Positions 1 through 64,000 of a stretch of 64,000 nt of DNA are shown piece after piece (position 1 is the first letter of the stretch; the number at the start of each line of letters is the position of its first letter). Under the pieces are notes generated by a model. The model made no database searches. It worked only from the letters and a program-made list of their open reading frames with translations, and was not told where the DNA came from. Source of the stretch: Halomontanus rarus (GTDB lineage: Archaea; Halobacteriota; Halobacteria; Halobacteriales; Natrialbaceae); the NCBI RefSeq assembly GCF_017357405.1, contig NZ_CP071598.1:558001-622000 (forward strand), read 5' to 3'. Both the position numbers and the translations under genes were made by a program.

Positions 1-277
1 GCGGAAGGCAATACGGTCGGCGGATCTCGGAGGGGATCGCTACCCGCTGACGCGGACGATAGGTACCCGGCAGGCCGCTCGAACGGGTGATACGAACACC
101 GTCTGATTCTCGTCGCTGAATCGAGACCGATCCGCCCCCAGGTCACTCGGTCCGAACGATGCGGACGACGACCGTCGATCCCCGACGAACCCGGCGACGG
201 GACCGGACGATTCGACCACCCAGTATTGTTTGTTCCATACAAAACCATTATTGCCGTGGAGGCCGTATCGTCGCTCG
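1..277. other. Left-edge intergenic region, no supported gene
   Basis: I see no credible coding region here. The minus-strand open frame crossing it is rich in Arg and Ser, unlike the acidic proteins of this organism, and mostly mirrors the thioredoxin gene. The last 60 bases are AT-rich around TATTGTTTG (224-232) and probably carry the thioredoxin promoter. Confidence 0.5.
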
Positions 278-718
278 ATGAACGATACCGTGGACGACGA
301 ACGGAAGCGGATCCGCGAGCGAAAGGAACGGGAGTTGCGCGAACGCCTCGAGAACGGAGGTGCCTCGGACGGCCGCGACGGAGACGGAGGGGTCGGTAGT
401 CCGAACGAACCGATCGACATCGAGGGCAGTGACCACCTCGACGAGGTCGTCGGCGAGCACGGTGTGGTCCTCGTCGACTGCTACGCCGACTGGTGTGGCC
501 CCTGCAAGATGCTCGAGCCGACGGTCGAGGCTCTCGCTGCCGAAACCGACGCCGCGGTCGCGAAGGTCGACGTCGACCGTCACCAGCGCCTGGCTCAACA
601 GTTGGGCGCTCGCGGAGTCCCGACGCTCGTCCTCTACGTCGACGGCGAGCCGGTCGAGCGCACGGTCGGCGCGCAGGATCGTTCGACGCTCGAGAGACTC
701 GTCGAGCAATACGCGTAG
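278..718 (+). CDS. Thioredoxin-domain protein with charged N-terminal extension
   Basis: A 146-residue cytoplasmic thiol-disulfide oxidoreductase. Residues 1-45 are a highly charged, probably helical extension rich in Arg and Glu. The rest is a thioredoxin fold with the redox motif WCGPC at 72-76 and the cis-Pro loop GVPTL near 113. The start at 278 is preferred over the in-frame ATG at 230, because the extra residues are hydrophobic and aromatic and that ATG lies in the AT-rich promoter. Substrates are not indicated. It could reduce the sulfur-transfer proteins encoded nearby, but it is not in their operon. Confidence 0.92.
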   Translation: MNDTVDDERKRIRERKERELRERLENGGASDGRDGDGGVGSPNEPIDIEGSDHLDEVVGEHGVVLVDCYADWCGPCKMLEPTVEALAAETDAAVAKVDVDRHQRLAQQLGARGVPTLVLYVDGEPVERTVGAQDRSTLERLVEQYA

Positions 719-924
719 TGACACACTGCTGGTGCCACGTCGACCGATAGCGACCGAACGGAAGCGCACCCGGTCCGACTCCCCCTACGGGACCGGCGAA
801 ACGACCGAGACACGAGAACAGCTACCGATTAGCTGAGACGGCGTAGCCGACGTGATCGTGGAGATCGAGAGATCGACGAGTCCCGCCGACACGGACGTCG
901 GAATACACGCCGCAATCGTCCAGT

Positions 925-1062
925 TCACCCGATGATCACTACCGCGAGGAATCCGATAGCGCTCGCCGCCGCCAGCGTGATCACCACGGTGAGACCCACT
1001 CCGACGACCGGCGAGATCGAGGCCGAGATTCCCGAGTCGCCCGTCGCCGATTTCGATGCCAT
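925..1062 (-). CDS. 45-residue type IV pilin-like small membrane protein
   Basis: A short reading frame that encodes a hydrophilic Ser/Ala-rich head of about 17 residues and then one long hydrophobic helix. The segment SPVVGVGLTVVITLAAA (18-34) resembles the conserved N-terminal helix of haloarchaeal pilins and pilin-like proteins, in which SPVxGVxLMVxxTV is typical. The charged residues normally found just before a prepilin peptidase site are weak, and there is no globular domain. It could be a minimal pilin-like subunit, a remnant of a larger pilin, or a stand-alone membrane microprotein. It stands alone on the minus strand, upstream of and divergent from the MetE-like gene. Confidence 0.6.
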   Translation of the reverse strand: MASKSATGDSGISASISPVVGVGLTVVITLAAASAIGFLAVVIIG

Positions 1063-1358
1063 GAGCGTGTCTTCGCGTACAGCGAAAAGAACGTACGTAT
1101 CGACTCAGTACCTGAGTCGTGGGACACGTCCACGTACGTCGTGCGGACGTGCCGATCGAAACGCTCACGAGGACTTCGTTCGCGCCACGTACCGTCTTCG
1201 TCCAGCGGGGTGAGTTTCCCGCTGATCGACGGAACGGACCGTCGGACGGAACGACAGCGGACGGGTCTGGTTCGTCGAACAGTCGTCGGAACCGAATTTT
1301 CGTCCGTACGGTGGCCTCGAATTAATATTCTGCTCGTCGAGTAGCTGAGTGAGCCCCA

Positions 1359-2513
1359 ATGACGGATACCGAAGATCGGATTTCTACGACACACGTCGGA
1401 AGTCTCCCGCGGCCCCCGAAGCTTCTCGAACTCCTCACCGCTCGGCAGGATGGGACGGATGTCGACGAAGACGAGTGGACCACGACCGTCGCGGACGCTA
1501 CGAAGAACGTCCTCGAGCGACAGGCCGAGGTCGGGCTCGACGTCGTCAATAACGGGGAACAATCGCGGGTATCGTTCAACTGGTACGTCGCAGACCGGCT
1601 GAGCGGAATCGACGGCGAGCGCGAGCAGGAGCTCTGGGCGGACCTCCAGGAGTACCCGGAATACGCCGACGAGACGTTCCAGACGGACGTGATCGACCTC
1701 TCGATGCAACCCGCCGTTACCGGCCCCGTCGAGTACACCGGCCGCGAGGAGGTAGAAATCGAACTCGAGGAGTTCCACGACGCGCTCGCGGCCGTCGACG
1801 CCGACTTCGAGGGGACGTTCGTAACTTCGGCGTCACCGAGCATCGTCGCAACCACACACGTCGACGAGTACTACGACTCGTACGAGGAGTTCCTCTTCGC
1901 CATCTCGGACGCGATGCGCGAGGAGTACGAACTGGTCGCCGAGTCTGGGGCGACCCTCCAGATCGACGCGCCCGAACTGCTCACCATCGGCCAGACGGCG
2001 GCCTACGCGGACGAACCCCTCGAGGAAGTCAAGGACGCCACGCGACTCCACGTCGAAGCGCTCAACGAGGCCCTCGAGAACGTCCCCACCGAGCGAGTCC
2101 GCCTGCACACCTGCTGGGGGAGCTACGAGGGTCCTCACCACCTCGACGCGGACCTCGTCGACCTCCTGCCGGAGCTCTACGAGGCCGACATCACGGGAGT
2201 GAGTATCGAACAGGCTAACCCCCGCCACCAGCACGAGTACCGCGCGTTTGCGGAACACCCGCTGCCGGACGGCTGGACGCTGATACCGGGCGTGGTCGAC
2301 GTGAAGACGAACGTCATCGACCACCCGGAGACGATCGCGGACCGCCTCGAGCGCGTCGCCGATGCGGTCGACGACGCGACACCGCTGGTCGCCGCGCCCG
2401 ACTGTGGCTTCGGTACGCAGGCCGGGCTCGGCATGGTCCACCCCGAGATCGCGTGGGCGAAACTCGAGGCGCTCGTCGAGGGTGCCGAGATCGCGACCGA
2501 GCGCGTCTACTGA
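1359..2513 (+). CDS. MetE-family (UROD/MetE-like) methyltransferase
   Basis: A 384-residue TIM-barrel protein of the cobalamin-independent methionine synthase catalytic-domain family. Family members use zinc to activate a thiol for methyl transfer. Candidate zinc ligands are H250 and C252 (HTCWGSY), E284 (SIEQ) and C349 (DCGFGTQ), matching the His-Cys-Glu-Cys set of MetE. The N-terminus has the THVGSLPR signature of these single-barrel members. It lacks the N-terminal half of full MetE (about 750 residues), so it is the archaeal core type, and its methyl donor may not be methyltetrahydrofolate. An AT-rich stretch near 1320-1328 is a plausible promoter. The gene is monocistronic. Confidence 0.85.
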   Translation: MTDTEDRISTTHVGSLPRPPKLLELLTARQDGTDVDEDEWTTTVADATKNVLERQAEVGLDVVNNGEQSRVSFNWYVADRLSGIDGEREQELWADLQEYPEYADETFQTDVIDLSMQPAVTGPVEYTGREEVEIELEEFHDALAAVDADFEGTFVTSASPSIVATTHVDEYYDSYEEFLFAISDAMREEYELVAESGATLQIDAPELLTIGQTAAYADEPLEEVKDATRLHVEALNEALENVPTERVRLHTCWGSYEGPHHLDADLVDLLPELYEADITGVSIEQANPRHQHEYRAFAEHPLPDGWTLIPGVVDVKTNVIDHPETIADRLERVADAVDDATPLVAAPDCGFGTQAGLGMVHPEIAWAKLEALVEGAEIATERVY

Positions 2514-2610
2514 CAGACCCCGAGAGCGCGTGGGCGACCCGATACCCGATAGTACGATCGGTACCGGAGGCGTTTCGACGTCTCGGAGACGAAGGCGTCG
2601 GCCCGCAGCA

Positions 2611-3783
2611 TCAACGTCCGAGGAGAAGCATCGATCCGTAGCCGAGCCCGAACGCGAGCACGAACGACCCGGCCCAGGCGAGGACGGTGAATCCCAGTTT
2701 CCGGGGGCTGACGCCGGCCCCGCCGGAGACCGCGAACCCGCTGCCGACGATGGCGCTCACGACGATCTCGTTGAACGAGACCGGCACCCCCAGCAGGACC
2801 GCGGTCTGTGCGATGAGAAACGAGGGAACGAGCGTCGCGATCGATCGGCGCGGACCCAGCGAGGCGTACTCCCGGGAGATCGACTTGATCATCCGCGGTG
2901 CGCTGGTCCAGGAGCCGACGAGGATCCCGACGCCGCCGCCGAGCAAGAGCGCGATCGGCGACGCCATCGGGAGCCCCTCGAGCAGCGGAAACAGCGGGCC
3001 GACGGCCAGCCCGACCTGACTCGCCCCCGCCGAGAACGCCACGAGCGCGCCGAGCGAGAGCAGAAACCGGCGCAGTCCACTAGCCTGATCTCGAGCGACG
3101 TCCCAGCGGACGACGGCCGCGGCCACGACGCCCAAACCGAGCGAGATCGCGACCGTGGACGCGGCGCCGTCGACGGGAACCAGAGCGGTCCCGGCGGCGG
3201 CGAGCGTTCCCCCGAGCGACGAGAGAAACGCGAACTCGAGGTTCGCAACTACGACGCCGACGATGCCGGCGAGTATCGGAATACTAACGTCCTCGGGAAC
3301 GTCCGGCCGCGGGAGGACGCTCGCGATTCCGTAGGCGATTCCCCCGCCGACGAACGGCGTGAGCACCCACACCGCGCCGATTTCGGCGTACTTCCCCCAC
3401 ACCGGATCGCCGCCGAGTGCGAAGCCGACGCCGAGTACCGACCCGGTCACGGTGAACGCGGTCGCGATCGGATAGCCGGTGGAGATACCGATCGCCATCA
3501 GTCCGGCGCCGATCGACAGGACGACGATGACGCCGCCGACCGGCAGACTGACTCCGTCGACGAGGCCGCTCCCGACGGCCTCCGAGACGCTCGCGCCCTG
3601 GGTCACCGCGCCGGCGAAACCGAGGATCCCGACGAAGAACGCCGCCCGCATCGTCGGGATCGCGTTCGCGCCGACCGCCGGTGCGAACGGGGTCGCGCCG
3701 CTCGAGCCGGCCCCGATCACCCAGGCCATGAACAGGCTCGCGACGGCGGCGGTGGCGAACAGCAGTATCGTCGTGGGTTCCAT
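2611..3783 (-). CDS. PiT/CysP-type anion permease, last gene of a sulfur operon
   Basis: A 390-residue polytopic membrane protein of the inorganic phosphate transporter (PiT) family, with the signature VGANAIP near residue 40 and a second, inverted-repeat-related copy, VGSGFAVSGG, near 350. The hydrophobic pattern suggests ten or more helices. Its start lies 45 bases after the YeeE/YedE genes on the same strand, which links it to sulfur rather than phosphate. Bacterial CysP sulfate permeases belong to the same superfamily, so sulfate or thiosulfate import is a reasonable alternative to phosphate. Sequence alone cannot decide the substrate. It converges on the MetE-like gene. Confidence 0.85.
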   Translation of the reverse strand: MEPTTILLFATAAVASLFMAWVIGAGSSGATPFAPAVGANAIPTMRAAFFVGILGFAGAVTQGASVSEAVGSGLVDGVSLPVGGVIVVLSIGAGLMAIGISTGYPIATAFTVTGSVLGVGFALGGDPVWGKYAEIGAVWVLTPFVGGGIAYGIASVLPRPDVPEDVSIPILAGIVGVVVANLEFAFLSSLGGTLAAAGTALVPVDGAASTVAISLGLGVVAAAVVRWDVARDQASGLRRFLLSLGALVAFSAGASQVGLAVGPLFPLLEGLPMASPIALLLGGGVGILVGSWTSAPRMIKSISREYASLGPRRSIATLVPSFLIAQTAVLLGVPVSFNEIVVSAIVGSGFAVSGGAGVSPRKLGFTVLAWAGSFVLAFGLGYGSMLLLGR

Positions 3784-3828
3784 CAGTGTACGAAAAGCTG
3801 CGAATCGGTGCTCGAAACGCGAGCGTCG

Positions 3829-4290
3829 TCAGTCGGCACCCGCCGGGGCGGTTTCGGCCGCGGTGCGCTGGCTACGCCAGACGCCCTGCAGGTAGGCGCC
3901 GGCGAACATGCCGGCGATCGCCCACAGGATGGTGACGTTGCCGATCCCGAGGCTGGCGTAGGCCGCGCCGGGACAGATCCCCGAGAGGCCCCAGCCGACG
4001 CCGAAGATGGCGCCGCCGATCAGGACGTTGCGATCGAACGACTTCAGGCGACGACCGTACACGTCGCCGGTCAGCGGCGCGCGATCACGCACTCGAGGCA
4101 TCGCCGCGAAGGCGATTCCCGAGACGACCGCCGCCCCGAACATGACGAACAGGAGGCCGAAGTCGTCGAACTGGAGGAAATCCAGCACCACTTCGGGACG
4201 GGCCATGTGGCTGTAGGCGAGTCCGAAGCCGAAGATCAGGCCGCCGACGAGGATCAGCGGCACGAACAGGGGATGGCGGTTCCTGCTCAC
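3829..4290 (-). CDS. YeeE/YedE-family sulfur transporter, second half
   Basis: A 153-residue membrane protein with about four helices and the family motif GLSGICPGAAY near residue 105, whose Cys is a conserved feature of YeeE/YedE (TsuA-like) thiosulfate or sulfide importers. It pairs with the upstream 170-residue protein. Together the two halves match one full-length YeeE of about 330-350 residues, a split arrangement common in haloarchaea and many bacteria. It lies 55 bases after its partner, in the operon with the rhodanese-MBL protein. Role inferred: import of reduced sulfur species for persulfide chemistry. Confidence 0.88.
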   Translation of the reverse strand: MSRNRHPLFVPLILVGGLIFGFGLAYSHMARPEVVLDFLQFDDFGLLFVMFGAAVVSGIAFAAMPRVRDRAPLTGDVYGRRLKSFDRNVLIGGAIFGVGWGLSGICPGAAYASLGIGNVTILWAIAGMFAGAYLQGVWRSQRTAAETAPAGAD

Positions 4291-4345
4291 GGGTCGTCAC
4301 CTCCCCGTTCGCTATTCCGAGACCCTTGCTCCGCTCGCGTCTCGC

Positions 4346-4858
4346 TCACGGACTCACCCCCAGTGCCTGGACGAGCTGGGCCGTCACGATCGCGACCGTC
4401 AGGAACGTGATCACGCCGACGATCGAGGTCTTCGAGGCCGAGCCGACGCCGCAGACGCCGTGTCCGGACGTGCAGCCCTTGCCGATTCGGGTGCCGATTC
4501 CGACGAGGACGCCGCCGAGCAGCAGTCGCCAGGGTTGGACGTCCGTCGTCCACGCCCCGCCCTGCCAGAAGACGGCGTACACCGCCGCTCCGAGGACGAT
4601 TCCCAGCGTGAACACGACGCGCCAGTCCCGAGACGCCAGATACTGCTGGAACCGCGACTGGTCGGAGACGTACGACAGCGTCGACTCGAGGAACGTGCTC
4701 GCGCCCGCGGCGATCCCCGTCCCGAGGTAGATGACGACGGCGCCGAGGCCGACGAGCAGTCCCCCGATGGCGTACCGGGAGATGCCGTTGGGAAACGGCT
4801 CGGCGGGCACCACCTGACCCGGAGCGGCGAGTTCGGCGAGCATCGCGATCTCGAACAC
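4346..4858 (-). CDS. YeeE/YedE-family sulfur transporter, first half
   Basis: A 170-residue membrane protein with about five hydrophobic helices. It carries the family motif GKGCTSGHGVCG near residue 130, in which the two Cys are the conserved substrate-handling residues of YeeE/YedE channels. Its start lies 5 bases after the stop of the rhodanese-MBL gene, so translation is probably coupled. It forms a split transporter with the next gene. Sulfur specificity follows from the family and from the TusA, DsrE and rhodanese neighbours; the exact ion (thiosulfate, sulfide, sulfite) is not determined. Confidence 0.88.
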   Translation of the reverse strand: MFEIAMLAELAAPGQVVPAEPFPNGISRYAIGGLLVGLGAVVIYLGTGIAAGASTFLESTLSYVSDQSRFQQYLASRDWRVVFTLGIVLGAAVYAVFWQGGAWTTDVQPWRLLLGGVLVGIGTRIGKGCTSGHGVCGVGSASKTSIVGVITFLTVAIVTAQLVQALGVSP

Positions 4859-4863
4859 GGTGA

Positions 4864-6114
4864 TCAGTCACCCGCCAGCGACTCCTGGCTGGCCGCGCAG
4901 TTGTTCGGGCCGAGCTCGAGTTCGAACGCCTCCTCGTCGTCGGTCTCCTGCTGGCCGAGGTTCGTCCGAATGATGTCCTCGTAGTTGGCCGGTCGTGGCG
5001 GCATGTCCGAGAGGATCAGTTCGACGAACTCGTCTTCGTCCATCGTCAGGGCGTCCATCTCCCCCTCGAGCTGGCCGACCGGTGCCGTGTACGTGCCGTC
5101 GTCGGCGGGTTCGGCAGAGCCGCCGAAGTGTGCGCCACCGATCAGCGTGTCGTCGGGCAGGGTCAGCACGCGCTCCTGTAGCGACTCGTAGAGCTGTCGC
5201 GCGGCGTCTTCCGCGCCCTCGTCGCCCTCCTCCAAGTCGGGACGGGCGACGCTCTCGACGAACAGGCCGTCGCCGGTCGCGAGCAGCGAGCCGTCGATCA
5301 GGTACGAGGTCATCCCGGAGGTGTGTCCGGGCGTGGAGACGGTCTCGATCGTCGCCGACCCGACCCTGAACTCGTCGCCGTCCGCTGCGAGGGTCATCTC
5401 GTCGGCGTACGTGACGCCGCGGTCGACCGCCGCCTCGGGGATGGCACCTTCGACGCCCTCGTCGGCGAGGTCGCGGACGCCCGAGATGTGGTCCGCGTGG
5501 ATGTGCGTGTCGATCGCGTACGTCAGATCGGCACCGAGTTTGTCCGCGTCCTGCCGAGCTTGCGAGGCAGGGCTCGCGGAACCGAGTTCCGCGGCGTCCT
5601 CGAGATACCGATCCGCGAACGCGCGCAGCGGATCGATCACGGCCGCCTCGTCGCCGTCGACGAGGAGGTAGCCGAGACAGCTACTCGAGGGACGCTGGTA
5701 CTGATAGAGCGTCCCAGCGCCGTCGTAGCGTTCGACCTCGACGCGCTCGTAGATGCGCGCCCAGCCGTTCATCCCCTCCTCGAGGTGGTCGACGTCGTAG
5801 CCGCGTTCTTTCAACGTCCCGGCGACGTACTCGCTCGAGCCGCCCTTCGCACAGAGAACCGTGATTTCTCGGTCGTCGGGAATCTGTGCAAGAACGTCGT
5901 CGTCGATCTCGTCGTCGAGGAATTCGAAGTACGGGACGTTGATCGACTCGACGTTTTCGCCGTCGATTCGCCACTCCTCGTACTCCGATTCCATGCGAGC
6001 GTCGAGGAGCGTAACGTCCTCACCCGCGTCAATTCGGTCCTTCAACTCGTCAGGACTGACCGATTCGATCTCGACGTCTGGCAGTGGAAGATCCATGTCG
6101 TCCATGTTGTACAC
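4864..6114 (-). CDS. Rhodanese and metallo-beta-lactamase fusion (persulfide-dioxygenase-like)
   Basis: A 416-residue cytoplasmic protein. Residues about 12-105 form a rhodanese domain with active-site Cys88 in VLCAKGGSS. Residues about 120-395 form a metallo-beta-lactamase fold with THIHADH near 202, TPGHTSG near 260 and GDGLF near 280, the usual metal-binding set of ETHE1-like persulfide dioxygenases and related hydrolases. In most bacterial fusions the rhodanese domain is at the other end or duplicated, so domain order is worth noting. The start at 6114 is favoured by a TATA-like TTAAG near 6137-6143; in-frame ATGs at 6105 and 6096 are alternatives. It heads the minus-strand sulfur operon, divergent from tusA. 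Confidence 0.9.
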   Translation of the reverse strand: MYNMDDMDLPLPDVEIESVSPDELKDRIDAGEDVTLLDARMESEYEEWRIDGENVESINVPYFEFLDDEIDDDVLAQIPDDREITVLCAKGGSSEYVAGTLKERGYDVDHLEEGMNGWARIYERVEVERYDGAGTLYQYQRPSSSCLGYLLVDGDEAAVIDPLRAFADRYLEDAAELGSASPASQARQDADKLGADLTYAIDTHIHADHISGVRDLADEGVEGAIPEAAVDRGVTYADEMTLAADGDEFRVGSATIETVSTPGHTSGMTSYLIDGSLLATGDGLFVESVARPDLEEGDEGAEDAARQLYESLQERVLTLPDDTLIGGAHFGGSAEPADDGTYTAPVGQLEGEMDALTMDEDEFVELILSDMPPRPANYEDIIRTNLGQQETDDEEAFELELGPNNCAASQESLAGD

Positions 6115-6162
6115 GTCCCAGTATCGGCTACTGGCACTTAAGAGTTTGCGTAGTATTTCCTA

Positions 6163-6321
6163 TATTCCACAATACAGTGGCCGTGGAGATTCAGTGTTTG
6201 TACGCTATTAGCGCATATACAGGCGATACAAACTAGAAACCCGCGTTTTAGCCAAGTCGGCTGTTCTTGTATTGTACAATAGTCGATAGTCTTTTATGGG
6301 TGTGGACGATATTGTGTGATA
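6163..6321. promoter_or_regulatory. Divergent sulfur promoter region with TATTGT..ACAATA dyads
   Basis: The space between the two sulfur operons contains a perfect 12-bp palindrome TATTGTACAATA (6270-6281), a close variant TATTCCACAATA (6163-6174) next to the minus-strand promoter, and a weaker TATTGTGTGATA (6310-6321) nearer tusA. A 7-bp inverted repeat GTTTGTA/TACAAAC (6196-6202 and 6227-6233) lies between them. The placement, one site per promoter, suggests operators for a shared regulator. No regulator gene is adjacent apart from the HalOD1 protein. Confidence 0.55.
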
Positions 6322-6349
6322 GCTCCAATACGGGGCACAGAAAGAAACC

Positions 6350-6598
6350 ATGAGTTCGGAATATCAGACCACGGAGACGCTGGACGTGAAAGGACAGTCT
6401 TGCCCGATGCCCATCGTGAAGACCAAGCAAGCGATCGACGATCTCGAGGCCGACGATGTCCTCGAGGTCGTCGCGACGGACTCGGGCAGCATGAGCGACA
6501 TCCGAGGGTGGGCCGACGGCACCGACGGCGTCGAACTCCTCGAACAGGTCGAGGGCGACGACATCTACACCCACTACGTGAAGAAGACGGAACGATGA
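6350..6598 (+). CDS. tusA: TusA-family sulfur carrier protein
   Basis: An 82-residue sulfurtransferase carrier. The family motif GQSCPMPIVK (16-25) contains the single conserved Cys that carries persulfide sulfur, followed by the CPxP-type turn. Length and the beta-alpha-beta-alpha-beta-beta pattern fit TusA/SirA. It starts the plus-strand sulfur operon and overlaps the next gene by ATGA, so the two are translationally coupled. It probably accepts sulfur from the rhodanese domain or DsrE-like protein and hands it to thiolation or persulfide-oxidising enzymes. In haloarchaea the acceptor is not established from sequence. Confidence 0.93.
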   Translation: MSSEYQTTETLDVKGQSCPMPIVKTKQAIDDLEADDVLEVVATDSGSMSDIRGWADGTDGVELLEQVEGDDIYTHYVKKTER

Positions 6599-7185
6599 GC
6601 ACGGACAACCCACCGACGTCGGTCGACGACGGCGAAGTCGAGTTCGACGCCACCGAAGTGCAAGCGCTTCGTGAGCGCGTCGAAGAACTCGAGGAGTCGG
6701 TCGCCGACATAGACGACGGCGACGACCGGAAGAAGATGACCATCGTCGCCACGCAGGGGAGCTTCGACATGGCGTATCCGCCGTTGATCCTCGCGAGCAC
6801 GGCGGCCGCGTTCGGCTGGGAGGTCGTCGTCTTCCACACGTTCTGGGGGCTCGATATCCTCCACGAGGAGAAGTCGAAGGACCTCAAGCTGAGCGCCGTC
6901 GGCAACCCGAACATGCCGGTGCCGAACGCCGTCGCCGCACTTCCCGGCATGGACACGATGGCCACGAAGATGATGCAGAAGAAGATCGACGACAACGGCA
7001 CCGCCACCATCGAGGAGTTGATCGACCTCTCGCACGAGAGTGGCGTCGATCTGCAGGCCTGCCAGATGACGATCGAGCTGATGGACTACGACGAGGACGA
7101 CTTCTACGACGGCGTGACCACGGGTGTCGGTGCGGCGACCGCACTCCAGCACATGAGCGAATCCGACATCCAGCTCCTGATATAG
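6595..7185 (+). CDS. DsrE/DsrF/DrsH-like protein
   Basis: A 196-residue protein with an acidic coiled N-terminal segment (about 1-40) and a DsrE-like alpha/beta fold beginning at KKMTIVATQGSFD near 43. Members of the DsrE2 type have a Cys in the C-terminal half; here the candidate is in QACQMT near 158, in the expected place. The hydrophobic stretch around GAATAL is short, so membrane attachment is possible only peripherally. ATGA overlap with tusA shows an operon. The TusA-DsrE pairing is standard in sulfur-transfer relays. The start at 6595 is chosen because the longer upstream extension is out of register with tusA coding. Confidence 0.88.
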   Translation: MSTDNPPTSVDDGEVEFDATEVQALRERVEELEESVADIDDGDDRKKMTIVATQGSFDMAYPPLILASTAAAFGWEVVVFHTFWGLDILHEEKSKDLKLSAVGNPNMPVPNAVAALPGMDTMATKMMQKKIDDNGTATIEELIDLSHESGVDLQACQMTIELMDYDEDDFYDGVTTGVGAATALQHMSESDIQLLI

Positions 7186-7188
7186 TTC

Positions 7189-7437
7189 ATGAGCGAGATT
7201 GAGTCATCGTCCCCGAAGCCGAGTCTGCGCGTCCTCGAGAAGATCGCCGATGCGGAAGACGTCGCCCCGGCGGACCTCCATCCACCGCTTCACGCCGTTG
7301 TCGACCCCACCGCACTGGACCGACTGTTCGAACCGACCGCTGAGAACCGCTCGAGTCGATCCGGACGCGTTTCGTTCGGGTACCGGGGGTACGAAGTGAC
7401 AATCCGTTCGAACGGTAACATAGAGATGTCTGATTAA
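7189..7437 (+). CDS. HalOD1 output-domain protein
   Basis: An 82-residue protein matching the small haloarchaeal HalOD1 output domain: an N-terminal helix (LRVLEKIADAED), a central PPLHAVVDPTALDRLF segment near 35-50, and a C-terminal beta hairpin RVSFGYRGYEVTI near 62-74. HalOD1 domains occur alone or at the end of response regulators and are thought to transmit signals, but their biochemical function is unknown. It starts three bases after the DsrE-like gene and is the third gene of that operon, so it may regulate the sulfur locus. Confidence 0.8.
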   Translation: MSEIESSSPKPSLRVLEKIADAEDVAPADLHPPLHAVVDPTALDRLFEPTAENRSSRSGRVSFGYRGYEVTIRSNGNIEMSD

Positions 7438-7913
7438 CGAGGTTATTGCATCCGCAGAGATCGACGGATTTTATCTGTTGACAGCTCGTTCGACGCCGGA
7501 GACTGCGACAGCGAGCACGATTTCTCGAACCCGACGAGCGCTCGACCACCGAGTTGACGGTCGCGAGTTGGACGAAAACGCCGGTAGAATCGTCCTCGGT
7601 CGCGTCCAGTACTCGAGACCCACTCCCGGTTCGTCGGCGCTTCCAGACCGGCGACCGTCACCCGCCCCGCGACGAGCACCGATGGTTCTCTCGAGCACTT
7701 CCCGCGCGTCCACGCCGGCCAGCGGCGTCGCAATCGTACACGCGAACCTGTTCGCACACCGACGCGCAGTCCGCGGCTCTCGCCTATAGTGCGCGGTTCA
7801 CCGCGCACTCGTCGTGCGGTCGAGTGTCCGTGGAACGCATAAACTACGGCGATAGTTCCCACACTGTCGGGGCCGTCAATGGCTCTTTTGCTAGAGAGAC
7901 CATCCATTCGACC
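7438..7913. other. Intergenic region without a supported gene
   Basis: Open frames here on both strands are Arg/Ser-rich and have no recognisable motif, so they are treated as chance frames. The last 100 bases probably hold the promoter of the universal stress protein gene. Confidence 0.5.
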
Positions 7914-8357
7914 ATGGTGAGACACGTACTGGTCCCAATCGACGGATCGGAGCCCGCGTGGCGGGCGCTGGATCACGCCGCTGCGGTCTTCGCGAGCGAT
8001 CGAATCACCGTCCTCCACGTCGTCGACCCAGCGGCGGGAACGTACACCGGTGTGGACGGCAGCTACTTCGACACCGAGGCGTTCGAGCGAGCGAGAACCC
8101 GGGGCGAAGAACTCTGTGAACGGGCAATCGACCGCCTCCGAGACGACGGGATGCTCGAGGGCGGGGAATCGGAACTCGAGACCGCAGTCGAAGTCGGCAA
8201 ACCGGCACGAGCGATCGTCGAGTACGTTTCGGAACACGACGTCGACCACGTCGTCGTAGGCAGTCGGGGACGTACGGGCGTCTCGCGGCTCTTACTCGGG
8301 AGCGTCGCCGAAACGGTGACGCGGCGGTCGTCCGTTCCGGTTACGGTCGTTCGGTGA
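7914..8357 (+). CDS. Universal stress protein (UspA family)
   Basis: A 147-residue single UspA domain. It begins with the typical strand HVLVPIDGS (4-12) and ends with the ATP-binding signature GSRGRTGVSRLLLGSVAET near 115-133, the G-2x-G-9x-G-S/T pattern of nucleotide-binding Usps. The ATG at 7914 is chosen because the family N-terminus begins there; the upstream in-frame extension to 7554 is Arg/Ser-rich and lacks homology. Role: stress-related nucleotide-binding protein of the cytoplasm, partners unknown. It is monocistronic. Confidence 0.93.
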   Translation: MVRHVLVPIDGSEPAWRALDHAAAVFASDRITVLHVVDPAAGTYTGVDGSYFDTEAFERARTRGEELCERAIDRLRDDGMLEGGESELETAVEVGKPARAIVEYVSEHDVDHVVVGSRGRTGVSRLLLGSVAETVTRRSSVPVTVVR

Positions 8358-8484
8358 GAGGAACGGGACCGAAGACACAGACCCGTGAAACGGTCGCACA
8401 GCCGCGACGGAACCGCCGGCATTCGATCAGAAGCCGGGCATATTCAGGGTCAACGTTCACACGACTCACCGGAGTAGTCAGTTC

Positions 8485-8754
8485 ATGACAGACGTTCCCG
8501 ACGTCGAAACGGTGGACACCGAAGACGAGTACATCCACGTTCGGTTTCGCGACCCCGATCGCTACGACGAGATTCGAACCCCCGACTGGGCGGAGGAGCC
8601 GGCAGAATCGGTCTCGGAAGGGAGCGAGGTGCGAACCGGCAAAGTCGAGGGAGAAGACGACTGGGAGGTCACCAGCGTGTTGATCAAGAAGAGCGTCGGC
8701 GAGGAGAAAGCCGAAGAACAGGCCCGCGAGATCGTCGAAAAGATCGAATCGTAG
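8485..8754 (+). CDS. Conserved haloarchaeal hypothetical protein
   Basis: An 89-residue, strongly acidic protein with no Cys and no membrane segment. The first half is rich in Asp and aromatic residues (YIHVRFRDPDRY near 16-27), followed by a short beta-rich part and a C-terminal helix with alternating Glu, Lys and Ala (EEKAEEQAREIVEKI). Composition and codon use match the surrounding genes, so it is very likely translated. I do not recognise a family with a known function. Confidence 0.75.
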   Translation: MTDVPDVETVDTEDEYIHVRFRDPDRYDEIRTPDWAEEPAESVSEGSEVRTGKVEGEDDWEVTSVLIKKSVGEEKAEEQAREIVEKIES

Positions 8755-8952
8755 CGCCACGGCAGTCGTCAGGCCGCGCTCGAGGAACGTAGCGAGGTCG
8801 ACGGTCGAAGAAGACGATTTTGCAAGACGGTGTCGGTGGAGAGCACTCGAGATGACGAAAACGTATCAGACTTCGATTGGATCGGAAACCGCTGGGGAAG
8901 GGCATGGAGCGTGTGACATCGCCGCCATTGCCCTGGTAACGTGGCCCACACA

Positions 8953-8966
8953 CACATATATTAACG
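8953..8966 (+). promoter_or_regulatory. TATA-box-like element before the MFS gene
   Basis: CACACATATATTAACG around 8950-8965 is the strongest TATA-like sequence between the hypothetical gene and the MFS transporter. It lies about 110 bases before the chosen GTG start, which implies a leader of roughly 80 bases, or an earlier TTG start at 9003. Confidence 0.4.
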
Positions 8967-9071
8967 TTTGGTAGAATTTCGCTCGCCAATAACGTCGCGT
9001 TCTTGATACTCGAGGACACCGCGAGTTTTCGATTCGAAAGCCACTTTCGTCGGCCCGCGACACCCACCTGT

Positions 9072-10418
9072 GTGAACGACAACCGGCCACAGTTCTGGGC
9101 GCTCTATCTGACGCGATTCGCGGAAGGGTTCGGGTTCATCACCCTCATCACACTCCTTCCCTACTACATCAACGCACTCGATCCCAGCGGAACGACCGTC
9201 CTCGGCGTCACGATCAGCGCCGGTTTCATCATCGGAATGTACACGACCGGGTTCACGATCGCACAGACCTTCGCCGTGATCCCGCTCGCGTGGGCCGGCG
9301 ATCGCTTCGACAAGCGAACCGTCCTCCTGATCGTCGTCGGCCTCGGCGCCGCCATCTACGCACTCTTTCCGGTCGTCGACTCAAGCGCGTCGTTCATCCT
9401 CATTCGAGCGTTGCAGGGAGTCGCGGTCACCGGCACCGGACTGATGACGCTCTCGCTCGTCGGCCAGATCGCCGACACCGGCACGCGTGCGAACTACATC
9501 GGCAAGGCCAACGCCGCGAGCTTCTCCGCCTCGATCTTCGGCAGCCTCGGGGCCGGTGCCCTCTACGAGGTCTTCGGCTTCGGCCCGATCTTCACGATCA
9601 TCGTCTGTATCATGGTCGTCGCCTGGTTCGGTACGTTTCGATACCTCGAGACGGACGAAACTCGCGTCGAGGGGTTCCCGTTCAGCGATCTCGCGCTCAA
9701 CCGAAAGATCCTGACGCTGTCCACGTTCCGCTTTCAGTACGCGTTTTCGGTGACCCTCGTGCGAACGTGGGTGCCGATCTTCGCTGGCGTCACCGCCTCG
9801 AGCGGCGGCCTCGCCTACGGCGGCCTCGCGGTCGCGCTCACCGTCACCGCCGAGAAGTTCACCAACATGTGCTGTCAGCCCTTCACCGGCCGCCTCTCGG
9901 ACGGCTACGGCCGCGCGCTGTTCGTCTTCGCCGGCGGCGGTGTCTACGGCCTGATCGCGTTACTCGTCCCGTTCTCCCCGGCGATCGGAACCGCGCTGGG
10001 CGCACCCGCTTCGATCGTGATCGGCGTTCCGGGCGTCCTCGCCGGCGCCAGCGCACCGTTCGTCGAAACGATCCCCCAGCAGATCTCCGTGTTCGGCGAC
10101 GTCTCGCCCGCGTTCGTCCCCCTGGTCGCGCTCTCGGGGCTGCTCGGTATCGCCGACAGTTTCCGCGAACCCGCGAGCATGGCCCTGTTCGCCGACGAGG
10201 GAACCGAAGACGGCGGCGTCGCCTCCAGCTTCGGCATCCGCGAACTCGTCTGGCGGCCGGGCAGCGTGATCGCGCCGCTGCTGGGCGGCTGGCTGATGAC
10301 CGAAGTGAGCATGGCCTCGGTGTTCTACCTCGGCGGCGCGTTCGCGTTGACGGGCGTCGGCACCTTCCTCGTGATCCTCGTCCGGTTCCACGGGACGCGG
10401 GCGCTCGTCGAGTGGTAG
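9072..10418 (+). CDS. MFS transporter
   Basis: A 448-residue integral membrane protein with about twelve hydrophobic segments. It shows the MFS loop 2-3 pattern AGDRFDKRTVLL near residue 76 and a related loop in the second half, TGRLSDGYGRALF near 275. A GTG start at 9072 is chosen because the first membrane helix (FWALYLTRFAEGFGF) begins eight residues later; an upstream TTG at 9003 would add an unusual Arg/Phe-rich extension. The substrate cannot be inferred. No transport-linked gene is adjacent, and it is probably transcribed alone. Confidence 0.88.
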   Translation: MNDNRPQFWALYLTRFAEGFGFITLITLLPYYINALDPSGTTVLGVTISAGFIIGMYTTGFTIAQTFAVIPLAWAGDRFDKRTVLLIVVGLGAAIYALFPVVDSSASFILIRALQGVAVTGTGLMTLSLVGQIADTGTRANYIGKANAASFSASIFGSLGAGALYEVFGFGPIFTIIVCIMVVAWFGTFRYLETDETRVEGFPFSDLALNRKILTLSTFRFQYAFSVTLVRTWVPIFAGVTASSGGLAYGGLAVALTVTAEKFTNMCCQPFTGRLSDGYGRALFVFAGGGVYGLIALLVPFSPAIGTALGAPASIVIGVPGVLAGASAPFVETIPQQISVFGDVSPAFVPLVALSGLLGIADSFREPASMALFADEGTEDGGVASSFGIRELVWRPGSVIAPLLGGWLMTEVSMASVFYLGGAFALTGVGTFLVILVRFHGTRALVEW

Positions 10419-10499
10419 CTGTTGTCACCTGGAAGAATAGACCCGATATTCCAGTTTACGTCCGGATTTCGTTATATAGGCTTGCAGCCTCTCCATCGC

Positions 10500-10649
10500 A
10501 TGGAATCCAACGCGAGAACGAAGGCTGCCGGGGTCTGTGAGGACTGCGGGAAAGCGTTTGCCGTCTTCGAATCGGAAGACGGTGACGTGATTCCGATCGG
10601 CTCTCGAGACGGGTGTCCCTGCGGCGGGACGTCGTTTCACGTCCTGTAG
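10500..10649 (+). CDS. 49-residue zinc-ribbon microprotein
   Basis: A small protein with two Cys pairs, CEDC at 14-17 and CPCGG near 39-43, as in haloarchaeal zinc-ribbon microproteins. Such proteins probably bind one zinc ion and serve regulatory or structural roles, but none is assigned here. TTATATA at 10472-10478 sits 22-28 bases before the ATG, consistent with a leaderless transcript, and this decides the start over the in-frame ATG at 10422. Confidence 0.8.
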   Translation: MESNARTKAAGVCEDCGKAFAVFESEDGDVIPIGSRDGCPCGGTSFHVL

Positions 10650-10756
10650 CACGCGCCAGTGGACGAGTACGACGGTGCGTTTGAGACGGTCTGGCAACCC
10701 GAAAACGCCACGTCCGCTCGTCGCTCGTCAGTACCGGTTCCGACTCGATTAATCGA

Positions 10757-11578
10757 TCACCGATCGCCGAATTTCTCGGGCCACGACTCGAGCGAGGCCG
10801 CCGCGGCGGCGGTCGTACTGCCGACGTGGAGGATCTGGTAGCCGTCGTCGATTTTCTGAGCCACGTCGTCCTCGCCGAACCCGAGCCCGCCGACGACGAC
10901 GTCCTCGTCTCGAGCCGTCGACACCACCGTCTCGACGGCGTCCTGTACGTCGGGGTGGTCGACCTCGCCCGGCGCGCCGACGGAGACGGAGAGGTCGAGC
11001 GGGCCGAGGAAGACGAAGTCCAGTTCCGGGACGGCGAGGATGTCGTCGATCGCCTCGACCGCCGACGGCTCTTCGATCGTGACGCCGATCATCGGCTCGC
11101 GGTCCTCGACGCCGGCGTAGTCGTCGGCCTGTCCCCACCGGCTCGCCCGCGGGTTGGCGAGCCCGCGGCCGCCGGGTTCGCCGTCGTACGTGAAGTGAGC
11201 CGCGTGGACCGCCCGACGAACCTGTTCGGCCGTCTCGACGCGCGAGACGAAGAGGTTCCGCACGCCCGTATCGAGCGCCTTGTGGATCGTCGCCGGGTCC
11301 GACGAGGGGATGCGAACGAGGAGTTCGGTGCCGACGGCGTCGGCCGCGCGGAGCAGGTTCCCGAGCGCCTCGGCGTCGGTCGGTGCCGGCCCGGCGTGCT
11401 CGAGATCGTGCCAAACGAAGTCAAAGTCGAGGTCGCCGTAGATCTCGACCATCGCCGGGCTGTAGAGGTCGTCGAGAACGCCGAGGGCGACGCCGCCGTC
11501 TTCGACGGTCGATCGAAGGCTGTTTCGTCGCGACGGATGCTCGTCACCGGGGTTCGAGTCGGGTGTCATAGCACCCAT
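10757..11578 (-). CDS. HpcH/HpaI aldolase/citrate lyase family protein
   Basis: A 273-residue TIM-barrel class II aldolase-like protein. It shows DFDFVWHDLEHAG near 52-64, EPMIGVTIEEPSAVEAI near 162 (the Glu is a metal ligand in the family) and DFVFLGPLDLS near 186 (the Asp is the second ligand and the substrate loop). Family members catalyse reversible pyruvate aldol cleavage of 2-keto-3-deoxy acids. Start could be 11578 or the ATG three codons later at 11569. It lies 87 bases after hutI on the same strand, where hutH might have been expected. Its link to histidine breakdown is unproven. Confidence 0.85.
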   Translation of the reverse strand: MGAMTPDSNPGDEHPSRRNSLRSTVEDGGVALGVLDDLYSPAMVEIYGDLDFDFVWHDLEHAGPAPTDAEALGNLLRAADAVGTELLVRIPSSDPATIHKALDTGVRNLFVSRVETAEQVRRAVHAAHFTYDGEPGGRGLANPRASRWGQADDYAGVEDREPMIGVTIEEPSAVEAIDDILAVPELDFVFLGPLDLSVSVGAPGEVDHPDVQDAVETVVSTARDEDVVVGGLGFGEDDVAQKIDDGYQILHVGSTTAAAAASLESWPEKFGDR

Positions 11579-11665
11579 TCTACGGTAGTGAAGCTGGTAA
11601 CTCTGGGGGGTACTTACGCCGGTGATCGCTCCTCGAGCGGGTCGCGAAAACCGAAACCGTCTCCA

Positions 11666-12973
11666 CTACCGTCCATCCACGGCGACCTCGCCGTCCGTGA
11701 CGACCGTCTCGACGACGTTGCCGTCGTAGGTGTAAGGAAGGTGTCGGTACGACGGCCCGTCGATCACGACTAAATCGGCGGGTGAGCCCGTCCCGAGCGT
11801 CCCCAGCCCGTCGTCACGATCGAGTGCGGCCGCACCGCGGCAGGTGATCCCGAGGATCGCTTCGGCGGGTGTCATACCCATCCCGACGCACGCCAACGTC
11901 GCCGCGAACCCCTGACTCCGGGCGTGACAGTTCGGGTTGAAGTCGGTCGCCACCGCCGGAATCACGTTACGCTCGCGGTAGGGGGCGAGATCCGGATACT
12001 CGCCGCCGAGGCCGAACGCTGTCCCGGGGAGCAAGACGGGCGTCACGCCGGCCTCGAGGAGCGCGTCCACGTCGTCGTCGGTCGACTGCAACAGGTGGTC
12101 GGCGCTGGCCGCCGCCAGCTCCGCGGCGAGCGCTGCGCCGCCCAGCCGGACGAACTCGTCGGCGTGGATCTTCGGCCGCAGGCCGTGTTCGACGCCCGCC
12201 TCGAGGATCCGGCGGGACTGTGCGACCGAGAAGACGTCCGCCTCGCAGAAGACGTCGCAGAACTCGGCGATGCCCTGCTCCGCGACGGCCGGGAGCTGGT
12301 CGTCGACGACAGCGTCGGTGTACGCGTCGGCGTCGGTCCCCTCGGGAACCGCGTGCGCGCCCATGAACGTCGGGACGACGTCCACGGGCTGTCCCTCACC
12401 TGCTCGCTCGATCGCCGAGAGCATCTTCAATTCGGTGTCGGTGTCCAATCCGTAGCCGGACTTCACCTCCACCGTCGTCGTGCCGTGTGCGAGCATCGTC
12501 TCGAGGTGCGCGCGGAGGCGCTCGACGAGTTCGTCCTCGGTCGCCTCCCGGACGCGGCGGACGGTCCGGAGGATGCCGCCGCCCTCGGCGAGGATCTCCT
12601 GGTAAGATTTCCCTCTCAGCTTGGCCTCGAACTCGTCCGAGCGGTCGCCGGCGAACAGCGCGTGGGTGTGGCAGTCGACGAACCCCGGGAGGACGCACTT
12701 TCCGCTCGCGTCGATGGCCGTCTCGGCGTTCTCGGCCGGATACTCCCGGAGGATCTCCTCGCTTGGCCCCGTCGCGACGACCCGTCCGTCCTCGAGGACG
12801 ACCGCAGCGTCCGATTCGGTCTCGAGGACCGGGTCGTCGGGCGGACCCGAAGATCCGTCGCCGCCCTCGGGAGAGGCTCCGGCGGAGTCGTCCGCTACCG
12901 TCGCTTTCACATGGTTCGCCGGTCCGGTGACCAGTTCGCTCGCGTCGTGGACGAGAGTGTACTCAGTACTCAT
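11666..12973 (-). CDS. hutI: Imidazolonepropionase
   Basis: A 435-residue amidohydrolase that opens the ring of 4-imidazolone-5-propionate to N-formimino-glutamate, the third step of histidine degradation. Metal-binding [12 protein letters not shown] lies near 106-117, the substrate region [10 protein letters not shown] near 164, HADEF near 270, and the catalytic Asp in AVATDFNPN near 343. The start at 12973 overlaps the hutG stop by ATGA. An insertion of acidic and Gly-rich residues near 30-50 looks like a haloarchaeal surface loop. It is the third gene of the hutU-hutG-hutI operon. Confidence 0.95.
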
Positions 12974-14028
12974 AGATTCCCCTCCAGAGACCCCCACAGC
13001 GCGTGGGCGATCGTCCGCGCCGCCGCGTCGACGGTGCGATCTCCCTCGTCCAGCGGCGGCGAACACTCGACGACTTCGATCCCCGCCAGTCGGTCGTCGC
13101 CGGCGATTTCCTCGACGGTTGCGAACAGTTCCCGGGTCGTGAGACCCCCCGGCGTCGGCGCGCTGACACCGGGGGCCGCCGCCGCGTCGAGGACGTCGCA
13201 GTCGACGCTGAGGTAGAGGGTGTCGACGGCCGCGACGGCGCTTCGGACCGTTTCCACGACCCCCTCGAGACCGCCCTCGAACGCGTCCGCCGCGACGACC
13301 GTCCCGCCCCGATCTTCGACGTAGTCCACGTACGCGCTCGAAGTCTCGAAGTGGCGGGCGCCCACGGCGACGTAGGTGTCGAGACCGGCGGACAGCAGCT
13401 GGCGGTACGGCGTGCCGCTCGTCGGGTCCCCGCGGACTTCCCGACAGTCCAGGTGGGCGTCTAAGTTGACGACGCCGACGCGACTCCCGGACTCGAGCAG
13501 CGGTGCGACGTTCCCGTACGTGAGGGAGTTGTCGCCGCCGACGAACACCGGGAGCGCCTCGAGGTCGTGGACCCGTCGTGCGATTCGTTTCACGTGCTCC
13601 TGGACGGCGGCGACGTCTCTCTCATCGCGGTCGTCGCCGTCGGTGCCAGATCCGATCATCTCGAGATTGCGGATATCACCGAGGTCGCCGATCCGACCGG
13701 ACCGGGCGAGTGACGACGGATCACCGCTCCGCAAATGGGCCGTCTTCACCCCGGCGAGCGAGCGGCGGATCGCGCCGGGGCCGCGGCGAGCGCCCCGACG
13801 ACCGATCACGGCCCCGTCGTAGGGTTCGCCGACCAGCACGGCGTCCGTCTCGCCCGCCGCTTCGGGGTCGATCGATTCGATCACGTCGCCGAACTGCCGG
13901 TCGTTCGGATCGCTCGAGGGGCCGCGCCAGCCGTCCTCGGTTTCGGTCCCGTTTCCACTACCGTCCCCATCTCGAGTCCACTCGGGTCGGACGAACGGCG
14001 CGTCGTCGTCGAACGGAGTTGCGGTCAT
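12970..14028 (-). CDS. hutG: Formimidoylglutamase (arginase/ureohydrolase family)
   Basis: A 352-residue dimanganese ureohydrolase, expected to convert N-formimino-glutamate to glutamate and formamide. Metal-ligand motifs are GGDNS near 163-167, NLDAHLDCR near 186-194 and SVDCDVLDA near 274-282. The first 60 residues are an acidic extension. ATGA overlaps with both hutU and hutI fix the start and show tight coupling. Arginase or agmatinase could look similar, but the operon context supports HutG. Confidence 0.92.
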
Positions 14029-15899
14029 TCTCGACCCTCTCGTCGGTCGACCATCGGGACCGCCACGTTCGACCGGCGCGCCTCCTCGAGTGCGTCCTCG
14101 TAACCGGCGTCGGCGTGTCGGATCACGCCCGTTCCGGGGTCGGCGGTGAAGACCGCCCGCGCCTTCTCCGCGGCGAGGTCGGAGCCGTCAAGGACGACGT
14201 GGTTGTTGGCGTGGATCGCGTTTCCGATGCCGACGCCGCCGCCGTCGTGGACGCTGACGATGTCCGCGCCGGCGGCGCAGGTGAGCAAGGCGTTGAGGAT
14301 CGGCCAGTCGGCGACGGCGTCGGTGCCGTCTCTCATGGCCTCGGTCTCGCGGTTGGGGCTCGCGACGCTACCCGCGTCGAGGTGGTCTCGAGTGACGACG
14401 ATCGGCGCGGCGATCTCGCCCGCTGCGACCAGTTCGTTGATCCGGAGGGCGAAGCGGGCGCGTTCAGTCAGTTCGTCGTCGCCCTTACCCTCATCACCCT
14501 CACCATCACCCTCGCCGTCGGCGGCTTCGCCCCCTCCCTCTCGAGGCGCCTCCGACGCCTCGCCGGCGCTGTACCCCAGCCAGCAGACCCGGCTCGGCAA
14601 CCCCTGGAACTGCACTTGCTCTCGTGCGAGCTCGATCCAGCGCCGGAGGTGCTCCTTCTCGGGGAACAACTCGAGGACGGCGTCGTCGGTCCGGTGGATG
14701 TCCTCGGGATCGCCCGACAGCGCCACCCACCGGAACGGCCCCTTGCCGCGACAGAACTGCGGGCGGATGTAGGCGGGCACGAATCCCGGGAAGTCGAACG
14801 ACTCGCGGTCCTCGGGGTCGGTCCCCGAGACGGGCCACGAGCGCGCGTCAGCGCCGCTTCGATCGCGGTACTCCTCGACCTGTCCGCGGATGTTGTTCCC
14901 GTACTCGAAGGCGACGGCTCCCCGCTCTTGCAACTCGAGGATCGCGTCGACGTGGCGCTCCATCGTCTCGAAGCTCTCCTCGGTGTACCGCTCGGGCTCT
15001 TGCTCGCGAAGTCGGTCCGCCTCTTCGACGGTGTATCCGGACGGGTAGTACCCCTCGAGCGCGTCGTGGGCGCTCGTCTGATCGGTGACGACGTCCGGGA
15101 CGAACCCCCGCTCGAGCAGGTGTTCGTGGAAGTCCGCGGCGTTGGCGTGGACGCCGACGCTGTAGGGTTCCTCGGCCGTCGCCGCTTCTTCGGCTCGCTC
15201 GATCGCCTCGTCGACGTCGTCGACCGTTTCCATGCAGTAGCCCGTCTCGATGCGTCGATCGATCCGCTCCTCGTCGACCTCGGCGGCGATGCAGACGCCC
15301 CGGTTCATCGTGACGGCGAGCGGTTGCGCCCCGCCCATACCGCCCAGCCCCGCGGTGGCGACGATCCTCCCGCTGAGGTCTCCGTCGTAGTGCTGTCGGG
15401 CGAGTTCGGCGAGCGTCTCGAAGGTTCCCTGGATGATCCCCTGGGTCCCGATGTAGGCCCAGGAACCGGCGGTCATCTGCCCGTACATGATCTTGCCCTC
15501 GGCCTCGAGTTCGTGGAAGTGCTCCCAGGTGTCCCACCTGCCGACCAGATTGGAGTTGGCGATGAGCACGCGGGGCGCGCGCTCGTGGGTCGGGAACCGA
15601 CCGACCGGTTTTCCCGACTGGACCAGGAGCGTCTCGTCGTCGGCGAGCGTCCGAAGCTCCGCGAGGATGGCGTCGTAAGCGTCCCACGACCGGGCCGCCC
15701 GGCCGGTCCCGCCGTAGACGACCAGTTCCTCGGGCTTCTCCGCGACCGCCGGATCCAGATTGTTGTTCAGCATTCTGAGCGCGGCCTCCTGCCGCCACCC
15801 TTCGCACTCGAGGGCGGTTCCCGTCGGCGAACCCTGATACTCGCGCCACTGCTCGCTCGGGGCGTCGCACTCGGGTGAGTCAGTGCGTTCCGTTCCCAT
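14025..15899 (-). CDS. hutU: Urocanate hydratase
   Basis: A 624-residue NAD-dependent enzyme that converts urocanate to imidazolonepropionate in the cytoplasm. Family landmarks include the start region [14 protein letters not shown] near 43, [14 protein letters not shown] near 140, the NAD-binding loop [12 protein letters not shown] near 179, and [20 protein letters not shown] near 375. It is about 70 residues longer than typical bacterial HutU because of a low-complexity acidic Gly/Asp/Glu insertion near 455-480. The start at 15899 is chosen because the upstream extension is atypical. First gene of the operon, so hut transcription probably starts near 15930. Confidence 0.95.
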
Positions 15900-15998
15900 G
15901 TGAGGACGAACCACACGGAGACACAATACTGGTCCCCCTCCACTCGGAACGTGATTCACGGGCGGTCGCGAGTCCCGAAAACGGGACCTCCCTTCCGT

Positions 15999-16796
15999 TC
16001 AGATGAACGCGAGCGGGACCATGACCAGCACGCCGACGACGATCCCGGCCGCGAGTTCGGGTTTCCCGCCGTTCGGTAACTCGGAGCCGAGATCCAGCGC
16101 CTCGGGAACGAACTCGGTGAGCACGAGGTAGATCATCGCACCCGCGGCGAAGCCGAACCCGTACGGGAGAAACTCCCGCGCGATCCGGACGAACCCGAAC
16201 GCGAGGATGGCTCCGATCGGCTGGGGCAGACTCGAGAAGACCGCCCACCAGACCATCTTCCAGTTGGACACGTTCATCGACTTCAGCGGGATCGAGATGG
16301 CGGTGCCTTCGGGGACGTTGTGAATCGAGATCGCGACGGTCATGAAAACCGCCAGCAGCGGGACCGTAAAGCCCAGAAACTGCATGCCACCCTCGAGACC
16401 GAGATCGGCGAACGAAACGCCGATCGCGATGCCCTCGGGGAAGCTGTGGACGGTCAGGATGCCGAGGATGAGCACGAGCTTCTTAAAGTCCGCCTCCTCG
16501 TACTCCTGGGGATCGATCTCGGCGTCGACGAGGACGTCGTGGGCGACGACGACGAGCAGGACGCCGGCGGCCATGCCGATCCCGATCTGGAGCGGCGTCC
16601 CTTCGGCGAGCCCCTCTTCGACGAGCCCGAACAGCGACGCCGAGACCATGATCCCCGACGAGAGTCCCCAGAGAACGACGTTTCGCCGGTCGCTGATCTC
16701 GTCGAAGAAGAAAAACGGCAGCGCGCCGACGCCGGTTGCGAGCGCCGTCACGAGTCCCGCGACGAAGACCAGTACGAGGTTCTCCAGGAGTGCCAT
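15999..16796 (-). CDS. ZIP-family metal cation transporter
   Basis: A 265-residue membrane protein with about eight helices. It has the ZIP metal-path motifs HSFPEGIAIG near 115-124 in helix IV and HNVPEGTAIS near 157-166 in helix V. A variable acidic loop (DAEIDPQEYEEADFKK near 88) lies between helices III and IV. Family members import zinc or other divalent cations. The start at 16796 is supported by a TATA-like box CCTATAAATC (16821-16830) 25-35 bases away on the minus strand. It follows hutU upstream on the same strand but has its own promoter. Confidence 0.9.
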   Translation of the reverse strand: MALLENLVLVFVAGLVTALATGVGALPFFFFDEISDRRNVVLWGLSSGIMVSASLFGLVEEGLAEGTPLQIGIGMAAGVLLVVVAHDVLVDAEIDPQEYEEADFKKLVLILGILTVHSFPEGIAIGVSFADLGLEGGMQFLGFTVPLLAVFMTVAISIHNVPEGTAISIPLKSMNVSNWKMVWWAVFSSLPQPIGAILAFGFVRIAREFLPYGFGFAAGAMIYLVLTEFVPEALDLGSELPNGGKPELAAGIVVGVLVMVPLAFI

Positions 16797-16820
16797 TGGT
16801 GTCTCGAGTGTCGAACGATG

Positions 16821-16830
16821 CCTATAAATC
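16821..16830 (-). promoter_or_regulatory. TATA box of the ZIP transporter gene
   Basis: On the minus strand this reads GATTTATAGG, 25-35 bases before the ATG at 16796. The spacing fits a leaderless transcript. Confidence 0.6.
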
Positions 16831-16847
16831 GCTAGTGAAATCGGCTC

Positions 16848-16925
16848 TCGACATCCCCTCACCTGAAGGGCGAGATTATCCTTCGACAGCGCGTATCTCC
16901 GCCCTGAAGGACGGGAATTTTGGCC
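16848..16925. mobile_element. IS200/IS605-type end remnant
   Basis: Two short blocks, GACATCCCCTCACCTGAAGG (16850-16869) and CCGCCCTGAAGGACGGGAAT (16899-16918), resemble the terminal subterminal-hairpin sequences of haloarchaeal IS200/IS605-type elements, where CCGCCCTGAAGGGCGGGGATT is common. No TnpA or TnpB reading frame is present, so this is a solo end or MITE-like scar. A related block occurs at 39349-39375. Confidence 0.45.
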
Positions 16926-17099
16926 TGTTCTGTCCGTAACGGCGGGCCGATAGCCGCTCGGACCCGTGAACGAGTCGGTAGCTCCGCGGGGGTTCGGTCC
17001 ATCGGTCGTCGGGCTGTTCGACCTGTGTCCGCCGGAGAAATCGGCTGTCTCTCTCGCTCGCTTGTCGGTTCTGGCAACTACTGACGGACGATGTTCGTA

Positions 17100-17120
17100 T
17101 AAATATTATATTTATATTAA
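17100..17120 (+). promoter_or_regulatory. AT-rich promoter of the secreted beta-helix protein
   Basis: A continuous AT run with several overlapping TATA-like cores ends about 10-30 bases before the first in-frame ATG (17130) and 37-57 bases before the preferred ATG (17157). Either start is therefore possible. Confidence 0.55.
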
Positions 17121-17156
17121 GATAATTTTATGATTTCTGATTTGGAATGGTGGGGC

Positions 17157-19094
17157 ATGACAGGGAAGAGGTCTTCGGACGATAGCGAGGGAGGACGAGC
17201 GACGACCGGTAGCCGTCGATACTCGAGGCGAGGAGCGCTGGGGCTGCTCGGTTCCGGTCTGGTCGCCGGAAGTATCGGCATCGCCGGCGCGGACGAACAC
17301 GAGGCCGAGGTTCGAGACGAGGGAGGGACCTGGTACGCGGAGGCACACGGTTCGCAGGTCTACAGCGGCGGCAACCTGTTCGACGCGATCCAGTCAGCTG
17401 TCGACGGACTCACCAGCGGCCGCAGGTCGAACGAAACGGTGGTCGTGCGGGACTCGGGGACAGCCCGGACATCCGGCAATATCGGCGTCGAGCTCCCGAG
17501 TTACACGACCCTCGACGTACGCGGGACGATCACCCTCACCGATTCGGGAACGATTCCCATCTACGCCGACAACGTCGAGTCGATCGAGATTCCGAACTAC
17601 TCACTCGAGGGCAGCCCGGGAATGGGGATGCGAATCCGCCGTGCCACCGACGTTCGAATCGGTGACGTGACGATGGATATCGACACCGGGATCGGGATTC
17701 GCATCGACAACGCCTACAACGACGGAACGCCCGTGACGACCGAACGCGTCCGCATCGATTCGGTGACGATCACCGGTTCGGACTCGCACGCCGTCGAGAC
17801 CTATGGCGTCGACGACATCGAGATCGGATCGGTCGAGACTCGAGACACCGGCGGCTGCGGTCTCCTGTTGAACGACACGAGCAACGCGACTGTCGGCCTC
17901 GTCGATGCGACGCGGGCGAACGAGGGCGGCGGCTACGCCGGCTTCCGCTGTGCGAACGACGCCGGGCCGAACATTCACGTCGACGAGGTGCGGGCGGTCG
18001 ACTGCGGTCGGGGCATCTTCACCGTCTCGGGTAGTTCCGGCATCACGATCGACGAGGTCGACATTGACGGCTGCGGATCCAACCTGATCCAGGACAGCCG
18101 CGACGTGGAGGTAAACGGCGGAACGGTCGAGGACAACGCGGGCGAGGGCTTCCGGATCGACTCCCGGGACGACGGCAGGCACCCGCACACCCGCGACGTC
18201 ACGATCCAGAACGTCGGGATCTACGGAAACGACTACGGTATCCTCGAGACCGGCCCCGACACCGAAAACAACGCGATCCTCGACAACGACCTCTGTGACA
18301 ACGGTACCGATATCGAGACGTACGCCTCGAGTACGACCGTCAGCGGAAACACGTCCTGTGAGGGATCCCCTGATGACGGCGACGACGGCGGGACCGACAT
18401 CGACGGCGAACCCGCCGAAATCTCGAGTGGAACCTACCGTCTCCGGAACGTCAACAGCGGGCACCTCCTCGAGGTCGCGGACGGGTCCACCGAAGACGGG
18501 GCGACCGTCCAGCAGGGGAGTGACAATGGCCACGAAACCCAGCAGTGGGACGTCGAGGGAGTCGACACCGACGAGTACGTGTTCACCAACGTCAACAGCG
18601 GGAAGGCACTGGACGTCTACGAACGGGGAACTGACGACGGCGACGACCTGGTCCAGTGGGAACCGACCGGCGACTCGAATCAGCGGTTCACGATCGTCGA
18701 CACGGGTGGCGGCGAGTGTCTCGTCGTGAACGTCAACAGCGGGAAGGCACTGGATGTCTACGAACGGGGAACTGACGACGGTGACAACGTCGTCCAGTGG
18801 GAGCCCCACGGCGATCCGAATCAGCTGTGGACGTTCGAGACGGTCGAGGAGTCAGATGGGGAGGACGGGAACAACGAGGACGACAACGGCGATCAGGGCG
18901 ACCCCCGGGACCTCGACGGCGACGGCCTCTACCGGGACGTCGACGGCAATGGCGAGTTCGGCGTCAACGACGTCATAACCCTCTTCGAGGACGTCGACGA
19001 ACCGTACATCGCCGACAACCCCGATCGATTCGACTTCACGGGCAATGGGCAGGTCTCGACGAGCGACGTCGTCGAACTCTTCGAGCAGCTCTAG
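17157..19094 (+). CDS. Tat-exported beta-helix, ricin-lectin and dockerin-like protein
   Basis: A 645-residue predicted extracellular protein. The Tat signal (RRYSRRGALGLLGSGLVAG near 22-40) is followed by a right-handed parallel beta-helix (about 90-400) with repeated short IDxV/GxV turns, as in pectate-lyase-like carbohydrate-active proteins. Next come three ricin-type beta-trefoil subdomains (about 420-560) with QQW, QRF and QLW motifs. Two EF-hand-like repeats close the protein, DVDGNGEFGVNDVITLF and DFTGNGQVSTSDVVELF, as in dockerins. Ricin subdomains 2 and 3 are nearly identical at the DNA level with a 141-bp period (from 18588 and 18729), which suggests recent duplication. Substrate unknown; polysaccharide binding or cleavage is likely. 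Confidence 0.85.
   Translation: MTGKRSSDDSEGGRATTGSRRYSRRGALGLLGSGLVAGSIGIAGADEHEAEVRDEGGTWYAEAHGSQVYSGGNLFDAIQSAVDGLTSGRRSNETVVVRDSGTARTSGNIGVELPSYTTLDVRGTITLTDSGTIPIYADNVESIEIPNYSLEGSPGMGMRIRRATDVRIGDVTMDIDTGIGIRIDNAYNDGTPVTTERVRIDSVTITGSDSHAVETYGVDDIEIGSVETRDTGGCGLLLNDTSNATVGLVDATRANEGGGYAGFRCANDAGPNIHVDEVRAVDCGRGIFTVSGSSGITIDEVDIDGCGSNLIQDSRDVEVNGGTVEDNAGEGFRIDSRDDGRHPHTRDVTIQNVGIYGNDYGILETGPDTENNAILDNDLCDNGTDIETYASSTTVSGNTSCEGSPDDGDDGGTDIDGEPAEISSGTYRLRNVNSGHLLEVADGSTEDGATVQQGSDNGHETQQWDVEGVDTDEYVFTNVNSGKALDVYERGTDDGDDLVQWEPTGDSNQRFTIVDTGGGECLVVNVNSGKALDVYERGTDDGDNVVQWEPHGDPNQLWTFETVEESDGEDGNNEDDNGDQGDPRDLDGDGLYRDVDGNGEFGVNDVITLFEDVDEPYIADNPDRFDFTGNGQVSTSDVVELFEQL
18588..18869 (+). repeat. 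Two 141-bp tandem ricin-subdomain repeats
   Basis: The segment starting at 18588 and the one at 18729 share almost the same nucleotides for about 65 bases, including AACGTCAACAGCGGGAAGGC. The 141-bp period is exactly 47 codons, so the duplication is in frame within the lectin domain. Confidence 0.8.
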
Positions 19095-19168
19095 GGCCGC
19101 TTGGAGCGTCCTGTTCCTCGAGCGGTACCACCTCGAGTTCTCGGTCCGTCACGACTCGACTCGCGCGC

Positions 19169-20044
19169 TCACTCGGATTCGCGAGCCCGTACGGTCAAAA
19201 CGGGTGCCGGCGCAGTCCGGAGGACCCGTTCCGTGACGCTCCCGAGCAGGTACCGATCGAGACCGCTTCGGCCGTGGGTTCCCATGACGAGGAGGTCCGC
19301 ATCGTTGTCGACGGCGTACGACGTGATCCCACGGTGGATCGACCCGAACGACATCGACGACACGACGTCGTCGACGCCGCGGGCGGTCGCTCGCTCGGCG
19401 GCGTCGTCGATGACGCGCTGGGCACCCTCCTCGAGTCGGTTCACCCGGAGGTCGACCTGCGGCTCCAGTCCGATCGGCGACACGTCGACCACCGAGAGGA
19501 CGTGCAGCGTCGCGTCGAACTGCATCGCGACCTCGATCCCCTCCTCGAGAGCGGCCTCGGCGTGCTCGCTGTCGTCGATCGGGACGACGACGGTCTCGGA
19601 GGGAAGGGTCGTTCGCACGTCGTCGTCCCCGCGGACGACGAGGACAGGGATTGCCGCCGTCCGAACGACGTGTTCGGTCACGCTTCCGAGGACGAAGCGA
19701 TCGATGCCCGTGCGGCCGTGCGTTCCCATCACGATGGCGTCGATCCCTTCTTCGCGCGCGTAGTCGGGTATCTCCTCGAGCGGGTCGCCGCTTCGAACGG
19801 CGTCGACGACCGCGACGCCCTCGGCGCGAACCCACTCACTGGCACGGTCGAGGATCGCCTCCCCGGTCCGTTCTCGATCACCGGCCCCGTCGAGTTCGTC
19901 CGTCTCGCCCTCCTCGAGAGGTGCCTCCGTGACGTGGAGGACGTGCACCGTCGCCTCGAGTCTCGCCGCGAGTTTCGCACCGTACTCGAGGGCGGCCGTC
20001 GCGGGTCCGCCGCCGTCGGTCGGGACGAGGATTCGGTCGTACAT
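19169..20044 (-). CDS. Tandem-domain universal stress protein
   Basis: A 291-residue protein made of two UspA domains. Domain 1 (1-142) starts YDRILVPTDGG and ends with GTHGRTGIDRFVLGSVTE; domain 2 (about 150-286) starts TVVVPIDDSE and ends with GTHGRSGLDRYLLGSVTE. Both carry the G-x2-G-x9-G-S/T nucleotide-binding pattern, so both halves may bind ATP. The start at 20044 is selected because the family N-terminus begins there rather than at the in-frame ATG at 20059. Function in stress tolerance is inferred from the family. Confidence 0.93.
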   Translation of the reverse strand: MYDRILVPTDGGGPATAALEYGAKLAARLEATVHVLHVTEAPLEEGETDELDGAGDRERTGEAILDRASEWVRAEGVAVVDAVRSGDPLEEIPDYAREEGIDAIVMGTHGRTGIDRFVLGSVTEHVVRTAAIPVLVVRGDDDVRTTLPSETVVVPIDDSEHAEAALEEGIEVAMQFDATLHVLSVVDVSPIGLEPQVDLRVNRLEEGAQRVIDDAAERATARGVDDVVSSMSFGSIHRGITSYAVDNDADLLVMGTHGRSGLDRYLLGSVTERVLRTAPAPVLTVRARESE

Positions 20045-20140
20045 ACGTTCCGGTAGCACGGCCAGGAACGTAGCGTTGGTGACGGTTCCCGGTCCCCGAG
20101 AAGAGAATGGCCACAGACGAGCGAAGCGCCACCGACAGCT

Positions 20141-21307
20141 CTACGACCGACCGACTTCCGTCGGAACGGGTTCTGCCTCCGGAACGCTCGAGGAGTCGGC
20201 CACTTTGCGCCGGTTGACCTCACCGATCCGGTCGGCGATCTCCTCGACGAGCGTCGTCGTCGACTCCTGGACAGGGCTGTCGTCGTCTTTGACGACCGGG
20301 CCGTCTGCGTCTTCGGCACCGAAATCGGGGTGGAGCGGCAGTTTGGCGAGCAACGGGACGTCGTAGTCCGCGCTGATGTCGTCGCCGCCGTCGCGACCGA
20401 AGAGGTCGTGTTCGTCGTCGCAGCCCGGGCACTGGAAGGTGGACATGTTCTCGACGACGCCCAGGATCGGCGTGTCATGCTCCTGGAACATTCGCAATCC
20501 CTTGCGGGTGTCGTCGACGGCCATCTGCTGGGGCGTCGTCACGATAACCGCACCGGTGACGGGCATCGTCTGCAGCAGGTTCAGGGTGGCGTCACCGGTT
20601 CCCGGCGGCAGGTCGACGATCAGGTAGTCGAGGACGCCCCACTCGACCTCCTGGAGGAACTGGGTCATGATGTTGTTGACCATCGGCCCCCGGAGGATGG
20701 CGGGGTCGTCGGCGTTCTTCGTGAGAAACCCCATGCTCATCACGCGGACGCCGTCCGACCGCGGCGGCACGAGTTCGTCGTTCGGCGTCACCCCCGGCTC
20801 GCCCTCGATGGGAAGAATCCGCGGCACGTTCGGACCGTGGATGTCGGAGTCGAGGATGCCGACCATCGCTCCCATCCGCTCGAGTCCGGCCGCGAGGTTG
20901 GCCGCGACGGTCGTCTTTCCGACGCCGCCCTTGCCGCTCGAGACGGCGATGACGTTCTTGACGCGGGGCATGATCTCCTCGTCGAAGCCCTGTTCCGCGC
21001 TTACGCTGGCGCGGAGGTCGGGGTCGAAGCCGGCCTCCGTGACGACCTCGCGGATGCGGTTGCCGAGGTCCATCTCGGCCGGCGCGTACGGCGAGTTGAA
21101 CGCCAGCGAGATCGTCGCCGTGTCGCCGTCGATGGAGACGTCGTTGACGAGGCCGAGCGAGACGATGTCCGCGGGGTCGTCCGCTCGGTCGTCTGTGGCT
21201 CCGTCGCGTTCGGTTTCGTTCTCGTGATCGTAGTCGTCGCTGAGCAGCGGATCGTCGATCGATCGAAGTCGGTTCTCGAGGTCGCGTTCGCGTTCTGCAA
21301 GTGTCAT
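20141..21307 (-). CDS. mrp: Mrp/NBP35-type P-loop Fe-S carrier ATPase
   Basis: A 388-residue protein. Residues about 1-115 include a MIP18-like (DUF59) region, and the deviant Walker A SSGKGGVGKTT sits near 130-140. GTGD and the C-terminal FQCPGCDDEH motif near 308 follow; the CxxC pair binds the bridging 4Fe-4S cluster in this family. It probably assembles or delivers Fe-S clusters in the cytoplasm. It lies downstream of the NrfD/FeS genes on the same strand, about 120 bases away, and could mature that multi-cluster protein. The start at 21307 removes an atypical Arg-rich extension. Confidence 0.92.
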   Translation of the reverse strand: MTLAERERDLENRLRSIDDPLLSDDYDHENETERDGATDDRADDPADIVSLGLVNDVSIDGDTATISLAFNSPYAPAEMDLGNRIREVVTEAGFDPDLRASVSAEQGFDEEIMPRVKNVIAVSSGKGGVGKTTVAANLAAGLERMGAMVGILDSDIHGPNVPRILPIEGEPGVTPNDELVPPRSDGVRVMSMGFLTKNADDPAILRGPMVNNIMTQFLQEVEWGVLDYLIVDLPPGTGDATLNLLQTMPVTGAVIVTTPQQMAVDDTRKGLRMFQEHDTPILGVVENMSTFQCPGCDDEHDLFGRDGGDDISADYDVPLLAKLPLHPDFGAEDADGPVVKDDDSPVQESTTTLVEEIADRIGEVNRRKVADSSSVPEAEPVPTEVGRS

Positions 21308-21426
21308 GGGTCGTATCAGTGTCTCCGCGTAGTGGATTCGTTCAGGTCGTCTAGAGTGGTCGATCGGGTCGTTCGGTTCGCTCGAGCGCGTCGGGGTCCG
21401 AAAGCCGCCGAAACGGCGGCCGGCGT

Positions 21427-21633
21427 TCAGAAGAAGACGATGTCGAGCAGGATCGTCTTGAGGAACATGGCGGTCCAGAGCAGGACTGTCAGTCCGACGA
21501 GGTATCCCAGTCCCAGTGCGGCGGTCTTCGTATCGCGCGGTTCGCCGAGGAACCACGCGATGATCACGGTGTACACCGGGAGTCCGATGATACCGAAGAT
21601 CAGCCACGTGCCGGGACCCTGGATAATGCTCAT
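21427..21633 (-). CDS. Small two-helix membrane protein of the NrfD module
   Basis: A 68-residue hydrophobic protein with helices at about 8-29 and 39-62 joined by a short EPRDTKT loop. It overlaps the NrfD-like gene by 4 bases (ATGA), so it is the third gene of that operon and probably a small subunit of the same complex. No family name is recognised. Its loss or presence across genomes with the same FeS/NrfD pair would test this. Confidence 0.8.
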   Translation of the reverse strand: MSIIQGPGTWLIFGIIGLPVYTVIIAWFLGEPRDTKTAALGLGYLVGLTVLLWTAMFLKTILLDIVFF

Positions 21634-23027
21634 GCGTTCACCTCCGTGGAAGTCCGTCGGTCGGCTGTCGGTTCCTCACCGTCGCCGTCGTACTCGTACG
21701 CTTCACCGTGTTCGTCGCCGTCGTCCTCGTGGGCCTCGATCGCGTGGAGTTCGACGACCGGAATCACCTTCGAGACGACGAGGAAGAACAGCGTCACGAC
21801 GCCGATCGTCCCGATCAGCGAGGCGATCTCGACCGGGCTGGGGACGTAACTCCCCGGAACGGCGTGGTAGAGTTCGAACGTCGGGGACAGCAGCCCCTCG
21901 ACGACGAAGAAGATCTTCTCGATCAGCGTCGCAGAGAGGATGGCCACGCCGGCGAGGACGCTTCGCGTGCGGCTGAACAGCGACGGACGGATCGTCTGCG
22001 CGAAGATGAACGCGAGCGTGGTGATCGCGAGCCCCATCGAGATCCAGTAGGCGGGGTGGCCGAGTTTCGCCTCGGCCGCGTGGGTCTGGTCGATCGGTGC
22101 GGCGAAGACGCCGTTGATGACCTGCTGGAGCTGCAGCCACAGGAACAGGAGCGTGAACAGCCCCAGCCACAGGGTGAGCCCGCGGAAGACGTCGTCCGTG
22201 ATGATGTGATCCCAGTCGTAGGCCGTCCGAAACGCGTAGGAGAGGATCAACACGCCGCCGATCGCCGAGGTGAGGGCGATGGTCAGGAACTGCGGTCCCT
22301 GGATCGCGCCGGACCAGCCCGGCATCGAGGGAAGCAGGGAGAACAACCACGGAATGACCCCGCCGTGGAGCAACAGCGGCGCGAGGATGATGATCCCGAG
22401 CGCGAGCCACCACACCATCCGCTCGACGACCTCGTCTTCGGCCTCGCTGTAGCCGACGGTCAGGAGTTTGTACACCGGTTCGAACCGGTCCGGAAGCTGG
22501 TCGCGAAGTCGCGTAACGTCGTATCGAAGCGTCAGCGCGAGGTAGGTCGCGGTCATCACGAAGTAGAGCGTGATGACGGTGACGTCCCAGACCAGCGGCG
22601 AGGTGTGGACCGTTTCGGTGTAGTTGAGCAGAATGCTCGTGACGATCCGGTCCGGTCGCCCGACGTGGATAATGATGTACAATCCCGCGGCGGTGAGTCC
22701 GGCGAGGGTCAGCAACTCCGCGAGGCGGGCGACCGGCTGGTAGCGGTCCATGCCGAGCAGGCGGACCGACGCCGAGAGGATGATCCCCCCGTGAGCGATC
22801 CCGACCCACCAGATGAACGCGCCGATGTACAGTCCCCAAGTGACGCCGCCGGAAGAGCCCCAGTCCGCGAGGCCGGTGACGATCAACCCGTCGCGAAGCT
22901 GGAGCCCCCAGGCGACCGCGAAGAGTCCGATCGCCACCAGCGTTACCGCCACCAGCGCGTAGTACTTCTTCGACGTGGCGGACAGCGGCCGGAGGATGTC
23001 CGACTCGGTCGCTCGCTTCGTGCTCAT
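21630..23027 (-). CDS. NrfD/PsrC/ActC-like quinol-interacting membrane subunit
   Basis: A 465-residue polytopic protein with nine to ten hydrophobic helices and an acidic, hydrophilic C-terminal tail of about 35 residues. The length fits the PsrC/ActC branch of the NrfD family, which oxidises or reduces quinol in the membrane without cofactors of its own. It overlaps the upstream 4Fe-4S gene and the downstream small membrane gene, each by ATGA. There is no molybdopterin catalytic subunit in the locus. Inferred role: transfers electrons between menaquinol and the multi-cluster FeS protein. Confidence 0.88.
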   Translation of the reverse strand: MSTKRATESDILRPLSATSKKYYALVAVTLVAIGLFAVAWGLQLRDGLIVTGLADWGSSGGVTWGLYIGAFIWWVGIAHGGIILSASVRLLGMDRYQPVARLAELLTLAGLTAAGLYIIIHVGRPDRIVTSILLNYTETVHTSPLVWDVTVITLYFVMTATYLALTLRYDVTRLRDQLPDRFEPVYKLLTVGYSEAEDEVVERMVWWLALGIIILAPLLLHGGVIPWLFSLLPSMPGWSGAIQGPQFLTIALTSAIGGVLILSYAFRTAYDWDHIITDDVFRGLTLWLGLFTLLFLWLQLQQVINGVFAAPIDQTHAAEAKLGHPAYWISMGLAITTLAFIFAQTIRPSLFSRTRSVLAGVAILSATLIEKIFFVVEGLLSPTFELYHAVPGSYVPSPVEIASLIGTIGVVTLFFLVVSKVIPVVELHAIEAHEDDGDEHGEAYEYDGDGEEPTADRRTSTEVNA

Positions 23028-24277
23028 CCGATCACACCTCCGCCGAACGTGCCGTCGTCGAGCACTTCCTTGCGGCGGTCGACCTCACCGACGTCCTCGT
23101 AGGAGACCGGACCTTCGACCTGGCGGGCGTTCGGGCCGGGCTCGTTGCCCACGAAGACGACGTTCGGGTCGGTACCCAGTTCCTCGAGCAGCCGGAACGT
23201 CGAGACGGTGTCTTCGGTCCGATTCGGATAGTCTTCGCGGTCGTTGGCGTTTTCCGCTCGGACCCGCTCTAAGTACTGGTTCGGATCGCTTTCGTCGTCG
23301 TTCATGTCGCCGAAGTGGATCGCGTCCATCGAACAGGCGTCCTCGCAGGCTGTCGTCCCGATCTTCTCCTCGCCGCGCTTGCCGTCCTGGCGCGAGGGAC
23401 ACATGGTACACTTGCCCATCACGCCCTTCGGCGGACGGCTGTCTACCCGTCGGTCCCGGCCGTCGTAGACGTGTTCGGGGTCGAGTTCCGACCGGGGCGT
23501 GTCGGGTTCGCCCCACTGGAAGTAGTTGACCCCGTACGGACACGCGACCTGACAGTACCGACAGCCGATACAGACGTCGTAGTCGGTGAGCACGAGGCCG
23601 TCTTCCGTGCGCTTGTGGCGAGCCGTGGTCGGGCACACCTTCTCGCAGGGTGCGTCGCTGCAGTGCTGGCACGTTCGGACGAGATAGTTCTCACCCTGCT
23701 GCTGGTCGTCCTCGTACGTGAAGACGTACATCCAGTTGGCACCCGCCGAGGTGTTGTTCTCCTGGCTACACGCGACGACGCAGGCGAGACAGCCGTCGCA
23801 CTTCTGGAGGTCGATGACCATCCCGTACTGCGTTCCCTCTTCCTCGTCGCTCCCCGCGGCAACCGACGCCGCGTCGGGGCCGCCCTCGGCGTTCTCTTTG
23901 CTCGCCCACGTGCCGAGACCGAGGAAGAGTCCGGCGGCGCCCATCTTCTTCATCGCCTCGCGACGATCCAGGTCGCCGTCCTCGAGCGCTTCGAGCGACT
24001 CGACGAACGTTTCGCGGTCGCCGTCGGCGGCTTCGATAGCCTCCGCCACCGGTCGATCGTCGACGCCGAACTCGTCGATCACCGCGTCGTGATAGCGCTC
24101 GTAGAAATCGGCTTCGTCCAGCTCGCCGGCGACGAGTCGCTGGGCGTCTTTGGCCATCTCGAGGCCGAGTTCGGCGTCATAGTCGCCCTCCTCAAGCAGC
24201 GCTTGCATCTCCGCCTCCCACTCGTCGGTGTGGAGGTCGGCCAGCACCTCGTCGGCGGTCGCCTCGTCGGTACTCAT
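23024..24277 (-). CDS. Four-cluster 4Fe-4S protein with internal Tat-like signal (PsrB/ActB-like)
   Basis: A 417-residue iron-sulfur protein. Residues 1-105 are acidic and helical. A twin-Arg segment, DRREAMKKMGAAGLFLGLG, follows near 107-125. The main part has four Cys groups typical of four 4Fe-4S clusters: CDGCLACVVAC near 163, CQHCSDAPCEKVC near 205, CIGCRYCQVAC near 240 and CTMCPSRQDG..CEDAC near 295-320. The Tat-like signal after a long N-terminal region recalls ActB of alternative complex III. If used, the clusters face outside. The gene overlaps the NrfD-like gene and follows halocyanin on the same strand by about 100 bases. Confidence 0.88.
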   Translation of the reverse strand: MSTDEATADEVLADLHTDEWEAEMQALLEEGDYDAELGLEMAKDAQRLVAGELDEADFYERYHDAVIDEFGVDDRPVAEAIEAADGDRETFVESLEALEDGDLDRREAMKKMGAAGLFLGLGTWASKENAEGGPDAASVAAGSDEEEGTQYGMVIDLQKCDGCLACVVACSQENNTSAGANWMYVFTYEDDQQQGENYLVRTCQHCSDAPCEKVCPTTARHKRTEDGLVLTDYDVCIGCRYCQVACPYGVNYFQWGEPDTPRSELDPEHVYDGRDRRVDSRPPKGVMGKCTMCPSRQDGKRGEEKIGTTACEDACSMDAIHFGDMNDDESDPNQYLERVRAENANDREDYPNRTEDTVSTFRLLEELGTDPNVVFVGNEPGPNARQVEGPVSYEDVGEVDRRKEVLDDGTFGGGVIG

Positions 24278-24379
24278 CGCGTTAGCGCACCTCCCGTCTG
24301 GGTTTTCCGGCCGGTCTCGTCCGATCGACCGCTCTCGAGCGGCGGGGCGTCGGGTCCTGTACCGTCGTCGTGGCGTTCG

Positions 24380-24901
24380 TCATTCGACGACCACGGCACC
24401 TTTCATGCCCATACTGACGTGAGGGTCACAGTAGTACTCGTAGGTCCCTGTGTCGTCGAACGTGTATTCGAACGTGTCGCCCTCGCTTGTTTGCAGCTCG
24501 CTCTCGAAGGAACCGCCGTCCGCGACGACGTCGTGGCCGCCGCCGTCACCTGTCCACTCCCAGACGACGGTCGTGCCGCTGTCGACTGCGATCGCTGCGG
24601 GACTGTACTCGTATCCCGACGATCCCGTCCCGACCATCACGGTCACTTCGTCTTCGCCCGTGTGGTCTTCGACGCCGTCGTAGTTTCCGGTGTTGTCGAA
24701 CCAGTCGCCGAAGTCGTACTCCTCGCCAGCGTCGCCGTTGCCGGTGTCTCCGTCTCCGTTGTCGCCGTTGCCACCGTTGTCGCTATCGCCGTTCCCGGAC
24801 GAATCGTCGCCGCCACCGAGACAGCCCGCCGCCAGTGAGACGGCCAGTGTTGCGCCCGATGCTTGCAGGAAGGTTCGTCGACTTCGGTCGGTTGTCGTCA
24901 T
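24380..24901 (-). CDS. Halocyanin (type I copper protein, lipoprotein)
   Basis: A 173-residue blue copper electron carrier. The N-terminus has a Tat motif (SRRTFLQASG) and a lipobox ending AAGC at about residue 26, so it is probably a membrane-anchored exported lipoprotein. A low-complexity Gly/Asp/Asn spacer (29-58) precedes the cupredoxin domain. Copper ligands are His in GGGHDVV near 121 and Cys, His, Met in YCDPHVSMGM near 156-165. It is the first gene of the halocyanin-FeS-NrfD group and could donate electrons to NirK. Confidence 0.93.
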   Translation of the reverse strand: MTTTDRSRRTFLQASGATLAVSLAAGCLGGGDDSSGNGDSDNGGNGDNGDGDTGNGDAGEEYDFGDWFDNTGNYDGVEDHTGEDEVTVMVGTGSSGYEYSPAAIAVDSGTTVVWEWTGDGGGHDVVADGGSFESELQTSEGDTFEYTFDDTGTYEYYCDPHVSMGMKGAVVVE

Positions 24902-24979
24902 TATTGAGACCTCTATGAGGACCTCAGCGGGGCTATTGATTGAACCGTAGCGCTGGTTTTCACCGTCTGGGAACCCGAC

Positions 24980-24991
24980 CGAATACGTTCG
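24980..24991. promoter_or_regulatory. CGAA-N4-TTCG dyad upstream of halocyanin
   Basis: CGAATACGTTCG, extended by one C and G on the outside, lies about 80 bases before the halocyanin start and about 40 bases beyond a TATA-like stretch on the minus strand near 24930-24942. The same dyad recurs before the cupin, HTH, DUF2249 and, in weaker form, nirK genes. Confidence 0.6.
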
Positions 24992-25068
24992 GGACAGTCC
25001 ACTTGGGGAGTCCCCCTCTATACACAGGTGCCGAGACGTCCCTCGGTACCACCGCTGCGCGGCGGCTC

Positions 25069-25103
25069 AGTGATCAGTGATCGGTGAACGGTGATCGGCG
25101 ATC
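25069..25103 (+). repeat. Five 7-bp tandem repeats (RGYGAWC)
   Basis: Five consecutive heptamers, AGTGATC, AGTGATC, GGTGAAC, GGTGATC and GGCGATC, form a perfect-length tandem in the halocyanin-cupin intergenic region. It lies 53 bases before the palindrome array. The function is unknown; a protein-binding or replication-slippage tract is possible. Confidence 0.7.
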
Positions 25104-25155
25104 GACTGACGACCGGCGTGCGGTGTATCCATTCCGTTTTCGACCACGAGGGTAG

Positions 25156-25298
25156 CAATAGGTAGCTATTGTCCCTGCGCCCCTAGTAATAGGTAGCTAT
25201 TGTTCCCAGCCATCCACAATAGGTAGCTATTGTGCCTACAGCCCTAGTAATAGGTAGCTATTGTGTATGGTCCTACCGCGGGCAATAGGCACCTATTG
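25156..25298. repeat. Array of five AATAGG..CTATT palindromes, about 31-bp phase
   Basis: Five near-identical 16-bp inverted repeats occupy 25156-25171, 25187-25202, 25217-25232, 25248-25263 and 25283-25298. Four read (C/T)AATAGGTAGCTATTG and the last CAATAGGCACCTATTG. Their spacings of 31, 30, 31 and 35 bases are close to three helical turns, so binding proteins would lie on one DNA face. Copies 1-2 and 3-4 form a roughly 61-bp higher-order repeat with shared flanks. The fifth copy has the same core as the palindrome at the parA promoter (34445-34468). This looks like a centromere-like parS cluster. Confidence 0.9.
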
Positions 25299-25403
25299 TA
25301 ACTACCACCGTTTGCAGCCGAGAACCGACAGCTGAGCAGTGAGCGAGGAGACCTCGAGAACCAAAACGAGACCGGGTACGGGTAGGGGTTCGGAACTGAC
25401 GTC

Positions 25404-25415
25404 CGAACGGCTTCG
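25404..25415. promoter_or_regulatory. CGAA-N4-TTCG dyad upstream of the cupin gene
   Basis: CGAACGGCTTCG ends 40 bases before the cupin ATG. The DUF2249 genes at 27088 and 27578 have the same dyad-to-ATG distance (41 and 39 bases). Confidence 0.6.
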
Positions 25416-25454
25416 GGTCAAGTCCCTTCTGTTACGAGCGCCGACGAGAACCCG

Positions 25455-25787
25455 ATGACCGACGAGACCGAACTTCCCGTCACACCGACCGAACGCGCCA
25501 CCCTCGAGGACCTCGAAGGGACACCGCACGCACGAGCGTTCGAGGGCGAACCCCAGACGATCAGGTTGCGCCTCGACGCCGGCGAGACCGTCCCGCCACA
25601 CCAACACCCCGACCGGCAGATCGTCCTGTACCTACTCGAGGGGCACCTGTCGGTCACGCTCGGCGCGGACGAACACGAGGTGAACGAGGGCGAAATCGTC
25701 AGGTTCGACGGGAATCAGGACGTCTCGCCGGAAGCGCTCGAGAAGAGTACCGCACTGCTGGTTCTGGCACCGCGTACTGACGACTAA
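25455..25787 (+). CDS. Cupin-domain protein
   Basis: A 110-residue single-domain cupin. The metal-binding motif PPHQHPDRQIVLYLLEG spans about residues 51-67, with His53 and His55 as expected ligands, followed by the second cupin motif NEGEIVRFDGN near 80. Small cupins of this type can be metal-dependent enzymes or regulators, and the substrate is unknown. It converges on the HTH regulator gene with a 4-base overlap of the ends. The upstream CGAA-N4-TTCG dyad places it in the denitrification regulon proposed here. Confidence 0.85.
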   Translation: MTDETELPVTPTERATLEDLEGTPHARAFEGEPQTIRLRLDAGETVPPHQHPDRQIVLYLLEGHLSVTLGADEHEVNEGEIVRFDGNQDVSPEALEKSTALLVLAPRTDD

Positions 25788-26461
25788 TCGGAGGGTGTTG
25801 CCGCGACGCTCTCGAGCGACTCCTCCTCGACGTTGGGGAGATCCCCGACGAACTCCTTGATGATCCCTTCTTCCGCGCGGTGGAGCGTCTCGCTACAGGT
25901 CGACTTCGCGATCTCGAGGTGGTCGGCGAGTTCGGTCAGCGAACACTGCCGCGGCGTGTCGTAGTAACCCTGCCTGACGGCTGCGACGACGATCTCCTGC
26001 TGGCGTTCCGAGAGCAGTTGGCTATCATGGAGTCGTTCGCGGATGTGCTCGATCCGGTACTGCAACCCGAAGAACTCGAGTTGTTCCGCGAGTTCGGAGA
26101 GGCGGTCGCGAGAGCCGGTCGCCTCCACGATCGCCTCGCCGTCTTGGATTTCAACCGGGAGTTCGATCGGCATCCCGGAATCTCGCGAGGAGAACAGTAA
26201 GAGCGGGGCGGTGGTTTCGAAGTGAACCGTCGCCTCGTTCTCGCTCCACTGTGCGAGGGTGAGTTCCGTGATCTGCGGGTGCGTGTCCATGTCCTCGATG
26301 ACCGACGGGACGTCGGGGCCGGCGATCCGGATCAGTGCGAACCCGGATTCAGAACCGGGAACGGCAGCGATAACGCGGATCGTCGCCTCGGGATGGGCCG
26401 TCGATACCTGCTGGACCCACACCTGTTCGGGCATGGTAATCGCGAGTGTCGCCTGTGCCAT
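25784..26461 (-). CDS. Bacterio-opsin-activator-type HTH regulator (HTH_10)
   Basis: A 225-residue regulator. Residues about 1-155 form an N-terminal sensory region of the haloarchaeal HTH_10 type with no Cys cluster. The C-terminal HTH_10 domain is about 156-215, including LSERQQEIVVAAVRQGYYD and LTELADHLEIAKSTCSETLHRAE. It lies among nirK-related genes, and three dyad sites sit in its own divergent promoter, so it is a strong candidate for controlling this locus and itself. It lacks the Cys-rich N-terminus described for NarO, so the signal it senses may differ. Confidence 0.85.
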   Translation of the reverse strand: MAQATLAITMPEQVWVQQVSTAHPEATIRVIAAVPGSESGFALIRIAGPDVPSVIEDMDTHPQITELTLAQWSENEATVHFETTAPLLLFSSRDSGMPIELPVEIQDGEAIVEATGSRDRLSELAEQLEFFGLQYRIEHIRERLHDSQLLSERQQEIVVAAVRQGYYDTPRQCSLTELADHLEIAKSTCSETLHRAEEGIIKEFVGDLPNVEEESLESVAATPSD

Positions 26462-26462
26462 A

Positions 26463-26556
26463 CGAACAGGTTCGGTCGGCGGGTACTAACAGGTAGAGCC
26501 GAATCCGTTCGGCTGGGAATCACCGAAAGCACCAATACTGAACCCGAACACGTTCA
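26463..26556. promoter_or_regulatory. Divergent HTH/DUF2249 promoter with three CGAA-N4-TTCG dyads
   Basis: CGAACAGGTTCG (26463-26474) lies one base before the HTH start codon, CGAATCCGTTCG (26500-26511) lies in the middle, and CGAACACGTTCA (26545-26556, one mismatch) lies 39 bases before the DUF2249 ATG. The site touching the HTH start could mediate autoregulation. Confidence 0.6.
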
Positions 26557-26595
26557 CGACAACGACCAACCGCTCGAGCGTCGAACGCTCAGACG

Positions 26596-26871
26596 ATGTC
26601 TCAAAATCAAAATCAGAATCGAGGCCGAAACCGAACCCCCTCCGAGCGACGGCTCGACGTCCGCGACATTGACGGACCGCCGTTCGGCGACATCATGAGC
26701 GCGCTCGGCTCGCTCGGCGACGACGACCGGCTTCGCCTCGTCGCCGGCTTCGAGCCCGAGCCGCTGTATTCGGTGCTCGAGGCCCGCGGCTTCACCTACG
26801 AGACGGAGTGTCGCGTGCGTGAAGAGGGGAGCGACGACGAGGAGTGGCACGTCCTGATCGAGACGGCTTGA
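26596..26871 (+). CDS. DUF2249 protein, copy 1
   Basis: A 91-residue protein whose first 18 residues are Asn/Gln/Arg-rich, followed by a DUF2249 domain beginning RLDVRDIDG near 19 and containing LVAGFEPEPLYSVLEARGF near 49-67. DUF2249 proteins often accompany nitrite and nitric oxide reductase genes in haloarchaea and bacteria. Their biochemical role is unproven; small-molecule or metal handling has been suggested. It is one of three such genes in 1.3 kb, each apparently with its own promoter. Confidence 0.85.
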   Translation: MSQNQNQNRGRNRTPSERRLDVRDIDGPPFGDIMSALGSLGDDDRLRLVAGFEPEPLYSVLEARGFTYETECRVREEGSDDEEWHVLIETA

Positions 26872-27035
26872 GCGCGCTGATTCGAGCAGGTCGGTTCCGA
26901 AGGCGAGAACCGACCGAAAGTCGACGAAGAGGATCGGAACGGTACTCGTGACGATTTCGTCGTTCCGTTCTCTCTACACCGTCCGTTTCACCGTCAGTCC
27001 GAAACACCGACTCGATCCGTCCGAACCAGCAGCCC

Positions 27036-27047
27036 CGAACCCGTTCG
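27036..27047. promoter_or_regulatory. CGAA-N4-TTCG dyad upstream of DUF2249 copy 2
   Basis: CGAACCCGTTCG ends 41 bases before the ATG at 27088. A TATA-like GATACTT lies between them near 27058-27064, which gives a compact dyad-TATA-start promoter. Confidence 0.65.
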
Positions 27048-27087
27048 GACCAAGGTCGATACTTCCCCCGCGTCGAGGTGAGCGTGC

Positions 27088-27315
27088 ATGACGACACTCG
27101 ACGTCAGAACGATCCTCCCGGTCGACCGACATCCGACGATTCACGACGCCTTCGACGAACTCGAGGCCGGCGAGACGCTCACGATCGTCAACGACCACGA
27201 ACCGAAGCCGCTGTTCTACGAGTTCCAGGCGGAAGTCGAGACGTTCGACGCCGACGGCTACGAGGTCGACCGCGTCGAAAACGGCAAGTTCGTCGCTAAA
27301 TTTCCGAAACGATAG
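27088..27315 (+). CDS. DUF2249 protein, copy 2
   Basis: A 75-residue minimal DUF2249 domain starting TLDVRTILPVDRHP and containing the family core LTIVNDHEPKPLFYEF near 31-46, where the His-Glu-Pro segment is the conserved pocket of the family. It has no N-terminal extension, unlike copies 1 and 3. Close dyad and TATA spacing suggests a leaderless transcript. Confidence 0.88.
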   Translation: MTTLDVRTILPVDRHPTIHDAFDELEAGETLTIVNDHEPKPLFYEFQAEVETFDADGYEVDRVENGKFVAKFPKR

Positions 27316-27527
27316 TCACAGCCAAGATCGGTTCTGTCCTTCATACTCGCTCGTGCTGTTTTTTGCGACTCCCGCTGCAGACGGTTCGCTTCTCCGTTCT
27401 CCGTCTCGAGGGGCTCTCCAAATCCACCGTTCGATCGCAGCACGTACCGACGGGAAAGGATTCCAGTGTCGAAACACCTGCCGTCACCAGAACTGCAACG
27501 CCACTGTCCAGCGATCTCGAGAACGCC

Positions 27528-27539
27528 CGATCACGTTCG
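27528..27539. promoter_or_regulatory. Variant CGAA-N4-TTCG dyad upstream of DUF2249 copy 3
   Basis: CGATCACGTTCG (one mismatch, but flanked by CC and GG) ends 39 bases before the ATG at 27578. A TATA-like GATACTC follows near 27548, the same layout as copy 2. Confidence 0.55.
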
Positions 27540-27577
27540 GGAGGAAAGATACTCGAGCCGACGACAGAGTGACGTGT

Positions 27578-27856
27578 ATGCAACACTCGAACCCGACCGA
27601 CGTCGTCGATCGAACGGACGCTCCGTCCGATCGGCCGCGAGCCCACCTCGACGTCCGCACTCTCGGCCCGCCGGAACCGCTCGCGCGAACGCTCGAGCGA
27701 CTGGTCGAACTCCCCGAGGAGACGGTGCTCGCCCAGCGCAACGACCGGGTGCCGCAGTTCCTGTATCCGAAACTCGCCGATCGAGGCTACGCGTTCGAGA
27801 CGGTCGAGCGGGCCGAGGACGTCGTGACCGTCATCTGGCGGCCGTCGGAGCCCTGA
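27578..27856 (+). CDS. DUF2249 protein, copy 3
   Basis: A 92-residue DUF2249 protein: a hydrophilic head (1-22), then HLDVRTLGPPEPLARTLERL near 23-42 and VLAQRNDRVPQFLYPKL near 50-66. The third conserved block is degenerate compared with copy 2, with NDRVPQFL in place of NDHEPKPLF, so it lacks the His-Glu pair. It may have a different ligand or a structural role. The start at 27578 is set by family alignment and by the promoter spacing. Confidence 0.82.
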   Translation: MQHSNPTDVVDRTDAPSDRPRAHLDVRTLGPPEPLARTLERLVELPEETVLAQRNDRVPQFLYPKLADRGYAFETVERAEDVVTVIWRPSEP

Positions 27857-28273
27857 TCTCGATCGCGCGTACGTTTCCGTTCACGGTCACGGTCGTGTCC
27901 CGATGAGTCTCGAGTCCAGTGCCGACGGCGACGAGGCCAAACGACGCCAGCCGCGCCACCGTCGTTTCTGACGCCGTGAACGCCAGACCTCGACTCCACT
28001 CGAATTTTGACTGAGCGACTCGCACGCACGCGGACGACAATTACATTTACCCTCGCTCGGCGGATCGCGAGCGGCCATCGTCTCCGTCGCCGTCTCCGCC
28101 GGAAACTCGGTTCGGCCGACTGCTGCCTTCTATTCGACGCTCGAGGCCGATCGCGATATGACGGGTTTTGATATTATTTAAACTAGTGGACGAACACCTC
28201 CGTGTGCATTTCTACTGTCCGAGAATGAGCACCCTTTTACAACGTGTGTCCACTCGAATCCCCAATTGAAGCC
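27857..28273. other. Upstream region of nirK
   Basis: I see no credible gene in these 417 bases. AT-rich ATATTATTTAAAC (28171-28183) and CTTTTACAA (28234-28242) are possible TATA elements, the second about 32-40 bases before the nirK ATG. CGAACACCTCCG (28191-28202), a one-mismatch form of the local dyad, lies about 32 bases before the second element. Confidence 0.5.
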
Positions 28274-29404
28274 ATGACCCAACTATCCCACGACCGCCGA
28301 CGGGTTCTGCAAGCGATCGGGGCGAGCGGTGCGCTCGCGGTTGCAGGATGTCTCGGCGGCGACGGATCGGATGCCGAACCGAACGGGGACGACAGCGACG
28401 AGACGGATACAGACGAGAGCGGAGACGAGAACGCGGAGGCGGAATCGGAAGCGCTTCCCGATGCGAAAGACGTCACTGTCGATCGGATCGCTCGAGAGCC
28501 GACCGACGTGCCGGATCCGGTCGACTGGAACGAGCCGCGCGAACACGATATCACGATCCGCACGACCCACGAGACGGCGGAGATCGAGCCGGGGGTCACG
28601 TTCGATTACATGACTTTCGAAGGGCAGGTACCGGGGCCGATGGTCCGGGTCCGCCGCGGCGACCGCGTCAACCTCACGTTCGAGGTCCCCAAGGAGTCGA
28701 ACACGGACATGCACAACGTGGACTTCCACGCCGTGTACGGTCCCGGCGGCGGCGCCGACGCGACGACCCTCGCACCGGGCGACGACGCCGCGGAGATCAG
28801 CTTCACGGCCGAGTACGCGGGGGCGTTCGTCTACCACTGTGCGATCCCCAACATGGACCAGCACATCAGCGCCGGCATGTTCGGATCGATCATCGTCGAA
28901 CCCGAGGAGGGCCTGCCCGAGGTCGACCACGAGTTCTACCTCGGCCAGCACGAACTCTACACCGACGGCGAGGTCGGCCAGGAGGGACATCACGGCTTCA
29001 GCTTCGACGCGATGAAAGCAGAGGACCCCACATACGTCGTCTTCAACGGGCAGGCCTACGGATTCACCCCGGACGGCGTCGGTCCGATGCAGGCCGAAAC
29101 CGGCGAGACGGCGCGAGTCTTCTTCGCCAGCGGCGGCCCGAACAAGACGAGCGCGTTACATCCCATCGGTAACGTCTGGAGCCGGTACTACCGCGACGGG
29201 GACCTCCTCTCGGATCCGGCTCGAAACGTCGAGACGGCGCCGGTCGCACCCGGGACGACGACCGTCGGCGAAATGGAGTTCCGGGTCCCCGGTCCCGTCA
29301 AGATCGTCGACCACGCGCTCAGCCGGGTCGTCCGTCGCGGCGCCCTCGCGGTGATCGACGTACAGGGCGAGGAAAACGAGGAGATCTACGACGAGAGTCC
29401 GTGA
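28274..29404 (+). CDS. nirK: Copper-containing nitrite reductase
   Basis: A 376-residue exported enzyme that reduces nitrite to nitric oxide in denitrification. The N-terminus has a Tat motif (DRRRVLQAIG) and a lipobox-like AGC near 23-26, followed by an acidic spacer to about 60. Two cupredoxin domains follow. Type 1 and type 2 copper ligands are visible as MHNVDFHAV near 150-158, YHC near 191-193, His and Met in DQHISAGM near 200-207, and His in SALHPIGNVW near 294-303. All canonical ligands are retained. Halocyanin encoded 3.4 kb away is the likely electron donor. Confidence 0.95.
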   Translation: MTQLSHDRRRVLQAIGASGALAVAGCLGGDGSDAEPNGDDSDETDTDESGDENAEAESEALPDAKDVTVDRIAREPTDVPDPVDWNEPREHDITIRTTHETAEIEPGVTFDYMTFEGQVPGPMVRVRRGDRVNLTFEVPKESNTDMHNVDFHAVYGPGGGADATTLAPGDDAAEISFTAEYAGAFVYHCAIPNMDQHISAGMFGSIIVEPEEGLPEVDHEFYLGQHELYTDGEVGQEGHHGFSFDAMKAEDPTYVVFNGQAYGFTPDGVGPMQAETGETARVFFASGGPNKTSALHPIGNVWSRYYRDGDLLSDPARNVETAPVAPGTTTVGEMEFRVPGPVKIVDHALSRVVRRGALAVIDVQGEENEEIYDESP

Positions 29405-29721
29405 GTCGACGGGAGCTCCCGTCTCTCCCGTCGGCGGCATCGATCACTCTCGAACACGCGAAGAACTCGATTTTCGGCCACACGAGACGCCCTGGCCCGA
29501 GGATCGTTGGACCGGGAGCGACTCACGGACCGTTCCCGTCTCCGATCGCCTACCCGGCGTACACCTACGCGTTCGCGCTCGGGAATCCCGTTTACGGGGC
29601 GCTCTCTGAGGCTGTTCGGTCTCAGGACGATTTCGGCGTCCATTTCTAATTTGTAGCGAGAGAGAGCGTAAACACTCGGAACGATGGCTACCGAGACGAG
29701 CCGCGAAAGAATCGACGAGGC
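29405..29721. other. Intergenic region between convergent genes
   Basis: No gene is supported. An 82-residue plus-strand frame exists but has atypical Pro/Ser/Arg composition and no motif. The region separates nirK from the convergent isomerase gene. Confidence 0.5.
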
Positions 29722-30498
29722 TCAGGACTCGCTGTCGGCGTGACCGTCGAGGTGTGCTCGAGCGCGCCGTGCAGTATCGCGAAGCAGCGCCGGATCGTCC
29801 GTGAACACCTCGATCGCGACGGTCCCGTCGAACCCCCCGAGGTGATCGGTGACGACCCCGTAGTCGATCTCGCCCGCGCCGATCGGAAGGTGGGTGTCGC
29901 CCCGGCTTCGCACGTCGTGGACGTGCAGGTGCGAGACGAGGTCGTCGTAGCGCGAGAGGAAGCGCTCGACCCCGTCGTCGCCGTCTTCCGCGTAGGCGTG
30001 CCCGACGTCGAAACAGACCGCCGTCGACGATTCGCGCGCGAGGTCGCCCAGAACGGTCAACGGGAGGCCGCGTTTCTGGTGGCCGACGTTCTCGACGACG
30101 ACCTCGACGCCCGAGTCCTCGCCGGCCGCGGCGATCTTCTCGAGTTGCGCGGCGACTATCGGACGCTGATCGGTGTCGTGTGGATTTCGAGCCGTGCCGT
30201 GAATCACCGCCTTCTTCGCTCCGGCCGCACCCGCCCACTCGAGGAGCCGGCTCTGGTAGGCGACGATCGCCTCGTTGATCTCCGGGACCGGCGTCGCGAC
30301 GACCTGTCTGAACGGCAGGTGGACGCAGAGCTCTGAGTCGGTTCGATCCAGTGCGGCGCGAAGCCGATCCTCGTCGATCGAATCGACGTCGGCCCCACCC
30401 TCGCCGATCGATAGTTCGGCGAACGAAACGTCCGACACGTCCGAAACGGTCGCCTCGAGTCGCTCGAGGGAATCCCCGACCGTGAGTCCGAGTTCCAT
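29722..30498 (-). CDS. Sugar phosphate isomerase/epimerase (AP endonuclease 2-like TIM barrel)
   Basis: A 258-residue xylose-isomerase-like TIM barrel. Conserved metal-site features include VVVENVGH near 145-152 (Glu ligand), CFDVGHAYAE near 176-185 (Asp and His), HLHVHDVRSRGDTHLPIGAGEIDY near 202-225 and a late Glu in VAIEVF near 236. These match the Glu/Asp/His/Glu metal set of the family. Substrate is unknown. The start at 30498 is chosen because the upstream ten residues are not family-like. It lies next to the SDR gene on the same strand, 61 bases away. Confidence 0.85.
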   Translation of the reverse strand: MELGLTVGDSLERLEATVSDVSDVSFAELSIGEGGADVDSIDEDRLRAALDRTDSELCVHLPFRQVVATPVPEINEAIVAYQSRLLEWAGAAGAKKAVIHGTARNPHDTDQRPIVAAQLEKIAAAGEDSGVEVVVENVGHQKRGLPLTVLGDLARESSTAVCFDVGHAYAEDGDDGVERFLSRYDDLVSHLHVHDVRSRGDTHLPIGAGEIDYGVVTDHLGGFDGTVAIEVFTDDPALLRDTARRARAHLDGHADSES

Positions 30499-30559
30499 CG
30501 TCGAAGATACGCCTCGGCGACACTTCAACGTCTCGACGGGTGGACGGCAGTCGTCGCAG

Positions 30560-31534
30560 CTACCGTGCCGACCGCTCGGACGCGGACGCCTCGGACGTGG
30601 ACGCGGGTTCCGGAAGATCGTACGTGACGCCGGTCGACTCGCTCGAAACCGCCCATAGCCGACGGGCCGTCTCGCGGTCGTAGGATCGATCCGACGAGGC
30701 CTGCCGCTCGGGCGAGCCGCGCATGTTCGCGAGGCCGCCGGGACCGTAGTAGGCGCCGCCCTCGGCGTCGGGTGCGGTCGCGGCGTACAGCGTCGGGAGC
30801 GCCCCCTGCGCGGCCGACTGGGCGACCACGGCGTTCATCACCCACATCGCCGCCTTCCGGAACCGCTGGCCGCGCTGTTCGGGACCGCGAGACTGCAACC
30901 GCGTGTTCGCGTAGCCCGGGTGGACCGCGACGCTCTTGACGTTCGCGTCCGCGGTGAGCAGTCGCCGCTCGAGTTCGTACGCGAACAGCACGTTCGCGAG
31001 TTTCGACTGGGCGTAAGCGTCCCACGGATCGTACGACGCCTCGCGGTGAAGGTCGTCGAAGTCGATTTCGCCGCGTTCGTGCATCCCGCTCGAGACGGTG
31101 ACGATCCGCGAGTCCCGTTCGTCCTCGAGCCCGAGACACTCGAGCAGCAGGCCCGTCAGCGCGAAGTGCCCGAGGTGGTTGACGCCGAACTGGGTCTCGA
31201 AGCCGTCGTCGGTTTCCGACCGCGGAATCGCCATGACGCCCGCGTTGTTGACGAGCACGTCGAGTTCGTCGCCATCGATGCGCTCCGCGAACGCCCGAAT
31301 CGACTCGAGGCTCCCGAGATCACACGCTTCGACTCGAAGGTCTGCGTCGGAGACGTCCGCGCGGACCTCCCGGGCCGCCGCTTCCCCGCGGTCGGTGCTC
31401 CGGCAGGCCATGATCACGCTCGCGCCGTTTCGTGCGAGTTCCCGAGTCGCCTCGAGTCCGATGCCGCTGTTCGCGCCCGTGACGACGACCGTTCGGCCGC
31501 GCTGGTCGGGTATATCGTCGGCGGTCCAGCCCAT
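30560..31534 (-). CDS. Short-chain dehydrogenase (retinol-dehydrogenase-like)
   Basis: A 324-residue NAD(P)-dependent SDR. The Rossmann motif TGANSGIG lies at about 19-26, NNAGVMA near 93-99, the catalytic Ser in VTVSSGMHE near 146, and YAQSKLAN near 172-179. The extended C-terminal part, with AHPG-like VAVHPGYANT near 199 and a disordered Ser/Glu tail, is typical of the WWOX/retinol dehydrogenase-like branch. Substrate is unknown. It is probably co-transcribed with the isomerase. Confidence 0.9.
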   Translation of the reverse strand: MGWTADDIPDQRGRTVVVTGANSGIGLEATRELARNGASVIMACRSTDRGEAAAREVRADVSDADLRVEACDLGSLESIRAFAERIDGDELDVLVNNAGVMAIPRSETDDGFETQFGVNHLGHFALTGLLLECLGLEDERDSRIVTVSSGMHERGEIDFDDLHREASYDPWDAYAQSKLANVLFAYELERRLLTADANVKSVAVHPGYANTRLQSRGPEQRGQRFRKAAMWVMNAVVAQSAAQGALPTLYAATAPDAEGGAYYGPGGLANMRGSPERQASSDRSYDRETARRLWAVSSESTGVTYDLPEPASTSEASASERSAR

Positions 31535-31707
31535 ACCAGCGCTAGCGGCTGAACGACAGTAAATATGGGCGGGACCAGGAAGCCGCGAACTGTGCAGGGC
31601 GGATGGAAGACACGTTGTCGGATGAAGAATTCATCAATAGTACGACTGGATGAGCGACGTCGAAGAGCGGCCCGACGACTGAGATCGTCATCCCCCGACG
31701 AGCACTT

Positions 31708-32877
31708 CTAGGGGGTCATCACCACTTTGATGCACTCGTCTTCCTTGTTGTTGAACGTCTCGTACATCTCCGGGCCGTCCTCGAGTGAGACCTGATGGGA
31801 GATGACGAACGACGGGTCGACGTCGCCGTCTTCGATTTTCTCCAGAAGCGGGTTGAGGTAGCGCTGGACGTGCGTCTGCCCGGTCTTCACCGTCAGGGCC
31901 TTGTTCATCAGCGATCCGAACGGGATGTTGTCCACGTCCCCGATGTAGACGCCGGGCACCGACAGGGTCCCGCCCTTCCGACAGCACTTGATCGCCTCGC
32001 GGAGCACGTACGGCCGGTCGTCCTCCACTCCCACGCCCTGTTTCAGCCGGTCGGAGACGCCTCTAAGGCCCGTTCCGTGGGCCTCCGTCCCGACCGCATC
32101 GATACACCGATCCGGCCCGCGACCGCCGGTCATCTCCATCAGCCGGTCGTAGACGTCCTCGTGTTCGAAGTCGATGGTCTCCGCATCGCCGTGGTCTCTC
32201 GCCATGGCCAATCGTTCGTCCACCCGATCGATCGCGACCACCTGATTCGCGCCGAGCATCTGGGCGCTCTGGATGGCGAACTGTCCGACCGGGCCACAGC
32301 CCCAGACGGCGACCGTATCGCCCTCCTGAATGTCGGCGTTTTCGGCGGCCATGTACCCCGTCGGGAAGATATCGGAGAGGAAGAGCACCTGCTCGTCCGG
32401 CAGGTCGGCGTCGACTTTGATCGGGCCGACGTCGGCGTAGGGAACGCGCAGGTACTCCGCCTGACCGCCGGCGTACCCGCCCAGCACGTGGGAGAAGCCG
32501 AGCAGGCCGGCCGGCGAGTGGCCCATCTCCTTGCTGGCCAGTTCGGCGTTCGGGTTCGTGTTATCACAGAGCGAGTACATATCCTGTCCACAGAACCAGC
32601 ACGAACCGCAACTGACCGTGAAGGGAACGACGACGCGGTCGCCGACCTCGAGGGTGTCGACGTCGCTTCCGGTCTCGACGACTTCACCCATCGGCTCATG
32701 TCCTAAGATGTCACCCTCCCGCATTCCCGGCATGAAGTCGTTGTAGAGGTGGAGATCCGAGCCGCAGATAGCGGTCGCCGTAATCTCGATTATCGCATCG
32801 GTCGGGTCGACGATCTCCGGTCTCGGTACCTCTTCGACGCGAACGTCTTTTTCGCCGTGCCAGGTGAGTGCCCTCAT
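31708..32877 (-). CDS. Zinc-dependent alcohol dehydrogenase, formaldehyde-dehydrogenase-like
   Basis: A 389-residue medium-chain dehydrogenase. Catalytic zinc ligands are Cys in AICGSDLH near 38 and GHEPMGEV near 60-67. Structural-zinc Cys residues lie in [15 protein letters not shown] near 90-104. The NAD site is GCGPVGQ near 193-199. The long form with the extended substrate loop resembles glutathione-independent formaldehyde dehydrogenases and threonine-dehydrogenase relatives. Substrate unknown. It stands alone, with a long upstream region (32878-33141) that shows no gene. Confidence 0.92.
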
Positions 32878-33141
32878 CGATTCCTCCCGTCTCTCGCGGT
32901 GTGTGTCGACTCGATTCCCTCGTCTATGCTACTTGTTCTCATTGATATCCCTCGTCGCAAGCACACCCAAGAGACAACTAAAGGTGGCCCCTGCCTTTGC
33001 AAGAAGTCAGACCGGGTTTGTCGAACACCATTGGTATAGTAGCAAGTAGTTTATGCACCGAGCATAGGTGGCGTGAAATCGGATATCGACTGACGGCCAC
33101 GGAAACCGAGCGCCGCCGAACCGAGACGTTGAGAAGCGCAG

Positions 33142-33549
33142 TTACGACCGACGACGCTCGAGGACGAGCTCGACGATTCGTTCGGGGTCCTCGATCGCGA
33201 GCGTGAGTACCGCATCGTGAATCTCGCGTTTTTCCTCGTCTCGAACGCCTTCTTTCCGAAGTTCGGGAACGACGGAGATTCCGACCGCGTCTTCGAACTC
33301 GTCCCACGTCTCGCCGCGGGCGTACAGCGGCCGTTGACGGACCGCCGAGTACTCGAACGGGGGACCGGAGACGTCGGTCGACTCCTCTCGAGTCTCTGCA
33401 GCCGACGATGACGTCTCGGCCGGTCGCGCCGGTTCGGTCGATGGTTCTGCGACGGAAGCAGACGCCGCGTCGTCCACCGACGCCGACTGATCCCCGTCCG
33501 ACTCCTCGTCGTCGATACCGCCCAGATCGTCGAACGGGTTGTCGGTCAT
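33142..33549 (-). CDS. Acidic ParA-partner protein (candidate centromere-binding protein)
   Basis: A 135-residue protein encoded immediately after the ParA-type gene with an ATGA overlap, the usual place of the DNA-binding partner in partition operons. Residues 1-65 are Asp/Glu/Ser/Ala-rich and probably disordered. Residues about 70-135 are folded, with RPLYARGETWDEFEDAVG near 77-94 and a C-terminal helical region ending ERIVELVLERRRS. No ParB nuclease or HTH motif is obvious, so DNA binding is inferred only from context. Haloarchaeal parA genes on replicons often have a similar small acidic neighbour. Confidence 0.75.
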   Translation of the reverse strand: MTDNPFDDLGGIDDEESDGDQSASVDDAASASVAEPSTEPARPAETSSSAAETREESTDVSGPPFEYSAVRQRPLYARGETWDEFEDAVGISVVPELRKEGVRDEEKREIHDAVLTLAIEDPERIVELVLERRRS

Positions 33550-34418
33550 CGCTCGACCCCCCCGTTCGAGACGATCGACGCCAGTTCCTCGAAGTTCTCG
33601 AGTTGCTCGTTTTCGGGGTCGTAATCCAGCAACGGCTGGTGCTCCTTGAGCGACTTCGAAAGCGCGGCGCTGTATCGAACGCCCGGCTTCGGCGGTCGCA
33701 TCTCTCCGTCGTCGATCGCGTCGAACTCGTCGCTCGTAATCCGTGCGAAGTTCGGAACCTTCCCCTGGGTCGCGTCGGCCGTGTTCAGGTTCTCGAGGAG
33801 TTCTCGGTCTTCGGTCCGCTGGTCGATCCGCTCGCGAAGCTTGTTCGGGACCAGCGCAAGCACGTCGATATCGATGTACTCCTGTGCGGGTTTGATGAGC
33901 CGTTCCATCGTCCGCTTGTAGCCGCCGATCGAACTCGATCCCGGCTCGAGCGGGATCAACACGTTCCCGGTCGCGACCAGCGCGTTGTTGTTGAGCATGC
34001 CGGGATAGGCGGGACAATCGAACACGATGTAATCGTACCGCTCGCCCAGCAGCGGGTCGACGATCTTCGTCTTGACCCGCGCCGATCCCTGGAGCGCACC
34101 GGCGAGATCTTTCTCGACGTCCTCGAGGGTATCCGACGACGGGAGGAGGTCGAAGTCGAACTCCGTTTCGTGAATCAGGTCGGCGACGGTCGCGTCGCCC
34201 TGATCTAAGACCACGTCGCCGAGGTTCGTCTCGCCGCGGTAGGCCTCATCGAATCCGAGACCGTTCGTCGCGTGTCCGTTCGGATCGAGGTCCGCGAACA
34301 ACACGCGACCGCGCTCGGTGAGCTGGCGCGCGAGATTCATCGAAATCGTTGATTTGCCGACGCCGCCTTTCAGGATGACCACGCTCACGGCGCGTGGCGT
34401 CTCGTTTTTTGCTACCAT
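33546..34418 (-). CDS. ParA/Soj-family partition ATPase
   Basis: A 290-residue MinD/ParA-type ATPase. Deviant Walker A ILKGGVGKST spans about 15-24, with the signature Lys; Walker A' FADLDPNGHATN lies near 41-52, and Walker B YIVFDCPAYPG near 129-139. It has no N-terminal HTH, so autoregulation would need the partner or direct nonspecific DNA binding. The gene is followed by the acidic partner and preceded by a palindrome and a long repeat field. Such ATPases move DNA cargo by forming ATP-dependent gradients on the nucleoid. Confidence 0.92.
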   Translation of the reverse strand: MVAKNETPRAVSVVILKGGVGKSTISMNLARQLTERGRVLFADLDPNGHATNGLGFDEAYRGETNLGDVVLDQGDATVADLIHETEFDFDLLPSSDTLEDVEKDLAGALQGSARVKTKIVDPLLGERYDYIVFDCPAYPGMLNNNALVATGNVLIPLEPGSSSIGGYKRTMERLIKPAQEYIDIDVLALVPNKLRERIDQRTEDRELLENLNTADATQGKVPNFARITSDEFDAIDDGEMRPPKPGVRYSAALSKSLKEHQPLLDYDPENEQLENFEELASIVSNGGVER

Positions 34419-34444
34419 TGGAATGTCCTCCCAGCAGTGTCATC

Positions 34445-34468
34445 GGGACAATAGGCACCTATTGTCCC
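34445..34468. promoter_or_regulatory. Perfect palindrome at the parA promoter
   Basis: Two perfect 11-bp arms, GGGACAATAGG and CCTATTGTCCC, flank a CA centre. The site lies 27-50 bases before the parA start codon, where it would overlap or abut the core promoter, so a bound protein would probably repress parA. The inner 16 bp are identical to the fifth palindrome of the distant array (25283-25298). Confidence 0.85.
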
Positions 34469-34531
34469 TCAGGCACTCGTATCAGTGAACGCGAGAGTCA
34501 TCTCGCGTGGACGGCTTAAATCTACCGTAGG

Positions 34532-35367
34532 TAGGCACCTAAGGTGCAATAGGTGGGATAGGTGAACAAGGTGGCTAAGCTGAGGTAGGTGGTTGAGGCC
34601 GCCTAGACGGCACAGAGAGAGGTTTAACGCGATGAGAGAGGAGAATCGGCAAGCTGACGGTAGCTCGAGTACGTACCTACGGTACAATAGGTACCTCAGC
34701 TGAGGTAGTTGCTGAAGGTGCGATAGGTAGTTCACCTGTTTGATTTTGAGTGCCTATCCCGGCTCTCGAACGCGTAGTCGGTAGCGAACCTCTTGAAAAA
34801 TAGGTACCACAGGTGAGGTAGGTACTCCAGAAGGGTCAGACACCTCAGGAGAGATTGGCACCTCAGTGCGACCAGCTCGCTCAGTTGCGGGAGGTGAACG
34901 AAGAGTGATTTCGCATCGACCGGACCACAGGAGGCCATTACCCATAGTAATACACCGCTGCGCAGAAAACGGGACATGGAGTGCGACCGTATCCACAATA
35001 GGTACCTCAGGTGAGGGGCGTGGCGGTTCCCGGCGAACCCGACCAGTCAATCCGGGCCGAGACCGAGGCACTACCAGTAGAGTAGGTACCTCAGTTGTGA
35101 TAGGTGAATGAGGTGCAATAGGTACTCGATATAGAAGAGGTAGTTCGTCTAAGAGAACGAGACTCGAACCGGGTAACGATGTACTGAATCGGTCGAAAGA
35201 ACAGATCATGAGCGAAGCACAGTGAAGAATAGGTACCACAGGTGAAATAGACGCAATAGGTCGGAGGTCGGGATCAACCGTCGGTGAAATCCTCGAGGCT
35301 CCCCGACGTCACGTACTCGCACCCCCTACACAACCTATTGCACCTATTGCAACTATCCCATCTATTG
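34532..35367. repeat. Repeat field of AATAGGTACC units (centromere-like)
   Basis: Five copies of a 20-bp unit with consensus AATAGGTACCWCAGNTGAGG occur at 34686, 34799, 34997, 35081 (AGTAGG variant) and 35228. Partial CAATAGGT or GATAGGT half-sites lie at 34547, 34557, 35099, 35116 and 35254. TAGGCACCTA (34532-34541) and a terminal trio of inverse CTATTG boxes (35334-35367) also occur. The stretch is less GC-rich than its surroundings, and its open frames merely translate the repeats. This is the expected form of a partition centromere or iteron field for the adjacent parA operon. Confidence 0.85.
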
Positions 35368-35509
35368 TGATGATCGCGAGTCTACGGTCCGCGAACATCG
35401 TCCAATCGGGGACGGCTTCGAGGACGAGAGACGGGAAGAACGACACCGTTCAGATTCACTTTCACCCCGCTTGGCGAGCCCTTAACCTCGATTCGAACCA
35501 GTATATGGT

Positions 35510-35647
35510 ATGGCAATCGAGTACCGCAATCGGTCCGACGGCGGCCCCGTTACGGTCGCCACCGCGTGCCCATACTGTGAACATCCGATTCGGGAACAAC
35601 AATCGCTAGCAGATCACCTTCGAAGCGGTTGTCCAGCACGTTCGTGA
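35510..35647 (+). CDS. 45-residue C2HC zinc-finger microprotein
   Basis: A short frame ending in a compact finger: ACPYCEHPI near 19-27 and LADHLRSGCPAR near 33-44, giving Cys-x2-Cys and His-x4-Cys as likely zinc ligands. The pattern is that of small haloarchaeal C2H2/C2HC finger proteins. A TATA-like CCTTAACC lies about 30 bases before the ATG, consistent with a leaderless transcript. It adjoins the repeat field on the side away from parA, so a role as accessory DNA-binding factor for the repeats is possible but untested. Confidence 0.7.
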   Translation: MAIEYRNRSDGGPVTVATACPYCEHPIREQQSLADHLRSGCPARS

Positions 35648-35995
35648 TCGGAAACCGGTAATCGGTTCGTATTCGATCCTCCGTCGTTCTCCTCGCTGAG
35701 CCCGGCCGATCGACACGAGAATCGTACGCGGTACCTCGACGTTCTGTACCTCCACCAACACAACGTCCGAACCGCGGACAGCCCCTTCGTCGGACGAACG
35801 CGGCGCGAATCTATCAGCGAATACACAAAGTATATACGACATAAGCAGGATTCTTGCGAGAGAGGTTTAGAAGAACAATTCCCTCCACCACCAAACCACA
35901 TACGGCTCACGGACAGGTCGCCCAATCGGTTCGGGTGATCCCACAGGAAAGCAACCGAAACGAACGCCCAGAGTGATCGAATCGCTCCGACACGC
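35648..35995. other. Intergenic region upstream of the HTTM gene
   Basis: No gene is supported. AAGTATATACG (35828-35838) is a TATA-like element without a nearby start codon. Minus-strand frames here are Arg/Ser-rich chance frames. Confidence 0.5.
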
Positions 35996-37627
35996 ATGAA
36001 CGACGACAACGCACACGCCTCGCGTGCGGCCCGCGTTCGAGACCGCACTCGAGTCGCCCTCGAGCGACGTCTCGGTATCGATCCGCGCGCACTGGCTGCC
36101 TTTCGTATCGCCCTCGCACTCGTGTTGCTCTTCGATCTCGTCCATCGAGTAAGCGATCTCGTCGTCTTCTACACGGACGAAGGGGCGTTCCCACGGGAGT
36201 TGCTCTTCGAGTACTCGGCGGCGACCGGCCAGTACTCGCTGCACGCCCTCTCTGGAGCCGCGTGGGTTCAGGCGCTCCTGTTTCTCACTGCAGGCGTCCT
36301 CGCATGCTCGCTGCTCGTGGGCTACCGGACGAGACTCGTCACCGTCCTCTCACTGGTAATGCTGGTCTCCGTGCAGTTTCGGAATCCCCTCGTCCTGAAC
36401 GGCGCGGATCGGTTCCTGCGGGAACTACTGGTTCTGGCGGTGTTCTTGCCGCTGGGAACTCGCTGGGCGATCGACGCCCACCGAACGGACGGGTCTGACG
36501 GAGACGAGGACCGAACGGAGACGAAGACCGAACGGACCGCCGATCGGTCGGCTGGAGACCGAAACGAAAACCGGCGAATAGCGATCCCGGCGACGGCGGC
36601 GTATCTCGTCTACGTCGTCGGCTTCTTCCTCAGCAACGCCCAGATCAAACTCCGGGGCGACCGCTGGACCGGCGGCGAAGCGTTACAATACGCGCTCCGA
36701 CAGGACGACGTCACGATCCTCCTCGGGAATCACCTCCAGAACTACCCGCTCTTCCTCGAGGTCGGCACCTACGGCTGGTTCGGACTCGTCCTCTGTTCAC
36801 CGCTCTTGCTCGTGTTCGCCGACCGGCTCCGGCTCGCCTACCTCGTGCTGTTCCTCGGTGCCGTGGCCGGAATGGCAGTGAGTATGGCCGTCGGTCTCTT
36901 CCCGTTCGTCCTAGCCACCGCCTTACTCCCGTTTTTCCCACCCCGGGTCTGGGACGCCCTCGAGCGAATCGGATCGTCGGCGGCCCGAAGCGTACCCGCG
37001 TTCGCGAACCTGCACGAACGGATCCCGCGAGGAAACGGTCGTCGCGTACTGCCGGAGATACCGGAGTCAATCCGACACCGGCACCGCCAGCTATGGGCCG
37101 TCATCGGCGGCTGTGTCCTCATCTTCATCGTGCTCTGGGTCGTCGGATTGCTCGGATTCGCGGATACGTTCGAACCCGTCGACTCGGTCAATCCCGAGGA
37201 GAATCGGTGGGGAATGTACGCTCCGGATCCGAGCGAGAGCTACGGCTGGTACGTCGTCGCCGTCGACCTCGAGAACGACGAACGGGTCGACGCCCTCCAC
37301 CGATCCGAACTCAGGACGACCCCGCCGTCCGACGCCGCCGAGGCGATCCCCAGCTTCCGGTGGCGACAGTACCTGTACGAGGTCCGGACCAACGACGAAA
37401 TCGCTGCGCAGTTCACCGAGTACGTCTGTCAGAGCGCCGGCGATCACTACGAGGCCCCCGCCACGCAGGTGAACGTGACCTACGTCCAGCAATCGATCTC
37501 CCTCGAGGAGGAGACGGAACCATACGAGTTCGACGTCACCGACCGGTCGTGTTCGGATTCGCCTCGAGTTGCCACCGACCGCTCCCCGCCCGAACGGCCC
37601 GCCACCGCGACCGGAACGCTGAATTAG
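35996..37627 (+). CDS. HTTM-domain membrane protein
   Basis: A 543-residue protein of the HTTM (vitamin-K-dependent gamma-carboxylase-like) family. DPRALAAFRIALALVLLFDL near 29-48 is the typical start of the domain, followed by about eight more hydrophobic segments and a hydrophilic loop at 161-200. After the last helix (near 365-385) comes an exported or cytoplasmic C-terminal domain of about 150 residues. The biochemical reaction of prokaryotic HTTM proteins is unknown. It is paired with the DCC-family gene 33 bases downstream, an association seen widely in bacteria and haloarchaea. Confidence 0.88.
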   Translation: MNDDNAHASRAARVRDRTRVALERRLGIDPRALAAFRIALALVLLFDLVHRVSDLVVFYTDEGAFPRELLFEYSAATGQYSLHALSGAAWVQALLFLTAGVLACSLLVGYRTRLVTVLSLVMLVSVQFRNPLVLNGADRFLRELLVLAVFLPLGTRWAIDAHRTDGSDGDEDRTETKTERTADRSAGDRNENRRIAIPATAAYLVYVVGFFLSNAQIKLRGDRWTGGEALQYALRQDDVTILLGNHLQNYPLFLEVGTYGWFGLVLCSPLLLVFADRLRLAYLVLFLGAVAGMAVSMAVGLFPFVLATALLPFFPPRVWDALERIGSSAARSVPAFANLHERIPRGNGRRVLPEIPESIRHRHRQLWAVIGGCVLIFIVLWVVGLLGFADTFEPVDSVNPEENRWGMYAPDPSESYGWYVVAVDLENDERVDALHRSELRTTPPSDAAEAIPSFRWRQYLYEVRTNDEIAAQFTEYVCQSAGDHYEAPATQVNVTYVQQSISLEEETEPYEFDVTDRSCSDSPRVATDRSPPERPATATGTLN

Positions 37628-37660
37628 CGACGAGCCGAATTCACGATCACGACTACGCAG

Positions 37661-38089
37661 ATGGGCGACGAGATTCCAGACGAGGGTTCGATCATCCTCT
37701 TCGACGGCGTCTGCAACCTCTGTAACGGGTTCGTTCAGTTCGTCGTTCCGCGAGATCCCGACGGCCAATTCCACTTCGCGTCGCTCCAGTCCGACGTCGG
37801 CCAAGCGCTGCTGGCCGCACACGACCTCCCGACCGAGACGCTCGAGTCGGTCGTCCTGATCGACGGCGGTGACTGCTACGTAAAGTCGGCAGCGGTCGTT
37901 CGGATCCTCACAGCGCTGGGCGGTATCTATACCCTGTGCGCCCCACTCGGATACGTTCCAGAACCGATTCGAGACTGGGCGTACGAAGCCGTCGCAACCA
38001 ATCGATATCGGTTGTTCGGCACGAAAGAGCACTGTCGAATGCCCTCTCGTTCCGAGAGCGAGGAAATTCGAGCCCGGTTTCTCGAGTGA
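37661..38089 (+). CDS. DCC-family thiol-disulfide oxidoreductase
   Basis: A 142-residue thioredoxin-like protein of the DCC (DUF393) family. The defining motif DGVCNLCNGFVQF spans about 15-27, with the two Cys forming the redox pair. A C-terminal Cys in KEHCRMP near 129 is a third conserved candidate. It probably reduces or oxidises disulfides of the partner HTTM protein or its substrate. The short gap and same strand indicate an operon. Confidence 0.92.
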   Translation: MGDEIPDEGSIILFDGVCNLCNGFVQFVVPRDPDGQFHFASLQSDVGQALLAAHDLPTETLESVVLIDGGDCYVKSAAVVRILTALGGIYTLCAPLGYVPEPIRDWAYEAVATNRYRLFGTKEHCRMPSRSESEEIRARFLE

Positions 38090-38372
38090 GTGTCGCCCGA
38101 CCACCGATAGCACGGTTCACGGTCGTCACTCGATCTCCAAGTTCCGATATCGAATAGCGAAGAGCGAATATCGATCGAAGAGCCGCGACGACACCGGTGC
38201 TCGAGAAGAAACGGGTCCGTGAGTACAGTCGAGAACGTCCCGACTGAAACGGGTCCCACACCGATCGGGCGACGAGTGGACGGTCGGGCGGACACCGACC
38301 CACCCCGTCAGTAGCGACTCCCGCGACGACCGCAATCGACTGCCATCGACGCTGTACGATCGATTCCCGACG

Positions 38373-38663
38373 TCACTCGTCGGCGAGCAACTCACCGACG
38401 TACTGGTCCTCCCAGTCGCGTCGCGCTTCGACCTCACGGCGGCCACGCCGTGTCACTGCGTAGACGTTCGTTCGGCGGTCCATCTCGCCTTTCTCGAGCA
38501 GTCCTTTGTCGACCAACGTATCGAGGTTCGGATACAGCCGGCCGTGATGGATTTCGGATTCGTAGTAGTCGTCGAGTTCGTCCTTGATCGCGAGTCCGTG
38601 CGGTTCTTCTAATCCCGCTGCCACGTACAATAAGTCACGCTGGAAACCGGTTAAATCGTACAT
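38373..38663 (-). CDS. PadR-family transcriptional regulator
   Basis: A 96-residue winged-helix regulator. The N-terminal helices (LTGFQRDLLYVAAGLEEPHG) and the recognition helix with wing (HHGRLYPNLDTLVDKGLLEKG near 39-59, then VYAVTRRGRREVE near 67-79) match the PadR domain. The C-terminal dimerisation helix is short. Its target is unknown. It is divergent from the 39-residue gene at 38973. Confidence 0.9.
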   Translation of the reverse strand: MYDLTGFQRDLLYVAAGLEEPHGLAIKDELDDYYESEIHHGRLYPNLDTLVDKGLLEKGEMDRRTNVYAVTRRGRREVEARRDWEDQYVGELLADE

Positions 38664-38972
38664 ACCAGCCCCTACGAAGAATGGTGCAATAAGGGTGTGG
38701 AAAGCGGACGATCAGATCGTGGGGAATGGCGACCGAATCGTGACACGTTTTCGAGCAGAATCGCGAGTTCAAAATCGGAGCGACGATCGTCGGGAGTCGG
38801 ACGTCCTGTCCCGTAGAATGCTTACCTCTACTGATGACTTCGCTCGTGGAGACAGTTTCGGTAGAGTAGCCGGTGATCGGTGCGGAGTTTCACCGAGTTC
38901 ACGGTGCTCCGATCTCGTGGTCGTGCGTCCCGAACCAATTGATTTATTGTGTTTTAGGAGCGGATTCTAATC
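38664..38972. other. Region between PadR and the 39-residue gene
   Basis: No gene is supported. TTGATTTATTG near 38939-38949 is an AT-rich promoter-like element about 25-34 bases before the ATG at 38973. Confidence 0.45.
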
Positions 38973-39092
38973 ATGGACATATCAAACATACTATCAGAGA
39001 TAGTCGAGGGGTACATCTCCGGCGGGACCGAGGAAGCGATCTCGGAAGGCGTTGAAGAGACCGCGGAAGAAGCGACGGGTAAAGACCTGTGA
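38973..39092 (+). CDS. 39-residue acidic amphipathic microprotein
   Basis: A short frame encoding a peptide that starts MDISNILSEIVEGYISGG and ends in a Glu/Ala/Thr-rich helix. Net charge is strongly negative, as expected for this proteome, and no Cys is present. A promoter-like AT stretch precedes it. I do not recognise a family. It abuts a GC-rich stem (39097-39146) and an IS200/IS605-type remnant. Confidence 0.45.
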   Translation: MDISNILSEIVEGYISGGTEEAISEGVEETAEEATGKDL

Positions 39093-39096
39093 GCTA

Positions 39097-39146
39097 CCCC
39101 TGCCTCCTCACTCGCGGCTACTGCCGCTCGTTCCTCGAGGCAGGGG
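39097..39146 (+). terminator. 10-bp stem-loop after the 39-residue gene
   Basis: CCCCTGCCTC (39097-39106) and GAGGCAGGGG (39137-39146) are perfect inverted repeats separated by 30 bases. The hairpin could end the microprotein transcript, or could be the subterminal hairpin of an IS200/IS605-type element, for which CCCCTGCCT stems are common in haloarchaea. Confidence 0.45.
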
Positions 39147-39344
39147 CTTCCTGCTTCGACGACGTTGTCAGACTGCGTCTGACAGCCTGTCGAGGTTCCC
39201 TCGACAAACGCGACGTGCAGACACCGTAACTAGATACGACAACCAAATGCGATCGGTCGCGTCTGATTCTCAGAACATCTCACGACGTCGAGCTCGTCAC
39301 TGCAAGCGCTGTCGGCGAATCGTAACGATCCAAACCATACACTT

Positions 39345-39530
39345 CGTTGACATCCTCCCCGCCCTGAAGGGGCATGACGAGACGCGATGCGTCTCGTTGC
39401 ACCCGAAAACGCGTCGCGTTTTCGAGGACGAGGATTCCCAAGCGTTGGGATATTACGGTTTGCAGTCTACCACTTGGTCACGCGGTACGAATCCGCGTGG
39501 CAAGTCATAGAAGGAGACTGATGGCTGTGC
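39345..39530 (+). mobile_element. IS200/IS605-type left-end remnant, no transposase
   Basis: The block GACATCCTCCCCGCCCTGAAGG (39349-39370) and the later GATTCCCAAGCG (39433-39444) followed by a GCGGT..CCGCG hairpin are characteristic, from memory of annotated elements, of the left ends of haloarchaeal tnpB-bearing elements. No TnpA or TnpB frame follows; the next gene is a glycoside hydrolase. An insertion of about 45 bases carrying GACGCGATGCGTC and AACGCGTCGCGTTTT palindromic stretches interrupts the usual spacing. It is best read as a decayed or solo end. Confidence 0.5.
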
Positions 39531-39688
39531 CAACCAGCCGGTACTCCTATCCTCGTCCAGACTGGCCGAAGAATCGGATACAAAGAACGAACGATTCCCC
39601 CTAAATCGCTGTTCTCGCAGAACGAAACCTGTCAGAGGGACCGGTATGATTTATTGGTAGGGCGGAGCGTTGGTGATCTAGACGTCTG

Positions 39689-41173
39689 ATGTCACCGACA
39701 GATACGGTTCGCGTCCAGACCCACGACGAGATCGACCGCGTCAATCCAAACGTTCACGGCCATTTTGCCGAGCACCTTGGACGGTGTATCTACGGTGGAA
39801 TCTGGGTCAGCGATGACGATCAGGTCCAGACAACCGATGGGATGCGTGAGGACACGCTCGAACTCCTTTCCGACCTCGGGCTCAACCAGCTCCGGTGGCC
39901 CGGCGGCTGCTTCGCCGATGACTACCACTGGCGCGACGGGATCGGTCCCAGGGAAGACAGGCCCCGCCGGCCCAACGATTTTTGGGCACAAGGCCAAGAA
40001 GAAACGTACGAGGAGTCGAACGAATTTGGGACTGAAGAGTTCCTGCGGCTGTGTCGGCACGTGGACGCCGAACCGTTTCTGGCTGCGAACCTCGGATCGG
40101 GGTCGCCAGAGGAGGCCCGCCGTTGGGTCGAGTATTGCAACAATGAGGGTGATACGGCGCTCACCCGGGAGCGCGCCGAGAACGGATCCCCCGAGCCCCA
40201 CGACGTGACGTACTGGGGGGTGGGCAACGAAAATTGGGGCTGTGGCGGCCGGTTCGATCCGGAGACCTACGCCAACGAGTTCCGTCGGTTCGCCCACTTC
40301 ATGAAGCTCGCTGGCGCCGAGGAGACGGTTGCCTGTGGCCACATTAACGAAGACTGGAACCGCCGGTTTTTTGCCGAACTCACCGAACCAGATCTCGTCG
40401 ATCATCTCTCGGTCCACCGGTACTACGGACGGTTCGGCCCGGATTGCGGGAGTGCCACGGAGTTCGATCGTGAGGAGTACTACAGGTTCTTCGCCCACTC
40501 GTTGCAGGTCGGGACGGACATCGACGACGCGATAGCCACCATCGACACTTACGCTTCCACGGACGACATTGGCATTGCAGTGGACGAATGGGGCGCGTGG
40601 CACCCCGAAGCCGAAAGTGAGAACGGACTCGAACAGGAAAACAGCGTCCGGGACGCCGTGGCCGCCGCTGGCGTCATGGATGACTTCAACCACCGAGCGG
40701 ACGCGATCGAGATGGCGAATCTCGCCCAAGCGGTAAACGTCCTGCAGTGTGTGGTCCAGACCGACGAGGAGGCGGCGTGGCCGACGCCCACTTACCAGGT
40801 GTTCGACCTGTACCAACCCCATGCCGGTGCCACGGCCCTCCGGACGGTCGTAGACACCGAAGAGAAAGAGACCGACATCGGTGACCTGCCCTTGGTTAGC
40901 GCGTCGGCCACGGTCGGTGAGGACGCGACGTACGTCACGGTGAGTAACCGACATCGTACCGACGAGCGGATGGTCCGCGTGACCCTCGACGGTGAGGTTC
41001 GAGATACTTCCGGTCAGGTACTATTCTCGGATCACGATCCTTCGGATTACTCGGCTCGGGACAATGCCGACGAGTTTACCGCAGACGACGCCGAGATCGC
41101 GATTGAGGATGGTAGCCTCGTAGTGGACCTTCCGCCGTGTAGTGTAGCGGGCGTGTCGATCGAGTCGACCTAA
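39689..41173 (+). CDS. Alpha-L-arabinofuranosidase (GH51 family)
   Basis: A 494-residue glycoside hydrolase. The family start HGHFAEHLGRCIYGGIW near 23-39 and the barrel motif RWPGGCFADDYHW near 69-81 are evident. The acid/base Glu181 lies in WGVGNENWG and the nucleophile Glu300 in VDEWG. A C-terminal beta-sandwich covers about 390-494. There is no signal peptide, so it probably acts on imported arabino-oligosaccharides in the cytoplasm. Two alpha/beta hydrolases follow on the opposite strand. Codon use is slightly less GC-biased than in the hut genes, which hints at later acquisition. Confidence 0.93.
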   Translation: MSPTDTVRVQTHDEIDRVNPNVHGHFAEHLGRCIYGGIWVSDDDQVQTTDGMREDTLELLSDLGLNQLRWPGGCFADDYHWRDGIGPREDRPRRPNDFWAQGQEETYEESNEFGTEEFLRLCRHVDAEPFLAANLGSGSPEEARRWVEYCNNEGDTALTRERAENGSPEPHDVTYWGVGNENWGCGGRFDPETYANEFRRFAHFMKLAGAEETVACGHINEDWNRRFFAELTEPDLVDHLSVHRYYGRFGPDCGSATEFDREEYYRFFAHSLQVGTDIDDAIATIDTYASTDDIGIAVDEWGAWHPEAESENGLEQENSVRDAVAAAGVMDDFNHRADAIEMANLAQAVNVLQCVVQTDEEAAWPTPTYQVFDLYQPHAGATALRTVVDTEEKETDIGDLPLVSASATVGEDATYVTVSNRHRTDERMVRVTLDGEVRDTSGQVLFSDHDPSDYSARDNADEFTADDAEIAIEDGSLVVDLPPCSVAGVSIEST

Positions 41174-41587
41174 CTTCTGTATAGCTACTTTCCCTTCTGA
41201 AGGTAGTGTTCAGATTAGTCGAGTCCATACGAGGGCAAACGCTTCGATCCAGTCGCTGGCTCGTCGAGGAACACCAGATCCGAGCGATTGGGGTGCGTCA
41301 GAACGAAATTCAAGCGCCGAACCTCCTCGTTCTCGAATTGCTTCAGCCACGTTGAACCGAAAACCGCCGAATCATGGCTCCAGACTTTCGCTCGCTGGCA
41401 CAATTCCACTAACCAAACACGATGGTCTCGACCACCAATGGAGATGTACAGACGTCACCATCTAGTTGAGGTCGATCCCGATTGTTCGAATCCGATAGCG
41501 TCCTCTGCTTCAGGCCGCTAGAAGCCCGCTCGCCGATGAGGTGGCCGATGTCGCGAGTGGTGATGAAGACGTTGATGGGAGATCCGC
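41174..41587. other. Intergenic region, no supported gene
   Basis: Minus-strand frames of about 60 residues occur here but lack motifs and have mixed composition. The sequence is less GC-rich than its neighbours and could be a decayed gene. Nothing can be assigned. Confidence 0.4.
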
Positions 41588-42589
41588 TCACTCGATGGTT
41601 CGTTCGAGAAACCGCCGGACAGCCTCGGGACCAGCGGGTGGGAGGTCCACGAAAAGGGGCTCGGGCGACCCGCCGTCCTCGACGTGTGTCGCCTCGTAGA
41701 CCGACTGGGCGTGAGTCGGGTCTGCTGCGAGCAGGTCCATCGCCACGCGTTCGGACTCGATGTCTTCGACACTTTCGACCCAGACGTGGTTCAGGTCGTG
41801 TAGCTCATAGAAGACCGCGTCCACTCCAGCCTCCTCCAGGGCGTCGAAAAACCGGTGGCTGTGTTCCACGTCGACCACCTCGTCTTTGCGGCCGTGCATC
41901 AACAGCGCTGGCGGGCTTTCGGGCGTGACGTGCGTGACGGGACTGGCCTGTGCCCACCGCTCGGGGTGTTCGGACTGGGGGCCGCCCAGCAACAGCGGAA
42001 TGAGTCCCTCGCTTTCTTGGGCCCCTTCGCTCTCGTCCTCGACGAGCCTGAAGTCGGCGGCGCCGTACCAGCTGACGACGGCCTGTACGGCACCGGATTC
42101 GTCGGGCGCGACGGTCTTCTCGACCTCGTCGGCAAAGGCGTCCCCGAGGTCAGTGACGTCGTCGACGACGCCCGCGAGGAGGGCAAGATGCCCACCCGCG
42201 GAGGAGCCCCACGCGGCAATTTGGTCGGCGTCGTAGCCGTACTCGTCAGCGTGAGCACGAAGCCATCGAATCCCGGCTTTCACGTCTACAAAGTGGTCAG
42301 GGAAGGTACCTCGTGGGGTGGGGTTTGCCGGGTCGTACATCTCTTCGACGGCCGCCCCCTCGGGCGCCTCTTGGAGGCGGTAGCTGACGCTGGCGATAGC
42401 GCAACCCCACTCAGCGGCATACTGCTCGGGATCGGGGATATTCGAGCGCGTCTCTGCGATCCAGCCGCCACCGTGGACGTAGACGACGAGTGGAGGGTTC
42501 TCACGTTCCGGTACGTAGAGATCGAGCTTCATTTCACCGGTCTCACGCTCAGCGTAGGTTATTCCCTTCTGGATAGTAGGATCGGCCAT
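41588..42589 (-). CDS. Alpha/beta hydrolase, esterase/lipase type
   Basis: A 333-residue hydrolase of the HSL/BD-FAE-like class. The oxyanion motif YVHGGGWI lies near 39-46 and the nucleophile elbow AWGSSAGGHL near 136-145 (Ser in GSSAG). Asp in GRKDEVVD near 252 and His in LNHVWVE near 283 complete the triad. Start at 42589 is chosen by the family N-terminus. Its position beside the GH51 enzyme suggests deacylation of plant polysaccharide fragments, but this is inference. Confidence 0.88.
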   Translation of the reverse strand: MADPTIQKGITYAERETGEMKLDLYVPERENPPLVVYVHGGGWIAETRSNIPDPEQYAAEWGCAIASVSYRLQEAPEGAAVEEMYDPANPTPRGTFPDHFVDVKAGIRWLRAHADEYGYDADQIAAWGSSAGGHLALLAGVVDDVTDLGDAFADEVEKTVAPDESGAVQAVVSWYGAADFRLVEDESEGAQESEGLIPLLLGGPQSEHPERWAQASPVTHVTPESPPALLMHGRKDEVVDVEHSHRFFDALEEAGVDAVFYELHDLNHVWVESVEDIESERVAMDLLAADPTHAQSVYEATHVEDGGSPEPLFVDLPPAGPEAVRRFLERTIE

Positions 42590-42684
42590 TCTATTACGAA
42601 CGAGATCGTATGATAGTATAAAGTTAAAAATCTCCCTACCGACCCGCCGTTTTTCGACGGGCGGCACTCACGGTTCGGAGACCG

Positions 42685-43518
42685 TCAAACCGTCGTGAGG
42701 AACGCCCGGAGTTCCTCGGTTGCACGCCCCCGCTCGTCCCAGAAGACGCAGTGTCCGGCGTTGTCCACGTGCACGAGTCGCCCGTCTGGGAGGAAGGCAG
42801 CTATCTCCCGTTCCCGCTCGCGTTCCACCTCGTCCGCGTCGGCTTTCAGGATTAGCGTCGGCGCTTCGATATCGCCGTACATCTCAGTGGGGTCGAGCAG
42901 TCCGCCCTCGAACGCGCGGGCAATCTCTGGTCGGAGCCGGTGCCTGGCTTCGGCCACTCGGCGTGCGAGGTCGGCCTGTCCGGACTCGGCGAGTTCCCGA
43001 AACATCGTATCGGCCTCGAGGAGTTCCTCGACGCTGTGGTCCTGCCACTCCGCGATCTGCTCCTCGATATCATCGTCTGGTCCGTCCTCGATCACGTCGT
43101 CATTGACCCCGTCGAGCATCCAGACGGGGTCTTCGAGGATGACGGCTCGCGGCCGGTCTGGTCGGCGAGCTGCGGCCTCCGTGACCGTGTCGGCACCCAT
43201 GGAGTGGCCGAACAGGATTGGGTCTTCGAGCGCGAGTGCATCGAGCAATCCGAGCAGGTCCGCCGCCCGCTCGGGCGCGCCGTACCCCTCGTCAGGGGCG
43301 TCGGAACGGCCGTGCCCGCGAGCGTCGTACAGCACGACATCGAAATCGTCTCCGAGTTCACGGGCGAGGTCGAGCCGACAGTATCCGTCGTCGGTGAAGC
43401 CGTGGGAGACGACGAACGGCGGACCCGACCCGTGGGTGCGGCAGTAGTGCAACTCGATGCCATTCGTCTCGACGAATCCGCGCTCCCAACGCTCCGGGAT
43501 CTGAGTCCGTCCACTCAT
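42685..43518 (-). CDS. Alpha/beta hydrolase fold protein
   Basis: A 277-residue alpha/beta hydrolase. The strand-turn VVSHGFTDDG lies near 36-45, the nucleophile elbow LFGHSMGADT near 101-110 (Ser105), an Asp candidate in KADADEVER near 226, and the catalytic His in VDNAGHCVFW near 250. The family includes hydrolases, haloperoxidase-like enzymes and dehalogenases, and the substrate is not evident. Same strand as the preceding esterase gene and 95 bases upstream of it. Confidence 0.88.
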   Translation of the reverse strand: MSGRTQIPERWERGFVETNGIELHYCRTHGSGPPFVVSHGFTDDGYCRLDLARELGDDFDVVLYDARGHGRSDAPDEGYGAPERAADLLGLLDALALEDPILFGHSMGADTVTEAAARRPDRPRAVILEDPVWMLDGVNDDVIEDGPDDDIEEQIAEWQDHSVEELLEADTMFRELAESGQADLARRVAEARHRLRPEIARAFEGGLLDPTEMYGDIEAPTLILKADADEVEREREREIAAFLPDGRLVHVDNAGHCVFWDERGRATEELRAFLTTV

Positions 43519-43836
43519 TAGGTAGGACCTCGCAGTTTGGGTAGAAAAATCGTCCGGTGGTCACCGTGTGTAGGCGCGTGTTTATCTAGTCTTCACTTCA
43601 GGCACGTCCTCGATAATCCCACTGTTTTCAGGGTTCGTAGACGAAGCGTTTGACCACCGCATCCGCCTCGCAAGTGGTTCCATGCCCAGTCACGTAGGGA
43701 CCGAGGAAGACACCCGTGAATCCAGTGGCCACCTCCGTTGAGTGGTAGCGAGCCGCCACCGAAGCAAGTTTTTCGCCATTTATTCTCAATTCGATAATGT
43801 GTGGAGTTTAACCTCTTTCGAACTATAATAGGGAGT
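43519..43836. other. Intergenic region, no supported gene
   Basis: No motif-bearing frame was found. The region is AT-richer toward 43780-43836. GTTTAAC (43806-43812) is a possible TATA element for the following small membrane protein gene. Confidence 0.45.
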
Positions 43837-44007
43837 ATGAGTGACAGGAAGCCGAACAACCCGCTTTCACCGTACTACCCATCTGAGACGCCCGATATTT
43901 CAGGGAACGTCCCGAAGTGGATAGCAATTGGTGTCGTACTCTGGGCAGTTTTCTGGGGGAGTTGGATAGTCCTCTCTCTACTTGGAATCGTCTCACCACC
44001 AATGTAA
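43837..44007 (+). CDS. 56-residue single-helix membrane protein
   Basis: A small protein with a Pro/Ser-rich hydrophilic head (1-27) and one transmembrane helix (about 29-51, IAIGVVLWAVFWGSWIVLSL). It has no Cys. It lies in an AT-richer accessory stretch (43.5-45.3 kb) with other small or broken genes. The start at 43837 is preferred because GTG or other upstream starts would add residues encoded by promoter-like DNA. Function unknown. Confidence 0.6.
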   Translation: MSDRKPNNPLSPYYPSETPDISGNVPKWIAIGVVLWAVFWGSWIVLSLLGIVSPPM

Positions 44008-44167
44008 CAGAGGAGGAACGACCAGTACTGCGTTACTTGCTTCCCCTGTACTAAGCGGAAGAACCGGTCTGAGGTCGGCTGCAAAGAAGAATGAGATTTG
44101 CAATGTGTATATGCATAAGTAGCAACCGGACAATACATAGACCGGCTATCAATTGATAGGATAAACG

Positions 44168-44445
44168 ATGGACGACGTAATCAACTGGTGCGAGGAGCGA
44201 GGAATAGAGATTGAACACACCGATTATGGATTCAAGGAGAGGCCCCTGAACTGGCCGTATTCTATCGCGATTCCCTCCTTCACATAATGATTTCCCAGTC
44301 AGAGAACAACCTCCAGGCTCAAATCCGAGCCGAGCCCGCGGACGTTGAAGTCAACGGTCCGTCGCTCTCTATCCGACGTGATCATGAAACGAGGGTCGTA
44401 GTTAGCCCACCATTCGTGATGGATACGTCCAACACTGAACAATAA
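44168..44445 (+). pseudogene. Probable frameshifted small gene
   Basis: Two short frames abut as TAATG: 44168-44287 (39 residues, MDDVINWCEERGIEIEH..) and 44287-44445 (52 residues, MISQSENNLQAQ..). The second frame stays open upstream and reads AVFYRDSLLHIMISQSENN, which is protein-like and would continue the first frame after a one-base shift near 44250. A single gene of about 90 residues disrupted by an indel is therefore the simplest reading. Two overlapping microgenes are the alternative. No family is recognised. Confidence 0.4.
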
Positions 44446-44663
44446 CAAACGTCTCCCCCATTATTACTATATTTTGACATGTGGTAATTATCAACCCTGT
44501 GAACACCTCGACATCTATTACACTTCCTTACAGCTATGTTGAGATAGAATCCCTCGTTATGTGCGTAGCCTATACTAAGCGAATCGTCCATATCCGAGAT
44601 CGTACGTAAAGTCGAGTGAGGACTTTACTTAATGCACATTCGAACGTATCGTCTCCTGTCGAA

Positions 44664-44861
44664 TCACCCATCAGTGGGTACAGTTAGGGGGAAAACAACA
44701 TAGAAAACGAATGCAAAGCCGATCCCAGTTCCAATAGCGGAGAAAGTTGCCTCCTGCCAAGACTCCCCAAACCCGCCGACCCCGATTACAAACCCCAGAC
44801 CTAAACCAAGGAACAGCCCTAAAATGGCCCTCTGAAATGGAGATTGGAAAATGTCACACAT
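44664..44861 (-). CDS. 65-residue two-helix membrane protein
   Basis: A hydrophobic protein with helices at about 11-29 (Gly-rich, ILGLFLGLGLGFVIGVG) and 42-60, separated by GESWQEAT. TATAAATC on the opposite flank (44885-44892) could serve as its promoter on the minus strand. Function unknown. It lies between the broken gene and a primase fragment in the AT-richer patch. Confidence 0.55.
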   Translation of the reverse strand: MCDIFQSPFQRAILGLFLGLGLGFVIGVGGFGESWQEATFSAIGTGIGFAFVFYVVFPLTVPTDG

Positions 44862-44938
44862 GTCTGAAAATAGCTGTCATGGCTTATAAATCATAGTAAT
44901 TGTACGGTACATTACGGCTGCTCACTGTCTCGCCTGTA

Positions 44939-45175
44939 CTAAGCACAGAACCCTTCTTTGCTACAACCAGTTTCGGTCAGACTACCGTATTCAGTACAGA
45001 GGACAGAGTTAGCGAACTGGTTTTCCGTCGACGAGGCGAATGCTCCTGTCTCTGGCGTCACCGGTATCTTCGTCGCTTTGCCATCCCGTTGTTCTTGTCT
45101 CCAGTACACCCACTGGTCGCGCTCTCGCAGGCCTACTGGAAGTACTGTCTGCTCGATTGATGCGGTAGAACTCAT
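44939..45175 (-). pseudogene. Truncated plasmid/virus-type primase N-terminus
   Basis: The 78-residue frame contains GLRERDQWVYWRQEQRDGK and TKIPVTPETGAFASST, which closely resemble the start of large haloarchaeal DNA primase/polymerase or replication proteins of plasmids and viruses (pattern RDQWVCWR..DGKPTKIPxxP.TG..AS). Those proteins are several hundred residues long. Here the homology stops after about 50 residues and the frame ends soon after, so it is a remnant of an integrated element. Confidence 0.6.
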
Positions 45176-45188
45176 TGATGATACCCCT

Positions 45189-45211
45189 GAGGGGCACTTC
45201 CTGTGCCCCTC
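45189..45211. terminator. 9-bp perfect hairpin upstream of the primase remnant
   Basis: GAGGGGCAC (45189-45197) and GTGCCCCTC (45203-45211) flank a TTCCT loop. It could be a terminator, a replication-related hairpin of the former mobile element, or an attenuator. Confidence 0.4.
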
Positions 45212-45372
45212 GAACAAACGTGTCATAACTCGAGAGGAGTGCCGAGACTCGAGTCGATTCACACTCGAAGACGGAGAGGGCCGAACCACCAGGGGGTAAA
45301 AGCGGAGACAAAGACGGAGACGTACGAGCAACAGGACTTTCGTCGTTCAGGGGAAGAACGAATCGGAGTACC

Positions 45373-46338
45373 ATGACCACGAACGACGGCGATCACGAGC
45401 GGCGCTCCGATTCCGGTCAGCGTTCCGAACCTGCCGACGCCGACGGCTACAATCACATCGATCAGGCTGTCATCGACTCGGTCGGAGCACTCGGCAACCG
45501 CTGGCGCCTCGAGATCCTACTGTCGCTAGCCGAGGCCGAGTGGGAACACAGAACGAACGGCTACGTCCTGTCGTTTACGGAGCTCTACGACGCGGTCGAC
45601 GTCGCGAGTACCTCGCAGTTTTCCTACCACCTCGAGAAACTGGTCGGGCAGTTCGTCGACGAAACCGAAGACGGGTATCGTCTCACTCACGCCGGCGGGA
45701 AACTCGTTCGCGCCATCTTCTCCGGCGTCTACGAGCGTGCACCGGCGTTCGAACCGATCGATCTCGAGGGCGGGTGTCTCGCGTGTGACTCGACGGCACT
45801 CGTCGGGGCCCGTCGAGACGATATGTTCGTCGTGACGTGTGCGGAGTGCGAGACGACGCTCGTCGCCGACTACCTCCCGAGAAGTCAGACGCGGTCACGG
45901 ACGCCCGCGGAGATCGCCGAGAGCGTGAGTCGTCGAATCTGGAGTAGCGTCGTTCTCGTCCGGGGTGGTGTCTGTCCCGAGTGTTACGGCCGCGTCGAGA
46001 CGACCGTCGACTCGCAGGAACTGGGTGAGCGATCGTTCTACACGAGCGTCAGCACCTGCTGTGAGTGTCGATTCACCGTTCACTTGCCGATCGAGGTCTC
46101 GGCCGCGTTTCATCCGGCCGCGATCGGATTCCTCCGGGAACATGGCACGTCCCTGTTCGACGTTCCAATCTGGGAACTGTTCGGCCACATCCGGTCGGAG
46201 ACGCTGTCGACGACCGTGTGCTCCGAGTCGCCGTTCGAGGCGACGGTCGAAATTACCCGTGACGGCGAGACGCTGACGCTCGCACTCGAGGATGACGACT
46301 CGCTGACCGTACGGCCGACCGAACGACTCGAGCGGTGA
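45373..46338 (+). CDS. ArsR-like HTH regulator with zinc-ribbon middle (DUF7351-type)
   Basis: A 321-residue regulator. After an acidic head (1-30), the winged helix spans about 33-118, with GALGNRWRLEILLSLAEAE near 38 and SQFSYHLEKLVGQFV near 77-91. Two Cys pairs, CLACDS near 136 and CAEC near 156, make a zinc ribbon, and CPEC (near 200) with CCEC (near 227) may form a second. The C-terminal domain is beta-rich. This is a common haloarchaeal architecture, and target genes are unknown. Its HTH resembles the one fused to citrate synthase at 52-53 kb. Confidence 0.85.
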   Translation: MTTNDGDHERRSDSGQRSEPADADGYNHIDQAVIDSVGALGNRWRLEILLSLAEAEWEHRTNGYVLSFTELYDAVDVASTSQFSYHLEKLVGQFVDETEDGYRLTHAGGKLVRAIFSGVYERAPAFEPIDLEGGCLACDSTALVGARRDDMFVVTCAECETTLVADYLPRSQTRSRTPAEIAESVSRRIWSSVVLVRGGVCPECYGRVETTVDSQELGERSFYTSVSTCCECRFTVHLPIEVSAAFHPAAIGFLREHGTSLFDVPIWELFGHIRSETLSTTVCSESPFEATVEITRDGETLTLALEDDDSLTVRPTERLER

Positions 46339-46805
46339 GCGAACGGTCGAGGTCGACTCCACCGATAGCCGGACGGTCTACCGACAGATTGCGCTCGACG
46401 GAGACAGGTCCCATACCTCGCGACCGAACCCGTTTCGGAGGGGAGAGATTGAACCGCTGGACGGATGCGGGTATCGGAGAACGAAAGACACTCGCTCAGC
46501 GAGCCGAACGGAGTATACCGTAACCACTGGTAATCGGGACGCGTTCAATCGAACGATTGCTGCTCGATCAGTGTATGAATCGTTTCAGTTATCAGCATAT
46601 TGTATCTATCGATCAAGAATCGTTCTGTCGACCGCTCTCGGGAACGGATATCGAGAGCAGATGCGGTGGCAGACCGCCAGTAGAGTCGCTCGAATGCGAT
46701 CCTCCCGAGAAGGCGAGCCGCGGCTCAAACAAATTTGAGTAATGATTCTGCCAATATGTAATATTATCAATAACACTTATCCCCCGTCAGTGGCTTTCGT
46801 CTGTT
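46339..46805. other. Upstream region of the ABC operon
   Basis: No gene is supported in the first 400 bases. An AT-rich stretch, ATATGTAATATTATCAATAA (46754-46773), followed by ACTTAT near 46776-46781, is a likely promoter about 25 bases before the ATG at 46806. Confidence 0.5.
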
Positions 46806-46859
46806 ATGAATACCCAAGTAACCGTCGCTCGCCGGCACCGTACGACGTTGGAGGGGTGA
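46806..46859 (+). CDS. 17-codon leader reading frame of the ABC operon
   Basis: A short frame (MNTQVTVARRHRTTLEG) begins about 25 bases after a TATA-like ACTTAT and ends three bases before the GTG of the ABC ATPase gene. GGAGGGG (46850-46856) overlaps its last codons and forms an unusually strong Shine-Dalgarno for the GTG at 46863. This suggests that translation passes from a leaderless short frame to the ATPase gene. The peptide is basic, unlike local proteins, so it may matter only as a translated leader. Confidence 0.35.
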   Translation: MNTQVTVARRHRTTLEG

Positions 46860-46862
46860 CCT

Positions 46863-47795
46863 GTGGCAGCAATCGAACTCACCGGACTGACCAAACGCTT
46901 CGACGACGTCGTCGCCGTCGACGACCTCGATCTGACGATCGAAGAGGGAGAGATTTTCGGCTTTCTGGGACCGAACGGGGCCGGAAAGTCCACGACGATC
47001 GACATCCTCCTCGACTTCATTCGACCGACGGAGGGGACCGCGACGGTAGTCGGCCACGACGCACAGGCCGACAGCCTCGCCGTTCGACAGCGGATCGGCG
47101 TCCTCCCCGACGCCTACCACACCTACGATCGACTCACCGGCCGCCAGCACGTCGAGTTCGTCGTCGAGTCGAAAGCGACCGAGACCGAAACGGACGTCGA
47201 CGCCCTCCTCGAGCGGGTCGGCATTCTCGACGCCGCCGACCGGAAGTCCGGTGGCTACTCGAAGGGGATGCGCCAGCGACTCGTCCTCGCGATGGCGCTG
47301 GTCGGCGATCCCGACCTCCTGATCCTGGACGAACCCTCCACGGGGCTGGATCCGAACGGCGCCCGAGAGATGCGCGAGATCATCCAGCAGGAGAACGAAC
47401 GCGGCACGACCGTCTTCTTCTCGAGTCACATCATGGAACAGGTCGAGGCGATCTGCGATCGGGTGGCGATCATCAACCGCGGACGACTGGTCGCTGTCGA
47501 CACGGTCGACGGGCTCCGCAACTCGACCGAAATCGGGACGACGCTCCACGTCTCGACCGCGGGTGTCGACGACGCCGCCCTCGAGACCGTGCGGGGATTC
47601 GACGACGTGACCAGCGTGTCGGTCGACGGTGACCTGCTTCGAGTGACGCTGCGCGGCGGCGGCGCGTTGAAATTCGACGTGCTGAAAGCGCTCGATAGTG
47701 CCGGCGTCTCGATCGAGGATTTCGACGTCGAGGAGTCCTCGCTCGAGGACCTGTTCGTGCGGTACACGACCGACGAACAGGAGGTTCGCGCATGA
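46863..47795 (+). CDS. ABC transporter ATP-binding protein
   Basis: A 310-residue cytoplasmic ATPase of the ABC-2 exporter type. Walker A GPNGAGKSTT lies near 37-46, the Q-loop near 83, the signature SGGYSKGMRQR near 130-140, Walker B LLILDEPSTGLDPNG near 154-168, and the H-loop Ser-Ser-His near 187. A C-terminal domain of about 90 residues follows. The start is GTG at 46863, supported by the strong SD. It overlaps the permease gene by ATGA. Confidence 0.93.
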   Translation: MAAIELTGLTKRFDDVVAVDDLDLTIEEGEIFGFLGPNGAGKSTTIDILLDFIRPTEGTATVVGHDAQADSLAVRQRIGVLPDAYHTYDRLTGRQHVEFVVESKATETETDVDALLERVGILDAADRKSGGYSKGMRQRLVLAMALVGDPDLLILDEPSTGLDPNGAREMREIIQQENERGTTVFFSSHIMEQVEAICDRVAIINRGRLVAVDTVDGLRNSTEIGTTLHVSTAGVDDAALETVRGFDDVTSVSVDGDLLRVTLRGGGALKFDVLKALDSAGVSIEDFDVEESSLEDLFVRYTTDEQEVRA

Positions 47796-48637
47796 GCTGG
47801 CTGGCCGTCGCGAAGAAGGACTTCCGGGACGCCGTCCAGTCTCGCGCACTGTGGGCGCTGCTCGGCGTGTTCGTCGTCGTCTCGACGCTCATGTCCTACG
47901 CGTACGTCGAACTGCCCGAGTTCTTCGGCGGGCCGACGGGGCCGTCGGTCGCCGGACTGATCTTCTTCATGGCTGGGTCGGTCAGCCTGTTCATCACCCT
48001 AACGGCGATCGTCGTCTGCTACAAGGCGATCGCCGGTGAGCGCGAACTGGGGAGTATCAAGTTGCTCCTGGCGTTACCACACACGCGAGGCGAGGTCCTC
48101 CTCGGGAAAGTCCTCGGTCGAGCCGCCGTCCTCGTCGTCGCGGCCGCGATCGGACTCGGAGTCGGATTCGGCGTCGGCTTCGCGTTACTCGGCACGATCG
48201 AGGTCGTCTCGCTCGTCCTGTTCCTGCTGGTCACCCTGCTGTTTACCGGCGTGTTCGCCGCGATCATCGTCTCGCTGTCCGCGACGACGGGGTCGACCGC
48301 TCGAGCGACGACGCTCGCGCTCGGTTTCTTCGTCGTGTTCGAACTGCTCTGGGATTTCGCGCCGCTGGCTGTCGTCTACGTCGTGAACGGGTTCTCACTC
48401 CCCCAGCAGATGCCCGACTGGGTCTTTCTCGTCTCGCAACTCCCGCCGACGTCGGCGTACTTCTCGACGCTCGTCGCGGTGTTGCCCGAGTCCGCCTCCG
48501 CTGCCGGGGCCAGCACGGGTGCCGAGGGGATCGATGCGGTCTACGCGACCCCTGAAATCGGCCTCGTCGTACTCGCGTTCTGGCTCGTCGTCCCGCTGGC
48601 CGTCGGATACCACCGGTTTACGACCGCGGATCTCTAG
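47792..48637 (+). CDS. ABC-2 family permease subunit
   Basis: A 281-residue membrane protein with six hydrophobic segments (first at about 18-38, then at about 58-78, 103-125, 138-160, 170-190 and 255-275). KDFRDAVQSRALW near 9-21 and the cytosolic GERELGSIKLLLALP near 81-95 are typical of the NosY/ABC-2 permease family. Translation is coupled to the ATPase. The substrate is unknown; copper-related NosY, antibiotic or lipid export are all possible. Confidence 0.9.
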   Translation: MSWLAVAKKDFRDAVQSRALWALLGVFVVVSTLMSYAYVELPEFFGGPTGPSVAGLIFFMAGSVSLFITLTAIVVCYKAIAGERELGSIKLLLALPHTRGEVLLGKVLGRAAVLVVAAAIGLGVGFGVGFALLGTIEVVSLVLFLLVTLLFTGVFAAIIVSLSATTGSTARATTLALGFFVVFELLWDFAPLAVVYVVNGFSLPQQMPDWVFLVSQLPPTSAYFSTLVAVLPESASAAGASTGAEGIDAVYATPEIGLVVLAFWLVVPLAVGYHRFTTADL

Positions 48638-49499
48638 GCGGGATACCTCGGAGCCCCCACGAAAACAGTACTCGTGAGGGGCTGGCGGTCTGTCCCGACG
48701 AAAGAAATCCCGAAGCGGAGATCACCAGCGGGGATATATCTTCTGGTGATATCGACCGTCGAAACCGTCCGCGCATTGATTACCGGTCCCCGCATAGCCG
48801 ATACTGTACCCGGGTTAGCTCCTATCCCGACCGTGGCCATCCCCCAACACATCTCTTCCCCCGGCCACGGTCCACCCGGATACTGCTACACGACCCGGAG
48901 ACGAGTCACTCGCGGCGACCATCTCACTCTCGACTCACCGAAGGTTACCCTATAGTAACGACTGACACTACTTACACACTGATCGCACAGCTGTCGCGCG
49001 ATCAGGTGTGGGTTGACTGTCAGTGGCGACTTTAGTCTTCAGAAAACGGAACGGTCAGTGGTGGTCGGCTGAGGTGCAGACGATGTGCGTCGTCTGCGAT
49101 TCCCTGTCAGGATGGAGGGGGACAATCGGACGGAGCGGTGCTCTGGTGTCTGGCAAGACAGCAACTCCCATCGACTGTTACGTCACACGCCATCCCTGCC
49201 ATATAGAGCGACGGTGGCGAGATACTTACTTTCTCTCCCAAAATAATTTGGCTTCTGTGACAGTCACGTCGAGAGACACCGGAGCCACTCGAGACGAGTC
49301 GTCCACGAATCCGCGATCGATACCGCATCCACTGTTCTACGAACACCGACTGGGCCGAAGATCGTGCTCCCCTCGAGTGCCAAAGATGTCGCTAACCGCC
49401 AGGTTGGTGAGAGGTTTGATGTATCGGCCTCGCGCGGTCTCCTGGTGCAGGTATCGTTCGTAGCTGACCATGGGTTCGCGAGTGATCGTCGTATCGTAG
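48638..49499. other. Non-coding stretch with two long hairpins
   Basis: No confident protein gene is seen. GGGATATATC near 48731-48740 is TATA-like. A perfect 10-bp inverted repeat, GACCGTGGCC (48829-48838) and GGCCACGGTC (48863-48872), follows 90 bases later. A second imperfect stem, ACTGATCGC with GCGATCAGG, lies near 48976-49008. This layout would fit a small RNA gene, but no known RNA is recognised. A minus-strand 44-codon frame (49337-49471) is noted separately as uncertain. Confidence 0.35.
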
Positions 49500-49649
49500 T
49501 CAGGCAATTTCGTAGTGGGCGATCTCGTCGGAGCCACACGCTGGACAGGTATTGGTGTCCCTGTCCACGGACGTCCCACAGGAGCGACACTCGTACACGA
49601 CAGTCGGTGAGCGGGTACCTTCGAAAACGCGCTTTACACGGTCGAACAT
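49500..49649 (-). CDS. 49-residue zinc-ribbon microprotein
   Basis: A short frame with a clear zinc ribbon: YECRSCGTSV near 19-28 and NTCPACGSDEI near 33-43, giving two CxxC pairs 10 residues apart. The basic N-terminal helix (MFDRVKRVFEG) resembles that of small haloarchaeal zinc-ribbon proteins. No other frame in this region has comparable character. Function unknown, possibly nucleic-acid or protein binding. Confidence 0.75.
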   Translation of the reverse strand: MFDRVKRVFEGTRSPTVVYECRSCGTSVDRDTNTCPACGSDEIAHYEIA

Positions 49650-50052
49650 AGTGAAATGTGAGAGGATGAAACTGTTATTCGGGACGCACCACCGGCCAGG
49701 GGTCAGGAGACGTCGTCCTATCGATCGATCGGTCGCCCGTTCCGTACCGGAAGAGCGGTCGCGCTACGGGTATCGGGCCCTTACAACGGGGATCGTCTTC
49801 AGAGGCTGGACGTGAGTGGTGCATCGTTCGTCTGATCTGAGACAGTGGGTAGCAGCGTGTGACGAGGGTTCTCCGAATCCCCCTCTCGTCGAGATTTGAT
49901 GCGACGTACCAAATAGGTCCCCCAAGCGGAGTGAAAGTGAAAGAAAAGCCGAGTCCGAAGGGGTCGACGCGTCCTCCAGCTGCCTCTTATAACGTCCAGC
50001 AGGACAGGTGATCACTTACAGGAGCCACGGAATTAGCGGCGAACAGAACGGT
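49650..50052. other. Intergenic region, no supported gene
   Basis: No motif-bearing frame was found. CTCTTATAACG near 49983-49993 is a possible TATA element for the zinc-ribbon gene that follows. Confidence 0.45.
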
Positions 50053-50274
50053 ATGGATCGAGCGCGAGCGTACGCCGGTGATATGCGGTGGGGATGGAAC
50101 TGTCCGCGGTGTAACACGGAAGTAACGGTGTCCAGAAACCGCGACTCCGAGACGTTCGAGTGGCGGTGTCCGTCCGAAACGTGTCTCGCCGTCGGATTCG
50201 GGTTCACGTCGCGACGTCGGGCACGACTCGGGCTGTTAGAGTATCGCGAGCGGTATCAGGAAATCTATCGGTAG
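50053..50274 (+). CDS. 73-residue zinc-ribbon protein
   Basis: A small protein with Cys pairs NCPRCNTEV near 16-24 and CPSETCLAV near 39-47, separated by a beta hairpin, then a basic helix RRRARLGLLEYRERYQEIYR. The spacing fits a treble-clef or ribbon zinc site. The ATG at 50053 is preferred over the frame's upstream start at 50008 because the family-like region begins after it. Function unknown. Confidence 0.7.
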   Translation: MDRARAYAGDMRWGWNCPRCNTEVTVSRNRDSETFEWRCPSETCLAVGFGFTSRRRARLGLLEYRERYQEIYR

Positions 50275-50419
50275 ACGGAATCGAATCGAAAGTCGAGCTC
50301 GAAACCGAAGCCGGGATCGAACTCGAGGAGTGATGGAGTTCGCCTCGAGAGAAGCGAGGTCGTATTCTCAGCGTAAACGGCGGACTGGCCGTCTGGAAAC
50401 TCTCGAAGAGTTCGTGATC

Positions 50420-51688
50420 TCAGTCGGTCACCGTCTCGACGAGTTCCCTCGCGCGACTCGCTCGAACGTCGTCTTCGGCGACCATCCGGGCGGCAATCTC
50501 TGCGACGAGGTCTTCGGGTGCACCGGCCTCGGCCGCGACGTTCTTGGCGTGGAGTTTCATGTGTCCCGTCTGGATCCCTTCGTCGGCGAGTGCCCGCATA
50601 CTGGCAACGTTCTCTGCGAGTCCAACCGACGCGAACACGCCGGCGAGTTCGTCGGCAGTATCGACGTCGAGGAGTTCCATCGCAGCGTGAGCGGTCGGGT
50701 GTGCGCGCGTCGCGCCGCCGACGACACCGGTCTGGACCGGGACCTCGATACTGCAGGAGAGGTTCCCGTCGGCATCGACCTCGTACGTCGTCAGCGGCCC
50801 GTAGCCGTCGCGTGCAGCGTACGCGTGTGCACCAGCCTCGATGGCACGCCAGTCGTTCATCGTGGCCAGCGCGAGGCTGTCCATTCCGTTCAGGACTCCC
50901 TTGTTGTGCGTAGCCGCACGGTACGGATCGGCCGCGGCGAACGCCCACGCGTCGACGATCCGGTCGCGGACCTCCGCACTCGAGTGTTCGGTGTCGTCTC
51001 GATCCAGCGCCTCGGTCGGAATCGTACAACGGGCGCGAGCGAGACGGCGGTCGGCCAAATTCGAGAGAATTCGGAGAATGACCTCGCCGCCCGTCAACTC
51101 CTCGACGAGCGGGGCGACCCCTTCCGCCATAGTATTGACCGCGTTCGCACCCATCGCGTCCTGCGTGTTGACGACCAGATGGACGACCACCATTTCCCCC
51201 CTCGGTGTGTCGAGGACGCGAGCCGTCACCTCCTCACAGCCGCCACCGTGGGAAACCAGCACGCCTTGATCGTTCGCCTCCGCTCGAATCTCGCTCGCGT
51301 GCTCGAGAATGCGGGCTCTCGCAGCCCGTGGATCGGCGAGATCCGTCACCTGAATCTGGCCGATCATGAAGGGGCCGTCGACGGACGTATAGAAGCCTCC
51401 GTGGTGTCGTGCGAGTTTTGCACCGTGTGCGGCAGCGGCGACGACGCTGCTCTCCTCGGTTGCCATCGGAACGAACCGATCGACGCCGTCTATTCGGAAG
51501 TTGGTCGCAATGCTCAGCGGATAGGCGATCGTGGAGATCACGTTTTCGGAGAGCTGGTCGGCAACATCGAGCTGTGACGTCGTTTCGAGTGCGTCACGCG
51601 CGTCGGAATCGCAGTCACACCGCTCGAGGATCGCCTCGAGCCGATCTGCTGGTGAGAGTTCGTAGAACCCAGGTACTCGAGAGTCCAT
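50420..51688 (-). CDS. mvaA: Class II (bacterial-type) HMG-CoA reductase
   Basis: A 422-residue HMG-CoA reductase. Class II features include VPMATEESSVVAAAAHGAK near 73-91 (catalytic Glu in ATEES), DAMGANAVNTM near 177-187 (NAD(P)/catalytic Asp region), HNKGVLNG near 264-271 (catalytic Lys), and the His in TGHMKLHAKN near 381. The usual mevalonate-pathway enzyme of haloarchaea is class I, so this is either a second, possibly degradative enzyme or a replacement gained from bacteria. It reads away from the zinc-ribbon gene and is monocistronic. Confidence 0.9.
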   Translation of the reverse strand: MDSRVPGFYELSPADRLEAILERCDCDSDARDALETTSQLDVADQLSENVISTIAYPLSIATNFRIDGVDRFVPMATEESSVVAAAAHGAKLARHHGGFYTSVDGPFMIGQIQVTDLADPRAARARILEHASEIRAEANDQGVLVSHGGGCEEVTARVLDTPRGEMVVVHLVVNTQDAMGANAVNTMAEGVAPLVEELTGGEVILRILSNLADRRLARARCTIPTEALDRDDTEHSSAEVRDRIVDAWAFAAADPYRAATHNKGVLNGMDSLALATMNDWRAIEAGAHAYAARDGYGPLTTYEVDADGNLSCSIEVPVQTGVVGGATRAHPTAHAAMELLDVDTADELAGVFASVGLAENVASMRALADEGIQTGHMKLHAKNVAAEAGAPEDLVAEIAARMVAEDDVRASRARELVETVTD

Positions 51689-52037
51689 ATCGCTCGATTG
51701 CGAGCTACAGTGTTTAGTTTGTACGGGTATCCGAAGCGAGGTAAGAGCGATTCCGACGGGATCACAACCTCGGAGGATGCGATCGTTGCGTGTCCTTATT
51801 TCACCCCATATTGTGCGAATATTTTATTGGTAGATCTGCGAGTCTCGCACCGAGAGGGAAGCGAGCAGTTCACCGGAGGAGACCCGACGAGGAAAATGAC
51901 GACTACACCTCACGACCTCCCATTTCGCCCGATATCAGCCGAGGCCTTTCCAGTAAAGTTGATTCCCTCCATCTGATGTGCAGTGGGGACTTCCTCCGTA
52001 ACACTGTTGATGACGTGATGGGAATATCTAAGACAGT
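51689..52037. other. Upstream region of the citrate synthase fusion
   Basis: No gene is supported. The stretch is less GC-rich than its surroundings. A TATA-like GGAATATCTAAG (52021-52032) sits between two 7-bp inverted-repeat arms at the GTG start of the next gene. Confidence 0.5.
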
Positions 52038-52039
52038 GT
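52011..52039. promoter_or_regulatory. Inverted repeat flanking the promoter and start of the citrate synthase fusion
   Basis: ACACTGT (52011-52017) and ACAGTGT (52033-52039) are perfect 7-bp inverted arms 22 bases apart centre to centre, about two helical turns. The right arm covers the GTG start codon and the TATA-like element lies between the arms. This is a good position for a repressor, possibly the gene's own HTH domain. Confidence 0.5.
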
Positions 52040-53483
52040 GACTCCCTCCGTCTTCGATCCTGGCCTCTCCTTCACCGCAGTCGCTGAAACTGGCCTCAGC
52101 GAAATCGACAGCGACACCGGTGAATTGCGAATCCAAGGGTTCTCAATCGAAGACCTTGCCGAGAATGCGGCTTACGAAGAGGTAGCGTGGTTGTTGTTCA
52201 ACGGGCGACTCCCGACCGACAAAGAGTTAGCTGAGTTCACGAACGAGCTCTCGTCCGCTCGAAGCCTCCCAGAGAATGTCTACAGTCTGATTCAGGCAGG
52301 AGCAGAAGAAGGTGTACCGGCGATAGACGTACTCCGGATGGGGCTGGCAGCGGGAAACCTCTATTTTGACAGTGAGGACACCCTCAGGGCTACCCGACGC
52401 GTCGTCGCAATATGCCCAACGATCATCGCCGCCTACTGGCGGTATCGGCGCGAGTTAGACCCCATACCGCCACGCGACGACCTAGCTCACACGGAGAATT
52501 TCTTATATATGCTCTCCGGGGTAGAACCGGCTGAATCGACTGTGGAAAAGCTAGAGACGTATCTGACAACGATCATCGAACACGGGCTTAATGCCTCGAC
52601 GTTCGCCGCTCGGATTATCGGATCAACCGGGTCCGACCCACTTTCGGCAGCCACCGGTGCCGTAGGGGCGCTCAAGGGACCACGACACGGTGGAGCACTC
52701 GAACGAATTTTTGAGATGCTCACTGGCCTTGATGACGGGATGGACCCCACAACGTATGTTCGAGAGCGACTGGAAGGCGACGGGTCGTTGCCCGGATTCG
52801 GCCACGTTCTCTATAATACCCGAGACCCGCGAGCGAAAATCATCGAACAAGCGGCAGAACGCGTCGGCGAGAAGCAAGATTCAACATCGTTCCTTAGGAA
52901 CGCACAACGGCTTGAGGCCGCCGCTGAGGACTATTTCACTGAACGCGATCCCGAGCGACAACTGCACGCAACCGTCGATTACTACGCGGCAGTTCTCCTT
53001 TACGAACTCGACATTCCACCTGAATTGTTCACCGCGATTTTTGCTATCGGACGCTCCCCCGGCTGGATGGCTCATTATATCGAACAGCTCGAAAGCGAGA
53101 CACTACTTCGTCCTCGGACGCGATACATCGGTCCAGAGGAACGGTCGTGGATTTCGCGCTCGGACAGATACGTCGCCGGCGATTCGAGCCCGCCTTCGTC
53201 CGATCATCTGAAAGGGATTTCCTCAATTCTTGGCACTCTTTCAGAACCCGCTCGGTTGGAGCTGTTATTGATTCTGTACGAGTCAGCGGAGCCGCTTTCG
53301 TACTCGTCGATTCGAGCGCAGAGTTCGATCGAGGATAAAGGGCGGTTCAACTATCATCTCCGAAAACTTCGCAGCATCTATATCACGAATACAGATGCTG
53401 GTTATTCATTGTCTGATACGGGTCGGAAAGTCGTTGAGATGCTCGTCGATGACGAGCAATTGCTCGCACGAACAATCGGATAG
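52038..53483 (+). CDS. Citrate synthase-like protein fused to C-terminal ArsR-like HTH
   Basis: A 481-residue two-part protein. Residues about 1-375 are a citrate synthase fold, with His182 in EHGLNASTFAARI, GALKGPRHGGAL near 215, GFGHVLYNTRDPRAK near 252 and HATVDYYAAVLL near 310, which retains the catalytic Asp. The Arg that normally follows GFGH is Val here, so oxaloacetate binding may be altered. Residues about 391-475 are a winged helix of the haloarchaeal ArsR-like type: LSEPARLELLLILYESAEPL, GRFNYHLRKLRS and GYSLSDTGRKVVEML. GTG start. It may act as a metabolite-sensing regulator. A paralogous enzyme gene follows. Confidence 0.88.
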   Translation: MTPSVFDPGLSFTAVAETGLSEIDSDTGELRIQGFSIEDLAENAAYEEVAWLLFNGRLPTDKELAEFTNELSSARSLPENVYSLIQAGAEEGVPAIDVLRMGLAAGNLYFDSEDTLRATRRVVAICPTIIAAYWRYRRELDPIPPRDDLAHTENFLYMLSGVEPAESTVEKLETYLTTIIEHGLNASTFAARIIGSTGSDPLSAATGAVGALKGPRHGGALERIFEMLTGLDDGMDPTTYVRERLEGDGSLPGFGHVLYNTRDPRAKIIEQAAERVGEKQDSTSFLRNAQRLEAAAEDYFTERDPERQLHATVDYYAAVLLYELDIPPELFTAIFAIGRSPGWMAHYIEQLESETLLRPRTRYIGPEERSWISRSDRYVAGDSSPPSSDHLKGISSILGTLSEPARLELLLILYESAEPLSYSSIRAQSSIEDKGRFNYHLRKLRSIYITNTDAGYSLSDTGRKVVEMLVDDEQLLARTIG

Positions 53484-53525
53484 ATGAGTCGTGGATAGGG
53501 GAAGCAGATTTACCCTGTAGTATTG

Positions 53526-53542
53526 AGACTAGTTCCTAGTCT
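53526..53542. terminator. Hairpin after the citrate synthase fusion gene
   Basis: AGACTAG (53526-53532) and CTAGTCT (53536-53542) form a perfect 7-bp stem with a TTC loop, 43 bases past the stop codon. No T-run follows, so it may be an operator or RNA stem instead of a terminator. Confidence 0.35.
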
Positions 53543-53722
53543 GAGAACTGCTCGAAACCTCCGATAAAATCGTCTCTAACCGTCTTCTAAAGGGATAGGA
53601 AACCACGAGAACAATCGGTCCACTGCCTGATCGTGTTCCCGTGTTGGATGGTGATTGGCGGTAGAGGAGAAATGGACTTCTCCAAAGCCCTATCTCCAAT
53701 TCTTCCGTCTCTATACATTAGC

Positions 53723-54856
53723 ATGGTCGACCAAGAGCTCCACCGAGGATTAGAAGACATCGCCGTCGCGGAAACACGACTCAGTACTATCGACGGCGAG
53801 GCTGGTGAACTCATCATCGGGGGATACCCTGTCGAGGAACTCGCCAAGAACGCGCTCTACGAGGAAAGCGTTTTCCTGTTGTTTAACGACCGACTTCCGA
53901 CTAAATCGGAACTCGAATCGTTTCGCACGGAACTCGCTGGCTATCGGAAAATCTCCGAGGAAATCAAACAGGTGCTTCGACAAGCGGCACGAGAAAACGC
54001 GGACGCGATGGATGCTCTGCGGATGGGTGTGGCCGCAGCCAATCTCGGCTTCGACTCGACGGAATCGACGGACCACGCCAAGCGACTGGTGAGTGTGATC
54101 CCAACGATCGTCACGACGTATTGGCGATATCGCTCGGGTAAAGAGCCGGTGGAGCCACGCGACGACCTCGGCCACACTGCGAACTACCTCTACATGCTGT
54201 CTGGCGAAGAGCCCGACCCTGCAGCTGTGAGAGGACTCGAGACCTACCTCAATACGGTTGTTGACCACGGACTGAACGCATCCACCTTCGTTGCTCGGTC
54301 TATCGCGTCGTCCGATTCAGACCTCGTTTCAGCAGTAACGGGTGCAGTGGGGTCGCTAAAGGGACCGCTTCACGGTGGTGCGCCTGGGCCGGTTTTGGAG
54401 ATGCTCCTCGTAGCACACGAATCTGACGATCCGGAGGGTTATGTGCAAGAGAAACTCGACGCCGGTGAGCGGCTTATGGGCTTTGGACACCGAGTGTATC
54501 GTACGCGTGATCCACGTGCAGAGGTCCTCTCCCGCGCCGCTGAGCGGCTCTATTCTGGATCGGGCGACAGAGCGTTCTTCGGATTTGTCGAAGAGTTCGA
54601 AGAGACTGCGGTCAGTCGACTGTCCGACCACAAGCCCGACCGAAAACTCGAAACGAACGTCGAGTTCTATACGGCTGTGCTCCTGTATGGAGTTGGCATC
54701 CCGCAGGAGTTGTTTACGACCACCTTCGCCGTGTCACGAGTCGGTGGTTGGGTGGCTCATTGCCTCGAGCAGGCAGCAGATAACAAGATAATTCGCCCTG
54801 TGTCCATCTACGTTGGTGACCATAACCGGTCTTGGACTCCAGCAGAGAACCGCTAG
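53723..54856 (+). CDS. Citrate/2-methylcitrate synthase family protein
   Basis: A 377-residue citrate synthase-like enzyme without the HTH tail. Conserved sites are VDHGLNASTFVARSI near 177, GSLKGPLHGGAPG near 210, GFGHRVYRTRDPRAE near 251 (normal Arg after GFGH) and GGWVAHCLEQ near 340. At the position of the catalytic Asp the sequence is NVEFYTAVLL, so Glu replaces Asp. Reaction could be citrate or 2-methylcitrate formation, or a changed activity. The start at 53723 follows a TATACATTA element and matches the paralogue. It is 240 bases downstream of the HTH-fused paralogue, and the two are clearly an old duplication. Confidence 0.88.
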   Translation: MVDQELHRGLEDIAVAETRLSTIDGEAGELIIGGYPVEELAKNALYEESVFLLFNDRLPTKSELESFRTELAGYRKISEEIKQVLRQAARENADAMDALRMGVAAANLGFDSTESTDHAKRLVSVIPTIVTTYWRYRSGKEPVEPRDDLGHTANYLYMLSGEEPDPAAVRGLETYLNTVVDHGLNASTFVARSIASSDSDLVSAVTGAVGSLKGPLHGGAPGPVLEMLLVAHESDDPEGYVQEKLDAGERLMGFGHRVYRTRDPRAEVLSRAAERLYSGSGDRAFFGFVEEFEETAVSRLSDHKPDRKLETNVEFYTAVLLYGVGIPQELFTTTFAVSRVGGWVAHCLEQAADNKIIRPVSIYVGDHNRSWTPAENR

Positions 54857-55268
54857 CCAACATCACACAGTTAATAGGACAAATGATCGTCCGAGCGAGC
54901 CGTCTGACTGATGCATACATCGTTAGAATTGAACTCGGTAGCCATCTCCGCAAGCAGCGTACCCTCGGTAGGGCACTTAGTTCTCTTGACAGCCCGTTCG
55001 ACAAACTCATTGATGGTTAGCCTGACCGGCATCTTGCCCCATCCCGTTCCATGCCGATGGAATCAGAATTAGCGCATCCTCCGAAACTGTGACGAGATCA
55101 GCACCGGGGATATTGTATATCATCATGTGATTTACCATGTTCGCAGTATCGACTACTGACCATACCAGAGAAGGTAACGCTCACGGACGCTGAAAGCCCC
55201 TAATCGGACGATAGAACCACGAATACACAGGCCGAACGCTTGTCCGTCCGGATGGAGGAGAGAGAACT
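54857..55268. other. Mostly non-coding region with a possible gene fragment
   Basis: Apart from the minus-strand 53-residue fragment at 54871-55032, no frame is supported. The sequence is AT-richer than the flanking genes and has no obvious repeat. Confidence 0.4.
54871..55032 (-). pseudogene. Possible truncated regulator-like N-terminus
   Basis: A 53-residue frame starting MPVRLTINEFVERAVKRT and continuing GTLLAEMATEF resembles the beginning of a helical DNA-binding or antitoxin-like protein. The frame then runs into unrelated sequence and stops next to the citrate synthase end. I do not recognise a definite family, and chance remains possible. Confidence 0.3.
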
Positions 55269-55397
55269 ATGGACTCGAAACGACCCGACGTCCGACTAGA
55301 CGAAAAGCCCGAGGAAGACGGCGTCGTTACCGGACGCGACGACGAGAAGAGAGATCGGTCGCTCGTCTCGAGACTCCTCAAGTTCTTCAAACGGTAG
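55269..55397 (+). CDS. 42-residue charged microprotein
   Basis: A short frame, MDSKRPDVRLDEKPEEDG at the start and SLVSRLLKFFKR at the end. The first 30 residues are charged and probably unstructured; the last 12 form a basic amphipathic helix that could bind a membrane surface or nucleic acid. GC-rich codon use fits the genome. Function unknown. It converges on the recombinase gene. Confidence 0.45.
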   Translation: MDSKRPDVRLDEKPEEDGVVTGRDDEKRDRSLVSRLLKFFKR

Positions 55398-55481
55398 ACG
55401 GGAAACCGTCCAGAACGCCGGTCTCGAGTCCCGATTCACAGCGTTCCAGATCGGCGGAATGGGCGACAAACGCTGCTGGAC

Positions 55482-56615
55482 TCACCCGCGATCCCCGCCC
55501 AGCACGTCGTCGATCCGGTCCGCCGTCTCGCCGGCCTGAATGTTCGAGTACGCGGCGTGCGTGGTTTCGATCGACTTGTGTCGCAGCGCCGACTGTGCGT
55601 CTTCGGCCCGCCCCTCCGAGTAGAAGGCGTGGCCCAGCCCTCGGCGAGCGCCGTGAGGTTTCAGATACTCGCCGTCGATCTCCAGATCGAAGCGCGTACA
55701 GATCCGCTTCATGACGTTTCGCGCGCCGTTCGTCGAAATTGATGGCGGGGCGATCTCGTGATCGCGAAGCAGGTCGTCGACGTCGCGGTTCTCGAGTACT
55801 CGATCGATCCGATCCTCGGTATACTCGTCTCGCAGGCCGTCTCTGACCGCCTGATGGAGCGACGCGGCGTGTCGAGACGGGAAGACCGGCCACTCGTCGA
55901 TCGGCGGTTCGAGGACCTCTCGATACCGCCTGAGGGCGCGTGCAGCACGGGACGGAAGGGGAGCGTGTTCGGTCTCTCGAGACTTCCCCAGGACCGCGAT
56001 CGAATTCGCCTCGAAGTCGACGTCAGCCCACCTGAGCCCGTTGCGACGGGCGTCTCGCGGGGCGGAAAACACTTCGGCCCCGCGGACGCCCGACAGCGCG
56101 AGGAGGGTCACGAGCGCCCGATCGCGCATGCGAGTTCGGAGGATCGGTCTCGGGGCCACGGGGTGCTCGAGGGCGCTCGTCACCTGCTGGTCGGCGTAGC
56201 GCAAGAGTGCATCTCGTTTGCCGGCCGTCCAGAACTGCTGTGTGCCGGTTCCCTCGTCCTCCGGCAGGGGTTCGACGGCCCGGTTCGTCATCGCGGGGTT
56301 CGTGTCCAGTTGTTCGTCCCGGACGGCGAAGCTCAGAAACGCCCGGACGAACGCGTAGTAGGTCCGTGCGGTCGATCCCGCGAACTCGCCCGCGTCGACG
56401 CGCTCGGCGAGGTGAAACGCGTACTCGCGACAGCACTTCGGGTCGATCGACTCGAAGTCGTCGACGTTTCGTCGAGCGAGCCACTCGCGCCACGACTCGA
56501 GGGCGTACGCCATGTTTCTGGCGCTGGTTTCTGCTTGTCGCGTATTGAGGTAGTCGTCGATACACCGCTCGAGGGTCTTTTCCCCGGGGTCAGCCCCCGT
56601 CGATCCGGTTTCCAT
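55482..56615 (-). CDS. Tyrosine recombinase/integrase (XerC/D-like)
   Basis: A 377-residue site-specific recombinase. Residues about 14-115 form the SAM-like core-binding domain. The catalytic domain shows Arg in LLALSGVRGAEVF near 182, a beta-hairpin Lys near 219 (LGKSRETEH), HGARRGLG near 316 (His/Arg) and LRHKSIETTHAAYSN near 338, where the Tyr is the nucleophile. No tRNA gene or attachment duplication lies next to it in the window. A start at 56615 is supported by CCTAAAGG (56646-56653) as a TATA-like element. It could be an orphan integrase of the decayed elements nearby. Confidence 0.9.
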   Translation of the reverse strand: METGSTGADPGEKTLERCIDDYLNTRQAETSARNMAYALESWREWLARRNVDDFESIDPKCCREYAFHLAERVDAGEFAGSTARTYYAFVRAFLSFAVRDEQLDTNPAMTNRAVEPLPEDEGTGTQQFWTAGKRDALLRYADQQVTSALEHPVAPRPILRTRMRDRALVTLLALSGVRGAEVFSAPRDARRNGLRWADVDFEANSIAVLGKSRETEHAPLPSRAARALRRYREVLEPPIDEWPVFPSRHAASLHQAVRDGLRDEYTEDRIDRVLENRDVDDLLRDHEIAPPSISTNGARNVMKRICTRFDLEIDGEYLKPHGARRGLGHAFYSEGRAEDAQSALRHKSIETTHAAYSNIQAGETADRIDDVLGGDRG

Positions 56616-56654
56616 CGTCTCGACCGTCCGTACGGCGGCGACCCACCTAAAGGT

Positions 56655-56682
56655 ACTGTGCATAATGGGGATTATGCACAGT
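56655..56682. promoter_or_regulatory. Perfect 12-bp inverted repeat upstream of the recombinase
   Basis: ACTGTGCATAAT and ATTATGCACAGT flank GGGG. The site directly adjoins the TATA-like element of the recombinase gene (minus strand), so it is a candidate operator. It could also be a recombination core site bound by the recombinase itself. Confidence 0.65.
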
Positions 56683-56814
56683 GAACCGTTTTCGAGGGTG
56701 GTAGCCGAATTCGGGACGTTCGAGGGCTGTGGGTAGGAACCTCAGTTCATGAATCATATAATGATATACGGAATTGGGTGGGGGACGACGCCCAGTGCCG
56801 GAGGATAGACTGTT

Positions 56815-57000
56815 TCAGGCGTGTTTCACGCAAATCATACCAGAAGACACCAACTCCACACATTCACCAGCCGTCAGAATCGGCGCATAGTCTATCTCGG
56901 TGTCAACACCGGCTATTGGAAGAAAATCGGTGAGCCGCCAAATGTTGTACAGCAGTACCGCGGACACGAAGTAGAACAGCCGGACACGATAGGGTTGCCT
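56815..57000 (-). pseudogene. C-terminal fragment of an ISH-type transposase
   Basis: The frame ends in YRVRLFYFVSAVLLYNIWR and then LTDFLPIAGVDTEIDYAP, continuing to LTAGECVELVSSG. This is the typical C-terminal block of haloarchaeal transposases of the IS4-like group, where RVRLF.F.FAVLLYN.WRLTDFL and DYAP.LTAGE are conserved. The upstream half of the protein is scrambled or absent, so the element is dead. Confidence 0.6.
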
Positions 57001-57200
57001 CCAATCCATGCACACAGACTTGCTCAGTCGTTTGAAGCGACCACTTTCACCCACTAGGATTACGTATTTGAGTGGAGAATTCGTTGACAGCACTACAGAC
57101 AAGTAACCATGAAGGCGAACGTATTCAATCCTGAGAGACTCCCACCGACTCCGATGCTCGACTCGAAGAAAATCAGCCACATCCGATACCTAACCGAGCA

Positions 57201-57968
57201 ATGAATCGAGATTTGCCAGGACAGGGCGACAGCGTTGATAATGAGGTGTCGTTCGTACTCGTTCCCGGTGCGTGGCTTGGGGGATGGTGTTGGAAACATC
57301 TCACACCCTCACTCAGCGAAGAGGGGCACGAGGTGTACACCCCTACACTGACGGGTCTTGGCGAACGAGTACACCTCGCCAGTCCTGACACCGATCTCGA
57401 AACACACGTTAGTGATATCGTGAACGTCATTGAGTACCAAGATCTCGAGGATGTAGTCCTTGTTGGCCACAGCTACGCAGGGTTGGTGATTTTAAGGGTG
57501 GCCGAAGAGATCCCGGAGCGACTCGCACACGTCGTCTATCTCGACGCACTGGTTCCGATGGACAACGACCCCGTCTCAGCCTCCGACTTCTATCCACCGG
57601 AGGAGTGGACAACGATGGAGGCAACTGCGGAAGGCAACGACGGCGGGTGGCCAATGCCAGATGACCATCCAGGCTGGGTCGGTATCTCGGACGAAGACAC
57701 AAAGTGGATGCGAAAAAAGGCAACACCCCATCCACTGAATACGTTCAAACAGACAGTGACCGCGAAGAATCCGGACACAACAAATCTCCCACACTCATAC
57801 ATTCTTTGTCAACACAACGGAATGGATGATGGCGTTTTGGAGATGATTCGACAGCTCTGTGACGAACGAGCGTGGGATTTGTACGAACTGGAAACCGGTC
57901 ACTGGCCTATGGTGTCGGAACCTGATAGACTCGCCCAGCACTTGCTTGACGTTCCACAGACCGGCTGA
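57201..57968 (+). CDS. Alpha/beta hydrolase (EstC/methyl-esterase-like)
   Basis: A 255-residue hydrolase of the salicylate-esterase/hydroxynitrile-lyase-like group. FVLVPGAWLGGWCWKHL near 18-34 provides the oxyanion region, VGHSYAG near 89-95 the nucleophile Ser, and the final His lies in ETGHWPM near 232-238. The substrate is unknown; small esters are likely. The gene follows the transposase remnant and has codon use less GC-biased than core genes, which suggests lateral gain. Confidence 0.88.
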   Translation: MNRDLPGQGDSVDNEVSFVLVPGAWLGGWCWKHLTPSLSEEGHEVYTPTLTGLGERVHLASPDTDLETHVSDIVNVIEYQDLEDVVLVGHSYAGLVILRVAEEIPERLAHVVYLDALVPMDNDPVSASDFYPPEEWTTMEATAEGNDGGWPMPDDHPGWVGISDEDTKWMRKKATPHPLNTFKQTVTAKNPDTTNLPHSYILCQHNGMDDGVLEMIRQLCDERAWDLYELETGHWPMVSEPDRLAQHLLDVPQTG

Positions 57969-58365
57969 ATAGGCTGAGAGCTGTTCAAAACTGACGGCTA
58001 AACTGCTGTTTTGTAGGAGATCGAACTGATGTTCGTCATTAATGAAAATAGACGCGTAATGAAGAATTCGACCGATTGTAGGGAGTGTGCTCCACTGAAT
58101 GTGAAGTGAAGAGACACTATCAGTAGAGTCACTACGAACGAGGACGAATAGAAGTCACGCATCACTTCCATCCTCCGAAACTGTGAGGACGAGACGAGAG
58201 TATGCAGAGAGTGGTCAAATGCGTGCTTTCAGGTGGAAGGGGTTCAGACGTGGCCGCAATCGGCGATCGCACCGTGGTTTCGGGGGAGAACCGACGCAGA
58301 AGAGAGAGAGAGGGCTTGTATGTGCCACCCCCGATCACTTCACACGGTTTATCGATAGTACGGAC
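57969..58365. other. Intergenic region, promoter of the amidase
   Basis: No gene is supported. GGTTTATCG near 58346-58354 is a TATA-like element 12-20 bases before the amidase ATG. The first 200 bases are AT-rich, possibly the flank of an old insertion. Confidence 0.45.
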
Positions 58366-59877
58366 ATGCCGGTCAGACCACCCACGAAAGCCGCCTTGCG
58401 CGAACTCGAGAAGGGACTGTTCCTCGAGCTCACCGACGAGGAACTCGAGTTCTTCGCGGAGATGGCCGAACGGCGACTCGAAGCCTACGAGACGGTCATG
58501 TCCTACGATCCGGAACCGCGGCTGGGTGGGACCGAGAACCGCAAACGGAGTTCGGGGAAACGGGTCCCGAGCGACGCGGATCCACACAACGCGTGGATGA
58601 CGGCGTGTCACGTCGGCGGCGACGATGAAGGGGACCTCGACGGCTGGGACATCGCGATCAAGGACAACGTCTGCGTCGCCGGCGTCGAGATGACCTGTGG
58701 CTCACAGGTCGTCGAAGGCTACGTTCCGAACCGCGACGCGACCGTCGTCACGCGACTGCTCGAGGCGGGGGCGGATATCGTGGGCAAGACGAACATGGAC
58801 GACATGGCGATGACGAAGACGGGCCACAGCGCGTTCGGACCGATCCTGAACCCGCACGACGAGGAGTATCTCGCGGGCGGCTCGAGCGGCGGGAGTGCGG
58901 TCGCCGTCGCGACCGGCGACGTCGACGCGGCGATCGGCTCCGATCAGGGCGGTAGCGTTCGGATTCCCGCTGCGTTGTGTGGGATCGTCGGCCACAAGCC
59001 GACGTACGAACTCGTCCCCTACACCGGCTGTATCGGAATCGAGCACGCGATCGACCACCCCGGGCCGATGGGTCCCGACGTCGAGAGCGTCGCGCGCGTC
59101 CTGTCGGCGATCGCCGGCAGCAACGAACGAGACCTGCGGTCGCACGCGCCGGTCCCCGTCGAGCGCTACGAGGACGCACTGGACGGCGATATCGGCGATC
59201 TCTCGATCGGCGTCCTGACGGAGGGGTTCGAACGGCCGAACTCGGAGGAGGCGGTTTTGGAACGGTCGAGAGAGGCGATCGACCGCCTCGCGAACGAGGC
59301 CGAGTCGGTCGAGGAGGTCTCCGTGCCGATGCACGCCGACGCCGGCGACATTCACTCGGTCTGTACGTCGGAAGGTCTGCTGGACGCGATAACCGGCGAG
59401 GGACTCGGACACGGCTGGAAGGCCTGGTACAACCTGTCGTGGATCGAATCGTTCGGCAAGTTTCGGCGGGCCCAGAGCGACGACTTCCCCGCCATGCTCA
59501 AACTGCTGTTGCTCATGGGCGCGTATACGAACAGCGAGTACCACTCGCGGTACTACGCCCACGGCATGAATCTCGTCGTGGAACTCACCGAGTGCTACGA
59601 CGAGGCGCTCGAGGAGTACGACCTGCTCGCCATGCCCACCACGGTAGGAACGGCTCCCGAACACCGGCCGGACCGAACCCAGTACGACCGCATGGGCCAG
59701 TCCGACGTCGTCGACAATACGACACCGTTCAACAGAACCGGTCATCCGGGCGTTTCCGTCCCGATCGGGGAGGTCGACGGGCTCCCCGTCGGACTCATGC
59801 TCGTGGGCTCTCGCTTCGACGATGCGACGGTGTTGAACGCCGCCTACGCGCTCGAGTCCGAGCTGGCGGCCGAATAG
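58366..59877 (+). CDS. Amidase-signature family hydrolase
   Basis: A 503-residue cytoplasmic amidase. The Ser-cisSer-Lys triad is visible as Lys99 in AIKDNVCV, Ser173 in GGSSGGSA and the nucleophile Ser197 in GSDQGGSVRIPA. The N-terminal 90 residues are a helical acidic region. The start at 58366 is chosen because the upstream extension is Arg-rich and not family-like. It could hydrolyse amides or ureas, or be a GatA paralogue, but GatB/GatC genes are not adjacent. Confidence 0.92.
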   Translation: MPVRPPTKAALRELEKGLFLELTDEELEFFAEMAERRLEAYETVMSYDPEPRLGGTENRKRSSGKRVPSDADPHNAWMTACHVGGDDEGDLDGWDIAIKDNVCVAGVEMTCGSQVVEGYVPNRDATVVTRLLEAGADIVGKTNMDDMAMTKTGHSAFGPILNPHDEEYLAGGSSGGSAVAVATGDVDAAIGSDQGGSVRIPAALCGIVGHKPTYELVPYTGCIGIEHAIDHPGPMGPDVESVARVLSAIAGSNERDLRSHAPVPVERYEDALDGDIGDLSIGVLTEGFERPNSEEAVLERSREAIDRLANEAESVEEVSVPMHADAGDIHSVCTSEGLLDAITGEGLGHGWKAWYNLSWIESFGKFRRAQSDDFPAMLKLLLLMGAYTNSEYHSRYYAHGMNLVVELTECYDEALEEYDLLAMPTTVGTAPEHRPDRTQYDRMGQSDVVDNTTPFNRTGHPGVSVPIGEVDGLPVGLMLVGSRFDDATVLNAAYALESELAAE

Positions 59878-59967
59878 AACAGAGAACGGCAGACCGGGCT
59901 CACGGTCTCTCCGCTGTTGCAAGGGCAAGTGCAATATTTGTCCGCGTTCCGGCCGTGTTCGTGCTCG

Positions 59968-61065
59968 ATGAGTGATGTAAACCCGAAGAATGTCGAGGAC
60001 CAGGTGATCGTGATCACCGGCGCGTCGTCGGGCATCGGACTCACGACCGCGCGGATGGCCGCCGACCGCGGGGCGAACGTCGTGGCCGCCGCCCGAAGCG
60101 AGGACGCGTTACGGGAGTTGACCGACGAGATCAGGACCGAGAGCGGCGAGGCGGAGTACGTCGTCGCCGACGTAAGCAAACGGGAGGACGTCCGCGAGAT
60201 CGCACAGGTAGCCGAAGAGGCCTACGGCGGGTTCGATACGTGGGTCAACGGCGCGGCCGTCTCCATCTACGGCAAACTCGAGAAAGTACCGGTCGAGGAG
60301 ATGCGCCAGCAGTTCGACACCAACGTCTGGGGGCTGCTGTACGGGTCGCTCGAGGCGGCCGCACACTTCGAGGAGAACGATCGCGACGGCACGATCGTCA
60401 ACATCGGGAGCATCGTCTCCGACCGGGCCATGATCGAGCAGGGCAGCTACTCGGCGTCCAAACACGCCGTCAAGGGCTTCACCGACGCCCTCCGCATGGA
60501 ACTCGAGGACGAGGGTGCGCCGGTCTCCGTGACGCTCGTCAAACCGAGCGCGATCGACACGCCGTATCCACAGCACGCGAAGAATTACATGGACGAGGAG
60601 GCGACGCTTCCGCCGCCGGTCTACGCGCCGGAGACGGTCGCCCGGACGATCCTCCACGCCGCAGAACACCCCGAGCGGGAGGTGACCGTCGGCGCCGGCG
60701 GCAAGAACATGGTCCTGCTGGGCCGCACCGCCTCGAGTCTGATGGATACGATCATGGAGACGGTCTTCGCCCGCCAGCAGCGCAAAGACAGTCCAGCACA
60801 GCCGCGCGAGGAACACGGGCTCGACGAGCCCGCCGGGGAACTCGAAGAGCGGGGCGGCTACGAGGGACACGTTGCCGAGTCGAGTCTCTACACGAGGATT
60901 CGACAGGGACGGATATCGAACACGGTCGTTGCCGGGGTGGCGGCGGCCGCACTGTACGCGGGGTACAGGGCGATACGCGGACGAGAGAAAGACACGAGCG
61001 ATACTGACGAGGAGGCCGGCTCGCGGCGGCCACGGTCGTCGCTGCGCCAGACCGTCGGTCGATAG
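59968..61065 (+). CDS. Short-chain dehydrogenase with C-terminal membrane anchor
   Basis: A 365-residue SDR. VITGASSGIG lies near 13-22, NGAAVSIYGK near 90-99, Ser and Tyr/Lys in NIGSIVSD and YSASKHAVKG near 138-164, giving the classical triad. The C-terminal extension (about 270-365) is acidic and then has one hydrophobic helix (NTVVAGVAAAALYAGY near 325-340), suggesting attachment to the membrane. Similar extended SDRs occur widely in haloarchaea and actinobacteria. Substrate unknown. Confidence 0.9.
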   Translation: MSDVNPKNVEDQVIVITGASSGIGLTTARMAADRGANVVAAARSEDALRELTDEIRTESGEAEYVVADVSKREDVREIAQVAEEAYGGFDTWVNGAAVSIYGKLEKVPVEEMRQQFDTNVWGLLYGSLEAAAHFEENDRDGTIVNIGSIVSDRAMIEQGSYSASKHAVKGFTDALRMELEDEGAPVSVTLVKPSAIDTPYPQHAKNYMDEEATLPPPVYAPETVARTILHAAEHPEREVTVGAGGKNMVLLGRTASSLMDTIMETVFARQQRKDSPAQPREEHGLDEPAGELEERGGYEGHVAESSLYTRIRQGRISNTVVAGVAAAALYAGYRAIRGREKDTSDTDEEAGSRRPRSSLRQTVGR

Positions 61066-61226
61066 TCCGGCTCGACCGCCGTCGCCGCGTGCGCAAGCGC
61101 CCACCATTTCGAAGAGGAAAGACTACCCGTGGTCTTCGTCACCCTCTCCGTCGTCAGCCCTCTGACCGGCGGACTGAGGATTTACGCGGTGCCCGGCTCG
61201 TCGTCGGCGAGGAGGATCCGGTTCAC

Positions 61227-61478
61227 GTGATCGTGACCGGGTTGATCGGTGCCGTCGTCTGGGTCGGCGGCGGGGCACTCGTCGGCTGGATCCCGCTGCT
61301 CGGCCAGCTACTCGTATTGTTGGTCTACACATGGCTGGTGAACAGGCGGTATCCGGGTGGCTGGGCCGACGCGTTGAAGATCGCGCTGATCGCCTGGTTC
61401 GTCACGCTGCTCGTGCTGTCGGTCCTCGCCACACTCAGGTTCACGACGTACGAAGCGATCGGCGTTCCGTTCGCGTGA
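61227..61478 (+). CDS. 83-residue two-helix membrane protein
   Basis: A hydrophobic protein beginning at GTG: helices about 3-35 (with a Gly-rich GGGALVG kink) and 51-72, separated by VNRRYPGGWADALK. The frame stays open upstream to 61089, but that part is Arg-rich and lacks hydrophobic character, so the GTG start is preferred. No function is recognised. Confidence 0.55.
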   Translation: MIVTGLIGAVVWVGGGALVGWIPLLGQLLVLLVYTWLVNRRYPGGWADALKIALIAWFVTLLVLSVLATLRFTTYEAIGVPFA

Positions 61479-61611
61479 TCCCCGCCGGGTCGGTCGCGAC
61501 GGCTCTCGGCCCGGGAGTAGGGGATTCGAGCGTTCCGCAGGAACTGACAGTCGTCCCTGCCGACAGTATGCCCCGACGGGTTTTCGTCCGTGGACCCGGT
61601 ACTAGCCTCCC

Positions 61612-61905
61612 ATGTCCGAGGACCACTCAGACGCCGACGACCGAACGACGATCCGGGCCGGACGAAACTTCGAACAGGAGTACCGCCTCGACGCGAGCGA
61701 AGCAGGCGAGTTCCTGATCCAGCTCGGCGAACAGCTCCGCGACGGGGAGGAACTCACGATCACCGGCGACGAGTGGGAACTCCCGTTCGCGTTCGGCGAA
61801 CCTGTCGAACTCGAGCTCGACTTCGACGGGATGGGAGAGCCGGAACTCGAGATCGAACTCGAGCTTCCCGGGCGGACCGACGACGAAGCGCCTGACGTCT
61901 CCTGA
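61612..61905 (+). CDS. Amphi-Trp domain protein
   Basis: A 97-residue protein with the amphi-Trp domain, a small haloarchaeal fold with alternating hydrophobic strands. EQEYRLDASEAGEFLIQLGE near 22-41 precedes the characteristic beta hairpins ELTITGDEWELPFAFGEPVELELDFDG, where the single Trp occurs. Function is unknown. No operon partner is evident. Confidence 0.82.
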   Translation: MSEDHSDADDRTTIRAGRNFEQEYRLDASEAGEFLIQLGEQLRDGEELTITGDEWELPFAFGEPVELELDFDGMGEPELEIELELPGRTDDEAPDVS

Positions 61906-62050
61906 ATCCGACGGCGACCCTCGAGACCCGGTACAATTCGAGCGATTCGAGACCGAGAACGGTCGAATCGAGGCCACACCCCGAGGCGGCCGAAGCGGAA
62001 AGAACGGTCAGATCCCACATAGTTAAGCCGCTGGCTCCGCCTCTCGAGGT

Positions 62051-62773
62051 ATGAGCAAAATCGCACTCCAGCTGTACAGTATCGATGCGGTCGACGACGA
62101 CACCGCGACCAAGGTCGGGACCGTCGGCGAGGCCGGCTTCGACGGCGTCGAGTTCGCGGGCATCGACGGCGACGTCGAAGACGTTGGGGCCGCACTCGAG
62201 GAAGGTGGCGTCGTCGCACCCAGCGCTCACGTCGGACTCGACGCCCTCGAGGACGACCTCTCGGGGACGGTCGACACCTACCGCTCGCTCGGCGTCGCGG
62301 ACCTCGTCGTTCCGTACCTCCCGCCGGAGGCGTTCGACTCGCGAGAGGCCGTCGAGGAGACCGCCGACCGGCTCTCCGCGGTCGCCGACGAACTCGAGGA
62401 CGACCTCACGCTGCACTACCACAACCACGATCACGAGTTCGTCGACGTCGACGGACGGCCAGCGATCGAACACCTGATCGACCTGACCGACGACCTCGAG
62501 ATCGAGCCCGATCTGGGCTGGGTCGGCGTCGCCGGATACGACCCGGTCGACTTCCTCGAGCGCCACGCCGATCGGATCTCGCTGGTCCACGTCAAAGACT
62601 ACGAGGAGGGCGGCCAGCCCGTCGAGGGCGGTACCGGCGACCTCGATATCGAGGCCGTCGCCGACGTCGCGGCGGAAAACGGGATGGAGTGGCTGATCTA
62701 CGAGCACGAGGAGCGCCAGGACTCCTACGAGACCGCCCGAAACGGCGTCGACTACCTCGAAGCCTACAAGTAA
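62051..62773 (+). CDS. Sugar phosphate isomerase/epimerase-like TIM barrel
   Basis: A 240-residue xylose-isomerase-like TIM barrel starting KIALQLYSIDA. Metal-site candidates include Glu in GVEFAG near 37, LHYHNHDHEF near 117-126, the Asp in EPDLGWVG near 154 and HVKDYEEGG near 178-186, and Glu in LIYEHEE near 217. The family acts on sugar phosphates or inositol-type substrates, but this member's substrate is unknown. A poly-T terminator follows. Confidence 0.88.
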   Translation: MSKIALQLYSIDAVDDDTATKVGTVGEAGFDGVEFAGIDGDVEDVGAALEEGGVVAPSAHVGLDALEDDLSGTVDTYRSLGVADLVVPYLPPEAFDSREAVEETADRLSAVADELEDDLTLHYHNHDHEFVDVDGRPAIEHLIDLTDDLEIEPDLGWVGVAGYDPVDFLERHADRISLVHVKDYEEGGQPVEGGTGDLDIEAVADVAAENGMEWLIYEHEERQDSYETARNGVDYLEAYK

Positions 62774-62823
62774 CGCCGGCATCTGACGGGTTCGAATCCG
62801 TGTTCGATCGGACATCGAGTCGA

Positions 62824-62933
62824 GTTTTTTGTCGTGTCGACCTCGCTCTCGCTCTCGTTCGAGTAAGAGTGAAAGTGAGAGTGAGGCCGAGAACGAGAGT
62901 GTGAGAGCGAGAGAAAGAGAGGTGCGAAGCGGA
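62824..62933. terminator. T-run and purine/pyrimidine-rich stem between convergent genes
   Basis: TTTTTT (62825-62830) is a good archaeal terminator for the isomerase gene. It is followed by CTCGCTCTCGCTCTCGTTCG (62842-62861) and its approximate complement, an AGAGTGAAAGTGAGAGTGAG tract (62866-62885), which can fold into a long imperfect hairpin. The tract continues with further GAGA repeats to 62926 and probably serves both convergent genes. Confidence 0.55.
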
Positions 62934-64000
62934 CTACCGGTCGGAATCCGACCGAGAAAGACGAAGCAGTTCGTCGCCGTCGGCGTCCGTGACCACGAAC
63001 AGATCGTCGTCGATCGTGAGCCGCGGCGGTCGATCCCAGGCGGCGTCCCGGTCGGCCGTCGCCGCGGTCACGCCCGAGACGAGCCAGTGCGTACCGGGGT
63101 CGTGTGATGCGGTCAACGTCGGCACGACCGTCCGGGGAGCGACCAGGTTCGTATTGGGGTCCTGCGTAATTACGCTGCCTTCACGGTGCCCCTCGAGGTC
63201 GCAAAGACCGCTGGTTCCCGCCGGATACCGAACCAGTGCGCTTCCCCCGCGTTCCTCGTGGCTGTGACGGTCGGGTCGATCGTCACCGGTCTTGTCCACC
63301 GGGAACCCGCCCTCGGCGCTGTGAAGGTGCCGGTCGGTCGACAGCTGGTGGAGGCGGACGTGCCACGGCGAGGCCGGGACGAGCCAGGTCTCGACGGTGA
63401 CGTCGTCCCACGGGTCCCACCGCGAGCGGAGCGTCGGTCCCTCGGCGGAGACGCTCGAGTCGGTAACCGAAAGTCGCGACCGGTAGGTGGAGCCGTCCGC
63501 GCTCAGCGCGAGGGAGCTGTCGTGGCCCGCGCCGCCGATCCCCGGCGCGCGGCTGCGGACGCTGAACCCGAACTGCGTGGAGTAGGCGAACTTAGTGTAC
63601 TTCTCCAGATAGTGGCTGTTCTGTCCGGCGGTGAGCGCGTAGTGGTGGCCCGCCTCTTCGTCCCGGCAGATGACCATCGTCGGTTCCTCCTGGACGGTCA
63701 GTTCGGCTGTGCCCGTCAACGGTTGTTCGTCGGCCTGCCAGAACGGGTGGTCCTCGGGAAGCGCCAGCGGGACGAACGCCTTCATCCCCCAGTAGGGGGA
63801 ACTCGGGGAGTTGTACGGCTCACTCACTTTCAGACTCGGATACCGGTAGCCGATCGAGAGGACCCCGCCGTCGGTGAAGATCGACTGGTCGGCCCACCAG
63901 CGGAGGTTGCGAAACCAGAGGCCCCTGATCTCACCCCACGAGAGGCCGTGTTCCTCGACGTCGACGTCGGCGAACGCCAGCGCGCCCCAGAACGCAGCCT
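62934..64000 (-). CDS. DUF2264-domain protein, partial (N-terminus beyond the window)
   Basis: At least 355 residues of a DUF2264 protein, reading in from the right edge. The frame stays open through 63828-64000 with FWGALAFADVDVEEHGLSWG and WFRNLRWWADQSIFTDGG, which form the end of the catalytic alpha-barrel-like part, and passes SPSSPYWGMKAFVPLAL near 63800. The remaining C-terminal beta-sandwich region is acidic. DUF2264 proteins are related to unsaturated glucuronyl hydrolase-like enzymes, and exact function is unknown. The start codon lies outside the window; the internal ATG at 63827 is not the start. Confidence 0.85.
   Translation of the reverse strand, partial: AAFWGALAFADVDVEEHGLSWGEIRGLWFRNLRWWADQSIFTDGGVLSIGYRYPSLKVSEPYNSPSSPYWGMKAFVPLALPEDHPFWQADEQPLTGTAELTVQEEPTMVICRDEEAGHHYALTAGQNSHYLEKYTKFAYSTQFGFSVRSRAPGIGGAGHDSSLALSADGSTYRSRLSVTDSSVSAEGPTLRSRWDPWDDVTVETWLVPASPWHVRLHQLSTDRHLHSAEGGFPVDKTGDDRPDRHSHEERGGSALVRYPAGTSGLCDLEGHREGSVITQDPNTNLVAPRTVVPTLTASHDPGTHWLVSGVTAATADRDAAWDRPPRLTIDDDLFVVTDADGDELLRLSRSDSDR

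Follow-up and report, generated by a model that had tools for sequence, protein, structure and literature searches.

A haloarchaeal citrate synthase-winged-helix fusion as a probable local regulator of a neighboring citrate synthase gene

Introduction

Enzymes that have been recruited as transcription regulators are known, and citrate synthase (CS), which opens the TCA cycle, serves as a classic example of induced fit. The LysR-type regulator CcpE has a sensor that is not enzyme-derived, unlike the CS fusion analyzed here. In Staphylococcus aureus, CcpE is a citrate-responsive transcription regulator of carbon metabolism (PMC11315280). The Caulobacter citrate synthase CitA plays a regulatory role without need of catalysis, acting on the G1-to-S transition via CtrA, and the abstract that describes it names no DNA-binding domain (PMC7083601). 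An FmdE-transcriptional regulator fusion from Methanosaeta (PMC11237513) joins an archaeal metabolic protein to a regulator, as the CS fusion does, with a different enzyme and a different pathway involved. Two CS genes, citZ (HFX_0432) and gltA (HFX_6170), were knocked down in Haloferax mediterranei (PMC8387396), the second of which may be the plasmid CS P0063.

The haloarchaeal citrate synthases (NF041301 CitZ and the partner-type family) have the whole fold and the oxaloacetate/citrate ligands that are also found in the fusion, which differs from them in its added C-terminal winged helix and in the drift of its acyl-CoA-side residues. The same winged helix occurs in the DUF7347-DUF7351 proteins (PF24038, PF24042), where it comes first and is joined to DUF7351 instead of citrate synthase. 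Bacterial proteins annotated as 'citrate synthase family protein' (WP_012977894.1 of Azospirillum and WP_099780911.1 of Roseomonas) resemble the fusion in combining a CS with an HTH domain. In these two HTH_17-CS proteins (L240 853-2070 and L241 853-2049), the HTH_17 domain is N-terminal, unlike the C-terminal tail of the fusion, and the residue after GFGH is P in one and R in the other. The bacterial proteins share 30-32% identity with about half of the stand-alone CS encoded next to the fusion, HTH_17 (PF12728) is absent from the fusion protein itself, and the two architectures probably have separate origins. The combination of CS and HTH as such is not unique to the fusion. An earlier note on this DNA knew of no described CS-HTH fusion, and among the titles and abstract openings listed from openly licensed papers we likewise found no described CS-HTH fusion, no study of DUF7347, no haloarchaeal CS regulator, and no account of a citrate synthase acting as a DNA-binding sensor.

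Results

Domain organization of the fusion

The fusion gene occupies positions 52038-53483 (plus strand) of the window, by which we mean the whole 64,000-nucleotide stretch of DNA that was analyzed. It has a GTG start and is a single open frame, uninterrupted across 481 residues, with MTPSVFDPGL as the N-terminal consensus of 51 aligned members. Residues 9-360 (52062-53117) match the citrate synthase model PF00285 over the full length of the fold and above the cut-off (360.3 bits), and residues 398-468 (53229-53441) match the winged helix DUF7347 (PF24038; 66.6 bits against a cut-off of 27.6). A sensor-type and a DNA-binding domain are found in one chain, as in one-component regulators, with the CS domain as the presumptive sensor. 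The C-terminal winged helix had been read from the letters as ArsR-like and placed at residues 391-475; the winged helix stands, and the ArsR assignment does not, since no ArsR model matched the fusion or the 51 members at E 1e-3. The sole Pfam matches in the 51 members were PF00285, PF24038 and, in 21 of them, PF12840 (HTH_20).

An AlphaFold2 model of the fusion, built from a 51-row alignment, has a mean pLDDT of 84.7, and the tail (residues 401-470) reaches block pLDDT values of 81-92. Helices are predicted at 404-414, 422-428, 434-444 and 460-470 and strands at 449-452 and 455-458, which in the model is a winged-helix pattern with the presumed recognition helix at about residues 434-444. 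A single-sequence model of the tail alone was poor (pLDDT 47) and was discarded, and a PDB sequence search with the tail alone gave one match, which at E 0.23 is not credible. All 50 Foldseek matches listed for the fusion are citrate or methylcitrate synthases, including the oxaloacetate-bound and citrate-bound forms of M. sedula CS. With the NF041301 CitZ equivalog, the fusion scored 338.5 bits and the partner CS encoded downstream 377.9; since the partner is also below the curated score of 550, this comparison does not decide on catalysis by the fusion.

Distribution and origin of the fusion and its partner

A protein search with the fusion scored 8000 candidates, 3712 of them at E 1e-3, and the best 120 were examined. 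Both domains were present in 50 homologs among the 120 matches listed, and the named sources of the two-domain homologs listed are haloarchaea (Haladaptatus, Natrialba, Natrinema, Halogranum, Halocatena, Haloarcula and Halomicroarcula). A full-length fusion was found in 10 of 391 genomes of a class-level sample, and searches of four families gave 8/125, 8/146, 2/170 and 1/28, or 19 of 469 genomes. The fusion is a conserved haloarchaeal family. A copy of the fusion and its partner is carried on a 916-kb plasmid of Halomontanus rarus TS33, where they are annotated as two plain citrate synthases, the fusion under the name citrate/2-methylcitrate synthase; it is identical to the window's fusion at 460 of 481 residues, and the partners are 97.3% identical. 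The window itself lies on the smaller of its genome's two contigs (1.14 Mb). A frameshift or an assembly error, which the earlier note had named as the danger to its reading, is very unlikely in view of the 50 listed two-domain homologs and the plasmid copy. The protein might also be a normal citrate synthase whose extension is accidental and has no function, and the named sources do list it as citrate synthase; with PF00285 and PF24038 both present in 51/51 aligned members (DUF7347 at E 1e-3), and with the conserved operator described below, we regard this as extremely improbable.

The partner is a stand-alone citrate synthase of 377 aa at 53723-54856 (plus strand; PF00285, 385.8 bits), and the start at 53723 that had been given for this paralogous gene fits. 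A same-strand CS gene lies downstream of the fusion in 19/19 fusion genomes. The gap between the two genes measures 65-304 nt in 18 genomes and 3647 nt in G032, probably Natrialba magadii, where two frames lacking a Pfam match lie between fusion and partner (L134 10055-12632). In one fragmented assembly (G455) only 130 codons of the partner frame are present. Clustering of the neighbors in the first 12 fusion loci revealed, besides the CS partner, no family common to all, and the sharing of neighbors was mainly among related genomes. In the window, the pair is flanked by genes for a degradative HMG-CoA reductase (50420-51688) and a phage-integrase-family protein (55482-56663), likewise in Halomontanus rarus, and an integrase-like homolog is also found near the pair in L132. 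Among 14 neighbor proteins from 6 of 20 loci that have a related CS and no intact pair, there were no prp genes of a methylcitrate operon; these neighbors were thioredoxin, GST, AzlC, DoxX, MFS, amidase, enolase family, IMS polymerase, PhoU and others.

In a FastTree phylogeny of CS domains (22 fusions, 18 partners, 20 loci without intact pair and 13 others), the fusions form a single clade of 22 tips with support 1.0, within haloarchaeal CS sequences. The partners are split over at least two clades, and support is 0.28 at the node linking the fusion clade to one partner group; L003, a further CS from the window's genome, sits on a distant branch. The best explanation is that the fusion arose once, from a haloarchaeal citrate synthase that gained a C-terminal DUF7347 winged helix. 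With that node support, the adjoining partner group is a weakly placed candidate for the parent, and the pair may not have been strictly co-inherited, a point against the reading proposed below. Families are mixed within the fusion clade, suggesting transfer between haloarchaeal families. One genome (G368; L142, G368:C1:690501-710500) has a hybrid CS gene that lacks the winged-helix tail: its residues 1-60 are 93% identical to the fusion and 60% identical to the partner of its relative G418 (L196), whereas residues 121-378 are 56-67% identical to the fusion and 87-92% to that partner. This gene looks like the product of a natural deletion between tandem fusion and partner genes.

A conserved palindrome in front of the partner gene

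The earlier note had proposed that the fusion controls its own promoter through a perfect 7-bp inverted repeat. The repeat exists (ACACTGT at 52001-52007 and ACAGTGT at 52033-52039) and begins 10 bases farther upstream than the note had placed it. Its left arm lies inside a stretch common to relatives (CCGTAACACTGTTG), while its right arm is different in 6/6 of those read (H. rarus L239, L132, L134, L136, L139 and L194). Comparable repeats were present in 38% of 2000 random 120-nt stretches from the window. As the right arm is not conserved and such repeats are common, we judge it to be a chance occurrence and reject it as an operator. From -200 to +60 around the fusion start, none of the 19 genomes has a site of the kind found before the partner with at least 10 of 12 matching bases (the best, in two genomes, has 9), which speaks against autoregulation through a partner-type operator as well; self-control, as it had been proposed, is thus not borne out.

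A different element, the palindrome GGAGAA-N6-TTCTCC at 53666-53683, is the candidate operator (12/12 match). It lies before the partner gene, directly 5' of AAAGCCCTATC and 39 nt ahead of the partner ATG, and abuts a BRE/TATA-like stretch, CCAAAGCCCTATC (53682-53694, plus strand), that may be the promoter of the partner. Sites with at least 10/12 matches occur in 19/19 fusion-partner gaps (28 sites), compared with 10 in the 297,833 positions that make up the rest of the same 19 loci. The distance from the end of a site to the partner start is 34-44 nt in 17 of the 19 gaps, and in these 17 loci a similar TATA-like stretch follows at much the same spacing; for G418 and G436, the closest sites are 128 and 92 nt ahead of a script-chosen start, which is possibly wrong. 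Even across the 3,647-nt gap of G032, the operator is found 43 nt before the partner start. With one site taken from each genome, GAA at positions 4-6 and CTCC at positions 15-18 were invariant in 19/19. Every gap carries this conserved palindrome, a candidate for the cognate operator. Nine of the 19 gaps have two sites of at least 10/12 and ten have one; the window has, in addition to its 12/12 site, a degenerate operator-like site with 9/12 matches at 53498-53515, just past the fusion stop.

The control set consisted of the 20 loci with a related CS and without an intact pair, one of them the G368 hybrid. Around the CS start of these loci, a site of at least 10/12 was found in 2/20, one of which extends into coding DNA while the other lies 18 nt before the start. 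A whole-genome search for exact GGRGAAN6TTCYCC yielded 34 sites in the 19 fusion genomes and 9 sites in 21 genomes without full fusion. Of the 34, the gap contains or is touched by 19 (18/19 genomes), and 15 are elsewhere. The window's genome has nine sites with at most one mismatch and none for the reversed pattern: one is the partner operator, another is situated between DUF7347-DUF7351 and cupin genes, and the remaining seven fall within predicted reading frames. With few sites outside the gap, mostly in reading frames, a wide regulon of the fusion is not supported; these counts would still be compatible with a small one.

Association of DUF7347 helices with the operator

The window's genome has 12 DUF7347 matches above the cut-off, 11 of them with a readable helix. 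The fusion, with helix DKGRFNYH, has the 12/12 site downstream, and a DUF7347-DUF7351 protein with helix DNGKFNYH (L204 1868-3043) has an 11/12 site; the other nine helices, including DNGNFNYH and DSGRFNYH, had no site better than 8/12 in the 400 nt downstream and the 300 nt upstream. In L204 the palindrome (3066-3083; G000:C2:1137066) lies between the DUF7347-DUF7351 gene and the cupin gene. One of the window's own frames, of 369 codons and about 6.5 kb upstream of the fusion, encodes another DUF7347 (45481-45717) with helix STSQFSYH, and no site above 8/12 adjoins it.

The L204 protein was then searched in 194 genomes, and 30 loci were examined, in 25 of which the helix could be read. All five proteins with helix DNG[KR]FNYH have a 10-12/12 site starting 23-97 nt downstream, compared with 0/20 for other helices, one of which has a 10/12 site upstream. 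The five are mutual homologs with 46-100% identity to the query and count as one lineage, not as five cases. Three DUF7347 proteins with helix DPGRLNYH (L228, L230 and L231) have TTAGAA-N6-TTCTAT upstream (8/12), a hint, from the shared GAA-N6-TTC core, of a variant operator. In the fusions, helix D[KN]G[RQ]FNYH occurs in 47/51, and mean entropy is 0.47 over residues 428-445, compared with 1.04 over residues 398-468 and 1.28 over the CS domain.

DUF7347-DUF7351 proteins with a matching helix thus adjoin the same palindrome as the fusion. This association makes the fusion the likely binder of the partner operator, and at the same time provides the ground for an objection, because a different DUF7347 protein of the cell might recognize the operator, and one more with similar helix and site is present in the window's genome. 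If such a regulator, for instance a DUF7347-DUF7351 protein, were the binder, the fusion would be an enzyme with an idle tail. Several observations speak against this: the site is in all fusion gaps and in only 2/20 loci without intact pair, at other positions; two fusion genomes (G028 and G032) have no relative of the L204 DUF7347-DUF7351 protein at E 1e-25; and the tail is strongly conserved just at residues 428-445. We therefore consider a foreign binder improbable. Control of the paralogous enzyme at 53723 by the fusion, as the earlier note had supposed, is well supported by the pair (19/19), the operator (19/19 gaps) and the helix-matched DUF7347 proteins (5/5).

Retained oxaloacetate/citrate residues and drift on the acyl-CoA side

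For M. sedula CS, the catalytic residues are H214, H253 and D307, and the ligand arginines are R262, R332 and, from the other subunit, R351 (PMC6386500). The fusion equivalents by alignment, H217, H256, D314, R265, R339 and R358, are all present. H217, H256, R265, R339 and R358 are kept in 22/22 fusions of the tree and 51/51 of the wider set; position 314 is D in 13/22 and E in 9/22, and the catalytic set H217, H256 and D/E314 is present in 22/22 and 51/51. By this comparison the catalytic Asp is D314, and the catalytic histidines are H217 and H256 in place of the earlier note's H182, which, going by animal CS, we take to be a ligand-pocket histidine and which is kept in 21/22 and 50/51 fusions.

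The picture is different around the GFGH loop, where R250, M252 and R257 are invariant in 18/18 partners and, from their place beside the loop, would face CoA. The window's fusion has S250, P252 and V257 instead, the last being the Val after GFGH that had already been noticed. Among the fusions of the tree and of the wider set, R250 is kept in 4/22 and 15/51, M252 in 0/22 and 0/51, and R257 in 3/22 and 20/51; given the retention of R257 in 20/51, some fusions may have residual acyl-CoA binding. As a baseline for drift we used 119 sites that are near invariant in 43 stand-alone CS sequences. Of these, 34 are variable in the fusions, and the newly variable sites fall disproportionately in the small domain (17 of 34, compared with 18 of 85 others; Fisher p 0.003), which in M. 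sedula CS holds the acetyl-CoA pocket (PMC6386500). The fusion CS domain was less conserved than the partner in 153/153 comparisons among 18 genomes (mean identity 0.549 and 0.702). We infer from these alignments that the oxaloacetate/citrate site has been kept and the acyl-CoA site relaxed in the fusion, the catalysis of which would be weak or lost. Of the ligands suggested before, oxaloacetate (or citrate) agrees with the retained residues, and acyl-CoA fits less well, as the residues on its side have drifted.

The intact catalytic His and Asp/Glu, together with R257 in 20/51, also argue that the fusion may still be an enzyme. It could then be a trigger enzyme, that is, an active citrate/2-methylcitrate synthase, the name it bears in the plasmid record, that also regulates the partner. 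The variability of 34 of 119 near-invariant sites, half of them in the small domain, and the lower conservation relative to the partner count against an active enzyme, and we consider this unlikely, though less so than the other alternatives; it overlaps with the preferred reading, and the two need not exclude each other. The same low conservation could mean that the CS domain is only a ligand-free dimerization platform, with DNA binding either constitutive or governed by contacts with other proteins, such as heterodimers with the partner, which as a close paralog could pair with it. Near-strict retention of the oxaloacetate/citrate ligands amid drift on the acyl-CoA side would be unexpected without a ligand, and a pure scaffold appears to us rather improbable, if somewhat less so than a foreign binder.

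Discussion

We propose that the fusion is a one-component transcription regulator with the CS dimer as its sensor, and consider it probable, on the sequence comparisons above, that it is a local, oxaloacetate/citrate-sensing regulator of its parent enzyme. Archaeal regulators that bind upstream of BRE often activate, and those that bind over BRE/TATA repress. Here the operator sits next to the presumed BRE or overlaps it by a little, so that the fusion might either activate or repress. The small domain of citrate synthases closes when oxaloacetate or citrate binds (PMC6386500, PMC4524684), and ligand-driven domain closure is, by analogy, a plausible switch for the fusion. Oxaloacetate and/or citrate would occupy the retained pocket and bring the small domain down onto the large one, and this closure would shift the two winged helices, the twofold symmetry of which would match that of GGAGAA-N6-TTCTCC. 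The main target would be the CS gene directly downstream, with its operator abutting the BRE/TATA-like stretch, and the second site near the fusion stop in 9/19 genomes may aid cooperative binding or looping; the single site of the other ten gaps weighs against this reading. Ligand binding would be expected to raise expression of the partner, by activation or by derepression.

Taken further, and more tentatively, a duplicated and fused citrate synthase may have become a non-catalytic oxaloacetate/citrate sensor of its parent enzyme, in a two-gene unit that moves between families, with a closure switch, a possible two-operator loop and a readable DUF7347 helix-operator code; we hold this combined picture to be possible, at slightly less than even confidence. 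The fusion of a near relative is labeled as plain citrate synthase in the plasmid record. DUF7347 is a domain of unknown function that matches 12 times above the cut-off in this genome; the palindrome would be a candidate DNA target for it, and the candidate operator would permit a direct test of whether an archaeal cell reads oxaloacetate/citrate in this way.
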